Shown here: piece by piece, positions 1 to 64,000 of the stretch | How the letters are laid out: each line of letters begins with the position of its first letter | How positions within the stretch are numbered: position 1 is the first letter of the stretch | NCBI GenBank assembly: GCA_010356995.1 | Contig: ML996703.1 | Location: forward strand, 248,001 to 312,000 | DNA from: Trichodelitschia bisporula | Lineage: Eukaryota > Ascomycota > Dothideomycetes > Phaeotrichales > Phaeotrichaceae | DNA: 64,000 nucleotides | Direction of reading: 5' to 3' | Position numbers and translations under genes: made by a program | The notes under the pieces: model-generated | Database searches by the model: none | What the model was told of the DNA's origin: nothing | The model's input: only the letters and a program-made list of their open reading frames with translations

Positions 1-3000
1 CGATGTAACTGGCTGGGTCTGCACCGTCCGTTTAGCCTTCTCCCACCCATGTCTGAGACACCTAAGGGAAATGGTTCCGCACGTATCGACGATATCACGA
101 TGTCTTGCAGAATCTGCACTGCGGAAATTAGCCAGCTACCAGCAGCCGCGGATGCTTTCACTGTTGCAAGCGGCCAAAGTACGACCTAGCGGATAGCCGA
201 TGCTCTTTTGCTCATCGGCTACCAACAAAGTTGCTACATGATATCGGCGCTGAGAAACCGCCCAGTCATCGGCCATCCAGCCCTCACGGCTAGAACTAAG
301 GACTTCCCCAGATGTGTAATCAACCGCCTCGCCGACAGTCCCCAAACAGGTACATCGGTACGGGCAACCCAAGTTCGACTGGAGAAGCCCTCCCAGGTTC
401 CATGCCATTTCAATCTACTGGAAACGTGACACTCCCGCACCCCTGCACGCGGCGGCAAGACTGACGATTTGTATCGCCGACTCGAAAGCTCTTAGATGAT
501 GTGCAGCGGGCACTAAAACCAACAGAGAAAAGGCAGATCTAGCACTCAGGGCGAAATGGCGAGGCCTTGCGGAAGGTATCGGGCCAAATCGGTGGTGAGC
601 GGCCGTGGAGTGAAGAAGAAGGCTAAGCTAAGTTTTAGCCTCCCATCCAGCGATCATCACATTCGCAGAGATGCAGGCAGGCGTCGACGCAGGGACCATG
701 ATCGAAACGTAGGGAAGACTGTAGCGGGGAGAAACGCGTAGGACGACGTGACGGAGACGGCCTTCTTGAGATGCGTCGCACATGTGCTGCTGTGCAACAG
801 GGACACCAGATCCAGCGGCCTGGGTGCCTTGTGCTGCCACACCTTGACTTTTCCTAACGGAAGTTGACGATTCGGCGGCGCCCTGCCGTATGTTCGGCCA
901 AACGAAACAGCGAGTCAGTGGCCCGAGCCTGATGACGGCGGGTCATGCCGAGCGCGGGGATCCCGCTACAAAGCTCCGTGATGTGCTATCGTACCGATAA
1001 ACTTGTTTGATCGTTTCCTAGGCCCCGAAACGGAGTGGCGCCCCTAAGGCCATACTGTACCTACTGAACCGTCGGTGTCGCAGGGCGTCTTCGATGGAAG
1101 GGTCTCCGGCTGCTCCAGGTCGAGTAGAATCGAGGGACGAGGTCACTGAAAAGTCCCAGACTTGCCCCCTTCACTCCATGACGACGCACGAAGGTACCAC
1201 ACACATTGATACTCTAGTGTTTGAGGCAGCAGGCCACGAGGCACGAGAGTTTCCATTCCATTCCCTGCCCCGACATCTGGTTCAAACTTTTTGATAAGGA
1301 ATCCAGAATTTTTGGTAGCGGGCGTTAGGCAGAAGAAGAAAGGAAAGGGTACGTACCACAACACGGTCGATCGACACGTCAATGGCATACGCCGCGCTCT
1401 CATCGTGAGGAGCATACGCGTTGTCACGGCACGGCAATCGTGCAAAATCCCGCATTCACCCCGAGCCCCTGCCATGGTATCTGAAAATATCGTAGCCACG
1501 CCCGGCAGCAAAAATGTCTGGGCAAGGCGGCCACGACTTTCTCAGGTGGCTGTTAGCTCAATGTATTGGAGTGCAGTGCGCCTCTCGTGCTGTGTTCAAC
1601 GCGTACACACACGTCTGGTACAGCAGAAAAGAGACTTGAAGAGAAGTTGAGTGTGGAGGGAGCTCCTTAGCCCTTCCTTCCTTTCCACGAGGCCTGCAGC
1701 CCCGCTGCGCGTAGATCCCAATTGCTTTTGTCGCGTCCTCTAACCCCCGTTGCTGTTCTCCTTACCGTTCTCCCATTTGCCCATTTCTCCTCCGGCCACT
1801 ACCCCCCGCAGCCGCTCTACGGAGGTACTCTGGCAGCTCGCGCCCGGTCTCGAGTAGAGTAGAACTTTGTTGTGGGGGGCACTGGGAGGCTTGCGGCAAG
1901 ACTAAATTGCTTGGCTTCTGCCGCTGGCTCCCCTTTTGCTGCTGTTTTGCTAGGAATTCGACTGACTGAGCGTCAGAGCGATGGCACATTACTGGCATGG
2001 GGGCAGATCACTTGTTCTGGACGGCCATTCCCACGTGTCCGTCTGCGACCAGGGCCAAAAATCTTCGCACATGGGAGGGAGGAGGGGGTTAAGTACAGTA
2101 GTACGTTTTTAGGAGGGTGGGGTGAAAGAGGAATGAGGGGGGAGGAGAGTAAGGTGGGTAGCAGTGGAACCAGGGAAGCTTTGCTGCCGACAAAGCTGCT
2201 GCGTTGCGTGGTTGCTTGCTTGCTGTCTGGTCGCTGTCAGTCAAATCCACGTCCTCAATGCGATCAAGCCATCCCCACGTCTTTTCCCGTTCCCCGTTCC
2301 GCCCACCACAAAAAGGCCCTTACATCCGTGTAGGTTGAAGCACCACCAGTTCCTTGTCCCGCCTTTTCTAACCTAGCCACCTACAAGACAAGCTAGTTAG
2401 GGAGGTTAGACGCAGGCACACACACACACCTAACCTTCACCACACCTTCACCACACCTTCACCACACTTTCACCACACCTTCACCACACTTTCACCACAC
2501 CTTCACCACGCCTTCACCACACCTTCACCACGACACCTCGCTGCTGCTTATCAACTGTCTGCTCCAGCACTACTTGCCCTCGTTGCTCTACCTTTCTTCG
2601 ACCTCCAATTACTAGACGGGATCACGAATGGCTGGTGTCGCCGAAGCTTAGCGTCTCTTTGGTTCTCTGGTCCCCCATCCCAGACTAATACCTTGAAATA
2701 TTCCCAAGAACCCATTCTCCACGAATATTAGGTCCTGGGTCTTCCCCCCCTATCCTCTCTCCGAAATCAAGCACCCAAGTGTACCCGACAGACCTCTCGG
2801 CTTCCTGTACAACGCAGCTCTCAAGCGGCCAACCCTCTTCGTTCCCCAAGCGTCGGCGCCCGCTTGCTCCCTGCGTTGGAGACTCTGCAACTTCTGCGCA
2901 CTTGGGCTTGTCTTCTCCGTTTCGCTCCGTCTCGTCCTAGAGTTCATTCTTCGCTCATCTCTTTAAACCCCGTCTCCTTTTTACCCTCCAGCAAGTGGTT

Positions 3001-3588
3001 GTTGTTGCAAGATAACCTCGTGGATCTGCGCAACGAGGTTCGGATCTTTCAAGCACCCGCCGCGCCTCGTTCACTGCGCTGCCGAATAACAACCGGATCC
3101 TTCTTTTCTTCACCTCGTTTCCTGTGGATCGGATTGGCCAATTGAGATCTTCTAGAATCCAGCAACACGCCCCAATTCCATCTTTGTTCGTTTAACCTTC
3201 GAAGCCATCCAGGGTCGTTGAGTTACGTGCAGCTTCTGCGGGGAGCGGCAGAAAGTCTTCGACTTCTTTTTGCCAGGCATAGCCCCACTTCTTGATGGGT
3301 TAGGTGCAAGCCATTATCGAGCCCTCAAGGCAGGAAGGCACAACCCCCACCAGGACATAAAATCTCCAAGCCACAAACCAGCGGTCGCTACTTCCTTTCC
3401 TGGCTTTCTACCGGGCCGAGCTCTTGTCACTTCCCTTCACGCCTACGGTGTCGAAGACACATCCATTCTACCCATCGCGAAACGAACTTACCCCACCTTT
3501 CCCTCAACAAAACTTATACCCAACTCAACTTTGTAATCGGGTTACGTGGTATAATCAGCCGAATACTGTCAGCATCTCCTCAGCCGAT
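1..3588. other. Non-coding stretch, 5' flank and leader of the bHLH gene
   Basis: I see no convincing protein gene here. The open frames are short, overlap on both strands and show no domain. From about 2.4 kb on, the sequence becomes pyrimidine-rich with short CA and CTTCACC runs, typical of fungal promoters and long 5' leaders of regulatory genes. It probably belongs to the bHLH gene that starts at 3589. The frame of that gene is open upstream of 3589 but I found no earlier ATG used in it. Confidence 0.5.
2432..2530. repeat. 11-bp minisatellite, about nine copies
   Basis: Nine head-to-tail copies of an 11-base unit (ACACCTTCACC, with T or G substitutions in some copies) lie about 1.1 kb upstream of the bHLH start codon. 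A short (CA)n run at about 2416-2429 comes just before it. The array has no coding frame of note. It may lie in the promoter or in a long 5' UTR. Confidence 0.85.
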
Positions 3589-5375
3589 ATGGATCCCTCA
3601 GGAGGGGGCCAGTATCCACCAGGAGGGGGCCAGCATCCATCAGGAGGAATCCAGCGCAACCCTCTCCCTTCTTATTCTACCCAGCCCAGCCTTCCTCCCA
3701 TCGCGGCCCTCGAGCTTACCCCCTACACAGAGCCGCCCCACGCCCACCTGCGTGGCGCTCCCGATGCTCGAGACTCTGGTAACTGGTCAATATCTCAATC
3801 TCAGTCCAAGCGTAAGTTGCATCCGTTCTTCGCAGTCAGCGGTCAGTGGCTTGCTTTTTCACGCTATTGCATAACTTGCCGCCGCCTGAAGATGTGCTCT
3901 GTGCTGGTTACACTATCCTCCTACATTGCTAACGAGCTTAGACTCCTCGGCGGCATCGAACCTGAATGGACTCCCGCTTCAGACGATTTTGAATCCTAAT
4001 GAACACTCCCCTTCTCGGAGCTCCCTTCAAGATGGCTACTTCCCGAGCCGCACGCCCCAGGTTAGTGTGAGTTATCAGTTAAGGAATTGCATCCCTAACA
4101 CGGGTCAGGCGTCACTGCCGTCCATAAACCATTATGGCCATGAGCATCTGTCTCGGGCAAGCTTGGATGTGCTCGACTCGCGTCGTAGCAGCGTCGACTC
4201 CAGGATGGGTGCCACTATGGGCCACCTTCAAATCGGCACTCCCTCCGAATATAGGAGCCAGAATCCCTCGCAGGTGTCCCTCACATCCACTCTTCAGCAA
4301 CAGCGTGGAATTACCGAGCAGCGGTCTGGCCCCTTGTCGCCTATGGGCCCGGGGCCGATGTCTGGACGCATACCTCCCCGTCGCGCACCAGTTATCACCC
4401 CTATCCCACGCAATGTCTCAGGGCAGCCAGATCCTACCGCTGCATCACCGACCAAGGGGTACGCATGGGCATTTCCCGACGACAAGCAGGACGACGAGCA
4501 GCGGAGATCGGAGAGCAGCGGAGATTCGAGTGGGGACAGGACCTTCCCTTCGCGGCAGAACAGCCTCGCCCACTCCATGACCAGCACTTACACAGCCGAC
4601 TCTCAGTTACCTGCGGGCCAGAGGCGCTTCGGTGAAGGTAAGACGCATAACGCCATACCGTACATTCGCTAAAGGAACTAGATCCTCACACTCATCATCA
4701 CTCCATCCAGCACCGCTCTGTCTCGAACTTGCAGTCTTCTGATACTCCATCTGGCACCGGGAGTGGAAACTACAGCCGGACCCCTGAGCTTCGCATCAGT
4801 CACAAGATGGCCGAGCGGAAGCGTCGCAGCGAGATGAAGAGCCTTTTTGAAGAGCTCAACAACATCCTCCCCAATCCTCCTGGTGGGAAATCGAGCAAGT
4901 GGGAGACTCTGACCAAAGGTCCGTGTGCGCTTCACTTTTGCCGGGTTCGTCCGCTAATTTTGCAGCTATCGAGCACGTAAAACTTCTCAAGTACGGGGAA
5001 GCCACTGCTCGTCGCGACCTTGAAAATTGTCGTTCGGATCTTGGCAAGTTGCGCCGGCACGAGAAGGAAATCCACGATTTGAAGGCCGAGCTTCTCGCTA
5101 CCTATGAGCGCCTTCACAATTTGGAGCCAAACAATCGGCAATCCTTCGGCGCCTACGGAAATCAACTTCTCCATTCTCCTCATCATCCATCCCAACTCCA
5201 TCCACAACCGTCGCCATCAAATCAGACTGGTGCGCACCCACCGCTGCCATGGCATCCCGCGCCGAATGGGGCTTCTATGCAAGGGGTCGAATACCCGCCC
5301 GGTCAGCAGCAGTACGAACATACGCCCGGTCAGCCGTACGAACATCAGCCCGGTCCGCAGTACGGACACCGCTAA
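3589..5375 (+). CDS. bHLH transcription factor, Esc1/GlcD-gamma-like
   Basis: Five exons fit one frame: 3589-3811, 3942-4060, 4109-4637, 4682-4918 and 4966-5375, giving about 505 residues. The N-terminal two thirds is Ser/Pro/Gln-rich and probably disordered. The basic helix-loop-helix begins at RTPELRISHKMAERKRR near residue 310. His, Glu and Arg sit at the E-box-reading positions, which in this family predicts CACGTG-type binding. Helix 1 is KSLFEELNNILP. The loop contains GGKSSKWETLTK and helix 2 starts AIEHVKLL, split by a 47-nt intron. A coiled-coil extension follows, then a His/Pro/Gln-rich tail. The introns at 4061-4108 (48 nt) and 4638-4681 (44 nt) are chosen from GT/AG and CTAA(C) signals. 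The first one is in frame and could be retained. It resembles fungal proteins annotated as Esc1 or GlcD gamma; the family is sure, the exact orthologue is inferred. Confidence 0.85.
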
Positions 5376-6308
5376 GCAACCCGCCGTGCGACAACCCTCA
5401 AAACCTGCGTACTGCAATCAAACCATCAGTCATGGACAGCCATGGCCGGCATCTACTGCAAATTGACATAACGCTCTTTCGAGTTGTCTCATTTCGGGCG
5501 TCATGGCGTGTTTATGGCTCTATCCCTAACCAAAACAGTGCTTCAGAGGTGCACTTTTTCTCTACAACCATAGGAGGGTTGTCATGCGTCAGTTCCTGGT
5601 GAGCAACACAAGAAGTTGAGTAGGAGCTTAGGCGCCGTGGAACGGGGTCTCAAGGATGATCCGTGAGTGCGGACGAACTTGTCAGACTGGGTAGTTCTTC
5701 TTTCCGCGTGTGCACGATGGCGCTCTTATGGCTGGGAGAAGGGAGTATCAAGGGTGCTTACTGTGCTAATATGGGTGGCGATTCAATTGACGGAGGAGTC
5801 TGGAGTGGGGGGCATACTACGCGTTAATCCCGCCGCTATCGTACACCGGTAGAGGCAGCAAAAACCTTGCTCGCAGGATTTGTATCTTTCCAAATATCAC
5901 GCGTGCAGCTGCAATGTCTATATGAATCGCGATTCACGAATGCCCTTAGCGTGTAAGGCCAACTAAGCTCGGTAAACGTGGGTTCCATTCATTATCCCGG
6001 CGTGGAGCGCTGCGACGCATGGTTTGAGGTCAGGGGCTTGCTGCTGCCCCACCCCCACTGGTTTGCGCAGCTCTGGGCATGGCCCAGGTGGGGGGGCGAT
6101 GACGTTGCGGGGCAGGTCGAGCGATGTCACAGCATGAGCTCTCTTCGAGCCTTGCCACCTGCCAACTTTTCAACAACTCCCCTTCTCCAAACGCCCTCTG
6201 CGTGATAAGCTCTTCTAATCATCCTCCGCTTTTACACACTGTTCAATTGCACCCTACATCGTCAAACTACACTCTCAACCCTCGTTTTCAGCAAGCGCAG
6301 ACCCCACA
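5376..6308. other. Intergenic, 3' flank and next promoter
   Basis: Between two genes on the same strand I find only short overlapping frames without domains. The last 200 bases are pyrimidine-rich and lead directly into the start codon at 6309. Confidence 0.5.
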
Positions 6309-7417
6309 ATGGCAGCAGCAGCGTCCGGAACGCGCAAGGAGCTCCTCGCGAAGGTCCACAAGATGGTGCCGCCCATGCTCGAGACATTTCACAAAGGCAA
6401 GTACCCCGCCGCGAAGCTCCCTCAGCACCCATTCCCAGCCCCGCTAACCGCGTGCCGCAGGACAGCTCGGGCGCGTGGCCGTCATCGGCGGCAGCGAGGA
6501 CTACACGGGCGCGCCGTACTTCTCAGCCATGGCATCGGCGAAGCTAGGCTGTGACATGGTAGCGTCCCCAGTGGCATCCCTCCCTATCTCCAGTCTACCG
6601 TTAACCACTCCACCAGTCACACGTCATCTGTTCGCCTCCCGCCTCCGCAACCATAAAGTCCTACTCCCCGAACCTCATGGTACACCCCTACATGCGCCTC
6701 TCGAACGCGCTCGAAAAGCCCGACACCGAGGCCTCGGTGCAGAAGGCTGTGCTCGCCATGCTGCCCCGCGTGCACGTCATAGTCATAGGCCCGGGGCTGG
6801 GGCGCGATCCGCTGATGCAGAGTACCTGTGCCGCGGTCATCAAGGCGGCACGCGAGCAGAATATTCCGTTTGTGCTTGATGCGGATGGGCTGCTAATTGC
6901 GCAGGAGCAGCCGGAGCTGGTGCAGGGGTACACGGAGTGCGTGCTCACGCCTAACGTCGTGGAGTTCGGGCGGTTGGCCAAGGCACGCGGTTTGGATGTT
7001 AAGAGTTTCGAGGACGAGAGTCAGGTTTGCGCGGCGCTGGCGAAGGCGTATGGCGGTGTTACGATTATCCAGAAGGGGGCGAAGGATTATATTTCTAATG
7101 GCGAGTATACGTATGTGTCTGATGGCGAGGGCGGGAAGAAGCGCAGTGGTGGGCAGGGAGATACGCTTACGGGCAGTATTGCTACGCTGCTTGGGTGGCG
7201 CAGGGCGTATCTTGATAAACTCTGGGACCATGGGGGCGAGTTGACGGAGAAGGAGACGCTTGCTCTGGCGGCGTTTGGGGGCAGTGCGATTACGCGGGAG
7301 TGCTCGCGGTTGGCGTTTGTGGAGAAGGGGCGCAGTTTGCAGGCTGGCGATCTGACGGATAAAGTGCACCAGGCTTTCTTGAACGTCGTGGGCGAGAAGG
7401 ACGAGTCGAAGTTGTGA
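6309..7417 (+). CDS. ATP-dependent (S)-NAD(P)H-hydrate dehydratase
   Basis: This enzyme repairs damaged NADHX/NADPHX by ATP-driven dehydration (CARKD / yeast Ykl151c family, ribokinase-like fold). Exons 6309-6396, 6461-6558 and 6617-7417 give 328 residues, normal for the family. Visible motifs are [18 protein letters not shown] and SHVICSP near the N-terminus, [14 protein letters not shown], the LTPNVVEF block, and [11 protein letters not shown], which carries the catalytic Asp of the GxGD motif. The first intron must start with GC: exon 1 ends ...CACAAAG, followed by GCAAGT and ending CGCAG. Only this junction gives the conserved [14 protein letters not shown] reading. Intron 2 is an ordinary 58-nt GT-AG. 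The start is the first ATG, preceded by CACA. The gene converges with the SRRM1-like gene downstream. It is expected in the cytosol and/or mitochondria. Confidence 0.95.
6397..6460 (+). other. GC-AG intron in the dehydratase gene
   Basis: The donor is AAG|GCAAGT, the strong consensus seen at U2-type GC-AG introns, and the acceptor is CGCAG. A branch-like GCTAACC lies 14-20 bases before the acceptor. No GT donor nearby keeps the conserved reading frame. Confidence 0.8.
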
Positions 7418-7798
7418 GTTGGTGGGCTGGTGACGTGGATGAAGTAGCCGGATAAAAACCTGGGCAGGCTGCTAGAAACGGTTATCATGAAGCACGAGGC
7501 GTTAGCAAAAGCAAAGGAGAAATGGAGCAACACGTATATTGTCGTGTCTATGAACAAATGATCCTATCGCCAGCCCATTTTCAGTTCCGTCCATCAATGA
7601 CGCCATAGCCTGCAGAACGCAAGGACAAGAATACTATAGCACCACTTTTTCTCACCAGTCAGTCCGGGAAACGACGGTATCCACGTATTCCCCTACGAAT
7701 GTCGTTCGCCCAGAGGGTATCTCGTCAAGCAGTTCCGCAACGCCAATCTATGAACCATTTATCGTGCACGGAGAGCACATCCAGGCAACCAGTAAGTC
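7418..7798. other. Convergent 3' intergenic region
   Basis: About 380 bases separate the stop codons of two convergent genes. I see only 3' UTR-like sequence and no gene. Confidence 0.6.
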
Positions 7799-9226
7799 CT
7801 AGTCACTGGTCATCGGCATGCCGGCCGGCGTCGGCGGAGTGAAGGAAGGAGCTGTGTTCGGTGGCGGCGTATTCTCTTTCTCGGTAGTCTTAGACAACCG
7901 GCGATGTCCGTTCTCCTCGCGCGAGCTCCGCTTCTCGTGTCTCCTACGGCCATCGTCATCACGCGGCGATAGTCGACCATCCCTCGTTCTGTCGTCGTAG
8001 CGGCGCGGGGATCGATCCTGATAAGAAGGCTTAGCAGCGTTTCCATGAGGGGGGGATCGAGCCCTGGGAGGGGAGCGTGCTCGGGGCGGAGAACGACGTC
8101 TCATAGCGCTGCGCCGAGTGGGGGTGCGGCTGCGAGCACGGGAGGACGGAGAACGAACTTCGCTAGGAGAGCGTGATAGGGTACGCGGGCGGCGATCCCG
8201 CCGGTTGTGCCTATCACGGTACTCCCGAGATCTGTCCCTCGAGCGGTCACGCTTGCGCGGCCGGTCGCGGTGTCTGTCGCGGTCGTGGCGGCGGGGAGGG
8301 GTGCGGGACCGAGAACGAGAACGCAGACGGCGCGGTGGAGTGACGCTGCGTGAGCGCGAGCGGTAGCTCTTACGCGGAGGCGAAGGGCTACGGGTGCGGG
8401 TGCGGTATCCACGGAAGTCTTCGCCGCGGTGGATCGGAGCGGGGCTGCGGCTGCGGGTGTGGCGGCGGGGCTCGTCACGGCGGTCGTTGCGGTATCTTTC
8501 GTCGCGCGGGCGCTCTCCCGGGATATATGTGTCAACATTCGCACCATTGCCAGCTGGGGGGCGACGGCCTCTTGGAGAACGAGAACGGCCTGCCCCGCGG
8601 CGAGCCCCGCCACCCCGGCGGCCACCGCGCTCGCCACGCTCCCGCTGCCGGATGTTGTCTACTTCGGCCTGTCTGCTTTGTTCCTTCGTACGTTGAGCTT
8701 TTGCTTGGTCGGCGGCTTTGGCGCTGCGCAGCTGAGAATGGTTAGCTAGGACCTAGCGGGCTCAAGGCGAACATACCCGCTCCTGCATCAGCTCCTCTTT
8801 CTTGGCCTCGAGCAGCTCCTTGGGGATGCCCTGCTCGTTAGCTTGGGCACTGAGGAGCAAGGACCAGAGCTCTTTGCAGAAGGGGGGAGCTTTGTTCGCA
8901 AGAGCCCCCGTCATCGTGATTTGCAGTTCTTTGATCTTCGGCTACCACATGTTAGCCCGGAAGACGTCCAGTTTGTACCACGTACGTAGCGATCCGCTTC
9001 CAGGAGATTGAGGAACCAATCCGCCATGACATCGTCATCATCCCCGCAGAGAGCGGCCAGGCGCTCAAAAGCCCATCTGCACGGGTTAGCACATGAAAGA
9101 TGGGGTAGCTGGACGGTCGTACTTCTTGATCACCTCGACCTGGACCTTCCTTAAGTCTACCTTTTGATCAAACTCAGGCGGAAATTTGGTTCTCCGTAAG
9201 AGCTCGCGGTCGACTTTGGAGGCCAT
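7799..9226 (-). CDS. PWI-domain, RS-rich splicing factor (SRm160/SRRM1-like)
   Basis: Exons 9226-9123, 9076-8986, 8941-8777 and 8731-7799 give 430 residues. The N-terminus MASKVDRELLRRTKFPPEFD leads into a PWI domain (roughly residues 20-115). It includes VEVIKKWAFERLAAL, a DDDDV stretch, DWFLNLLE and FCKELWSLLLSAQ. PWI domains of SRm160 bind nucleic acid and act in splicing and mRNA 3' processing. The remaining 300 residues are an Arg/Ser-rich tail with many SRSRS, RSPSPPR and RTPTRR repeats, as in nuclear SR-related proteins, plus a threefold SPPRA-type run before the acidic C-terminus. The three introns are 45-46 nt with clean GT/AG ends. The identity rests on the PWI plus RS architecture and the near-canonical N-terminus. 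The nuclear location is inferred. Confidence 0.9.
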
Positions 9227-12200
9227 TGCTGGGGTGGTGGATGATTGATAGCTCGGCTTGCGGGTTGTCGTGAGGTTTGATGTGCAAGCATCGACAGCGC
9301 TGGCGAAGAGGCTCTTGGCATTGTCGACGCGTTGAGCGAGGCAGCAAGGCAGCAAGGCATTAAATAAGACACGTGCTCTACCAACCCGTGATATCATTGC
9401 GGGAGTTGCTTTCAATTCATTTTCCGTCTGATACAGTGCAGCGATTCTGATCTACTGTTCAACTTGAAGTCAGCGCTATGCGAAGAACATCATATCCGCT
9501 GAAAATGGGACAGGATATCACGTGGTGAAACCCGCGACGACGATCGGTGCCACACCCTCTCATCGGTCACTCTCGGACAACGGAGGTACAGTACATTCTC
9601 TTTCGATATGAGGCTTCTGGCATGAACCGGACTATTGACATCGTGTATTGGATTCTTGCCATCGCATCTTCCACTTTTCCATCCGGCCAAAATCCGAGGT
9701 ATTGTCGGATTGATCAAGTCTTCCAAATACCAGAAGCCTCAAGTGGAGTCCTTTGGCGCGTCTAACTCCATCTTGATACGATCTGCTCCCTCGATACTCT
9801 TACATTGATAAGAGGTATCATGTTCGCCCTAGCATCTCCACGACCGTGGACCGACTATTTTAGCAGCTGTTAACAATGCAACCTCAGAAACGAGAATGGC
9901 CGATACAGACAGGTTGTCGAGGCGACGGACAGCGAAACTTAGTGACATGGCTAGCGGTCACATCAGGAGTCTTTTCTAACCGGGGACGGCAGTATCGCTG
10001 TCGATCCGCTGCAAGATTGTAAGATCCATCCCGGCCACGTCGTGATGCTTCTAAAATCCTTCTGCATGCTCAGCGCTCCGACCAACCTCGGCACTTCGCA
10101 TACTGAAGCGCTGAAGCGAATGCACAGTTCACCGTGCGTTTATGCGCCCCTGGGGACAGCTTCACGAAGTTGCTGACCTCGCAGCTTCATGGTGAAGCAG
10201 TGTCGCCGTGAAATGAGTCGCGTAACACCAACACAAAGAGATGCACACGCCGGCGTGAATTGTGTAGTGAGGTCACTAGCCAGCGTGAGAAAATAGTGTC
10301 AGTCAATCGGCTGCGTCCTCAAACACTCTGTGCTCTCTCAACAAAATGTATGTCGCAACTCTGCTGTCATCCTCAGTCTCCTCGTGGTCTTGACCATTTC
10401 CAGAATCTCCTGCATAGCGTCAACAGCGCACGGCCAATGGACGATCAGGAATTTTGGCAAAAATGCAGATGCAAGATCCGGGATCCCTCGTCAGTGGTGC
10501 AGATTCTTTATGCGCAAGAATGCAGGGCCCCTAGGCTGTGCGCCTGGCTCCGAAAGTATGTTTGGGGTTCACGACATCATTCGTGATGTGCAGTTGAAGT
10601 CGATAGGCAACGACTCATGAAAATTGCAGCAGTCATGAACCCGGACTAAACTGGGGAGGTCGGTGGATCGGGACAGCCACGGTAGGAATCGGCGGAAACT
10701 TCCCAGCAGCGGATCGGGATCTGGACATCCAGGACCTGAACTTTCATATAAAGGTTTACCGTGATCTTCACGGGAATCGGTTGATGAATATTGGAAGTCG
10801 AGGCCAATTCACGCTTTCCCGATGTTGAGACTTGCCAGTTTGAGCCGTTTCGATTCAGACACGCTAGGTACTCGATTCGTGGTAGCTTTCTCCGCGAGTG
10901 CGGGGCCGCGGAGGTTACCGTGCTTCGAGAACATGTCGAGTTGCCCGTTTTGCTGCACATCAATTCCTTTTGCGATCCCACATCGTCTTCTCTCAATCTT
11001 GAGACTGCAGTCACTGAATCCCTCCCGAGTTCCAAACTACCCCCGCAGCAAGCGCGCCGCGGGACCTGACAGTTGACGCGCCGCGGCAGTCGTCCAGGAG
11101 TCGGAGAAGTGTCCGGGCGGGCGCTAGCCGCCAAGCGAAATGGCTTCGATGCCATTTCAGCGTCGAAGTCTGCGGTGAGCTGCCCGTTCGGGAGCATGTC
11201 CGCTTTCGGGCCATGATCGACGTCACGATCAGGATTGGATGGAGATGCCAGACGCCCGTAGCGCCGCCATTATTCTTCAGAGAAGCCCCCACTTCTGCAG
11301 AACGCTATCTTGGCTCAAAATGGCTTCGCATCGCCCCGTCGATGAGTCTGTGAACCTGTGACGGTGTTGCTACTGTTTCGATGGATATCGCACCGCGGCG
11401 CCCAGTCGCAGCTCGCCGACGACACCAAAGATGCGGCGATACAGGGTTCTACGTACCCCCATCTCAAGCATGCTGGGATCGAGCTGGTACCCGCGCCGCA
11501 TGCGCCATGTGGACCCAAGTACGGCATTCGTCCCACCAAATCAACGCGTCCGCGCCCGTGGTGATCGGCGGTCCACTCCCACTGCTATCTCAGTGCTGAC
11601 CATGGCTGGTATCTCTCGCCTTTCAAGTTGCCCGTGGGGGGAGATTTTGTGTACCGTCCTGTGGCCGCGCAATCGGTGGCACTGGAGGTGGACGATGGTT
11701 GGTGAGAGAAGACCGAGGAGAATTTCGGTTCATTCTGTCGATGAGGCTGTGGCTGCCTATCTCGTGAAAGTCCATGACGAACGAGAACGAGAAGGCTTCC
11801 GACGATCACCCGTAAACAAGGTCTAGCGACAGCGTCCTTTTGCTGGCACTTTTGGCAGGCCTTCCTTTCAGCTTTCAGCGCGTTTGTATGCCATCGGTCA
11901 TGGGCTGAGCAAGCCTTCACTGATACATACGAGTAAGGTGCAAGGTTTCCCCCCGACGAGATGTTCGACTCTCTCGCGTCCCCCCTGCACCAATATGGTT
12001 CCTGACGGCTACGAACCCTGCGCGGCCCGGCGGAGCCGCGTTTGCAGGGCAGCAGCGCAGATGGGGGAGCTTGTGGGCGGGGGTAGTAGCGGTGGGCTGG
12101 CGGTGGGCTTGGTGATGATCTCCAAGCAGTGGTGCGAATCCACTCGTCCCCAGCAGCCAAGGCGGCCGAATGCCTGGTGTTCTTTTACGCCGTGCGACGC

Positions 12201-12846
12201 TCCCGCTCCGATCGCCCACAGGAATACCCTTGCGGGGCTTCAGATGGCGTAGGAGTGGGCGGGCGCCTGCGGGATTGCACTGTTCAGCTCGCAGTCTGAA
12301 CTCCCTCCAAATTCACCGACGAACCAGGCAAGAATTCCAAAAGCCTGTCCTCTAGCGCCATCGCATCGCCAGTTGTCACCGAACTCATCCCCCCTCAGCA
12401 ATTCCTTACCCCGGCCCTAGCGATGCTGAGTGCTTTAGATCCTAGAATCATACCCGCTATCGCTGGGAATCCCCCAGGAGCTTGTTCCCCCCCCGGCCTG
12501 GGCAACAGATACATCTCTCCACCATGACCCCAGCCTGGAGGATGAGATGTCGGGACAGGCTCCGTTTACTTTTCTCCTCCCGCTGCCCACTGACGCCTTC
12601 AATCTGAGACTCTCTTGTTCGTCATTTCCTTTTTCCTAAAGCCTTGTGAGACGGTGGTGTTCTTGGATGATCGAGGTGCGGGGAAACAAGCGGTGCTTAA
12701 GGACTGTGTCCGCCGCTGCTCTCTGCCTTTTTTCTGGGTTCCATTCCAGCCTTGCGACAAGACCGTGAAGCTGGTCATTCTAATCGGCTGTTGAAGAAGA
12801 TAAACGGGTATGTTGCTTTTGACCGTTGTGCTAGCGGAGACTAAAC
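9227..12846. other. Gene-poor stretch
   Basis: About 3.6 kb holds many short overlapping frames on both strands but none with a recognisable domain, good start context and plausible splicing. A frame at about 10.33-10.62 kb looks signal-peptide-like but begins with GTG, not ATG. A frame at 11.6-12.2 kb (-) is low-complexity and Arg-rich. No transposon ends or reverse-transcriptase motifs were seen. The last 250 bases are the likely promoter of the gene at 12847. Confidence 0.45.
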
Positions 12847-14442
12847 ATGCCTGCAGCTCTCCACAGCAACACTAACAGAAAAGCAATGGCGACCATCAAT
12901 GACGGAGCCTGGGCGGGCATTTCGCGGTTCTTTACACCTTCCACATCTCGCCCGACTACTGCCAACCGGCCAAACACTTCTCACAGGCCGAAGACCGCAA
13001 CGCGACCCGACACATCGCGCGACCTCACCAGCAACTACCGCTCAGCCTCGTACTCGGCGCAAGGCTTCCCCCCCTGCCACCACCCGAGCACATCACTCGC
13101 CTCCATGGCATCTCAGCGACTTCCTCAATGCAATTCTCAGCGCGACTTCCCGACAAAGAGCTCAAAAGGAGCCTTCTTTGGTCGCCGCTCCTCCAAAGAT
13201 CCTTTGGCTCCTCCTCACCGCTTAACCGAAGTGCGGCGAAAGGATGTCGCGCAAAGGAGCGCACCCCTGCCGTCAAGACCACCAAAGCTCCCGCCCAAGC
13301 CGACCGCTCCGAATTCAGGATTGACCTTGGAGCCTGCGAAGAAGCGCGATCGTCCAGGCGCCAGCAAACCGCACCGGAGGCCAACGCATATTCCCATTGA
13401 GCAGTTCTACAACCTCAACCAACAGGAAAGCGACGACATCAAAGAGCAGGTCGTCACCGTGCCCTTTCGAGCAACAAACTGGGGACCGCAAGTCAGTAGC
13501 CCAAAGCCGAATTTAAACACCGCCGCTCCACCACACTCACCTTTATCTCCCCGCCGACGTTTCTTCCGCCCCAAATCGCCCTCTTTGTCCTCCCTCCCCG
13601 AATTCCGTTTCAGCCTTGAAAGCGCAACATCCTCCCAGCCGACCTCCCATGGCGATATATCCCTGCCACCCACTCCTTCGACTCCTTCCTCCGCCGCGCC
13701 GCGCAAAAAGTACGTGCCCATACTCACCCCTTACTCCCTCCCCGGCGATGAGATGTACAACGTCGCGCCCCTCGCTCCTTTCGCTTCCGACTCCTTTCCG
13801 GATCCTTTCTATGGACGGGCCACTGCTGCTCCCACCATTGTGACACCGGACGATGCCGCGCCAACATACAAGCGCGACTCGCTCGTAAATCGCGCTTTCC
13901 TCGCCGGCGAGGCCAGCGAGCTGAACCTCGACGAGGAAGAAGATGACGGCGACGTCAAAACGCCCGTCGCGCGGGCATCCATTGTCACCATGGAAGCGGC
14001 CTCGATGACCGAATCCAGCGCCTCTCCCGCGTCCACCGCCGCGAAGACCGACACCCCCAACATCCGCATCGACAACTTCTCGCTCGATGACTCCGCTCCC
14101 ACAGGGTTCGACTTCAATGACTCCGCTCTAACGGGCTTCAACTTCGACGACTCCACTCCAACGAGCTTCCATTTCGATGTGGAGGATACCGACGACGCCG
14201 AATCGATAGCGGATAGCTGTGCCGAACCCGAGTTACCTGAGCAGTGGCGCATGAGCCCCAAGGAGCGTCTCGGCCTCGGCGTCACGACGATTCGGCGAGA
14301 CGAAGCGTGTCCGTGGGATGAATGGGGGGCTGATAGTAACATGCTCACGACTGGTAGTACAGGGGGGAGGAAAGGCAGCGTACCATCACTGGCGTTGGGC
14401 GGGCGCGTCAGGCTTCGGAGCATATTCGGGGCGGTGAATTAA
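12847..14442 (+). CDS. Uncharacterised disordered Ser/Thr/Pro-rich protein
   Basis: A single open frame of 531 residues without introns. I recognise no domain. The protein is rich in Ser, Thr, Pro and Ala and probably mostly disordered. Residues 30-60 contain repeated RP-N/K-T motifs (SRPTTANRPNTSHRPKTA). Around residues 415-440 there are three back-to-back degenerate units of the type DDSAPTGFDFN, an acidic-aromatic repeat, followed by an acidic stretch. Near the C-terminus is a conserved-looking segment PEQWRMSPKERLGLG ... ACPWDEW, the most likely place for a short linear motif. A second Met in frame at residue 14 (MATINDG) is an alternative start. The length of the open frame and its composition support it as a real gene; the function is unknown. 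Confidence 0.75.
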   Translation: MPAALHSNTNRKAMATINDGAWAGISRFFTPSTSRPTTANRPNTSHRPKTATRPDTSRDLTSNYRSASYSAQGFPPCHHPSTSLASMASQRLPQCNSQRDFPTKSSKGAFFGRRSSKDPLAPPHRLTEVRRKDVAQRSAPLPSRPPKLPPKPTAPNSGLTLEPAKKRDRPGASKPHRRPTHIPIEQFYNLNQQESDDIKEQVVTVPFRATNWGPQVSSPKPNLNTAAPPHSPLSPRRRFFRPKSPSLSSLPEFRFSLESATSSQPTSHGDISLPPTPSTPSSAAPRKKYVPILTPYSLPGDEMYNVAPLAPFASDSFPDPFYGRATAAPTIVTPDDAAPTYKRDSLVNRAFLAGEASELNLDEEEDDGDVKTPVARASIVTMEAASMTESSASPASTAAKTDTPNIRIDNFSLDDSAPTGFDFNDSALTGFNFDDSTPTSFHFDVEDTDDAESIADSCAEPELPEQWRMSPKERLGLGVTTIRRDEACPWDEWGADSNMLTTGSTGGRKGSVPSLALGGRVRLRSIFGAVN

Positions 14443-15759
14443 GGGCGGGTGGGGGCATCGACGACGTGCACGACATTCTGGACTCTTCTCGAACTTCACT
14501 TTTGGCTTACGGGCTAGAGCCAGCTGGATACGGATGTACTCTTTCTTGGTGTTTGGACCGCTTGTTGTCGCTTGACATCACTCTCGCTGGGGGTCACAAA
14601 GGAATGATACCCGACCGCTTTTCTTTGTCTCGATCTTGTGCTGCGAAGTGCCGGGTAATGGGGACGGTGAGCATGGCTATTCGGGATGCATAGTTACAGC
14701 ACATGTTTTCCATGAACCACGCGCAAGTAGCTAGTGCCGTAATCGTAGTTGCGATACTCGATCAGTGATCCGCTCCTCTTCCGCTCTTCGTGCTGTTGAA
14801 GTTTAGACCCGTGATCTGCTAGCCTGTCCCTACTCGCGGAGTTCACATATGTCTCGCAGCACCAGCGGAACGCCTCCCGACGTCCGCCCACGAGAAGACG
14901 AAATGATCGGAAAATGCACGTCAGATGAGACTCTGCCACGGCCACGAGGTCGTGGCGTATCTCGACCATCCGTGCAGATCGCCATCTCCAACATCAAGCG
15001 TCTGACAACGGCGCGTTGAGATCCTTGGTATATCGATTGGAGGCGGCGTGAGACATGGTTCGCCGATCTTGTAGGTGGATATGAGGCGAGACTTGCCCTT
15101 GTGAGGAGCAGGGGTAGTCTCCATGCAGTAATTATGGGGAGGAGAGGTGTCTTACTTGGTTGTTGAGGAACTGTTTGGGATTTATATGAGGTGATCCCCT
15201 CTTCTCGTTTCCCGCGTTTTCGTTGACTTTTTTTCCTTTGCTGGCTGTGATACCGGGGATCGGACTTGGGTTCATTTGCGCTGTTGGTGTAAGCACTGCT
15301 TGTCTTCGGCATTGCTGTCTCGTCTTGCGGGTCACTTCCCTCATACGACATTGAGTTCTCTGATGCTCATCTGTAGCGGCTGGCGGTTCCTCGACCCGCG
15401 GTCACTTTGCTTCTCATCAGTGCTGGCTCGGCTGCTCCATCAAAGCTCCGGATCTCCAAGGCAAGCTCCGACTCTCCAAGGGCAATTGACGGGATGCGTT
15501 GCCATGGACACGGGAGATAGCTCGAGGCAGATCATAAGAGTTTCGAGGTCAACAGCAGAGCAGCTCCCAAAGCGAGGATCCATTCCACACCCTATCATCC
15601 AAGCAGGTATCCGCCCTTTCCATCCACATTAAGAACCCATTTGCGATCCCGTACCATATGTCCATGATGCAAACTCCAGCGCCCTCGCGGGCGACGACTC
15701 CAACCGGATCCCCGAGTCCAAACCCAAACCCGACCATAACGCCAAACCGCTCAAAATCC
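14443..15759. other. Intergenic, possible small unresolved gene on the minus strand
   Basis: No gene can be defined with confidence. On the minus strand, 15350-14920 shows two hydrophilic Lys/Pro-rich segments. One contains NPSPIPGITASKGKKV and the other ETTPAPHKGKSRLISTYK. They could be joined by a short intron starting GTAAGACACC at about 15160. Neither half matches a family I know, so I leave it unannotated. Confidence 0.3.
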
Positions 15760-17470
15760 TCAATATGCCGCCTTCCTAAACCGGATATTCACACCCTCAC
15801 CCGGGAACATAGTCAAGGTAAACCCCTTCTTCATCTTCTCCGCCCCACACCACTCAATATCATCAAACTGCTGCAGCAGCCGGACGATAAGGTAACTCGC
15901 CTCCGTAATCGCGTATTGCTCTGCCGGCACACATTAGCTCCAATCCCACAACTACAACCAACACAGGTAACTCACGTCCAAGGCATATGCGCGGCCCGCC
16001 CGAAAATGGCAAAAACGCCCAATCGCGCTTCAACCCCTCCCACCTCCCGGGCAAAAACTCCCCCGCATTCTCCCCCCACAAGTCCTCGCGCCTATGCATC
16101 CCATACACAATAAACGTAACCGTCTGCCCCTTCCTCACCGCAATCGGCTGGGTACCATCCGGCCCGCCCCCCACCGGCAACGTCGTATTCCGCACCGCGA
16201 CGCGGTTGTTGATCGGGACAACGGGGTACAAGCGGAGGGTCTCGTTGATCACATACTGGAGCTGGCGGCAGGACTTGAGGCGGCCGAAGTCGAGAGGCTC
16301 GGAGGTGATGCTGGGGCCAAATTCGGAGATGATGATTCGGCGCAGTTTGTGGTATTCGGTGGGGTGTGTGGCGAGGAGATAGAAGACCCAGCTGAGGAGG
16401 GCGGCGGTGGTGTCGCGGCCGGCGCCGAGGAGGGCTGGGGGGTGTTAGTGAGAGCTTCTGGGTTACACGGGGCGGGGATTGCCGGATCGTTGGGAGGACG
16501 TACCGAGGATCTGGTCGCGTAGGTAGATGGGATCGCGGCTTTCCTTGACCAGCTCCCTGAGCAGGGCGTACTTCTTATGCGCCTTGTCCTCGTTCGTCTC
16601 GGTGCTCTTCTCCTCCACCGGCGCATCCAGCGCCATCTGCACATAGCGATTGACAAAACCCCTCACCCTCGCCACCGCCTTCCGATAATACGGCCTATCC
16701 ACAAGCCAATACAAGCCCTGCATCCGGATGCGAAACGCGAGCCACATCTGCCCCTGATGGAACGCCTCCGTGAACTCGCGATCCACCGCCAGCTTCGCCA
16801 TGTCGCTCTTCTCGCCCTCCAGCTTCCCAGCCGCTTGTAACTGACTCTCGACATTATTCCCGAACAGAAACGCCGTCGCCGTGTCCATCGTGAAGCGGTA
16901 GAGGTAGGGCTGGAGATCAAACGGCGCGGTCCACTGGCCCTCGCTTTTCGGGAGCACATCGATAAGAATCCTTGCCGCGCGATCCGTCTCCTCGAAATCA
17001 TTGATTTGTTCCCGCGCAAACGCCGGCCGGAACACCGCGCGACTATGCGCCCAGAACGCACCATCACTCGTAAAAATGCTCCGTCCCAGCATAGCGCCAA
17101 ACTGCGCCGCCCTCCGCTCCCCCGTCTCAAAGTCCTTAAACTGTGTCGCGAGGGCCGCCTGCACGATGCGCGGCTCCATGGTCGTGATGGTGCGGATGCC
17201 GAAGGGTCCCGTGGCCTCGAAGGTGCGCACGCCGAGGGCGCGGAAGCGCGGCAGCATCACGTCGTCGAAGATGTCCTCGAGGCCGGTTTGCGCGGCGCGC
17301 ATGGTGCGGTAGAGACCGTCGAGGCCCCATGGGAGCTTGTTGACGAGGATGTAGGGCTTTGCGCAGTTGTGTTGCCGGGCGAAGGCGCGGAATTGGCGCT
17401 CGCGGAGGTAGGCGCGGAGGGTGGTGTAGAGCCAGTAGGCCAGGGCGAGGAGGGCGAGGTTGAAGATCAT
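15760..17470 (-). CDS. Cytochrome P450, CYP52 clan (alkane/fatty-acid hydroxylase type)
   Basis: Exons 17470-16504, 16434-15976 and 15920-15760 give 528 residues. The start at 17470 is the first real ATG; the frame is open five codons further, but from a GTG. The N-terminus is a membrane anchor (MIFNLALLALAYWLYTTL), so it should be an ER enzyme. The I-helix has AGRDTTAALLSW. The K-helix ExxR is ETLRLYP followed by VVPINNR. GGGPDG precedes the PERF-like region, and the haem loop reads FLPFSGGPRICLGQQYA, with Cys as the axial ligand. The second intron (15975-15921) splits the codon just after CLG and the join gives the family-typical CLGQQ. GGGPDG and NNRVAVRNTTLP are typical of CYP52/CYP539 enzymes that omega-hydroxylate alkanes and fatty acids. 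The substrate here is inferred, and no pathway partners lie nearby. Confidence 0.93.
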
Positions 17471-20443
17471 GGCTGCGGTGCTCACGCTCTCATCTCAGCT
17501 CAGCGCCGCGTGTGTATAGGGCGAAGGACAGGCAGGCAAATGTAGTCAAGCGCTCAGCATCACGAACAAAAACGGAAAGCGACCAGAACAGCGGCCACGG
17601 AAGCAAAGATATCAAGTAGCAATCTACCCTAATCTTCTACCCCTCTACCAACTTCGGCTATTTAGCGACCGCGCATCTTCAGGGTGCAAGCCCCTCGCGC
17701 CCCAAAACCGCCTGCCGAACCCGACACGGAGGATCCGCATGCGCGCGCGCACGCCGCCGCGGGCCAACGAAACGCCCATGTCCCCCCCTTTTGCGACCTT
17801 AGGCGAGCGCTCACTGGATGGGATTCAGAGAGGGGGGCAAGGACATACAGGCAGCAGAAGAATGGAGCAAGCGTTCTACGATACGTGCGATACGTCGCCG
17901 CTTGGCCCTGTTTGCGAATACGGAGCTGGAGGTCAGATGGGGGTTTCGACTTCCCAGTCCTTAGGTCTGAATGCAAGTGCAACCATCAATCATGCAGTTT
18001 GCGTCATTCGTTTCGACCTCCCCCCGGAAGCAATGTTCACTAGGCCTAGATCTCGGAAAGGTCCGACCGTGCAATGAACAATGAGAGGAACCGTTGAAAT
18101 GTTGATCTGGTGGAGCCTTGCGCTGCTTTTTTCGCCCTTTCGCTTGTTCAAACGCAACACAGATGGAAAGACGGTCAGGGCCGTCCAGTTGTTCTGCACA
18201 ATAGGCGAAAGCTGCTAGACGTAATCCAATACATAATATGCCGTCCTCTGCATCTTCGCTTGCCAGCAAAGAGGCACGCAGTAGGCCCGCCGCCGGCTTC
18301 GGCATCCCGTATCGAATTGAGCTTCCAACCATCCTCCCGGGGGTGGTGGTAGGCGAGAAAAAAGCTTATGCCGTCCACGAATACCCCGATTGGCCAGCGC
18401 TTTGACAGCCACGTCCGCCTCGTGCGACTGTGTCACCTCACGGAAGGGATGCGGAAAGGAACAGAAGAACGGGCTGCCGAATCCTGACGACTGTGAGAAA
18501 CCGGGGAACCGACAAAGCAAAATAAAACAACCTGGGAGAGATTTCGGCAGGCCAGCGTCATGACCGTCGGCGCTGCCTGGAAGTGGCCTGCGGGGGTGAA
18601 ATATATGCAGGCGGGCTTTTCGTATGTCGTCCTGTTTTGGGTATTTCGCCGGCGGAGCTGAAGCCGGACGCGCGTGCCTTTTTCTCGGCCTGCCGTTGCG
18701 AAGGTTATTGGAGGAGATGGCGAGGCTGATGATTGCTTGGAGAGGATACATATGCATCTGCTGTGCAAGTATCTGATGCTGTACTCTGTACGCTGCCATG
18801 GAACTGGAAAGACATTTCTGAATCAGACATTTTCCTCGGCGGTCTTATCGATAAACATGGCATTGCTTTGTACTGATGGGAATTGAGACTTCGAATCTAT
18901 GCCAGTATCAACTACATCCGTATTGAACTCTGGACATCACTTTCCAGAACAAGACCTAATCCTTCTATGGGCCTTATCTACGGTACCGGTATGCTATGCT
19001 GGTAGCACTACGGTGCAGCTTAAGCGGATGCCATTCAACCTAGACGATATTGATGTCATGCATGACGTTGATAGCGGCGGAGCGTCGGAGACGTCTAGAG
19101 TGGCCATCCGTAAAGGCAAGTGTTATCACCTTCGCAAGTAGTCATTGACCATGATACTCTTGACGTCCGAGGGAGAAGCCCAAGGGAGGCTAGCCGCATC
19201 CAGCTGCGGATGCCTTCATTTTCTTGAAACCAGTTGCCGAGCGGGGCGTGGGGTTTCCGGAGCGTTCGTACTGGAGTCCGTATTCTTAAGTACTCTGAGA
19301 CAGCTCGACGATCGACTGGTTTACAATTTCCAGAGAGTTATTGCTGTGGATCTAGATCGTCGTCTTTCATTTAGTGACGCTGAATTCCTTTCCGGCTAAA
19401 AATGATGCTATCTCCATGCACAAAGGCCAGGGGTCCCGGGATGCAACATCGTGTCTGCAACGTGGGTGCCTAAACCGGATCCCGGAGCTGATCAGAACTT
19501 TGACAGCGTTCGAGGCCGAGGCTTGCAAGATGCAAGGCAACAGATCTTGCGAACTGACAGTTGGACTTCGCTGGTTGGACGCGGAGTTTCAGCCGCAGCG
19601 CGTATGCAGCTGGGATACGCATCGATGCCTCGGTTTGGAGAGCTTCACATGGAGATTATGGCATTGAGATGGAACTGAGGTTCGAATGGATCCCCACACG
19701 AATTCGATGGGAGAGCGAGGGTCTCAGCCCTTTCTTCTCAGGAGCTGGTGGGTACTGCGTGCGAAAGGAATATTGGGTCGTTCGGCCAGAAAGGGCAAGA
19801 AAAATCATGTCCGTATCCTTTTGCAGCGGTGGTTGATTTTGAAGGTTCCAATGCCGAAGGCCACTTTAGACCATGGAGACATATATCATAGTCTCTTCAT
19901 TATCGCTTCGTGACATGTCAGCGTAGAAAAGAAAAATTTAAAGGCATCTGAAGCTTCACAAACCGTCTCGGGACTCTGGAGCCGGAATGTTAGCACAAGC
20001 AAAGTCGCAAACTGCTCCATCAAAAGCCGTGAACCATACCATGAAAAGCAGTAACCGATGTTAGAGCTCCGAGCCATCGAGTTCACCGCAGAAGAAGTCT
20101 TCTCCCATCTAAAGTGGCGATATCAAAAGCAGGTGACGCGGGGTCGAACCACTCCCCGAGCACCCCTGCAAGCAGCGACAAAGCAGCCCCCCGCTCTGCC
20201 CACCAGGCCCAGGGCAGGTCAACCAGGAGCCCGAGCGCTGACCTCACCTCACCTTCCCCTTTCCGACGATCAAGCACCAACGACACTCCGCAAGTTTGCT
20301 CGTGAAAACCGCTTCCAACAGCATCATTCCAGTCTTCACACCGCAGCACCCGTTCTCCACCATCTTATCAAGAAGCACACGTTCTCCGTTGCCCTCATTG
20401 ACCCGAACCCGCACCTGCCCCGCTTGAGAGAGACTCCGTCATC
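17471..20443. other. Gene-poor stretch
   Basis: Almost 3 kb upstream of the P450 and before the next gene. Only short frames are present (longest ATG-started ones about 80-120 codons), without domains and mostly overlapping on opposite strands. I see no RNA gene or repeat. Confidence 0.45.
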
Positions 20444-22037
20444 ATGGCCGACCTCCGCGCCTGGGAAGAAGACCGCGCGCTATACCTCTTCACCAGCCTC
20501 ACAGCCGGCTCCTCACACATCGTAACCGCCACCTCGCGCATCGAAACCATCCTCAAGAATGCACGCATCCCCTTCACCTACATAGACACCGCAACCAACG
20601 AGGGAGCAAAGCGTCTCTTCCAGCGGCGCGCCAACGGACGCAAGCTACCCCTCCTCGTAAAAGACGGGTTCGTAATTGGAGTACGCTAGGCCTTTCCCTC
20701 TCTCTCCCCTCCAATGCTAATACAGCCCGTAGGACCTCGCCCAAGTCGAAGAATGGAACGAGTTCGGCGAGCTCAAGGAAGCGATAGGCGACGTCCCCAT
20801 CACGGCCACGAGCCACACCACCACGCCGGCCAAAATGGCTGGGCCCTACTCTTCCTCCCCTGCGCTCACGCCCTCCAAGCCCGCTGCCGTGATGACGGCG
20901 GCGAACACGGCGAAGGCATCGCCTGCGCAGGCGCGCGCACAGGAGGCAGCGCCGCCGAGCGGGCTGGTTAGTCAGCTACGGCAAGCGGCGCAGGAGAGCG
21001 CTGCGGCGGCGGTGGCGAAGAAGGGCGCTGCGAAGGCGGGGCTGGGGTCGAGGGCTTCGACGCCAGCGGCGGAGCTGAAGAGCCCGCCGTTGACACCGGG
21101 AGGACGGCGGAGTAGTGGTGGAAGTGTGAGCAAGTTTATCCCTGATTCGTTTGAGAAGCCGGCGACGACTCATCGGGGGAGTGATGTGGGGATTGTGAGT
21201 GAGGAGGAGATTAGGGAGATTGAGCGACGGGAGACGATTTGTGAGGAGGATGAGGAGAGCTCTGATGAGGAGGATAAGGCGAAGGGGAAGGCGGCTGTGA
21301 AGAAAGAGGATAAGAAGCCTGCTCCGGCGAAGAAGGAAGAGGAGAGCTCCGAGGAAGAGAGCTCAGACGAAGATAAGGAGGAAGAGAGCGAAGATGAGAA
21401 GCCCAAACCCAAGCCCGCTGCTTCCGCCGTCGCACCCAGGAAGGTCGCTGAGACCAAGAAACCGGCCGAGGAAAGCTCCGAAGACGAAAGCGAAGAGGAC
21501 AGCGAAGAAGAGAGCGAAGACGAGCAACCCAAAGGCAAAGCTCCCGCAAAAACCCAGCCCCCTCCGAAGAAGCAACCCGAGGCCAAAAAGCCCTCACCTG
21601 CGAAGAAGGTCGAGGAATCATCCGAGGAAGAGAGCTCTGAGGACGACGAGGATGAGAGCGAAGACGAGGCCCCCAAGGGAAAACTTCCCGCGACCAAGAA
21701 GACAGCCGGTTTCGCAACGGCCCCCCCCGTCGCCGGTAGCTCGAAGCCAGCCGCGGCCCAGTCCAAGGCCGCCGCAGCGAAGAAACCCGCGGAGGAATCT
21801 AGCTCAGAGGAAGAAGACGATGATGAAGAAGACGACGACGAAGAAGAATCAGAGGACGAGGCACCTACTACCGCCAAACCCACCCCCGCAGCCGCAGCCT
21901 CGTCCTCCCAACCCGCCACCGCGCCTCCCGCAAAGGGGCCCGTGACAGCGGAGATCGAGCGCAAGCTCGGCAAGCTCAAGCTGCAGCGGACAGAGGAAGA
22001 GACAGATGAGCCGAAGACGGGGAAGAAGCCCCGGTGA
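20444..22037 (+). CDS. SH3BGR-family thioredoxin-like protein with long acidic Ser/Glu tail
   Basis: Exons 20444-20680 and 20733-22037 give 513 residues. Residues 1-100 form a thioredoxin/glutaredoxin-like SH3BGR domain: RALYLFTSLTAGS, KNARIPFTYIDTA, GRKLPLLVKDGFVIG, then DLAQVEEWNEFGELKEAIG after the intron. It has no CxxC redox motif, as expected for SH3BGR proteins, which are not thought to be redox active. The intron ends GTAG|GAC; this join restores the conserved VIGDLAQVEEWNE reading. Residues 100-260 are Ala/Ser-rich. The final 250 residues repeat SSEEESSDED-type acidic clusters separated by Lys/Pro/Ala linkers, like Nopp140/SRP40 casein-kinase-2 substrates. The domain assignment is firm; nucleolar or scaffold roles suggested by the tail are inference. 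Confidence 0.87.
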
Positions 22038-23287
22038 CTATGTTTTTGAGCACCGGGTCCCATGAGGGTTCGGTTGCTCGCCCCTTGATCTTGATTTAAG
22101 CGCGTCGAGCGTAAGTGCGTGTGGCGTGGTTTTTGGACTGGTGGACAATCTCGGCTCTGTGTGTTGCTGGAGGATAGTGGGTGCGGCTGTGTGTGATTTG
22201 AGGCGATGTAGTGCGTGTAATGGTGGAATTTTGGGGGTGGTTTGACTGTTAGATGCGTAGAGCGGTAATTTTCGACGGGCGCCGAATGGGTCTGGTATCT
22301 TCTTCGAGTAGGAATATACATTTGAATGCCGAGCTTCGCAGAGTCACAAGTTCGTCAGGTCAATTCAAAGTCCCAAACTTAGTTGTGAAAGGCCATAATG
22401 ATGATTCGATAGGCTTCATGATACAAATTCAAACTCCTGAGCGCCGTAGACTTCCCGTGAAGAAGCTAGTCTTGCAAACTGATGCCCATAACGCCGATAA
22501 AATGAGCTCCTCCACTGCCACTGTAAAAATGCCCAGTCCTTTCCGAAAATAAGCAAACATCCGCCCATAAGCAATCTGAGAGTAAACGCCGTCCATCACA
22601 ACTCCAACCCAGCCACCCTGTCGTGAAATCCATCCACATCCTGCATCCCTTTCCTTGACTGAACCGCAATCTCCATAAACATCAAACTGTCCATCAAAGC
22701 CCATCGAAGACCACCGAGTCCAGAACCACTCCCATCACATATCCAGCCGATCCCTGAGTCCCGTAGCCCAAATCCAACCTTCCTATCCAGCAAGCCCTCC
22801 GAGAACCATCGATCGTAATCCAGTCCATCATCATTTCGACTTCCAGTCCATACCCCCTCCTACGATACCGAGCCAAAGACCAAAGAAAAAGGAAAAGAGA
22901 ACCGCCGAGTTTTTCAGCCCCGATGCGAGAGCTCACACATGCAAGCATGAGAGCTCAAATCACACCTAAGCCTACTCCACCCCCAGTTCACTTGATACCA
23001 ATCCCGTTGACCAATCTAGTCCCAAAGTGGGAGCTCACCAAGGTGCCTACTTCATCGGCCAGGTTTCCCGATAAACCAGGACCTTGACACGAACTTCAGC
23101 AACCAGCAAGAACTCAACAACCTAAGACACCGAATGCCTCGAAAACCCCGATGGGAATTTCAGCGCCGGTGTGAGAGCGCACACATGGAGAACATGAGAG
23201 CTCAAATCACACCGGCGCGTACTTCATCCACCACAGGTCGTCGAATCTTCAGTCAGTATGTGGAAAGGAGTGTGGAACCAACCCGCA
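22038..23287. other. Convergent intergenic region with duplicated segment
   Basis: Lies between the 3' ends of two convergent genes. The longest frames are under 100 codons and show no domain. It contains the duplicated segment listed separately. Confidence 0.5.
22919..23214. repeat. Pair of about 45-55-bp direct repeats
   Basis: Both copies begin with CCCCGATG. Further in, both share GAGAGC, CACACATG and an 18-base block (CATGAGAGCTCAAATCAC) that continues into ACC. Copy 1 lies at about 22919-22968, copy 2 at about 23147-23214. Copy 2 is bounded by GGTGTGAG and ATCACACC, giving it an imperfect inverted-repeat outline. A weaker echo (CTACTTCATC / GTACTTCATC) follows each. Confidence 0.7.
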
Positions 23288-25538
23288 CTACTTGCGCGAG
23301 CGCAAAGTCCGGCCCCCAGTCGCAGTCGGATTGGGTACAGGAGGACGCTTAGCCGCCGCAGGAGCACCGCGCTTGCCAGTTGCAGCCGCCGCAACGCCAG
23401 CAACCTTGCTCATGATGTTCTTCGCAGTGGAAGCGGCGGTGGTCGCCGTGCCGGAGGGTTTGCCACGAGTGGTGCGAGCAGCCGCCGTCTTGGGGGCAGA
23501 GGGTTTCCGAGTCGTAGTGCGAGTCGAAGTCGTGGTCGTAGTGGTGGTCTTGCTGCTAGTAGCGGCAGTAGCGGTAGTAGCAGCCGTGAAAGCCGCGGCA
23601 GCGGCAGTGGCCGTCTTGGAGGCAGGCACACGCGGAGCAACTGCAGTCTTGCTGGGAGCGACGAGCTTACCAGGAGCGCGCGGAGCAGGCTTGGTGACAG
23701 GCTTGGGAGGCTCAGCCTTGGTTGTGGGCTTGGGAGCCTCAACCTTAGCAGCAGCAGGCTTTGAAGCATTAGTCTTACTCGCGCCAAAACGGAGGGGGGG
23801 AAGCTTGGGGGGGGCAAGCTTGCGGAAATGCACCTTTAGAGTAGGAGGTTTGGGAAGTGCTTTCGAGGTAGGCGCCTTAGCCGGAGACTTGGGGACGGGA
23901 ATCTTCGCCGTCTCCTTTTGGGCAGCCTCCATTTTGGCCAAGGCGATCTTGGCGGCTCCGGCCTCTGGAAGATCGGTGTGAGGAAGGATCTTTGCGGAGA
24001 GACGAGCGAGGGACTCCGCTGTGGGGAGAAGGGCCTCCACGTCGTGGTGGATCATGGTGCCGTTGGCGGCGCTGCTGCCGGAAACGAGGCTGCTGTTGCT
24101 GCCGGAGCGGGTACGACCAGCAAACGGACCAGCAGCCGGCTTGAGAGGAACTGTAGCCGGTGGAGCCATAACAGGAGTCGGCGGAGCCATGACAGGAGCC
24201 GGATTCGAGGGAGGCACGACACGCACCGCGGGTCCAGTGGCGCGAGTGGGCGACGGCTGGTGGGACTGCGGCTCGACAGAGTTGGCCCGAGAACCGGCCT
24301 GAGAGGTCGGCTGCGACGACGCCTGGTGAGAAGCGACGCCAGATGGAGGAGCAGAGGTTTTCTTCTCCATGAAGGGTTTGCCAGTGCGACTAGTACGAGA
24401 AGCTGCAGCTGTCTGGTAAATGATTTTACCCTTAGCATTGCGCTTCGGGGGCAAGGGGGGGATAGGCACCTGCTGAAGACGTTCAGCGACCCGAGCTGCA
24501 ATGGCAGCAGTGTCCTCCGCAATCATGGCCATTGTGCGGTTAGTCTTGGGTGTGGTAGACTGGAAGGGAGGCAGGTCCTTCATTGACGGATACACAATGG
24601 GCTCAAGGCGCGGAGAAGTGAGTTCCTGCGCAGCGGAAGCGGCCGCAATGGTAACCTTCGGAGCAGCGCGAGAGTTCTGGGTCTTGGGCGAGAGAATCTG
24701 TATAGGGTTGTTGGTTTTCTTCGAAGCGGCCCGCGTTGCGCGAGCAGCTGCCGGGGTGGCCTTAGTCTTCACACGCTTCTTCGGCATCTCAAGGTCTTCG
24801 TTCGTGTTCTCCTTGTTTTCTGCGTCGCCGGTCATTTCGGCACTGAGACGTTAGCATTGAGTTAAATGTGACCCATCCCCTACTTACCTAGCGCGCTTCT
24901 TCCCGCGCATTTCCTTGGGAGCAAGAGTTGTTGCCTTGGGGGGAGCCTTCGCCGCCGGAGCAGTTTTCGTGGTAGCCTTGGTCGCTGTCTTTGCCGCAGT
25001 CTTAGGAGCAGCTTTCGCCGCGGCCTTGGGGGCAGCCTTCGAGGCAGCCTTCGGGCCCATCTTCAAAACAAGCTTGGGTGTCGTCTTAGATCCTGCAATT
25101 GGAGCAGTCTTGGTGGGGGGAGCGGGCAAGGGCTTCTGCGGACGGAGCTTGACCTTGTACTCGTTGAGCAGCTCGCCCATCTTCTTCGTCCGGAGCCGCT
25201 GTGGGATCCGATTGATGCGCATCTCAAGGCGGTTCTGCATGCCTTCGACGTGGAGTTCGTACTGTGCGCGAAGCTTGCGAGCACGTTCTTCAACTGTAAT
25301 TGCGTCAGCTGTGTCAATTGGGGCGCACAATCCACTTACGTTCAAGGTCGAGATTCTGAATGAGAGCCTCTTTCTGCGCCGCAGTGATACGGCCGATGAA
25401 CATGTGAGAAGCGCCAGTTGGAGTCATTGCAGCGCGGGCGGAGGGAGTGGTGGGAACGCCATATGGGCCAGTGGAGGTCATGCCAGACTTGGTCGGGTCG
25501 GCCAGATGAAGCGCCCGCTTGGTACGCTGAGGAGGCAT
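23288..25538 (-). CDS. Borealin-like chromosomal passenger complex subunit
   Basis: Exons 25538-25340, 25293-24888 and 24842-23288 give 719 residues. The N-terminal Nbl1/Borealin domain spans about residues 50-115: KEALIQNLDLELEERARKL, QYELHVEGMQNRLEMRIN and RIPQRLRTKKMGELLNEY. In known complexes this helix packs with INCENP and survivin to localise Aurora B kinase at centromeres. The next part is an Ala/Lys/Pro-rich linker (many KAAPKAA units) ending MRGKKRAR. Exon 3 begins AEMTGDAENKEN, which has a KEN-like degron, and carries basic, Ser/Thr/Pro/Ala-rich low-complexity sequence with a poly-Thr tract, ending GGRTLRSRK. Introns are 46 and 45 nt. The tail is far longer than in yeast Nbl1 (73 residues) but fits filamentous fungal borealin-like proteins. 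The start is the first ATG. Confidence 0.85.
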
Positions 25539-26265
25539 GATGAAGAGGTATAGGAGTCAGATTTATGTGTAGTAGAGGAGGTGAGAAGGTGGCACAAAAG
25601 CGCTCAATGCAGCACTGTGCTTGAGAGAGGTAGAGAGCTGGTGAAGTGGTGGACGGTGGGAAGGAGAGTGCGGGTTCACCACGGAGGTGACTGTCAACGC
25701 GCCGGATCGATACTCGGCCGTTGGCGCGAATCTCTCGCAGAATTGATGGTGGCAGTGAAACTGAAGCTGAATGATAGCGAAAAGATTCACTTGGAGGAGT
25801 GAGAACAGGTGAGGGTTCAAGTTTGCGAGATGCTGAAGCTTGAAAACCGGAGAGCAGGTGGGGAGTGCGAACAGTGGAGGAGGATCAAAAGGTAAACAGA
25901 GCGAAGCACTTGACTTTGGCGGAGGGGAGAGCGGAGGTGGCCTGTGCACCATACACAATTCAGTGCTCCAACTTGCGAGCCAAGGCTGACTCTCTCCAAA
26001 ACATTGACCAAAACATGAATCACATGATGCTGTGGCTGAACATACAGGTGGCACAGGCCAATGTACGTGGCTGAACCTCCGACATCAGTTGCCCGCAGCC
26101 GTGGACGAGCTCAAGGGACCAACCTTACAAACCACCCTCCACATCGCGAATATCAAGCAAGACCTGCGCTCGCCATCTCCATCTTCTGGTCACCTCTTAA
26201 CGACCTCGATCTCCCACTTCTTTACACGTAACTGAGACAACCCGTGCATCGGAGAAGCTGTCGAG
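25539..26265. promoter_or_regulatory. Divergent promoter region, borealin-like gene and Rpn10 gene
   Basis: About 730 bases between two divergently transcribed genes. It contains GGTGGCACAAAA at about 25587 and GGTGGCACAGGCCAAT at about 26047. These recall the yeast proteasome element GGTGGCAAA only loosely, and the second includes a CCAAT box. I do not claim an Rpn4-type site. Confidence 0.4.
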
Positions 26266-27298
26266 ATGGTCTTGGAGGCGACAATCATAGTGTAAGCTGA
26301 TGGAGCTCACCTTGCCCAGTATCATGTACTGACTGTCCCAGGATCGATAATAGCGAAAGCAGTCGGAATGGTGACTATGTGTTAGTTACCCTCTTCCCCT
26401 ATCCGCATCCGCTAATCCAGCCAGCTCGACCCGCTACGAGGCGCAAGCCGACACCGCGAAGTTAATCTACCATGCAAAGACGGGCGCCAACCCCGAGTCA
26501 TCGGTTGGCATGATGAGCATGGGAGGCACGAGCCCCGAGGTGCTGACAACGCTCACAACGGACTTTGGCAAGATCCTTGACGGACTGCACCGGACAAAGA
26601 TAAAGGGTGTCTCGCACTTCACCGCTGCCATCAACATTGCTGCTGTAGGTTTCTCACGGCTTGTCATTTCTATTCTAACGTCTCAGCTTGCCCTCAAACA
26701 CCGTCAGAACAAAAACTCCAGACAACGCATCATCATATTCTCGTGCTCGCCCATTGAAGATGACGAGAAGGCCATGGTCCGCTCGGCGCGGCGCATGAAG
26801 AAATACAGCGTGTCGGTTGATATCATCGCTTTTGGGGAGCTGGATGATGGGACGCTGAAGAAGCTGCGAGCCTTCCATGATAACGTCAAGAGCGGCGACG
26901 ACTCGCACCTCGAGATCGTGCCGCCGGGGCCCAACCTGCTCAGCGATGTCATCGTGACGGGGCCCATCCTCGCAGGTGAAGGCGGATCTGGAGGCGCGGG
27001 TGCTACCGGTGACACGGGCGACATCGGGGCAAGCCAGTTTGAATTTGGCGTCAACCCCGAGGTTGATCCGGATCTTGCTATGGCGCTACGGATGAGCTAC
27101 GAGGAGGAGAAGGCGCGACAGGAAAGGGAGCGGAAGGTGAAGGAGGAGGAGGAGGAGGCGAACAAGGAGAAGCTTGAGGGCATTCCCGAGGATGACGAGA
27201 AGCAGCCGCTGCTTGATGGCGGCGAGCCGAGCGGCTCGGGGTCTGGCTCGAAGGACCGCAAGGATAAGGACGACGAGGACAAGATGGACACGGCATGA
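26266..27298 (+). CDS. rpn10: 26S proteasome regulatory subunit Rpn10
   Basis: Rpn10 is the ubiquitin receptor of the 19S regulatory particle. Exons 26266-26291, 26342-26380, 26425-26644 and 26687-27298 give 298 residues. Residues 1-190 are the von Willebrand A domain: MVLEATIIVIDNSESSRNGDY with the metal-site-like DxS, RYEAQADTAKLIYHAKTGAN, FGKILDGLH, LKHRQNKNSRQRIIIFSCSP, VDIIAFGE, and HLEIVPPGPNLLSD. A ubiquitin-interacting motif follows near residue 222: DPDLAMALRMSYEEE. The tail is a charged Lys/Glu helix and an acidic, Gly/Ser-rich end. The first exon is only 26 nt. Its donor (GTAAGC) and the 39-nt second exon are needed to rebuild the conserved N-terminus. The last intron is 42 nt with a TCTAAC branch site and is a multiple of three. 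The gene is followed after only 250 bases by the next gene on the same strand. Confidence 0.96.
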
Positions 27299-27547
27299 GT
27301 TTAGAGCACTACCGGCGTTCCGGCTAGATGAGATGGACGGGATCGGGCCGATATAGCATTAGTGTCTAACCCAATTTGCCCTGTCTGGTTGTTTTCAGGT
27401 CTTGCCTGCCATCTGATGTTTTCAGCTCCTTGCTGCGGCCTCGACCTCCGGATTCCGTCCCATGTTATGTCACGTGCCCACCGACGTAATAGCAATTTCC
27501 TCCCAACCTCTCAGACAAAAACCCAACATCACCATGCCTCCCCCCAG

Positions 27548-29168
27548 ATGACCGTCACAATGGCCGACGAAAAACCAGATCCCATAACCCTCTACGCCGA
27601 GCTCCTAACCAACCTCCGCACCTGCACCTTCTTCGCCTCCCTCAACACCGACTCCAATGCCGAGACCCGCGCAACCATGGCCTCGGACGGCCAGACTGTC
27701 ACCGTCACGCACGAGGGGCAAGAAGCCACGATGCGTCTGCCTATGACTATGGGCGGTGGGGGTGAGGCTGCACTCATGTTGCCGGCAAATCCGAGTAAGG
27801 AGCTTACGATGCGCCTCGTGTTGACGGAGCGCGAGACGGGACTTATTTGCTTTGATGAGACAAGTGAGGACCTTGTGCCGTGGGGTGCGGACCGGGTTAA
27901 AGGACGGGTTGTGTGCCGGTGTGGACGAGAGCTCGTGCAAGGGGTGCAGGAGTGGAGGGATCTGCCCCGTGAGGGGTGGGCCGAGATGATGGATTTCTGG
28001 CATTGTCATAAGCCGCACGAGGAGGGCGACCACAAGGACGTGGCCGCGAAGAAGGGCTACGGCGCGTCGCGGGGCGTGACGGCCTTGGAAAGTATCGGCC
28101 TGGTGGGATTGACGTATTTCGTGGTCAGCGAGCAGGACTGTACGGGCATCAAGGCAAGTCGCTTCTTTCATTCTCAGTCTCGTAGTTCTCCTCCATAGCC
28201 GGGTGACCAGAAGGAGACCAGCCCGCCGTCCAGGCACACCCACGGCCACGTCTCCGATACTATCACCCAAGAGCAAATCGCGGCGCTACACAGGCGCGCG
28301 GGGTTTCTAACCGCCTTGCGAGAGGCTGGTTTTCCCGCGCGTAAGCACTTTCCGCCCGGCCGTTTCACCGTCCCTTTTGGAGCTGTAAATTGGCTACGGG
28401 ATTATTGGCTGGATACATTTCTTACAAGTCGCAGGCGGTTCCGTCAGGCAGCGATGGTCGCGCGAGGTTGCGGTGCGAGAAGTGTGATTCTGTTGTGGGT
28501 GTTGTGGATAAGTTGGCGGAGGGGTGGCGGTTGTATAAGTGGGCTGTGGGGGTGAAGACGGGGGATGAGGTCGAGACGTTCAAGGTGCAGAAGTGGGTTA
28601 CGGCGCTGCTTGGGGCGGGGATTGAGAATTCGGGTGGACGGCGGTTTGTGGTGGAGGATGAGGACGAGGGTGGGGAGAAGGGGGCGCTGCTGGTGAGTTC
28701 GGCTTCTCACTGCTACCTGTGCCGTCGGGCTGACTATCGCAGCTCTGGGTCTTCACCGACGACCTCGCCTTCTCCTCCTCCGTAGGCCACACCGAGCGCC
28801 AGGACCCAACTCGCGCAATGAAGATATTCTGGAAGCGGATACCCAACCCAAAGCAACTGCTCGAGGAGCATCACTTCCAATACGAGCACCTGCCGCTCCC
28901 TACGAACGTGTATACAGATATCGAGGCCACGCTCGAGCGCAGCGCAGACATGCTCCCCCAGTCTGCGCGCAAGTTCCAGGACTGGGACGTGGGGATGTTG
29001 GAGAAGTTCGGGAATCGCGATCTTGGGTTTGAGAGTGTGGAGGATGGCTCGGTGGAGGAGGCGACGGGGCAGATGAGTGGACTTAATATGGGGGAGATGG
29101 AGGCGATGGAGACGGCGGCGGAGAGGGAGGTGAAGATGGTTGAGGGGGGGGAGGGATTGTTGGAGTGA
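27548..29168 (+). CDS. HECT_2 domain protein, UBE3D/Ipa1-like
   Basis: Exons 27548-28153, 28199-28340, 28448-28692 and 28743-29168 give about 472 residues. The family (human UBE3D, yeast Ipa1) binds E2 ubiquitin-conjugating enzymes and has been linked to mRNA 3'-end processing. Visible family marks are VCRCGRELV and REGWAEMMDFWHCHKPH (Cys/His cluster), then LRCEKCDSVVG with WRLYKWAV, and the C-terminal LWVFTDDLAFSS followed by RAMKIFWKRI. The first intron (28154-28198) starts GCAAGT after AAG. Any nearby GT donor leads into a stop, so this is a second GC-AG intron in the window. The second intron (28341-28447, 107 nt) is longer than the rest and its acceptor is chosen only to restore frame, so the exact 28.2-28.45 kb structure is the weak point. 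ATG 27548 or 27560 may be the start. Confidence 0.8.
28154..28198 (+). other. GC-AG intron in the UBE3D-like gene
   Basis: The donor is AAG|GCAAGT and the acceptor CCATAG, 45 nt apart. Read-through would stop at the acceptor TAG. The only close GT (two bases into GCAAGT's end) would place a TGA in frame right after splicing. Confidence 0.7.
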
Positions 29169-30241
29169 TATGAGCGTTTTGGGGGACATTTGACGGCGCC
29201 GTGGTCGTGGAATTGCGAGAGTACATGGAGTCCAGTGGCTTTGGGTCGACAGTCGTGCATTGATTGAGGCGAGCTATTATAATCATGGGTGCTGAGTATT
29301 GCAGCCCGACGTCGCTCCTCCACGCAGACAAACTCAAGAGTGGTGATACCGTCGTCCTTGGATCACGAACCTTCATCTTCGTTCAAGCTTCGATCATGCC
29401 CAACTGACGATGAAGCCGAAAAAAGCATTGGCCGTCAACGTCGTAATTCCCAAACACCAGCCAATAAAACCCTCGATAATTCTTCTCCGGTTTTCCACCC
29501 TTGAACCAGCGCACAACAAAACTACTCGTTTCGTCCGGATGATTGGACCAGGAAGCCCATCTCGTCCCGATGTAGCCCAGACTACTGTGCCACTTGCGCA
29601 GAATCAGGAGATGAGCCATGAGCAGTCTTTGATCCGTGTCAATCCACTTTCCCTCATGAAGTCTGGCGTCTTTCCGGCGTCTTTCCGGCGTCTCTCCAGC
29701 GTCGAAATGGCGTCTCTACCCCCCCAGTTCCTCACCCCAAGTCTACCCCACCCCCTAACACCAACGCGCCTTTCCCCCCCATACCCTGCATGCTCGTCGT
29801 CCGGGCAGCCGCCGCAAACGCCGCCCGCATCAGTCTGCGCGTCGTGATTCAATCACGATTGATTATGCCCTCGTCCCTGTAACACTCACAACAAACCTCC
29901 ACCCTATCTTCACTCTCCCCCCCCCCGGTGGGGAAAAACACACGTCGTGAACGACAACAACGGCCCTCATTACTAACACACACAGCTGTGCCTGTCCGCG
30001 ACACACGCGATCCCGTACACTCTGCACTCTTTTGCACGACGCGAAAGCGGGCCGATACAAATTTCCCTCGCCCGAACGAGACACCCCCGCGCCACACCCG
30101 CTGCACACCGCGAGGGATAGAAACAAAGTAACAACACCAACACCAACACGCCCACTCGTTCGCTCCCGCTCCGCTCCGTAATCCCTCCGCCATCACCACC
30201 TCCCACCTACCACCGCATTATCCACCCCCTCACCACGCTCC
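29169..30241. other. Intergenic, promoter of the CLIP-170-like gene
   Basis: No gene with support. It contains a three-copy 11-base repeat at about 29665-29705 (GGCGTCTTTCC type) and, nearer 30.2 kb, C-rich and CACA-rich leader-like sequence. Confidence 0.5.
29665..29705. repeat. Short tandem repeat, 11-bp unit
   Basis: Two perfect copies and one or two degraded copies of GGCGTCTTTCC stand head to tail. No gene frame uses them. Confidence 0.7.
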
Positions 30242-32636
30242 ATGGCAATCCAAACTCCCAGCCGCCGTCTCGCCCGCCCCTCCCTCAACTCCGCAATCAA
30301 CACCGCCTCATCACCCAACCTCGCGCTCGCAGCTTCGACCGCCGTTGCGCGAAAGGCCTCGCTCAGCGCGCTTACAGCCGGTACCTCGCCCAACACGCCC
30401 GGGAAGATGGCAGGGGGCGATGGGCGCGAGATCGAGGCCGGCGATGCGGTGGATGTGCCGGGGGGCATGCATGGGGTTGTGAAGTTCGTGGGCAGTGTAC
30501 GGGGGAAGAAGGGTGTGTTTGCAGGTGTGGAGTTGAGTCGCGAGTATGCGAGTCGCGGGAAGAATGATGGGGATGTTGATGGGTGAGTTAGCGTGTCTGA
30601 GTGTTGTACGTTGCTGACAGCGCAGTGTACGCTACTTCACGACGTCTGTCGCTGGGTCTGGCATTTTCCTCCCTCTCCACCGCGCAACGAAGCGTGTAAC
30701 GTCACCCGCCCTAACTGGCGACACATATCCTCCCTCCCCTTCAACACCCTACAACGACTTCGCCCCCGATGCGCCCAAGTCCTACCAGTCGCCCACCCAT
30801 GCCCCGCCCAAGTTCTCCCAATCTGTCGGACCAGGCGCGCGACCCCCGAGCCCGCTCTTCAAAGCCAAGCAGCGCCCCTCCCTCCCGCGGCCCGAGTCAC
30901 CATTGCGCAAACCGCCGACCCTGGCGCCGACACCGGGGCGTGCCAGCTTCGGCGGCAACCCGCTCTCGAGATCACAACTCGGCGCGCCGCGATACACGCC
31001 CAGTCCTGCACCCAAGATGCCCCCGAAGAGCAGAACGCCCGTGCCTCCGCGCCCCTATTCTCGCTCCAACTCGCGCGCGAATTCAAGACTAGGGTTCAGC
31101 AGCTCGATAGACGAGAGCGCCGACACCACTCCCACAGCTAAGCAGAATCCCGCCCGCAGTAGCGATGGCTCCGCCGCCGGGTCCGGCGTGTCGTCAGGAT
31201 CGGGCTTCACGCCCGTTGCGCGCCGCGCCGCAGACGACAAAGGGGAGGAAGTCAACCGACTGCGCAAGATGCTACAAGAGCGAGACCGGCAGCTAAAAGA
31301 GCAAGCAACCTCACTCGCAGAGATGGAATCTAGCCTCTCCGAGCTCCAATCCCTAATCCCCAGCGAGGCCGGCTTCGCAGCCCACATGCGCTCGCGCAGC
31401 GGCAGCAGCTACGAAGACAACGACACGGCGGGTCTGCGCGCCATCATCCGCGAAAAGAACGAGAAGATCTCGATGCTGACGGCTGAGTTCGATGCGCACC
31501 GCGCTGATTTCCGGTCAACCATCGACACGCTGGAAATGGCGAGCAGCGAAACGGAACGCGTGTATGAGAAACGTGTTGAGGAGTTGCTGCAGGAGGTACG
31601 CGAGTTGCAGGAGCGGGGTATGGATGTTGATTCCGTTGCGCTGCAGCTCAAGCAGCTCGAGGAACAGGTCCAGGAGCTGGAGGAGGGGCTTGAGGATGCG
31701 CGCAGGGGCGAGGCGGAAGCGCGAGGCGAAGTCGAGTTCTTGAGAGGCGAGGTCGAGCGCTCTCGCTCCGAACTCAAGCGCGAGAAGGAGAAAGCCGCGG
31801 CGGCGCTCAAAAACGCGGCTCCTGCCGGCGCTCCTGCAGCCGGCACCGACGCCCGCGACCTCGAGCAGCGCGATGACGAAATTCGCGGCCTCAAGGCTAT
31901 CATCCACTCCCTGTCTTCCGGCGGCGCCGTCCCCGCTCTCGACGCTCCACCCTCAGACGATATGGAGCGTCTCTCCGCCGCGGTCGAGCGCCTGGAAAAG
32001 GAAAAGAAGGACCTGCAACAAGTCCTCGAGCGCAAGGCACAGCGCGAAGAGGAACTAGAGCGGGACATCGAGCGCCTGACCGCTGCCGCCGACGCGCCCG
32101 CCCACCGCGCGTCCGTCCTGTCTTCAGGCGGGTTTAGCGACCGCACGGCCACGGCGCTGGAGCGCCGTAACTCGGCGAGGGATAGCAAGGGCACTGTCGT
32201 CGGGGGTGCGTGGCGCGGGGGTGTAGGCACGGCTCTCGCCCCTATGGCCGAGGCGGAGAACGCGAGTGTTACGGATGCGCCGAGTACGGCCGGGAGTGGG
32301 GTCTTGTGGTGTGAGATTTGCGAACAGGGCGGGCATGATATTCTTTCTTGTGCGAGTATTGATGCCAGGAGGGAGGAACGGCCGCGCCCGTTGCAGTTGG
32401 GTGGCAAGTTGCCGCCGTTGCCCGGGGCGGCGCCGACGGCACCTTTGCCGACGCCCTTGGGGGGCGTGGCGGGCGCTGGGAATGGAGGGGTGGGGGTGGG
32501 GACGGGCGTGAGCGCGGTGTATGATGCGAGTGTCATTGCGGGGAAGGATGGGTCAAGGGATCCGAATAAGTGGTGTGCGTTGTGTGAGAGGGATGGGCAT
32601 GATAGTATTAATTGTGCGTTTGAGGATGAGTTTTAG
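30242..32636 (+). CDS. CLIP-170/Bik1/Tip1-type microtubule plus-end protein
   Basis: Exons 30242-30582 and 30626-32636 give 783 residues. After a Ser/Ala-rich start, a CAP-Gly domain spans about residues 62-130: GDAVDVPGGMHGVVKFVG, GVFAGVELS, the tubulin-tail-binding GKNDG motif, and GVRYFTTSVAGSGIFLPL. The 43-nt intron lies inside this domain. A basic Ser/Pro/Arg-rich linker of about 150 residues follows, as in other plus-end trackers. A long coiled coil runs from about residue 300 to 610 (RLRKMLQERDRQLKEQ, LEEQVQELEEGLEDARRGEA). Near the C-terminus are two zinc knuckles of the CxxCx4Hx4C form (CEICEQGGHDILSC and CALCERDGHDSINC). The protein ends CAFEDEF with a terminal aromatic residue. Fungal relatives recruit dynein and kinesin partners to plus ends; that role is inferred from family. 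Confidence 0.93.
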
Positions 32637-33234
32637 CGGGGAGAAAGGGAGTAAGAGTGGTGGTGGTGGTAGTCCTATGATATCCTTTTACCTTGACTTT
32701 GTCGGGTCTGTGGTGGTTAGAGGCTGGGGAGGGAGGGAGTTGTGGTTTAAAACTGTTCTGATATTGACGCTTTCTTAGCCGACGATGCGGGATGATGGCG
32801 TAGATGCGGGATAGGATGTATGTTGTTGTAATCTTGATCTTGACCTTTGTGCCCCTGGTATGTGCGTGATAGACATTTGATGTGCTGAGTGAAGGCCGAG
32901 CCTCCTGCGGGATCTCGACAGCTACTGCTTGGTATTGAATCACAGTCGGGCGCTCAGGACGTGTCATGTCTCCGATCATCAGTCTGCTCGGTGCGTACCC
33001 GTATGTCTGCTTCGGCGTCGCAGGCTGGAGGACGACGGGCCTGGCGATGATATTATAGCAACCCGGCACACAGTCACGGCGGGAAGAAAGGGTTCAATGC
33101 GGGTATATGGAATTGAAGATCTACTACCCGAGGTGCCGTACGGGTCAGAGTTACCAGTTCAGCGCATTAATGGAAGCAAGACTTGGTATGTGCAAAGGCT
33201 ACGGTATAAAGCGAAAGGTTGATGAAAGACGAAG

Positions 33235-33345
33235 AGCATCTCGAGACTAAATACACGATGCCAAGTATCCTCCTATGCTCCTTCCTCTTATTATCCGCAC
33301 ATTGCATCATATTCCTTCCCAAAGGTAAGATGCTCCTTCCTCCCA
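33235..33345 (+). repeat. Dispersed repeat, copy 1
   Basis: A segment of about 100 bases in the same orientation as one at about 57830-57935. The best part starts ATGCCAAGTATCCTCCTATG and continues with about 80 percent identity by eye through GCTCCTTCC further on. Both copies lie in gene-poor DNA. Confidence 0.75.
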
Positions 33346-34585
33346 TATCAATACTCCTGCCTTGTCTACGTCATGCATAGACCGCCCCCAATTATGATGC
33401 TGGAGGCATGTTCGGCATACTGATGCGAGAGATGCTCGGCGGGCAAGCAAGGGCTCATGGAAAGGGATAGGTGGTTATCTACCAGGAGGTCATCGAAGCG
33501 GGAAAGAGTATACACTAGTTCTAGCATTGGGGAGGCTGCGGCCGCGGATCCGGTAGACGTTAATTAGGAGGTCGCGTGGCTCTCTGGAGTGGATGCGCCC
33601 CGTCAAGTCGGATCGAATGTACTGTACGTTCGCTTTGTCATAATGAGTGCCTTCTGTTCAGGAGAAGTGTCGAGCTCGGGAGAACTGAGATGGCGTGGTT
33701 CTCGCCGCTGACGTGTGGCTGTGGGCATGGAATAGGGAGCAGCTATGGGAGTTAGATGGACTCGAAGACGTGGCGAGAGGAGTAGCTCATCTTGCCGAAC
33801 TGGAACATGCTCTCCAGGCTACCTGGGAGCTTCCGGATCACACTGTAGTCCAGAGACCTCTTTGATGTCTGGATGGAAGTGACATCTGTCGGTGTTGGCG
33901 GAGACCATCAGATAAAGGAGTAATTAGCATTCATGACATTCAGGGCATCGACTTGAGGTGTGACGCTGGTACAAGACACTTCTGGCCCGAGAACCACTTG
34001 TGGAGGACTGGGGGACTTTCATACAGACTGGACGACTTGTCCCTGAGAGCCAAGTTTTGCGTGGTACGCCAGAAAAGCACAATATTCTGAGTTGAAACCT
34101 CGATTTCAAAGGTGGAGGAACGGCATATGAGCTAGGAAGCCGAGCGAGTGTGTTGAGGAGACTGAGATCGAGAACAGGGACAATAGACCAGACTCGAAAG
34201 ATCATTAGGGATAGCGTTGACCCGTGGGAACCCCACGTTGGTACAGAAGTGGAGTAAAGAGTCGGCAAACGGTGAGCCCTTCGATCATCGTATCTGATTC
34301 AATTCTCCGTTGGTATGGCGAGCGCATGCACACTCGGCCTCTCCAAGTGAGAGATCAAAGCTCAAGCAAGCGAACGGACATGAAAGTGTAGTGCGATTTA
34401 CAGGTCTACGGAGCCGGCACTACCGATACGAAGACGTTTGGGTATAGCCCTTTCGCCCCAGTCTTCACTCAGCCGCAATCAAGGAACCCGATACTCGCTG
34501 GACAAACAAAGGTTCAACGGCAACGGCAATAAGGAAAGATCCATACCCCGAGTGGTCCATCAAAGCTGAGATCCGGAAGCCGCGA

Positions 34586-34610
34586 CGTCTAACCGTCTAA
34601 CCGTCTAACC
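34586..34610. repeat. Three-copy 8-bp run (GTCTAACC)
   Basis: Three head-to-tail GTCTAACC units in intergenic DNA. It is not the fungal telomere repeat (TTAGGG/CCCTAA). Confidence 0.7.
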
Positions 34611-37600
34611 AACGTCTCAAGAACCCTGGAGGCCTGAATCCTGCAAAAGTATTAGTGGAGGGCATCAAGAACGACCGTTGATACGAACCGTTGATACCCA
34701 ACGGCCAGCTTCAGCAGCGGAGATACTTCCCAACGTGTCAACCCGCAATCAACATCCCGCCAACGTCTTGCTCTGTTGGTCTCCCGCCCAAGCAAGGGAC
34801 CGCACCAGCCACCGCCCACGATATCACAACCTAGCCACGCAGCTCTCCCTTCAACCACCCCACGTCTCGTGCCTGACATCACACCTCGTCCCGCATGCAG
34901 CAACAAACATCTTAACAAGCTTCACAACCACTCAACCCCAACCCCACCCGCGCCGATCCTCCACCGGCCACCGCCAGGTCTAGGGTTTACAGCGCGACCC
35001 GGGGCTGTCGTCGGAGAGAACAGGAGCGAAGCGCGTCGACATCCGCAACCCGAATCGGGGAAGACGGTCAGCCCGCGGCGGTGCAGCGTGGCTAGTGGGG
35101 GCCAAGGAGCCAAGAATCGGCCCATTCTGCGCGGCAGGCTTTCGTAGATTAATCGCGCGGCGCGGGTTGGTCGCCGCGCCACGAGCGGGCCTGCGAGGCT
35201 GAGTCACCGTGGGCCCCGTCTGGGGGGGTGCGGCGTCGACGGCCCGGGGCTTGAGTGGGCGTGATGGGATGGGAATTGGGGAATTGGCGAATGGTGATGG
35301 GAGAGGTCGGCGCTGAGGTGTACGGGGTTTTGGCACTGTTACCCGCTGTACGACGTAGATCGGGTTGCATAGGGGAAGCTCGGAGTTTGGTTATCTCCAT
35401 GCTTTCCATTGAAGGCTTTGGGATTCTTATTCTCCTGTTGCCACGCATCGCGCCCTTCGTCGCACCCTTTGGCCCTGGCCCTCGTTGTGAACTACAGCAG
35501 TGTGCGCGTTGTACAGAGGCCGCACTGCTGGCTGCTTCGGATGGAAGGTTGAGGAAGACCCCCACTGAGGCGCGGGGCCACGGGATGGCATCAGGATGCA
35601 TATCCTGGGTTTAGAGAAGGGCCAGAACACACGGATACACGGTCTTGAATTGGGGGCAATATGGGAGAGACGTGGTTGGTGACAGTGCGTTCACCCACAA
35701 CATCAACCGTCAGCCTAGCGACCAGGAAGCAGTGAACGTTCATTCCTCGTCTTTCCATCTTCGGCATCGTAAGCGGCGATATTTTGGGTTGGTCGGGCTG
35801 CCGAGCGAATGGACGGGTTGGTGCCGAGCAACCTGACCGGAAGCTTTTGTCAGCGCGGGAGGGTCTGCGTGTTGTTTTGCGACGAATGAGCGTGCTATTG
35901 CTGAGGTATTTACGGCTTGGCCGATTGATGATCCCGCTCCCCGTTCGTCATCCAAGACGGTCGAGGCCAATGCGGAGGTTCTGGACAGATTGCCTCTTTT
36001 GCGGGGGAGAGCATGAGAGTGGACGATGGTTGCGTGCCCAATGATTGCGGGATGACGACTGCTCGTGAAACGCAACCTCATCGCGAACTGCTGAATACGG
36101 TTCTTGGCTTCATCAGATTATCAAATATATCGTGGCTAGTGTTGACCCCATAGTGGACGCGTGTTGGTAGCTAGGGTGCTTAACAATCCACATGAAGTCC
36201 ACGAGATGCTCCCTGCCGAGTCTCACAAATCCAACGGGTGCTTCCCGCTAAACCTCCAGTTCCTGAACGCATTCCCGTCTTTCCCCGGTTTCTACCGCAG
36301 CGGGATTCCCGAATTCCCCATCCAGACCTTCAGAGGCTCGTGATAGATTCTCACCAATGATACTCATCACCGTCAATGACCACACTCATCATGGTGGTCC
36401 CGTCAAGCTGGTGGCTACAACCGCCACAAGCCGTCGCGCTGCAGCGTCTCTTTTAAACCGTTAATTCGTCACCCGTTTCGCGGCGACGCGCAGACCAAAC
36501 TACGCGTGGGGTGTGTCTGATGTTTGTGAGGGTTGACGAGTCCCACGGCGACACTCGCCCTCCCCACTGATCCCCCCTCCACTAACAGGGCTTAGCGCCT
36601 CTCACCGGTCGGCTCACGGGCCCGCTCTGTGGCTCGGTCGCCGAGTCGTCAGAAGCTTGCGTTCGGTAGTAACCACTCACGCCCATTTAAAACCATCAAA
36701 GCTCCCCTGCGACTTGCATCTCCATATGACGCATTTATGCGCACGAGCAGCGTGCCCTTGCGGCGTGCAGTTGGCCCGCAGACCGACTGCGCGGGGGTGT
36801 GTGCGGCCGCGGTCTGGGTGGGTTGGTGGAGGGGTTGCGGTGTCTGGCTTTAGCTGCTGTCTGCCTCGTCCTGCGTGGAGTGCTGCTTGGAGTGGAATTA
36901 TTGGGGAATTCACTCTACTGATGCTTGTCCCTGCTTTCCCTTTGGGACCACGTCCGTTGCAAAGGGCGTGAAAGCCAGTCGCCGGTGGGCCAGTGGAGTG
37001 GGTCCAGTAGCTTTCCCCATGCCTCCACAAGTCGCGGGTCGTATCCTCGTACTGCGGAAAGGCGCACAGCAGCCTTCCTGAGTCGGAACGGCATGAAGGA
37101 ACACTTTTGACAACCAAGAATCCTTCGAAAGTAAAGCAGAGCGTTGATAGTAGTCGTTGTTGCACAAGACCGGTCTGACTTGCCCAGACGGTCAAAGGAT
37201 CTTGCGGGGAAAGACGGAGTTAGCATCCATCATTCACGCTCTCAATCCAGCTTTTCGCAGAGCGAGAGAGCGACAAGAATAACATGCGGTAAGTTGTTTT
37301 GGGGGTTTAAGCGTTCGTACTACCGGGACGGTAGAGTTCCTTCGGTACACGGTGCTCTCTCAGTGCGCCCCACCCCGGCCCGCCGCACGAGGCTTAGCAG
37401 TTAAGCGGCATTTAGCGTAGTTTAGCAGCGACTGGGGAAGGGACGAGGGAGAGCAAGGGCTGACAGCCCTCTTGGCATTTTAGGCTACAACATTTGACAT
37501 CTACCCCATCTTCACACCATCCCCCACCCGTTGCGTCTCCCTACTCTTCGTTCCCTCTGTAGCCTATCTCGAGTCTATCCATTGACTCCCATCTCTGCTC

Positions 37601-38193
37601 AATCATCCATTTCTCATTAGGGTCGTACAGCTCAGATCTGAACGCCCGTTCCATCACATTCATCCCGCCCCCGATATCAACCGGACTTCGTGTCGTGCAC
37701 TGCTGCTTCGCCCCGTTTCGTCTTTGGCAATACCAAGTTCGCACATTATCCCTCGCACCTTATCACTACGGAACCCACGACACCGCCTCGTCTCTGCCTC
37801 GAGACTACTGGTTAGCCTTCTCCACGTGTCCATCTTTGGTCCCCCCGAGAACCCTTCCCGCCTCCCGCATACTCCCTCTTCATCATCTAGGAGCACACCC
37901 TTCCCCGTCTTCAGCCGCGTACTACCCCATCACCCTTTTCATCACTCCATAAATACCATTTCTGCCGTTGAATGCGACTTGGAAACACGGCAAAGGCTCA
38001 ACAAAAGGCTCAGCGACGAGTCGGTCCACGGCACTGGCTTCCCCGCACCACCTGCAACTACCTGTCCTGGCACCCTCCGCCCTAGGACATATAGGCATCT
38101 AGTGAGTCACTTGAAGTGACATCTGCAAAGGTGCATTGCATCCCAATCCGTCATTGTCCCCGAAAAGCCCGGCAGTGTCCGACAATAAGTCCC

Positions 38194-40605
38194 ATGGCGC
38201 CCTTTGATACCAACCCCCGTCGCCGGCCTCAAAAGCCCACTGGACAGTCCCCGGACACAAGACGCATGCTTCGCAAAAGCGAAACCTTTTCTCCCCGCAG
38301 CCCGCTGTCTTCCCCTCTTTTGGACAACCCTTTGGATTCTCCCCGCATGCCGAAGCGCTCTCCAACCTGCACGAAAGCACTGGAAAATCTCATCCTAAAG
38401 GACGAAGAAAGCTTAACCTCCGCGGACAAGGTGAAGAAGCTTCTGAAAGATTTCGACCACTGCATGACCGGCAAGCCTTCTCACAATGCTGGCAGCATCT
38501 TAAAAGAGGGCCACATTTCCGCTCTACCCGGCCTGTTCCACCGCCCTGCGCCCCCTCAGCGGATGGACATAGATAAGCCAGCTAAACGCATCCACTGTCA
38601 CGATTCAGACAGCGGCATTGGCTCCAGTGTCTCGACTGCACCTGGTATGTTGTACACGAATTGCCAGGACCCCGCAACAGCAGCTTATTTAAACACAGGC
38701 GAAGAGCCCACCCGTGGATCAGTGAAATCTGTCTCCACGACCCACACGGCCGTCACCAAGTCTGCGTTTCCAGGCTGGACGCTCCGCTCCCACGAAGATC
38801 TTTCTCCGCGCTCTGCTCGCCAAATCAAGAAGCTGATTCTGCAACCACTTCTCGACGATTCCACGCTTTCTGAATTCCACGACATTGTGGACGACATTCC
38901 GCGTCGCATTGACCAAAAGGACATTGTGAATCTGAGGGATCTGGAGAAGACTCTGCTGAGTTTGGCTTGTGTAAGTCGTGCTGAGATTGATTCCGAGTGC
39001 GTAGTTTCTTACGCGAAGCGTGTGTTTAAGGAATTCTCTACTTCTTCCAAGTCCTACCTCAAATTCTGCGAAACCGCCATTCACTGCCTCTACAACAGCG
39101 TCGAATACATCTGTGACCGCGACCGCTGCTTGCCCGGCGACAGACCGTACAATCATCTCTACTTTGTCGACCTTGTTGAGCAGATTCGTCGCTACGCAGA
39201 GATTATGGCCTCCAGCAACCGCAAGCGAGCCGCCGGTCAGGAATTGGACGAAATGGATTACTCTCCGTATGTTACCCCCATTTCCTATTCCGCTTTAGCC
39301 CCAAAGCCCCCCAGTCCTGAGTCACTGTTGAGTCATGGCCTTTCCTTCTTAAGTCGGCCTCATCCTCTCTTACCCCACATGTCTTCACACTTTTCCCAAA
39401 CCAATACCACCAATGCTCATGTATCCAGGGATGAGGTTCTAGCCCTCGAGGGCGGCGTCACCGTCGACGGCCAACCGGCCCACCTCGTACGCAAGAAGGA
39501 TGGCAAGACCATCCCCCTCTCCACACCCTCATCAGCGCCCAAGCGTGCACTATCGCCGGACATGGAGGACGACGAAGGTGTCCACCGCTCCATGGCCCGC
39601 CGTCGCAAGTCGGACAAGGCTGGCGACGTGGTCCACTATTGCACCCAATGCGACAAGACATTCCCTCGCCATTGCGACCTTTCCAAGCATGAGAAGACCC
39701 ACTCCCGCCCGTGGAAGTGTGATGTCGAGTCGTGCCGCTACCATGAGCTCGGCTGGCCCACCGAGAAGGAGCGGGACCGCCATCACAACGACAAGCACTC
39801 GGCGCAACCCGTGATGCACGAGTGCCAGTACAATCCATGTACTTATCGGTCGAAGCGCGAATCGAATCTCAAGCAACACATGGAAAAGTCACATGGCTTC
39901 GAATACCATCGCATGAAGCGCAATGGAAAGAACAGGGCCACCGCGGGTCCTTCCACCGTTGCGTCGTCGTCGAACCAAGCTCCGTTCTTCGCCGAGAGCC
40001 CATTCCAACAATCAGCTGCCATGACGCCGTCGACTGCCGGCCCAAGTCACGCTGTCTCTCCAGCTCTCGACAACGCCTTCCCCTTCGGCCGCGAACTCCC
40101 GCTGGAGCCGCTCACCACTTTCCCGGCGCACCATTCCCCTGTCGAGCAAGTCATGGGGGGCAGTGCCTTCGACGAGGCGTGGCCCGAACACGTGGACAGT
40201 GCCTCGTTGTTTGAGCCCCTCGATCCAGGCTTTTACGATGCAGCATTCACGGCCCAAGACTTTGGGAACATGCCCGTCATGAATACTCCTGCCATGAGTG
40301 TCGATCTGGCTTCACCTCTTATGGGCAATCTAAATGAACTTAGCCCCAACATCACTACGCCGGTGATGGATCCTCCGTTCTCAAGCATGAATGACTTCAC
40401 TGTCATGATGCAAGCTCCCTCGGCCTTGAAGACCACAATGGACGAGCCCCTCGGAGAGTTTATGTCGTCGGATTGGCAACTGTTCCCGTCTGTCATGGAC
40501 CCTGCGTACGGGCAGGAGCCTCAGCAAGTGAACTTCGACCCCTACAGCACCTTCACTCCACAGTACTACATTAGTCATGGAGGGCAAGGTCAAGGGCGGC
40601 ACTAA
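38194..40605 (+). CDS. C2H2 zinc-finger transcription factor
   Basis: The start at 38194 (MAPFDTNPRRRPQKP) is the first ATG in the frame; the frame is open upstream but only from non-ATG codons. Read through, it gives 803 residues. Three fingers lie near residues 485-570: YCTQCDKTFPRHCDLSKHEK with a final THS, then WKCDVESCRYHELGWPTEKE ending RHHNDKH, and HECQYNPCTYRSKRESNLKQ ending HMEKSH. The N-terminal half is Ser/Pro-rich, then a helical region (residues 225-350) with LPGDRPYNHLYFVDLVEQIR. The C-terminal 250 residues are acidic, Pro/Met/Phe-rich and could activate transcription. Bases 39267-39428 (162 nt, multiple of three) start GTATGT and end ATCCAG and may be an intron. Its removal joins EMDYSP to DEVLALEGG. 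A specific regulator name cannot be given. Confidence 0.88.
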   Translation: MAPFDTNPRRRPQKPTGQSPDTRRMLRKSETFSPRSPLSSPLLDNPLDSPRMPKRSPTCTKALENLILKDEESLTSADKVKKLLKDFDHCMTGKPSHNAGSILKEGHISALPGLFHRPAPPQRMDIDKPAKRIHCHDSDSGIGSSVSTAPGMLYTNCQDPATAAYLNTGEEPTRGSVKSVSTTHTAVTKSAFPGWTLRSHEDLSPRSARQIKKLILQPLLDDSTLSEFHDIVDDIPRRIDQKDIVNLRDLEKTLLSLACVSRAEIDSECVVSYAKRVFKEFSTSSKSYLKFCETAIHCLYNSVEYICDRDRCLPGDRPYNHLYFVDLVEQIRRYAEIMASSNRKRAAGQELDEMDYSPYVTPISYSALAPKPPSPESLLSHGLSFLSRPHPLLPHMSSHFSQTNTTNAHVSRDEVLALEGGVTVDGQPAHLVRKKDGKTIPLSTPSSAPKRALSPDMEDDEGVHRSMARRRKSDKAGDVVHYCTQCDKTFPRHCDLSKHEKTHSRPWKCDVESCRYHELGWPTEKERDRHHNDKHSAQPVMHECQYNPCTYRSKRESNLKQHMEKSHGFEYHRMKRNGKNRATAGPSTVASSSNQAPFFAESPFQQSAAMTPSTAGPSHAVSPALDNAFPFGRELPLEPLTTFPAHHSPVEQVMGGSAFDEAWPEHVDSASLFEPLDPGFYDAAFTAQDFGNMPVMNTPAMSVDLASPLMGNLNELSPNITTPVMDPPFSSMNDFTVMMQAPSALKTTMDEPLGEFMSSDWQLFPSVMDPAYGQEPQQVNFDPYSTFTPQYYISHGGQGQGRH

Positions 40606-43020
40606 GTGCGTGTTGACAGCTCAACCGCATTCCTAGCCTCCATCGGAGGCACATTTACGCATCTTTGTTCCTTTTTCCTCCCTTGGTTTATGGGGTTGAG
40701 GCTTCTGTTTATGTCTAGTCTAGCATTGGGTTTTTTTGGGAACACTTGGTTCCTTGGCAGGACATGTATCATTGCCTCTTTTGTGTGCTGCGTTACGGAT
40801 CTCTTCTTCAGCGTTTGCTTGGCCAGTGAAGCAACCATGGCATCTCAGTTACGAAACAAGATAGGTCAGCAGGCTTGGGACTCGACCGATGATTCGGTCG
40901 CGGGTGATAAAGTGCGCTCAGATTTTGCTCTAGAAGATTATGCACCTGTCGGTGGGATCTATGTTGATGATTGGATGCTGAAAGACCTAATTGATCAATC
41001 TTCACTCTGGCTTACTGTGCCGTTTGTGTGATCGTGCTGCTGGAGTGTGCCCAATGTGCGCCTGTCTACTGTAGGCTGCTTGACTGGCCGTTTGGCCTGC
41101 GGGCGTTGGGTCTGTGGCCGCCTGACTCTGGGGTCCGTTTGTAATGGCGTATATAACTCCGCGAATATGTGTCTGTTCGCCATCCGCCTTCTTCTCCTGC
41201 ATTTCCACTTAACAGCTATATGCTTCTCGTAGTCGACGAAGAAGAAGAGGAAGATCACAGCCTTACGGCGTTGTTCCTTCCAAATTTCTCCACCTCCGTT
41301 CGCGTAGTTTACTCATCAAAGCTTTAGCCATATCATGACACCCACTGTCTTCGACGCCCTCCGGCTCCCGCTCCGAAATGTGTTTCCGGTTTGAAGCCAT
41401 CGACAGCACTCAACATTCAGTATCCGCCGTATACTTTCTCGCCAGCACCACATCCACATCTCTCTCCTCCACATAACGGATCCTTACATATCCTTCCTCA
41501 TGGCCCTTCCCACTCTGCTTCAATGCCTCGTTGCCTTGCCTCTTCTTCTTTCTTTTCATTCAACACCGGTCCCAGTCTTTCTCTTCTGCACCTCCGCTTG
41601 ACACGTTTTCTGTGTATGCGGCTGCGGTCTCGACTTCGACAACGGCCCGGTGATGCGCAACCGGGCTACTCCGTCGTCGCCCGCTAGCCTCGAACAAGAC
41701 ACTTGATCTCGGTCCCTCGTCAGTGGTTATCAAGACGCCGGCATCCAGCCCGGCGGCCGTGTGTGCGCCTACGCGCACCATAATCTTCCACCCCGCGCTC
41801 GTTCTCGACGTCATTGGCGAAGGAGGTATCGTCACCGGCGTGGACGCGTTCGCTACCGAAGCTGAGCTGAGCTGTGAATGCACATCGGCAGGACGGGCCC
41901 AAAGCTGTTCCTCATCGAGGCTTCACCTGAAGTCGGCGCCCGCTTTGCTGCTGGGCCGTTGAGCGTGGAGGGGCAGGAGGACAAAGCGGAGATATAAGTG
42001 TCCTCGTTGCCCGGCTGTAAGAGTTACCAGCTCGGGTTATCTCCAAGGACGCCGTACTGGCTGGCGCGACCCTCGCTATGGCTTATATACGGCTTCGGCA
42101 CCTTACCGTTTGAGGCACGTTCCAACAACCTGCGTTGCTTGCGACTTGGATGGACTCTGTGTACAGAGGCATGGACACTATATGCGGAAGCGTGGACAAG
42201 GAGTCTCCGACCCTCTCCCACAGCCGTTGCCGGAAGGAGTCCAACTTCGGTCGCAGCGCGGGCGAGACTTCGGCCTCTATGCCGACATCCTCAAAAGCGC
42301 CAACCTGCTCGGCGTTCACAACTTGCACGACTGGATTCGAGAGGAGCGCTACCGTCAACTCGTCAGCTATCATATCCCCCTGCCCCTCAAGCTCCGCAGC
42401 CAACCTGCACACCAGTACCCGTCTTATCAACCTCCTTCCGTCTCTCGGGAAGCATCACTCAACAACATGACTCCACTCGGCGCAAAATTCCTACCGTTTA
42501 GTGGGCTCGACGTCGACTGAACCTCGACAAGGCGTGTCGCTCGCCCACGTACCCCGGTAACGTGCACATATATCGCCCCTATGATTTCGTCTTCCTTCCC
42601 TTACGACACTTCCTATCGTCTCGTTTGGAATGCTTTCCGACGGATTATATATCCTCCGTGGGCCCGTTCTCCAGGACGAGGAGCGCTATACTTTGAGGCG
42701 AAGGTCTCACAAGGAGATGCCTTCGCTGCTCTTGCGCCAAAATGTGGCGTGAGTGATGAAGAGCGCAGCCTCGTCCGTCCTCGGCGTTGAAGCCGTAGAG
42801 GCGTTTTGCTTTTAAGATACCACGCGCCGCATCCGCGCAACAGCGCGATCGCACTCGCCGCCGGCGCATATCCGATCCTCCCACTCCACCACCCGCACGT
42901 CCACATACGCCAGATTGTATCCTCCGTCTACGCACCAACTCAAACCCGCCCTCGAGGTCACAACAGTTACAGCCACATTCGGCAGCCATCCCCGCCATGT
43001 ACGTTGCGTCCAAGACCGAG
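40606..43020. other. Intergenic region, no gene supported
   Basis: 3' flank of the zinc-finger gene, then about 2 kb of short overlapping frames. A hydrophobic frame right after the stop (40606-41031) has no ATG start and is 3' UTR by position. The part from 41.7 kb on may include more of the decayed gene seen at 43.0-43.3 kb, but I could not align it. Confidence 0.4.
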
Positions 43021-43029
43021 CCTGTTGCG

Positions 43030-43319
43030 GACCGTGTTCCCTTCGCCGCCTATAGGGGTCCTCCAGTCTCTGGCAGAAGCCTTCAGACACAGCCGGCGGT
43101 GGTTGCGTGGCGTTGTTATCTCTCGCTTCATATCCTTCCCGTCTTGCAGCAATACGCACGTCGAAGGAGAGTGCGCGCTTCGGCTACAAGGGAACTGTGG
43201 ATAAAGTGGACACTGGAAACAAGGCTGTAACCCTCAAGTCCGGCAGCGTTGTCAAGTACAACAAACTTGTCAGCATCATGGCCGTAGATGCGTCCGCGGA
43301 GAAGATTGGCCGCTGGTGA
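43030..43319 (+). pseudogene. UDP-galactopyranose mutase fragment
   Basis: Positions 43164-43313 translate to KESARFGYKGTVDKVDTGNK and then AVTLKSGSVVKYNKLVSIMA followed by VDASAEKIG. This matches, from memory, the central block of fungal UDP-galactopyranose mutase (KEKTRFGEKGKVTKV ... YKKLVSTMAVD). Just upstream, 43030-43080 has TAT-AGG-GGT and CTCTGGCAGAAG pieces resembling the preceding YGGTGxxW block, but in shifting frames. Downstream the frame stops at once (IGRW then stop), where the enzyme should continue for about 250 residues. The FAD-binding GxGxxG start was not found. The enzyme makes UDP-galactofuranose for cell-wall galactomannan; this copy lacks most of it and cannot work as such. 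It is probably a relic of a duplicate or transferred copy. Confidence 0.6.
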
Positions 43320-43626
43320 TTTAGGGGTATGTTCACTGTCCACCGGCGGAAGCGTCACTACCGTACAGCACTGCTCACTATCGGTATTCCCGCTTCACGC
43401 TTCACGCTCCATGCTTCACTCGCCCATCACATTCCAGGTATACAGCAACTCACAATCTCATCCCGTCACTACTCACATTCACGTCCCAAGGAGTATAAGA
43501 GCCGGAGAAAACGGGCATGATTCCATTACCACAGCATCAACAGCTACCACTCGGAACACTCCAGCTCCAGTACAAGCCAAACCAGCCAAAGCACACCCAT
43601 CTCAGCAAAACCTTACGTTTGCAAAA

Positions 43627-43950
43627 ATGGTCTTCCCTACCTCACAGAACCCCACCGCGGCCCACCCCAAGCCTCGGCCGAAGCCGGGCCCGCCTCCGGC
43701 GCCGCCAAACTCACCGGCGCAGAACCCGACCGCGGCCCACCCAAAGCCCAAGCCGAAGCCGGGCCTGCCTCCGGCGCCGCCAAACTCACCAGCGAACATG
43801 CCCACCGCGGCCCACCCAAAGCCCAAGTCGAAGCCGGGTCCGCCTCCAGCGCCGCCGAATTCGCCGGCGCAAATGCCCGCCGCTTGCCGTCCGAAGCCTC
43901 GGCCGGCGCCAGGTGCATCGCAACCGCCGCGGCCGCGGCCTCATTTCTAG
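43627..43950 (+). CDS. Small proline-rich tandem-repeat protein (tentative)
   Basis: From the ATG at 43627 (context CAAAAATGG) the frame gives 107 residues. After MVFPTSQ the protein consists of three 25-residue units beginning NPTAAHPKPRPKPG or a variant and ending PPPAPPNSPAQ, then a diverged fourth unit. The units are 75 bases in DNA. The frame is open far upstream (to about 43288) but that part looks non-coding. No signal peptide, Cys pair or domain is visible. Pro/Lys-rich arrays of this type occur in wall-associated or SH3-binding proteins, but no function can be assigned. The array could also be a non-coding minisatellite. Confidence 0.45.
   Translation: MVFPTSQNPTAAHPKPRPKPGPPPAPPNSPAQNPTAAHPKPKPKPGLPPAPPNSPANMPTAAHPKPKSKPGPPPAPPNSPAQMPAACRPKPRPAPGASQPPRPRPHF
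43648..43925. repeat. 75-bp tandem repeat, about 3.5 copies
   Basis: Three full copies and one partial copy of a GC-rich 75-base unit, each including GCGGCCCACCC and CCGCCAAACTCACCGGC-like segments. Copies differ by scattered substitutions that mostly keep the reading frame of the proline-rich ORF. Confidence 0.8.
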
Positions 43951-44384
43951 GTACTTGCCCGATACTGGATCCCCATAGGAGCTTTTTGGTGCAGGGGCAC
44001 TTAGGTTGAGTTTGCTATGTGTTGGATTGAGGCATGCCTTTTAGGAAAAAAAAAAACACACTGATGGCTTCGTTGGCTAGGTAGAACGATTTAGCAGAAT
44101 AATAGTAAATGTGGCCAGAGGTCAAAAAAACACCAGTCCCTGTCTGCTCAGTGAATGTTAAGCTCTGAACCGGTTGACTAGTAGTTGTGTGATGGGACGG
44201 GCAGCCAACCCCAAGTGCTGTATGATTTTGCCTTTCTGTGCATTGTGAAGGGGTGTTGGTTGGCGGCCTAGGGGACCGATCGAGGTCTAGCTGAAAATTT
44301 CATAGTAATTCAGCCCTTAAGATCATCGTCTAATCCGCTTGCTTCTCTCGAGATATTCGTACAAAGAAAACGTGTTTCATTGTT
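43951..44384. other. Convergent 3' intergenic region
   Basis: AT-richer than its surroundings, with a run of 11 A at about 44047. No gene is seen. Confidence 0.5.
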
Positions 44385-45522
44385 TCAGTCTTTGTCGCTG
44401 GCGTACTTCCGTATCAGTTTCTTCATTATGCTGACAGCACCTGAGCGATAGCCAGACCCGAACAAAGCGTAGTGATTCAAGTGGTGGTATCTAAAGGGGT
44501 TAGGACACCTCGCACGCCAAAGCTCAAACTTACAGCTCATAAAGCGCCACCCGGTCGTCGTACTCATCAACCGGCTCCGTCTTAGGGCACAACTTGTGAT
44601 ACTCGGTCAAGAAGCTCCCACCAAACCCACCAAACATCTTCATAATCCCCAGCTCATACTCACTATGCGCGTAACATGCCGACGGGTCGTATACCACGTC
44701 CTGTACCGGGCCCTGCCCGATACTTCCTCGACCTGCGTTGCCGCTCCATATGTCGCCGTGTACGACGACGGGAGTGATGCCGCGGCCGTTGTTCAAGTGG
44801 CCATCTCCTAGCAGTCGTGGAGCAACCTGCGACGCCATCGTCTCAACTAGATCGTGCACCTCTAGGTCCTTTCCATTGGCGGACTCCGCCCGGCGTAGAA
44901 TGAAACGCAGGCGGTTGTCCGCGTAGAACTGCGCCCAGCTGTCATGGAAGCCGTTTTCTTGGGGTGTATCGCCGCAGCATGTGCTTACTGGGAAGCCGAA
45001 GACGGGGCGGTTGAAGCCTTCGGGGATGGGGGCGGGGGTGGTGTGCAGTTTGGCGAGCTTAGCGGCGAGGGACGGGGTGGTTTGGGAGAGATTGGCGGAT
45101 CGCCTGTTGCCGAGATTGAGGAAGTCGGTGACGAGGAAAAAGGTGTTTGGGTCGGAGGCAAAGGGGCCGTAGCCAAAGGACTGGGGACAGAGGGATGGGA
45201 CGGCGTCGTGGATTGCGCGGAGGGAGGCGTGTTCTCCTGGAGAGATGGCTTAACGTCGTCCATGGGTTGTGCGGATCGAGGGCGTGTGCAAAGGCAAGGA
45301 GAAGGAGTATCAACGCAATGGGACTCAATTACCCCGAAACATTACTTCTGCGTCGCCTCCGCTGCTGGTTTTCATGAAGAACTGCTTCTCCGTGCCATCC
45401 GGGAGCTTTGCGGTGATTTTGGCTGTGGATGCCGATGAGCATCCTCCGCCGCCTGCGGAGGAGACGGTGGTTTGTTCGGGATCTAGAGACAGAAGCTCAA
45501 TAACTGCAGGATCGAGCTTCAT
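44385..45522 (-). CDS. Fructosamine/ketosamine 3-kinase family protein
   Basis: Exons 45522-45333, 45236-44534 and 44490-44385 give 332 residues. The family phosphorylates sugar adducts on protein lysines (fructosamine or ribulosamine) so that they fall off; substrate here is inferred. Visible marks are KQFFMKTSSGGDAEVMFRGE (the ATP-binding Lys region), HASLRAIHDAVP, VTDFLNLGNRR, KLAKLHTTPAPIPEGF, GFPVSTCCGDTPQ, the kinase loop VVVHGDIWSGNAG with catalytic Asp, VVYDPSACYAHSEYELG, MFGGFG, and LYELYHHLNHYALFGSGY. Introns are 96 and 43 nt. The first join rebuilds FRGEHASL and the second YELYHHLN, both conserved. It shares a divergent upstream region with the DUF3433 gene. Confidence 0.93.
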
Positions 45523-46186
45523 GATGAAGTTGCTGCAGTAGTAAGTGAGGATGCGAGGGGACGTTATGTTTAGAATTCTGAGAGCTGCTATGACGTCGGG
45601 ACGGAGCTAACCCCGCAGCCTTACCCCATAGCTGGGTCGAAAGTAACTGCCTTGTTTCCTTCTCCTGACTCAGGAGTCAGGGGCAACTACTTGTCCAGCC
45701 CCATAGAAAGGCTGAATTAAGGTGGTGGGGGTGGGGATGTGCCAAGCGGGGAGACGCTAGCGCGAGGAGTGGAATCGCCGCCTCGCGCGCTGTTCCTGCA
45801 CCTCACCGATGCCTTCGCTCCAATTCCGGCCGGCTGCATCATCAATCTGCAACATTAATGTGGCCGGAGGCGTTACCGTTAATTATTTGACCTTGTCGTG
45901 TTACCAGCGAACGAAAAGGTGGCAGAGGTACGAGGGGTACGTGCATCTTGGCACGGGTGTCACCCAATCAGCGCGTCGTCTGATGTGGCTGGGGAGGCTG
46001 GGAGGCTGGTGCCAACCACCGCGATGAACACCGGCCTCGCGGTTCACTCTTAAAGATGTACATCCGTAGAGGATACCCATGCAATCAGCATTCTATTCAC
46101 TATCGCTGCACCTGCATGTACTCTGCCTCCTCATTATCCTACCCTCTCCTCCTCCTACACCTTCCTGTCGCTACGCGGTTGCGAGC
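45523..46186. promoter_or_regulatory. Divergent promoter, ketosamine kinase and DUF3433 gene
   Basis: About 660 bases between two divergent start codons. It contains the TGACTC palindrome listed separately and GC-rich leader sequence near each gene. No further gene. Confidence 0.5.
45664..45681. promoter_or_regulatory. Palindrome with TGACTCA, Gcn4/CpcA or AP-1-like site
   Basis: The 18 bases CCTGACTCAGGAGTCAGG form perfect 8-base arms around AG. They hold one TGACTCA and, inverted, one TGACTCC. It lies about 145 bases upstream of the ketosamine-kinase ATG. bZIP factors of the Gcn4/CpcA type bind TGACTCA. Use here is inference. Confidence 0.45.
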
Positions 46187-48990
46187 ATGAGCCTGACACC
46201 TGAGCCCTTCGATCTCAAGCACACCAACGGTACATTCTCACCGCTCTTCGGCGCCGACGTGTCTCGTCCACCTTTTTTTCGCATCGCTAACAGGTAGCAG
46301 TCAGTCGACCACAACTGGCACACAGCAACTCCAAGCAGAGTGTCGCAGCATCAGAAGACTACTACTCCTTCTCCGACAACGCTTCGGACGTCACCGAAGG
46401 CGGCGTCCGTCTCAATCCCTTTCACACACCCTCCCGCACACCCGAAGCCAGCTCCTCAGGACTCATCCGACCCATTGCGAGTCGTCAACGGCTCGCTGCT
46501 TCACCAAGCACCCCTCCCATCGAAGAAGCCATCGCGCGCGGCGCCATCGTCCCCCACACAAGATCAGAGCAAAAGTCGCTACTCGACACGCGTCGACCAG
46601 ACCCAATGAATCCCAACATCACTCCTGCCACCACGCCCGACGTGGACGACACGCCATACATCCACTTCGCCCTAGACCAGCTCACACGCGACGAAGAGGT
46701 GCGCGGATCACGGCGATACCCCGGCCATGAAGCCACCACACACGAGCTTGAACAGTCCGAGCACTCCCGTGGGGCAATTCTCCCATATGAAGAGGAGCAT
46801 CAGGTGGTGCTAGAACCGTCTGGCAAGGCTGGCAAGGCGCGTGTGTCGACGGAAAAGTCGCGGCCTTCGTTCGACGATGATCGCAGGGCCCCGGCTTACG
46901 ACGAGGAGGACATTTACGCGCAGGCGTTCGAGGAGGAATCGCCCAAGAGCAAACGCGATCTTGCCCAGCAGAAGGAGATGCAGGCTGGTCTGCCGCCGAA
47001 GCATCCCGTCCATGACCGTTCGAACTCTTCGACGTCAGTCGTCCAGTACGACGTCTTCATGCCGTACAACCCTCGCGTCGCGACCTACCAGTACCCCAAC
47101 CTCAACTTCCTTCCCGCCATCCTGCGCCCAGCTTGGCTCAGCTTGTTTATCATCATATGCGCTGTGATTGCAGGTGCGCTTATCTTCAGCGCCGTCTGGT
47201 CGCATTCGCACGACGGACTGATCGACTACCTCGACTTTGGTGATGCGCGGTACTTCGTTTTCCAGTACCTGCCGACCATGGTGGGCATGTTCGTGCTGCT
47301 TTGGTTGTTCCAGATCGAGACGGCCGTCCAGCGCATCTCGCCGTTCATGGCCATGGCCTCACCGTCAACAAAGTCCCGGACCCAGGGCGCCTTTCTCGAC
47401 CTCTATCCGACGCAATTTCTCGTCCCCAAGCTCCAGCACTTCCGGGCCGGACAGCCCATCATCGGAGTCTGCTTCCTCGTCTTCTGGCTCTTCCTCTTCA
47501 CCATTCCGCTACTGGCATCCGCATTCAACGTCCGCTTCATCGGCGCCGCCGCCTCAGGAGCCTGGCGCTGGATCGCAGTGCAGGGCGTCATTTGGACCGC
47601 AGCCGTACTCTACATCCTTCTAACCACCACCCTAATCCTCCTCGCCGCCAAGCTCTGGCGCTCCAGGACCGGTCTGAAATGGGATCCGCGCTCGCTAGCC
47701 GACATCATCGCCCTCATCGAGCGCGCCAACATCATGAACGACTACGTCGACACCGAGATCTTCGCCTCGCGCGCCGAACTGCGCCAGCGCCTCTGGACCC
47801 GCTCCGACCGCCTCGGGTACTGGCACACGAGCCGGCGCCCGCAGGACATTTTCTACGGGCTCGGTGAAGAGGGCGGTGCGACGCGCCGGTACTCCGTTGA
47901 GCAGGGCCGCATCCGCGAGAAGGTGCACCACCCCGCGTCGCGCTCGTCCACCAGCTCGTTCGGCGGCGACGACGTCGTCCGTCCCGAGCGCAGCTCCGTC
48001 GCGCGCGAGCGGTCCGATATGCGTAACCCGGACGTGCGCCGCCGGTACATGCCGTGGTTTCTGTCGTCGACGTCGATCCTGGCGCTCACCATCGTTGCCT
48101 TCGTCCTGCTCATCGCCTTCTACGTAATCGCCTTCCTAAAGCGCACGTCCACGCGCGGTTTCGACCCGCGCCTCGGAGCCACGGCGAACAAAGACGGTTT
48201 CTCAGCCGCAAACTTCACTTACTCCTTCGTCCCCGCCATCATCGGCTTCGCGCTGTACCTTCTCTGGCTCCCACTGGACCTGGCGCACCGACGCCTCGCC
48301 GCCTTCGCCGCTATGGCGGGGCCCAACGGCGCGAGCGCGGAGAAGAGCCTGCTCACTGATTACCCGTACCTGTTACCTGGGTCCGTGACGCTCAGCGCGC
48401 TCAGCAACGGGCACTACAAGGTCGCGCTCCTGTCCTTCATCAGCTTGACGAACGTCGCCATCCCTATCCTCGCGGGTGGCATCTTCTGGACGCAGTGGTA
48501 TCCGAACCAGAGCGCGCTGCGGGTGTCCGCCCATCCGGCGGGCCTGTACGCGCTGTGTGTTTTCCTGGCGCTGTATGCCGTGGGCTTGCTCGCGCTGTGG
48601 CCGGGGAGGCGTAGTGTGGCGCTGCCGCACGATGCGCGTTGCTTGGCGGAGTTGCTGAGCTGGGTGTACATGTCCCCGCTTCTGGTCGACCGGGCGTTTT
48701 CGCGGTGTGGCACGAAGGCGGAGCTCGTTGGCAGGTTGGTCGGGAGTGCGCCCGAGGGACCGCGCGGGTTCTTTGCCAGCATGGCGGATTTGGTGGGGAG
48801 TAGGGCGAGGGTGGCGGATGTGGAGAAGGGGCATGCGGGGGAGAGGCGCGGCGAGGTGAGGTATGGGTTTGGGGTATATGTGGGGAGGGATGGACTTGAG
48901 CATCTTGGGGTTGATAGGACGGTGAGGGCGGGGAGGCAAATGGTGCTTTTTGAGGGGGGGAGGGGGAGGGGGAGTTGGATGGGGTTTTAG
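46187..48990 (+). CDS. DUF3433 multi-pass membrane protein
   Basis: Two exons, 46187-46229 and 46301-48990, give 910 residues. The N-terminal 280 residues are hydrophilic, with EDYYSFSDNASDVTEG and RLNPFHTPSRTPE, both common in this fungal family, then a cytosolic-looking acidic region. Two matching halves follow, each with four hydrophobic segments. The first half includes AWLSLFIIICAVIAGALIF, MVGMFVLLWLF and CFLVFWLFLFTIPLL. The second includes ILALTIVAFVLLIAFYVIAF, IIGFALYLLWLPL and LYALCVFLALYAVGLLALWP. This fits the duplicated DUF3433 architecture; function is not known. The intron acceptor is a tandem TAGCAG, both of whose AGs keep the frame (one-residue difference). An in-frame ATG at 46079 would add 36 residues, partly hydrophobic; MSLTPEPF at 46187 looks more likely as the start. 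Confidence 0.88.
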
Positions 48991-49579
48991 TGAGAGGGGG
49001 TGATGCTTGGGTGATGATAGATGGTTTATGGGGTCATGATTAGCGATGGTGTTTGGGTGGGGGCATCTCCCCTTGGGTTTTTTGGCTTCTTTTCGCGGGC
49101 CGATGGCCTGCTGTACTATTATGAGCTTGGGTGGTGGGGCTGGGAGCATTTTTGCATATGAATGGCTGCATGGGGTCGGGTAATGGGCGGGCGCTGGGTA
49201 CGGGGCATGCATGATGCTGAGATGTTTGGAAATGTATAATGGGAGGATGAATGGGAGCGTAAATACGGATGTAGACACTGTAAATAAGCAACAAGACATT
49301 GAGCGTATGAAGCCATTACGACTGTGAATGTTGACATTCCACTGCCATTGCCCATCCATCCTTGCACTTTCCCTTTCCAGCCACAACCCCTCCCCCCCCT
49401 CCTCCCCACAAAAAACCCCCACCACCAAACCCAACACTCCACCACATCATCGCACTTCGACAACACAAGCCCCTCGACTCTAGAGCTACAGACAACACTT
49501 CACACACCATACACTCCACCTTTCTTCGCATACTCAAACCCCTCCCGCATCCACCACCAACCCCCACATCAATCTCAAA
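48991..49579. other. Intergenic
   Basis: 3' flank of the DUF3433 gene and C-rich leader of the methyltransferase gene. No further gene is seen. Confidence 0.5.
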
Positions 49580-50395
49580 ATGTCCACCGCCTCGGACTCA
49601 GAACCCCCCGCCGACGCCGGAATATCCCAAGACAAAGGCCTCGCCTACTGGAGCAGTATATCGCCCGACGACGCCGGCGTCCTAGGCGGATACCCACACG
49701 TCAGCCGTGCGGACCTGCGCGGCAGTGCGACGTTTTATGCGAAGTTGCGGCGCAAATTCCCCACGCCTGGCAACACCTCAACACCGACGCGGAGTACACG
49801 GTCTGGGGCCGCAGCGGCGGACGGGGCGAAGGAAGATGGGGGGGGCAAAGAGGAGGGAGATGGGAAGGTCGCGCGCGCAGTGGATTGCGGCGCGGGGATC
49901 GGGCGCGTGACGAAGGGGTTCTTGGTGAACGTTGCCCGCGTGGTGGATATTGTGGAGCCGGTGAAGGCTTTGACGGATGTGATCACGACGGGGGACGAGT
50001 GGGCTTCCCTCCGCTCCTCCGGCTCCGTAGGCGACATCTTTAACGCCGGGCTCGAGGCCTGGTCTCCGCCCCCGGGACGCACGTACGAGCTCGTGTGGAT
50101 ACAGTGGTGTCTGGGGCAATTGACGGACACGCAGGTTGTGGGTTATTTGGAGCGGGTGAAGGGTTTCACGGTGGAGGGGGGCTGGGTGGTGGTGAAGGAG
50201 AATCTGAGTACGGATGAACAGGGCAGGGATGTGTTTGATGAGGTGGATAGTAGTGTTACGAGGACGGATGCGAAGTGGAGGAGTTTGTTTGAGAGGGCGG
50301 AGTATAGGGTGTGCATGGCGGAGGTGCAGAGGGGTTTGCCGAGGGAGCTGTATCCGGTTAAGGCGTATGCGCTTAGGCCGGTGGGGTGGGCGTAG
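49580..50395 (+). CDS. Protein N-terminal (X-Pro-Lys) methyltransferase, Tae1/NTMT1 family
   Basis: A single exon of 271 residues starting at ATG 49580. The enzyme adds methyl groups from S-adenosylmethionine to the alpha-amino group of proteins with an exposed X-Pro-Lys start, such as ribosomal proteins. Visible marks are LAYWSSISPDDAGVLGGYP near the N-terminus, SRADLRGSATF, the SAM-binding DCGAGIGRVTKG, VDIVEPVKAL, the catalytic-site region YELVWIQWCLGQLTD, GGWVVVKENLS, DEVDSSVTRTDAKW and PVKAYALRP. A Gly/Lys/Asp-rich insert of about 30 residues before motif I makes it a little longer than the human enzyme (223). It ends 119 bases from the stop of the doubtful gene on the other strand. Confidence 0.95.
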   Translation: MSTASDSEPPADAGISQDKGLAYWSSISPDDAGVLGGYPHVSRADLRGSATFYAKLRRKFPTPGNTSTPTRSTRSGAAAADGAKEDGGGKEEGDGKVARAVDCGAGIGRVTKGFLVNVARVVDIVEPVKALTDVITTGDEWASLRSSGSVGDIFNAGLEAWSPPPGRTYELVWIQWCLGQLTDTQVVGYLERVKGFTVEGGWVVVKENLSTDEQGRDVFDEVDSSVTRTDAKWRSLFERAEYRVCMAEVQRGLPRELYPVKAYALRPVGWA

Positions 50396-50514
50396 ATTCA
50401 CTATTGATACCCGAATGGATGGATGAACTGTCTCGCGACATTCATATGCAAACGCTACAATATACAGATGGCCACCAGCGCCCTTTTCCTTTTCCTTTTC
50501 CTTTCCCATAACCA

Positions 50515-51309
50515 TCACTCCTCCCCACCACCACACCAACACCCCCTCATCCACCCCCATCTCCTCCGTCCCCCCTTCCTCCTCCCCCTCAAATACCCCA
50601 CCAGCCCCCCCCTCTCATCATCATCCTCAAAACAACTCACAGGCCCCTCCTTACACGCCCCATAATCCACTTTCCCCACGCCCTCACATGCTCCATACCC
50701 CCCCTTGGGGCCTCCAACCGTCGTCACACTGGAATTGAACGACCCAGAGCCGGGACACGCAATCGTCGTCGTCGACCCCCCAAACGACTCGCTGGCCGGA
50801 CTCGGCGGCGGTGGCGGCGCGATCCGTGTTGGTGATGTGGGGAAGAGGCTGAGGGCTGGTGTGCGGGCGGTGGGAGCAATAGCGACCAGAGGCGCGGGGG
50901 CGAGGAGGGGCGTGCGAGACGTAGGCGAGGTCCCCGTAGGCGAGACAGAGGCTGTAGGCGATACTGAAGCCGTGGGCGAGACTGCCGTTGGCAAGGCTGA
51001 GGGTGAGAGTGGCGACTGGCACCGCGCTGTTGCCAGCGGATGCAGCGGGCGCGGGGGTCGGCCGGGCGTGGTGCGTGGTCTTGATGAGGTGCGTGGGGGG
51101 TGAGGGGTGGGGTTGGTGGTGTGCAGTGCGTCGGCGGATATGAGCGCTAGCAGGGCGATGCTGCTCCCCAGGCTAGCGGGGAGGGTGTTGTGTTGCCGGG
51201 CTGGTGCGCGAGGTGGTCCGGGAGGAGAAAGCGGTACAGGTGGTGGAGGGAGAGGCGTGGTACTTCTGCGCGGCTGATTGCTGAGGGCTGTGAGCTTCGC
51301 TGAGGCCAT
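50515..51309 (-). CDS. Uncharacterised proline-rich ORF (tentative)
   Basis: An open frame of 264 residues from ATG 51309. I recognise no domain. It is Pro/Ser/Thr/Ala-rich, with a hydrophobic stretch near residues 45-60 (LGSSIALLALISADAL), a degenerate SPTASV triplet, and a Gly/Cys-containing C-terminal part (ACPGSGSFNSSVTT, YGACEGVGKVDYGACKE, CFEDDDE) ending in a basic tail. The C-terminal part looks more like real protein than the rest; hidden introns are possible. The hydrophobic stretch could be a membrane anchor. Confidence 0.4.
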   Translation of the reverse strand: MASAKLTALSNQPRRSTTPLPPPPVPLSPPGPPRAPARQHNTLPASLGSSIALLALISADALHTTNPTPHPPRTSSRPRTTPGRPPRPLHPLATARCQSPLSPSALPTAVSPTASVSPTASVSPTGTSPTSRTPLLAPAPLVAIAPTARTPALSLFPTSPTRIAPPPPPSPASESFGGSTTTIACPGSGSFNSSVTTVGGPKGGYGACEGVGKVDYGACKEGPVSCFEDDDERGGLVGYLRGRRKGGRRRWGWMRGCWCGGGEE

Positions 51310-51964
51310 GATTCGGTCGTATAAGGTTATGGTTGGGGAATGGAGGTAGGAGGGGATCTTAACCTCGCCCCCCCTCGCAATCGATACCGCTTTATGCCCC
51401 TCCTCACGGGGAAGCAGCTGGCAAGGGGGCGCGAGCGGCTGTCAACAATGGCCACCGCTGTCGGGCGGCTGCGCGCCAATGGCTGCGCTCGGCTGGCGCG
51501 CCGGATGTTGTGGGGCGGGCCCTGGCGTCTGGGGGTGGTATGTGCGATGGGAGGAATGTAAGGGCGTATGCGCGATCGGGGATTTTTGTGGGGAAGGGGG
51601 GGGGGTGTGGGTGCACAGTGGGGGGTGCTGTGGTACGGAGGGTGGATCTGGGGATGGGGAGGATGGATTGAGAGGCTGATTTGGGCGGATGAGGGATGCG
51701 GTGGGGGAGGGTTGTTGGGGGATTGGGGAGGAGGGCTGGTGGCTTGGTCCTTCGTTCGAGATTCCATGGTTTGGAAGGTTTTCACTGTGGTGGCGGAAGC
51801 GATGAGCGTGGTCCGAATTGGGCGATTGCTCGTTCCCATATGTACAGATATATGGCGCGAGTCTGGCACCCCGTTACAGCCCATGGACTTGCTCGGTCAA
51901 GACCGAGTAAAAGGAAAGGCTATTCTGAAGCAGCGCAAGGCAAAACAGGAGGGCACAAAAGAGC
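51310..51964. other. Intergenic
   Basis: G-rich on the plus strand with long purine runs. Frames read on both strands but are low-complexity. No gene is supported. Confidence 0.45.
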
Positions 51965-53104
51965 CTATTGCTTGCCGCTTTCCGCATTCGCCATGAGCTT
52001 CTCGTGCATCTCGGCAATCGAAGGGATAATCAACGACTCGATTTCGACCGCCGGCTCGCCCACAAACCGGTGGGTCGCCGAGTCAAGCTCGTCAATTTCC
52101 CCGCTCGCCTGGCCGATGAGCGACTCAATGCCGGACACGCTTTTCGTGCGCTTCCCGCGTGGCACCCGGACCCACTTGACGCCGTCCGGGGACACGAAAA
52201 CGACTTCCCACTTGCGCGTCGTGAGCAGGTTGCCAATGACCAGGTGGTGCGCATATCGTCCCAATGCATACTTCGCCTTGTTGACCAGCATCGACGGGTC
52301 GGTTTCGAGCTTGAAGCTGACGATCATGGCCTGCGGCGCCCAGCCGTCTACCAGTTGCTTCAAGAACTTGGGGACGGGCTCGAGGTCGATGACCAGACTC
52401 CGGCCTTCGACGCGCGCTGCCGGCCGGTGCGCGTGCGGGATCTGGTCGTATCTGAGGCCTTGGTTGAATTCCTCAGCGGACTGGATCTTGTGCTCGACCA
52501 TGCGGTGCCGCGGCACGAAGAAGTCGGACACGGCGGCAGCGAGGTAGAACAGCGCGCGCGGACCCAGCGGCTGCATTACCTTGGCCACCTCGCGCAGCTC
52601 CCAGAGGTAATCGGTGATGCTGACGAAGGTCAAAATGAGCAATGTATTCTGCTTCTTCGCCTCGGTGTACTGGCGCAGCACGGCCTGCATCTCATTCTGA
52701 TGCTCCTGGTCCACAACAACACGACCACTCTCGTCCTCGCGCATGAAGTCGAGAAACGAACGCGTGTTGTGCGAGTAGTGGCGCGAATACGGCAGGAGCG
52801 AGAACTGGCGGTGGAGGAAGATGACGGCGTAGCCGGCCTCGAGGAAGTACTCGGCCGACGTCGCTCCGCGCGTGCCGGCCGAGAAGTTGTCGATGTAACG
52901 TACGGTTTGGTTTTCCAGGGGGACCGTGGTTCCGCCGGATGTCACCAGCGCTACTTTCCGCCCTTCTACGGCGTGGCGGGCGACGAACGCACGGGCGAGG
53001 GACAGGTGTTGCTGCAGAGCGGCGGGCTGGGGGTTGGTTGCGAAGTAGTCATCCTCTGCGGCCGCCTGGCTGGGGAGAGGCTCAACGAGGGGTTGTGTGG
53101 TCAT
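51965..53104 (-). CDS. CAB2: Phosphopantothenate-cysteine ligase (coenzyme A synthesis)
   Basis: A single exon of 379 residues. The enzyme joins 4'-phosphopantothenate and cysteine, the second step from pantothenate towards coenzyme A (yeast Cab2, human PPCS). Visible marks are VALVTSGGTTVPLE, VRYIDNFSAGTRGATSAEYF (nucleotide-binding and family signature), AVIFLHRQFSLLPYSRHY, ALFYLAAAVSDFFVP, HKIQS, LEPVPKFLKQLVDGWAP, MIVSFKLETDP and LVIGNLL. Length and motif order fit eukaryotic PPCS. The start is the first ATG, with a short acidic lead. An open frame runs antisense across the whole gene but is a composition shadow. Confidence 0.95.
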   Translation of the reverse strand: MTTQPLVEPLPSQAAAEDDYFATNPQPAALQQHLSLARAFVARHAVEGRKVALVTSGGTTVPLENQTVRYIDNFSAGTRGATSAEYFLEAGYAVIFLHRQFSLLPYSRHYSHNTRSFLDFMREDESGRVVVDQEHQNEMQAVLRQYTEAKKQNTLLILTFVSITDYLWELREVAKVMQPLGPRALFYLAAAVSDFFVPRHRMVEHKIQSAEEFNQGLRYDQIPHAHRPAARVEGRSLVIDLEPVPKFLKQLVDGWAPQAMIVSFKLETDPSMLVNKAKYALGRYAHHLVIGNLLTTRKWEVVFVSPDGVKWVRVPRGKRTKSVSGIESLIGQASGEIDELDSATHRFVGEPAVEIESLIIPSIAEMHEKLMANAESGKQ

Positions 53105-54564
53105 GATGGGAGGTTGTGAGAATGTGATATGGTGATGGGTGGTCGCCGGTTTTGATGCAGTCCTCGCCTTCTGAAGTCGGCAAGACGATTCAACTACAAT
53201 ACAACGAAGATTGGATTCACAGGGCGAAGTTGGCGGGTCTTTCAGCAGACTTTGAAGATGAATTTAGGATACATAAACCAAACATCACACCATGTAGATG
53301 GGGGTGGTTAGGTGGAAGATGGCTATTCCACGCCGAGCGCCTGAGGTCACCCTCGCACGCCTCGGCCTGCGGAGAGATGGTCGGGTCGAAGGGAGGGTGG
53401 CGCCACCGTGGCGATGCTTCCCCGGGTGGCGCAGGAGAATGTCGGGTGACGGAAGATTATCAAGACCGGAGCTGCGAGATCGCCCGTTCTGATCGTGCAG
53501 TCGATCTTGCAGTCGATCACGCAGTTCTCCCCGCTGCGATCAGCTGAGTTCACCGCCATGACCGCTCATCAACATGAATGATTATGATCCTACCATCCCT
53601 AGGGGACGCCCATCTTTGAGAATGACTACCCGTGTCGCAAGGAGCATCTGCTTTCTTCGTCCGTTGTTAGGATGGCGACGTCATCTTGCCTATCAGATAC
53701 CCCTTGCTTACGACATTCGAAGGATTCCCAGCTGAACTCCTATGTCTGTTTTCATGAGCTAACAGTATTGTACAGCAGACACTTCATGTTCCCCGCTTGC
53801 AACACCGTTGCTCAAAGAAGGATAACGCCTCACGAGGGCAAGTTTCTTCGCTTGCCTCCATCTGTGCCATTTCTCCACCAAACGCTTGGGGATCGACGAA
53901 TTTATTCGACTCATTGGTCCGGCGACCTATCATCGGGAGCTGTTCGGAACTCGACGCTCGGTGTCCATCGGAAGCATTAATCATTTCCTGACCCCACGAT
54001 TTGCAGGGGCCCGAATCATCGGCAGTCGTCGGACAATCATCCAAGCTCCAGTACGGACAGACCGGGATCTTCAAGCTCATGGGAACTTGCAAGCCTACGT
54101 GGAAAAACACCTCTCATGTGCCTAGAGTCCTTTGATCTCAGCTTTTGTCAATAATTCCGTCATCCTGCTCCCAATGCCCGCTTTGGAATGCACGCACCCT
54201 GGCCCGGAAGAGGCTCAAGCACTCTACGAGGGCATCGCAAATCATTGTGGGGTAATCCCTGTGCGCGATGCTTCCCGTCTAGGGCTTAGCCTCAACGTCC
54301 GTCAGCCATGATTCCGTGAGGATTCTGTCAAACGCGCCATCGGACGTTTTTATCTTCGCGCGGAACACTCGGTTTCAGCACCTGTCGGCCGGTCAAGCAT
54401 GTGGATTTTGTGTCAACTATTGGTGCGACCCAGGTGCCAGCTGCACCTTTCAACCTCACACACGTTTGAAGCAAGCTAACCCCTTGCGAGGCTGACACCA
54501 CTGGACTTGTCTCTATTAAATTCTTGGGAATATGTGCAATAGGTAAAACGACATCTTTCGACCC
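53105..54564. other. Intergenic, no gene supported
   Basis: Nearly 1.5 kb with only short frames (under 135 codons), no domains, no repeats noticed. Confidence 0.45.
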
Positions 54565-55314
54565 TCAACTCTTAATCTTCGACAGCAGGAAGTTCGTAGC
54601 CTGAGTTCCGGATCCATCCATAAGGTAGGCGAAATGGCCCGCCGTAACCAGCAACATCCCACCGCAGACACCATCGGAGGCTGCGCAAAACACCTTGACC
54701 TTGTCCTTGGGGTAGTTGGGAATGCCGCTCTTCTGCTGCGCGTTCTTGGTGTAGCCGAAAAGGACAACGCCAGCGACCTTGCTCCTCACCGTCTCGTCGA
54801 GCTTGCTGATGGCATTCATCATCACCGCCGTCCCTTGGCTGTCCTGCTGTTAGCCCGGCCGTAAATCTTAGCTGGGACGCGTACCTGTATCCACCAGCCA
54901 CGATGGTGCTCTGTGGGCACTTGGTGTGCGCCATTTGGAACATCCGGATCGCCTCATTGATAGCCCCCGCCGTGGTACCAGCCGGCGCCACATTGTCCAT
55001 CAAACCAGCCGAGTACGGCCCGCCGACTCCCTGGCACGCAACGCTTCCAGCTCCCAACTTCGCCTTGAGCCCCGAGCACACCGCTGGCCCCATACTCATG
55101 CCCTGAAAAGCATCAGCAACGACCCTCTCAGTCTCTGGTGTTCGGGACGCACCATGTTGCCAGGCTCAGTAGAAGCCCGCGCAAAGATCAAAGTAACCTT
55201 CTTGCACGACCCGCTCGTCAGATCATTCGCCGTCATCTGCCGGCGCTCCAGCTCCGTCGGCGCCGCAAGCGCGCACGAAATGAGCGTCGAAACGGCGAGG
55301 CTGAGGAACTTCAT
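54565..55314 (-). CDS. Secreted cutinase
   Basis: Exons 55314-55153, 55102-54885 and 54838-54565 give 217 residues, usual for fungal cutinases (alpha/beta hydrolases that cut plant cutin and other polyesters). The signal peptide is MKFLSLAVSTLISCALA, followed by a short propeptide ending ELERR, which a Kex2-type protease could cut. Then come SCKKVTLIFARASTEPGNM, and GPYSAGL. The nucleophile elbow GGYSQG is created exactly by joining exons 2 and 3 (intron 54884-54839). The other catalytic residues are the Asp in ASDGVCGG and the His in TAGHFAYLMDG. Four Cys (SCKK, KCPQ, FCAA, GVCGG) plus VCSG and VACQG fit the family disulphides. Transcription is from the minus strand with gene-poor DNA on both sides. 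Confidence 0.95.
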
Positions 55315-58300
55315 CGTGCTTTTGGTGGGGAGAAGTAGATGCTGACAGTCGTCCAGAAGCGGAGAGAGACCGATCCCGAAGGTCAAATGAATGCCCGAGC
55401 CGCGAAATCAAAGGAGCGTGTTTGCCGGGCGAAAGCTGAAGCGATTGTCGTTGCGTCAGTCGCCTTTTTACATGGGCACACCTGTGGTATTAAGTATTGC
55501 CCTCTACAAACACGAGCACATGCTTCAGCACCTGCGACGCCGGTTCGCAGCCTACATTCTCGAGATTTTTGCCCGATGCGGCGAAGCGTGCCAAGCGCAG
55601 TCTCTTGTGTGAAGACCGTGTAGGCACGCTCGGTGTTTCCGTGTTATCCGTGAGTGGCAGAGGGCTTTCTGAATCACACCTCTGCACTATTCTTTCCATG
55701 GTTTTGCCAACCGAAGCATATCGACACTAAGATACGTGGGAGTGCGATCGGGCATAAGGCTACTGTATCGACGGAGAAAAGCGCGCATTAGGCGCACCTG
55801 CCCGTTGTTGAATGGCGGCGGGTGGCTCACGAGTGTGTGATAGATTGGCGGGGCGAAGCTTGTTTTGCTGCTGTTCTGCATATCCCGCAAGCCTCCACAC
55901 ACCCAGAAACGTGTAGATGCCTTGGCCCGGGGTTGGGCCCGGCTGATCGATTGAGATGAAATGTATCGGCTAATTCCCATGTGGCCATTGCTATTCCACA
56001 GGTCACACGCTCTCATTTGTAGCATGTGCACCGTAGCCCAGTTTCGCATCCCCCGCTTAGCAAGGCCCCGATCACATTCACGTCGGGGGCGGCCGAGCAA
56101 GTCTTTTCCATGACACGTTTTCCTCCACAGATCTCGAGTATCGTGTGGAAACGCGGGCCGGGCGGCCAATCAACATCCTACCCGTAAACGAAGCTACGTT
56201 GCCAAGGCTCAGTCACGGGCAGCGGCCGCGCTATAATGCTGCCAACCGACTAGTTGTCTCGGAAAGCCTGCCGATGGGTACTTCGGCCGTAGTGGCGGCC
56301 AAGGCTGTACGGAAGTGAGCGGTGCCTGGCAGACGTCACTTGAATCTCCCGCAACAATTCCTATTTCCAAGGTTAGTCACGAGAAGAGAACAATACCTAC
56401 CCCACACTCTCACCGGCTCGACTTCCCCTTCCATCCCATCAAGCCGTCACCCTAATTCCCCGGCAAACCGCGCAGTCACGCTCGCCCAGAGCTTGACCCC
56501 GAACCCTATCGCCGATCCCGCGCACCGGAGCATTAACGCCTATACGTGCCAAATATAACGGCCCTCAGCGGGATGCCATGCCCTTCTCACGTGCCCCGCT
56601 CCCCCAGAGGTACACCAAACGGCTAGTTATATATGTGAAACATTATCTGGAAACACATATTGCCCCACGCCGCTGCGCTACGTGCTTCCTGGTTGTTTAT
56701 CCCCCGCTTCGCTTGGGTAGTGCCCTAGTTCTGGGCTGAGAGGGAGGTGAGGGTTAGCGGGCGTAGCGCTGGAAGAGGGGGGAAGGAGGGCGCGTGGACG
56801 CCGGCCGCTAGGGGATTGGGGGGGGAGGGGGGGGGGAAGGGTGTGGGACGGGGTGGCCAGCCGCCGAGATGTATATGTATACTACGTTGTAGCGGTTTCT
56901 TCCCGTTCGGATCGCGCTTGAAGGTGGAGCTAAGTGCTAGACTGAGTGCTAGACTGAGTGCTGGACTGCTGATATCCCGCCTTCCCCTCGCCACAGCTCC
57001 CACGATAGACCTCTTACAGCCACAATACCTCCCAGACAGCTCAGGCGTAGTGAACTCGGTTGAAGATGAAGTAGCCGAGTGGCAAAGGGCGGCGGTGGGA
57101 CGATGCGGCGCGGAGATGTATGATCAGCACGGGAAGAGCGCAGAGCTCACTTTATGTCTGGGAGAGAGGCGCGGCGGGCGGCTTGTGCGGCTGAGAGTGC
57201 GGACTGGCGTTCGGGGTTTAAGCGGGTATGGGTATCTTATGGTTTATAGAGCCTTGGTGGAGGGCGGGCTGGGGCGAGGCTGAAGTCGGGTGTGCGGAAG
57301 GTGAAGGTTGGTATGTGGCTGGGGTGCGTGGTGTGTTTCGATGTCCGTTGAGCTGAGTCTGAGTGAGGTTAGGACTTGGTTTCGGGGCATTGACGGGTGC
57401 GTTCGGCGGTTGTGTATTTGTGGTTATCGAGTTCTTCATGAGGCACTGAGCCTGTGCGACGGTGGTCAGTCTTTCTCTCATGGCACGCGCAAAACAGTTT
57501 CACACACCCCACAGACTCAAGTGATAAGCCCCTTGAGCCAAAAGGAAAGCTTCGTAAGAGCAAACAACGAATCGACAGCCTTCCCGAACGGGCCGAATGA
57601 AGCTCCCCCGGGCCGTCCAGGTGGAGAGCGAAAATCATGTCAGAAGTCACTGAGGCCCCGAGTGTCACTCGAGAAAGTTATGACTGCCCTTTCTGGGTGC
57701 CGGTGCGGGTCGAGGTGGTCATGACCTTTTCAGGTGGTCTTGATAGGAGCAAAGGCTCTAATTCGTGCAAAGGCAGCTATGCAAACTGAAGATTGAAGTA
57801 AAGAGGGAGAGAGGAAGAGAGGAAGAGACTCTCAAGAATAAATATACAGTAATGCCAAGTATCCTCCTATGCTCCTTCCTTCTATTATGCGCACGTTACA
57901 TCATACCTTTTCCTTAGACAAGAACGCTCCTTCCATGGCTACATCAAGTTCTGCGATTACCACTTGTACCCTGATCGAATTCCACGTTTTGGACATCAAC
58001 TGGTGGAGTTACACATTGAAGGGATACCTTACGCACACCGTTGACTAGGGGACGATCCGAGTACACAAAGATATTGACTACGGCGGGAGGCGAACAGTAC
58101 TTGGCTGCAATACTGGGCGGACAGACCCGGTGAGATGGGGAGCTTCGCATGGATAAATGGAATGCTTTCTTTTGGATAATACAGTCCAGTGCAAAGAGAC
58201 AGATAAGCTTCGCACTTACACAGAACCCTGTATAAAATAATGATACATGGTGCTAACTGCCGACCTCACGGTTCCCAACCAGAACCCAACCACATTTGCC

Positions 58301-58466
58301 TCCAGGAGGAAATCTCACGCAATCTCAAGCCGGCACAACCCCGACCTCAGCCACGCTGACTTCCCTTCCCAGAATCATCTCCAGCCCTTTATGCGACGTG
58401 AATCTGCACACAATCAGCGCCGTCTCATCAAGCCAATCGAGCTACACACCTTAGGGGCTTTGGGGC
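55315..58466. other. Gene-poor stretch
   Basis: About 3.1 kb without a supported gene. It holds a G-rich tract (about 56815-56840), a 12-14-base repeat of the GTGCTAGACTGA type at about 56933-56965, a purine microsatellite (GAGAGGAA type, about 57803-57830) and the second copy of the dispersed repeat. Confidence 0.45.
57800..57935 (+). repeat. Purine microsatellite and dispersed repeat, copy 2
   Basis: Starts with AGAGGGAGAGAGG-like sequence, then AATAAATATACAGTA and the shared block starting ATGCCAAGTATCCTCCTATG. It matches the segment at about 33235-33345 in the same orientation, including GCTCCTTCC near the end. Confidence 0.75.
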
Positions 58467-59258
58467 CTACAGCGCCTCCACGGCAGCCTCCGAGCGCGGG
58501 ATGTGGATCTTCGGGACGTTGACCTTGGGGATGTTGACCTTGGGGATCTCGATCTTGGGCGGCTTGGGGAGGTTGACCTTCGGGATCTCGATCTTAGGCG
58601 GCTTCGGGATATTGACCTTGGGGAGCTGCGGCGGCTTGGGCGCCAGTAGATCCTCGACGGCGGCTTCCGAGCGCGGTATATGGATCTTCGGGGGCTTGGG
58701 GAGGTTGACCTTCGGGATGTTGATCTTCGGGATCTCGATCTTAGGCGGCTTGGGGATGTTGACCTTCGGGATCTCGATCTTCGGCGGCTTGGGCGCCAGC
58801 AGGTCCTCGACGGCGGCCTCGGAGCGCGGGATGTGGATCTTCGGGGGCTTGGGGAGGTTGACCTTTGGGATGTTGATCTTGGGGATCTCGATCTTAGGCG
58901 GCTTGGGGATGTTGACCTTTGGGATCTCGATCTTAGGCGGCTTGGGCGCTAGCAGGTCCTCGGCCACGGCTTCGGAGCGCGGGATGTGGATCTTCGGGAT
59001 GTTGATGTTGGGGATGTTGATGTTGGGGATGTTGGGCTTCGGGATGTTCACGTTGGGGAGGTTGATCTTCGGGATCTCGATCTTCGGCGGCTTCGGGAGG
59101 CTCGGGATGTTGACCTTGGGGATTTCGACCTTCGGCGGCTTGGGGAAGTCGACCGGGAAGGCGGCGACAAGGGCGCTGTGGGGTATGTGTTAGACTATGT
59201 GGGAGAAGGGAGAGGTAGAAGCTTACCTAGCGCCGAGGACGGAAAGAACGACCTTCAT
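58467..59258 (-). CDS. Secreted Lys/Ile/Pro pentapeptide-repeat protein, novel-looking
   Basis: Exons 59258-59227 and 59175-58467 (51-nt intron, GTAAGC...CACAG) give 246 residues. A signal peptide (MKVVLSVLGASALVAA) is followed directly by FPVDFPKPPKVEIP. The rest is built of pentapeptides such as KIEIP, KVNIP, KINIP and KVNLP, broken by KPP. Three long units begin KIHIPRSEA, continue with VEDLLAPKPP (or AEDLLAPKPP) and run 51, 51 and 59 residues; a fourth start (KIHIPRSEAAVEAL) ends the protein. DNA spacing of the units is 153, 153 and 177 bases. The mature part has no Cys, Trp, Tyr or Met. There is no dibasic Kex2 site; the only Arg residues are in the HIPRSEA motif. Periodic Pro and alternating hydrophobics recall periaxin and AHNAK repeats. 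A wall or surface structural role, or processing into peptides, is speculation. Confidence 0.85.
58480..58998. repeat. 153-bp tandem repeat inside the pentapeptide-repeat gene
   Basis: The GAGCGCGGGATGTGGATCTT-type landmark (minus-strand HIPRSE) recurs at about 58490, 58668, 58821 and 58974, that is 177, 153 and 153 bases apart. Copies are nearly identical in DNA, so they arose or were homogenised recently. Within each copy a 15-base period follows the pentapeptides. Confidence 0.9.
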
Positions 59259-61060
59259 TTTTGAAGTGCTGTTGGCTCAAAGGAGTGTTGTCTGGTTGTC
59301 GTGGAAGCTGGATCGAGATATGATGCAAGAAGGGGCCACTTTATACCTTTCCAAACTTCAAACCACACCACCATAAGCGTTGGGGAAGCGAGAATTACCC
59401 ACGGGAAGCGAGATGCGAGCCATGCCACCCCACAACATGTCCCAGGGTCCATCGTGATATTTCCTCCAATGGATCACTCTGTTAACCCCTTGAGCGGCAA
59501 CCAAACCTAGAAATTAGTCCACGGTGTTAAACGGGCCGTTCCCATCGAGCTCTCCGCAATATGTTTCTCAACGTTCGAGACTAGAAGAATAGATGGGCCA
59601 GTTCGTTACGCGGGGAACGGGCCGCGTGGGAGCCCGGCATTTGCAGGGATGAGGCACTGGCGCGAGAGCTTGTGCTGATGTCGTTGGCACATGGGGAGAG
59701 GGGAACATGCGGAGAAGGGCTCGACAGATTGGCCCGTGGGAAAGGCAAGTCAGTTGACAGAAGGCTTGCGCAAATCTCCAGCCTTATTGCATGCGAGGCA
59801 CAGGCCCGGCGGAGATCGAGAGTGAGGCTAGGCGCAGCTGTGATTGGCGGCTTTTTTAAGAAGGTTAAACGTGCTTCCAGGTTCTATGGTGCGAAGCCTT
59901 GTCAAGCTTTGCGCCGTGTTGGACGGTTCGTTAATGTAGAGGCGGGGTAGTGCTCATCCCTCCGGAATTCTGGTTGAGATGTGGGCGTACTTGGGCGAGT
60001 GAGGGGTCGAGGCCCGCAGGCTCGGTTCGAGACCGCCGGTGGAGAGGCCGAATCGGGTTATTAGAACTAGCTCTCGAATTTTCCGATACGGTTGCGATCT
60101 CCATCTTAGTCTTGCCTCTGGTAGTGTGGGTAGAATTCTCTCCGTCGCTCTTCCGTTCCCAAGTCGAAATCGCAGCTCGAGTCACGTCGTTCGGGTTAAC
60201 GATCTTGTTAACAAGGCGATGAGGCTCGAGCACTTGAAACGTGCCCAAGCGAGGACCTTCATTGGAATTTTCCATGACGCGAAAAGACACAGGGAACACG
60301 CCTTGATGTTCAAAGAGCAAGTTGTTGAATCCAAAACGAGGAAAGTCTCGTCTCCCACGGGTGGAAAATATACGCTGCTCGGATGATGTGATTGCCCCTC
60401 CCAGATTTATGGTTTGCTGGCTCGCAATATCAACACGTGCGGCGCAAAAGTGATGGGGTCCAGACTCGTGGTGTGACAGCCTGGAATATAGTAGGGTCAT
60501 GGCACTGCCCACTATACACTCTACGTTTGAGGAGCAGGAACCTGCTCCTTCAAGCCTTGTCATATAGTGTAGTATAGGTCGGGATCCATTCGGAATGCGG
60601 AGATGCACCCAAGCGATGAACCGAATAGAGGAGCCCATCCGAAAATAACCTGCACTCGCCCTGTTGTCTTCCAGATTGGTTGCGACATCAAGACCGGGAC
60701 CTGTATTGGGCGTCGGACATTGGAACTGCTCGTTCATCTGGTAATTTCCGGCCTTGTTTAGACGATTTACAAGGGCGACGAGGCGAGTTGAGGCGGTTCC
60801 ACGGATCGGAGTTGTCCTTGCGAGATCTCATCACATGCTCCAGGGAAGTCATGACGTCTCACCAAACCGCTGCAGCAAAGGACTTGAATTGAAAACCTAT
60901 GAATGAAATTAGCAGTTAACTCGGGTATCGTCCCCCGCCTCAACCACGGCCATCGACCAGCAGAGGGGTTCTGGCATCCATGCCCAGCTCCCATATCCCA
61001 AGGCCGTAAAACGCCGCCATATGCCCGGATCTTGTTGATTAGTCGCTGCTACACCCGTCT
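59259..61060. other. Intergenic with one doubtful ORF
   Basis: Promoter side of the repeat-protein gene, then gene-poor DNA up to the PDCD5 gene. The only sizeable frame is listed separately. A hairpin-forming segment lies at about 60510-60580. Confidence 0.45.
59931..60737 (-). CDS. Uncharacterised ORF, 268 codons (doubtful)
   Basis: An uninterrupted frame with a true ATG at 60737. I recognise no domain, signal peptide or repeat in the protein. The middle (FEHQGVFPVSFRVMENSNEG, GTFQVLEPHRLVNKI) could be globular. Codon use is less GC-biased than in the sure genes around it, and the frame spans a DNA hairpin, so it may be chance. Kept only because of its length. Confidence 0.25.
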   Translation of the reverse strand: MNEQFQCPTPNTGPGLDVATNLEDNRASAGYFRMGSSIRFIAWVHLRIPNGSRPILHYMTRLEGAGSCSSNVECIVGSAMTLLYSRLSHHESGPHHFCAARVDIASQQTINLGGAITSSEQRIFSTRGRRDFPRFGFNNLLFEHQGVFPVSFRVMENSNEGPRLGTFQVLEPHRLVNKIVNPNDVTRAAISTWERKSDGENSTHTTRGKTKMEIATVSENSRASSNNPIRPLHRRSRTEPAGLDPSLAQVRPHLNQNSGGMSTTPPLH

Positions 61061-61591
61061 TCACAGGTCCAGCAGATCATCATCATCATCGTCCCAGGTG
61101 GGCTTTCGCCTCGTAACCGTAATCTTTTGCTCCGGCGCCTCGTTCTCAGCCACAGCGCCGAGAAGCTGCTTCAACTGCTCCTCCGTGACTTTCTGGCGGA
61201 TCTGGCCCGAGCGAGCGAGCGAAATGAGGCGGTTCTCAACATCAGTCGCGCGCGAAGCCTTGACAAGACGGATGCGGTCCAGGCGGTCAGCGGCCGCGGG
61301 ATCGAGGATCTGCGAGAGGATGGAGGCGCGAGCTTCGGCTTCACGTTCGGACCTAACTCCTGTCAACGACAGCGACAGGAAAGAGTGATTACAAGGCTTA
61401 CTTTTGCTGATCCTGGCCGTCACCGCCTGCCCCACCACCTTGCTGCTGGAGCTGCGCGAGACGTGCACGCCGAATCTGGATGCCGCGTTAGCAGACGTGG
61501 TGACTGAGGGATGCATAGGGGTGCTTTTGAGTGGTGCACGAGAAGAAGAAAAAGCTCCGAAGCATACCTCTTCCAAATCTGCGTCGGCCAT
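61061..61591 (-). CDS. PDCD5-family DNA-binding protein
   Basis: Exons 61591-61568, 61475-61402 and 61352-61061 give 129 residues, the usual length for PDCD5/TFAR19 (yeast Ymr074c). The N-terminus MADADLEE joins IRRARLAQLQQQGGG, then GDGQDQQK joins SEREAEARASILSQILD, as in the family. The three-helix core has AADRLDRIRLVKASRA, VENRLISLARSGQI and KVTEEQLKQLLG. The tail ITVTRRKPTWDDDDDD is typical (RRKx...DDDD). The longest single frame here reads through both introns and gives a false N-terminal half. Human PDCD5 is linked to apoptosis and to prefoldin/CCT; the role in fungi is open. Confidence 0.94.
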   Translation of the reverse strand: MADADLEEVCFGAFSSSRAPLKSTPMHPSVTTSANAASRFGVHVSRSSSSKVVGQAVTARISKSKPCNHSFLSLSLTGVRSEREAEARASILSQILDPAAADRLDRIRLVKASRATDVENRLISLARSGQIRQKVTEEQLKQLLGAVAENEAPEQKITVTRRKPTWDDDDDDLLDL

Positions 61592-63474
61592 GTTGGAGAT
61601 GAGGTGGTTATGTGGTGTTCAAGTGGCACTTTGTGGCTTGCTGCCTTTTCGGATGCGGGGCAGGTGGCTCGAATCACGAACGCCATGCATGACGCCGCGG
61701 GGCCGGTGTTTCTTTCTGCCGCCTGCTGCCCCATGGCGGTGACGGTCTTCGACGCTTGGAGGTTCGCTGCTGCCGGTACGGTAGGTACGGGAATCCAAGC
61801 ATCTCACCTGATGATCAATCAAGACTTTGACTTCGAATTGAAAATTCGTGTGATTAGATACCAGCTCCTGGAGGACATGGCGCGCTCGAAAGTGGTACGA
61901 CTGTTAGTGCAATTTATCAAGCTCCAACACCTGCGCTTCTGATCGGGCTCGAGAAATGAGGAAGTTGAATAGCAACATGACACAAGAGTACAGTAGGTAG
62001 CACAGCAATGGCCCGACGGAGATTCTCAGGGACCAGCGTCCAAGTGTTCGTTTGAGGTGTTTGGAAGAGCTCATTGATGCATCAGAAAGCAATTTCTGAC
62101 TCGCAGTCGGAAGCTGGAGATCCAGTCAAAGATGTGCACACCCACGTGGGTCATGAAGTGACTTTTATAAAATCCTAGTCTGCTCTTTAGCGGGAGACGG
62201 CGGGCCGGTACGCCCTAAGGAAGGTGAGATGTGCCTCCTGGCGGAACATCAGGCACGAAGAAACAGGGGAAAACAAGAGGGTTGTTTTGATGCTGCGCTT
62301 ATGCGCCATGCAATAGGCTATGTTCTAGGAATGAGGCTGCGAAAACAGCGAAACAGAGCGAGGATGTTTCTGATGGGCTGGTGCAGAAATGGTGACGAGT
62401 TCGGAGGTCAGAAAACGCCAGGAAAAGGCAAAAATGACATGCATTCTTGTGATCTGACTTCTTACAGGCTCATCTCGCGACTCAGGTCATCATCCACCAG
62501 CTGACTGATGATGGCTATTACTAGTGCCAGAGATAGGAAGACCATATCCTACCGAAAGCTATCATCGTGAATGCTGGGTTGCTGAGGGAAGCTTAGGATA
62601 GCAAAGTACAAAAGACCGGCTGAAAATGCCATGCGGTTCCGGTCCGGGGCAAGATACGTATTCTAGACGTTGTGGACGCGCGGAGAGAGACGCATGAGAG
62701 ACGTGCATGTCTGCAGTCTCCTCCGATTGACCACAGCCCACTGGCGCCAAGTTGTGATGTCCTAGCGAAGTTGAGCGCCCCAGCGGTTCTCCGGAGCGCC
62801 TCATAGCTGCAAGTCGCCGCCTTCCCGACTCCGCTTGCAAGCCTTCAACCCCCCCAACCCCCCCCCCAGTCTTCCAAGTCACTCCTCCTCCACCATCCAC
62901 ACAACTCCACTACCTCCCCCACCATTCCCGCACCCGCATTCCCTACTACTCTTCACATCACCCCTCCCTCTTGCATCTGCATTTCACGAAGCGCAAACGC
63001 ACCATTCTCCGACATGCCCAATTGGTGAACGTGCCAGCGAACCCCCCGGCCCCATCAGGTTTTGTTGTCACAAGGGCTCGCCCAGCGCACTGCCGGCCCC
63101 CTTGTGCAGCGTCCATCCTTGCCTGCCGGCCTGGTTCGTCCTACCGACCGCAGCATCCCGAGCCCTTCAAAGTGACCTGCGGGTCCTGATTTCAAGCTGG
63201 CCGAGTGAGTAGCATCGTCATCACATCCCCTCTTACTTTGTGCACCAAAAATCCGCTCTTCGTTGCGAGCGCGTCGCGAACTGTCGCGCTGATGGTGTCC
63301 AGCTTCTTCCTGTGGGGCCACACCAGTGGCCTCGCCGCCCGCCTCTCACAACATTCCTCGCCGAAACGTTCCATATCGGCAACAACTGCGTCGCCGGGAC
63401 CGCCGACGCCCTTATCGCCGCCTGAGACAACTCGAACTCTCGCACACTCTTCATCAACACCCGCACTTGCCGCC
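61592..63474. other. Intergenic, leader of the Sec2-like gene at its end
   Basis: No gene is supported. The last 180 bases before 63475 are in frame with the Sec2-like protein and read Ser/Thr/Pro-rich (SPKRSISATTASPGPPTP), so an earlier start, for example the in-frame ATG at 63292, cannot be excluded. Confidence 0.45.
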
Positions 63475-64000
63475 ATGGCAGCGGCTGTCGCTCCCGCGCC
63501 TGCTATACCGTCGCGGCTATTTCCCGCAGACTCTGAAGCGATGAACACTATACGAGATCCCCGAACTCCGAGTCCGTCGTCCTCGCTCTCGCGTTCAGAC
63601 TCGACTGCATCAGCCCCGCACCCCGACCTCAGCAGCGAGGTTGCAACCCTGAGCTCCAAGCTCGTCAACGCCATCAACCACCAGACAAACCTCGATGATG
63701 CTCTACAGGGCGCGCGCCACGACCTCGAGATGGCACGGCGGAGGATGGACAAACTGGAGGCGGCGGTCAAGCAGCACGAACAACTCGTGAGCAGCGGTTC
63801 TCTGCTCCGCAAGGAGGACATTGAGGCACGCGAGGCCCGGATGGTGGCCGAGCTTGAGGAGGAGCGCAAGCTGCGGGCCAAGGCGGAGGCTGAAAAGAAG
63901 AAAATGGAGCAAGAGCTGGGAGATCTCACAACTGCGCTGTTCGAGGAGGCTAACACCATGGTGGTCACGGCACGTATGAAGGCCGAAGCCTTGGAGAAGC
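63475..64000 (+). CDS. Sec2-type Rab guanine-nucleotide exchange factor, N-terminal part
   Basis: The frame is open to the window end, so the gene is cut. The 175 visible residues begin MAAAVAPAPAIPSRLFPADS, continue with a Ser/Pro-rich lead and HPDLSSEVATLSSKLVNAIN, and then form a long coiled coil (LQGARHDLEMARRRMDKLEA, ARMVAELEEERKLRAKAEAE). The coiled coil reaches LGDLTTALFEEANTMVVTAR, the family's Rab-contact region (Sec2/Rabin8 GEF domain). In yeast Sec2 activates the Rab Sec4 on secretory vesicles and drives polarised exocytosis. The start at 63475 sits in a good context (GCCGCCATGGC). No intron is seen in the visible part. Confidence 0.87.
   Translation, partial: MAAAVAPAPAIPSRLFPADSEAMNTIRDPRTPSPSSSLSRSDSTASAPHPDLSSEVATLSSKLVNAINHQTNLDDALQGARHDLEMARRRMDKLEAAVKQHEQLVSSGSLLRKEDIEAREARMVAELEEERKLRAKAEAEKKKMEQELGDLTTALFEEANTMVVTARMKAEALEK

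What the first reader, a model, noticed from the sequence alone, without database searches (positions are those of the whole stretch)
58467..59258. Secreted protein made of Lys/Ile/Pro pentapeptides in 51-residue repeats
The sequence shows a signal peptide, one small intron and then almost pure KIEIP/KVNIP/KPP units with three near-identical long repeats, each opening KIHIPRSEA. I know no named fungal family with this pattern. The closest analogies are the hydrophobic pentapeptide arrays of periaxin and AHNAK. The repeats are nearly identical in DNA, suggesting recent expansion or conversion. The mature part lacks Cys and aromatic residues except the first few, and Arg occurs only in HIPR-SEA, so the PR-S bond is a possible processing point that would release equal peptides. 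It could be a surface or wall rod, an amyloid-like adhesive, or a peptide precursor.
Basis: partly seen in the sequence, partly recalled or inferred. Interest (0 to 1): 0.72.

Follow-up and report, generated by a model that had tools for sequence, protein, structure and literature searches.

The report
Secreted Lys-Ile-Pro repeat protein, fungal orphan
An unnamed fungus carries one gene, with the codon choice of a strongly expressed gene, for a probably secreted, positively charged protein built almost only from five-residue Lys/Ile/Pro units; it is most likely a stretched-out coat or matrix protein, and no described family was found for it with the tools at hand.

Summary
On the minus strand, 59258-58467, a 246-residue protein is encoded in two exons with a 51-nt GT-AG intron. 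A signal-like N-terminus is followed by 28 pentads such as KIEIP and KVNIP, against 0.36 after shuffling. KIHIPR|SEA occurs four times, but the pieces would be 61, 51, 51, 59 and 8 residues, not equal. The gene looks real and constrained: the two 51-residue copies differ by 9 synonymous and 2 non-synonymous changes, and codon adaptation is 0.76 against 0.36-0.48 for five other window ORFs. It appears single copy, has no Pfam match over cut-off and lacks Cys, Thr, Gly, Tyr, Trp and dibasic sites. Best reading: an abundant secreted, cationic, extended chain that coats the hypha or its matrix, working like periaxin/titin PEVK chains or the apoB belt without belonging to them. Main rival: a peptide precursor cut at HIPR|SEA; a kexin gene is present and Pro at P2 is tolerated, but P4 is His, not aliphatic.

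The parts
59227..59258 (-). exon 1, MKVVLSVLGA(S)
59176..59226 (-). 51-nt intron GTAAGC...CTAAC...CAG; unspliced frame has two stops
58467..59175 (-). exon 2 with stop
59160..59258 (-). signal-peptide-like N-terminus MKVVLSVLGASALVAA (span includes the intron; cleavage site by eye)
   Evidence: no signal-peptide predictor available
58977..59159 (-). N-terminal block, 61 aa, Asn-richer pentads, ends KIHIPR
58824..58976 (-). repeat 1, 51 aa, SEAVAEDLLA...KIHIPR
58671..58823 (-). repeat 2, 51 aa, SEAAVEDLLA...KIHIPR
58494..58670 (-). repeat 3, 59 aa, rearranged middle, ends KIHIPR
58470..58493 (-). C-terminal tail SEAAVEAL, no hydrophobic GPI-type tail
59340..59345 (-). TATAAA, first base 87 nt before the ATG

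Best explanation
A strongly expressed secreted protein, not yet assigned to any family, that works as an extended, cationic, amphipathic chain on the outside of the hypha. Shown by computation: the gene structure, the pentad array, no second copy found, constraint on the protein sequence and codon use like HSP70 and histone genes. Inferred: frequent Pro keeps the chain extended (polyproline-II or short beta); Ile/Val lie on alternate positions inside each pentad with Lys/Glu/Asn between them; the chain, net charge +20, adsorbs to anionic or hydrophobic surfaces (own wall or matrix polysaccharide, pigments, lipids, or a host or substrate surface) and forms an unglycosylated coat or matrix. The acidic SEA...EDLLA spacers break the array into blocks.
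For: 28 pentads, net charge +20 and pI about 10 for the mature chain; Pro spacing 5 in 27 of 57 intervals. P+E+V+K 55%, with Ile 72%, a composition called an extended entropic chain in titin and periaxin (PMC7072810, passages). Copies 1 and 2: 9 synonymous / 2 non-synonymous nucleotide differences, Fisher p 4e-5; random placement of 11 changes gave at most 2 aa changes in 3 of 20000 trials. Codon adaptation 0.76; same amino acids with the codons of five other window ORFs: mean 0.46, maximum 0.58 in 2000 draws; HSP70 segments 0.81 and 0.78; neighbouring cutinase 0.42; with other reference sets 0.74-0.79 against 0.35-0.49; the four sections of the gene 0.71-0.80. TATAAA 87 nt upstream. Weak PDB sequence hit to an apoB-100 stretch with six x-phi-x-phi-P pentads (E 0.025 whole protein, 0.055 mature part); apoB is described as an amphipathic beta-sheet belt around lipid (PMC12419007, passages). 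No sequons, no Thr; no GPI-type tail.
Against: No transcript, localisation or structure data; structure prediction was off. The apoB and LPP2 hits are weak and compositional. The hydrophobic moment of the whole chain is not above the best shuffles (0.68 against a maximum of 0.81). Codon adaptation suggests abundance, not place or role; the copies are not independent, and Pro codons favour CCG, unlike the reference. KPP dividers split the pentads irregularly (groups of 2, 3, 1). The invariant R|SEA junction is not explained by a plain coat.
Confidence: 0.45

Rival explanations
1. Multi-copy peptide precursor: cleavage after each HIPR by kexin or a yapsin-like protease releases cationic Pro-rich peptides (61, 51, 51 and 59 aa, or shorter if the acidic spacer is also trimmed) that act as signals, antimicrobial peptides or surface peptides.
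For: Arg occurs only at the four junctions, Lys elsewhere; SEA(A/V)(A/V)E follows 4 of 4. One P-domain (kexin-type) gene with protease motifs by eye. P2 Pro is among the top alternative residues (PMC8528282, passages); monobasic cleavage is reported as confirmed in killer toxins K1 and K28 (PMC13211469, passages). Acidic spacers beside cationic units resemble peptide precursors (recalled).
Against: P4 is His, not aliphatic; no KR/RR/KK; pieces unequal; the first dipeptide after the Arg is SE, not the XA/XP that Ste13 removes (rule as).
Confidence: 0.27
2. Secreted shield or effector-type repeat protein, decorating hyphae and acting towards a host or rival microbes, as Rsp3 does in Ustilago maydis.
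For: Secreted-type protein with repeats and no known domain; a cutinase gene lies about 3.2 kb away. Rsp3 is predicted to be a non-processed repeat protein without GPI anchor and decorates hyphae (PMC5923269, passages).
Against: Rsp3 was not compared by sequence; no Cys-rich part here; the neighbourhood may be chance; organism and lifestyle unknown.
Confidence: 0.15
3. Elastic or coacervating matrix protein (PEVK/elastin-like spring).
For: PEVK-like composition.
Against: No Gly; many Ile; no Tyr or Cys for cross-links.
Confidence: 0.08
4. Not a gene: low-complexity reading frame, or the real frame is the open antisense ORF 58501-59193.
For: A 230-aa antisense ORF exists.
Against: Differences between copies 1 and 2 change 2 residues in this frame and 5-10 in the other five frames; splice sites, TATA and codon use fit this strand.
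Confidence: 0.03

Closest known systems
Periaxin / titin PEVK-type regions
   Same: Rich in Pro, Glu, Val, Lys; pentapeptide format; thought extended or disordered (PMC7072810, passages)
   Different: Intracellular animal proteins (recalled); the curated periaxin motif has 0 hits here, the general motif 8; this protein has a secretion-type N-terminus and is cationic
Apolipoprotein B-100 amphipathic belt
   Same: Run of x-phi-x-phi-P pentads, 6 in one stretch
   Different: E 0.025-0.055 and short; a 4563-residue lipoprotein chain; no homology claimed
Kex2-processed repeat proteins (KEPs)
   Same: Signal-like N-terminus and near-identical repeats making up most of the protein
   Different: No KR, RR or KK; only monobasic HIPR|SEA
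Non-processed repetitive surface effectors such as Ustilago Rsp3
   Same: Secreted-type, repetitive, no GPI tail
   Different: Rsp3 has Cys-rich and QP regions and other repeats (PMC5923269, passages)
Rhizophagus AGL-type disordered surface proteins
   Same: Secreted, disorder-type tandem repeats without known orthologues outside their lineage
   Different: Those of R. irregularis and R. clarus are Pro/Gly/Ala-rich (PMC8786786, passages); here no Gly

Membership tests
KEX2-processed repeat proteins (definition of PMC6339444) | Repeats separated by KR, RR or KK | tested here: not met
   No dibasic pair in the protein; pipeline as described, itself not run
KEX2-processed repeat proteins (definition of PMC6339444) | Secretion signal, no membrane segment | tested here: inconclusive
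   Hydrophobic N-terminus by inspection and hydropathy; no SignalP or TMHMM
KEX2-processed repeat proteins (definition of PMC6339444) | At least three similar fragments after dibasic cutting, over 15% of the length | tested here: not met
   With no dibasic site there are no such fragments (inferred); cutting after HIPR would give similar pieces of 51, 51 and 59 aa
Kexin substrate, extended site (PMC8528282) | P1 Arg; P2 Lys or Arg/Thr/Pro/Glu/Ile; P4 Leu or other aliphatic | tested here: not met
   P1 Arg and P2 Pro fit, P4 His does not, at 4 of 4 sites; these are preferences, not absolute
Periaxin PEVK-rich region | [KR][AGLV]P[DE]X very abundant | tested here: not met
   0 hits
Hydrophobin | Eight-Cys pattern (recalled) | tested here: not met
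   No Cys; no Pfam match over cut-off
GPI-anchored or mucin-like wall protein | C-terminal hydrophobic tail; Ser/Thr-rich (recalled) | tested here: not met
   Tail SEAAVEAL; 0 Thr, 5 Ser in 230
Any Pfam-A family | Score over the curated cut-off | tested here: not met
   Only a sub-threshold hit to residues 4-23, 12.7 bits against 22.5

The most novel reading that the evidence does not exclude
The gene founds an unrecognised class of fungal secreted proteins: x-phi-x-phi-P pentad chains, cationic and unglycosylated, that adsorb to interfaces like a water-soluble apoB belt and are matured at monobasic HIPR|SEA junctions that surveys restricted to dibasic sites cannot see.
Probability: 0.12. Interest if true: 0.68.

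Novelty: new variant of a known kind. Interest (0 to 1): 0.42.

Why it matters
Secreted repetitive proteins without known domains are a common but poorly understood part of fungal surfaces. This one has an unusually pure and simple code, signs of strong expression and of constraint, and offers a clean test of whether a Pro-punctuated amphipathic pentad chain acts as a surface coat. If HIPR|SEA is cut, the published survey of repeat-derived peptides whose rule was read here (KR/RR/KK only) would miss such proteins.

Tried and rejected
Paralogues in the own genome: besides the gene itself, three weak matches out of 7 candidates scored. C2 (E 2e-4) appears to be another frame of a Gln/His/Pro-rich coding region; C4 (0.029) and C11 (1.65) are short pentad-like runs in other open frames. 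A junction-only search gave 4 matches, all in this gene. Counts of repeats are lower bounds by that tool's own statement. Relatives: 0 of 128 pattern stretches in prokaryote genomes; 2 of 38 in viral contigs, both carrying the same phage-like ORF, taken as convergent. No fungal protein or genome collection was available, so 'orphan' means in this genome, Pfam, PDB sequences and the searched text only. Five peptide strings occur in 0 papers. DUF3433 and cutinase hits suggest a filamentous ascomycete (recalled). A bacterial-type promoter/terminator scan gave nothing useful for this gene.

Codon adaptation: a first run read two reference loci (L009, L022) on the wrong strand and is discarded; one search replaces it. 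Its reference set is eight segments that I chose: three HSP70, four histone-like and one (L021) that looks by eye like a histone-fold transcription factor. Leaving L021 out, or using histone-type segments only, gives 0.76 and 0.74 for the gene. The five comparison ORFs were chosen by me from the 12. The reference segments themselves score 0.51-0.81, the HSP70-like L012 (not in the set) 0.57.

Of six copy-pair comparisons five had p below 0.002 and one (N-block against repeat 3) was not significant (p 0.28). The N-block pairs include an unreliable alignment of the signal region, and aligning by protein favours few amino acid changes.

Full report
What is there. The window lies in an unnamed 25.65-Mb, 30-contig assembly. 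On its minus strand a two-exon gene (59258-59227, 59175-58467) encodes 246 residues; the 51-nt intron begins GTAAGC, has CTAAC 18 nt from its end and ends CAG, and the unspliced frame has two stops inside it. A TATAAA starts 87 nt before the ATG. The N-terminus MKVVLSVLGASALVAA is signal-like by inspection and hydropathy; no predictor was available.

The repeat. After FPVDF the chain parses almost fully into pentads (KIEIP 7, KVNIP 5, KIHIP 4, KVNLP 3 and others, 28 in all, shuffle mean 0.36, maximum 4 in 1000), KPP dividers and acidic spacers opening SEA. All four Arg and all four His are in KIHIPR just before each SEA; Lys is used elsewhere. There is no Cys, Thr, Gly, Tyr or Trp in the mature part and no dibasic pair in the protein. 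Cutting after each HIPR would give 61, 51, 51, 59 and 8 residues.

It looks like a real and constrained gene. Copies 1 and 2 differ at 11 of 153 bases, 9 silent and 2 not (pS 0.245, pN 0.017). The other pairs (synonymous/non-synonymous) are: 1-3, 9/5; 2-3, 11/3; N-1, 15/13; N-2, 14/14; N-3, 11/25, the last not significant. In the other five frames the differences between copies 1 and 2 would change 5 to 10 residues, so the antisense 230-aa ORF is best read as a by-product. Codon adaptation against eight HSP70, histone and histone-fold segments is 0.76; five other window ORFs score 0.36-0.48, the cutinase 0.42, the reference segments 0.51-0.81. With three other reference sets the gene scores 0.74-0.79 and the five ORFs 0.35-0.49. 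The four sections of the gene score 0.71-0.80. Lys is AAG in 37 of 37 and Ile ATC in 38 of 39, though Pro favours CCG, unlike the reference.

Relatives. One place in the genome by DNA, protein and junction searches. No Pfam match over cut-off. PDB by sequence gives only weak, compositional hits: LPP2 (E 0.0046 with the whole protein, 0.016 with the mature part) and the apoB-100 belt (0.025 and 0.055), both runs of hydrophobic residues punctuated by Pro. None of 128 candidate stretches in prokaryote genomes encodes a relative; two viral contigs carry one phage-like ORF with PKIEIPKIPVPKIEIPKVNIKIP. Five peptide strings occur in no paper of the library.

Neighbours. A cutinase (54565-55314, PF01083, E 5.8e-52) lies on the same strand about 3.2 kb downstream; a protein with the dsDNA_bind domain PF01984 about 1.8 kb upstream; further off a DFP-domain protein and a DUF3433 protein. 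No peptide-modifying gene was seen among the seven proteins scanned, two of which had no family at all; the region was not scanned completely.

How it most likely works. I favour an abundant extracellular, extended cationic chain that coats the hypha or its matrix (0.45). Composition and format are like those described for periaxin and titin PEVK chains (PMC7072810, passages), and the pentads resemble a stretch of apoB, which is described as an amphipathic belt around lipid. The peptide-precursor reading (0.27) explains the junction best, and the genome has one P-domain gene with kexin-type protease motifs by eye. P2 Pro is allowed, but P4 His is not the preferred aliphatic residue (PMC8528282, passages). 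Killer toxins are reported to use monobasic sites (PMC13211469, passages). The KEP survey cut only at KR, RR and KK (PMC6339444: abstract, Results part 1 of 2 and the pipeline section), so this protein fails that definition. Neither reading is shown; the two predict different masses.

Papers seen as passages only: PMC8999023, PMC2515848, PMC13211469, PMC9769878, PMC8528282, PMC7329392, PMC7072810, PMC12419007, PMC8786786, PMC5923269.

Noticed in passing
L007:4986-5555 and L006:1952-2521: Phage-like contigs carry a 189-aa ORF with PKIEIPKIPVPKIEIPKVNIKIP next to genes that look like tail or baseplate genes (by eye): the same pentad format, apparently convergent.
   Followed up: partly
54565-55314 (-): Cutinase gene with two introns (50 and 46 nt), about 3.2 kb from the repeat gene; ordinary codon use (0.42).
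   Followed up: yes
58501-59193 (+): 230-aa open antisense frame across the repeat, read as a by-product of the codon make-up.
   Followed up: yes
43645-43871: Three copies of a 75-bp tandem repeat whose unit, read in one frame by eye, would encode a Pro/Lys-rich stretch.
   Followed up: no
L005 (own genome C11:825470-825784): An open frame with a kinase-like part (by eye) begins with runs such as IPHIKIPVITAPVIKTPAV that resemble the pentads.
   Followed up: no
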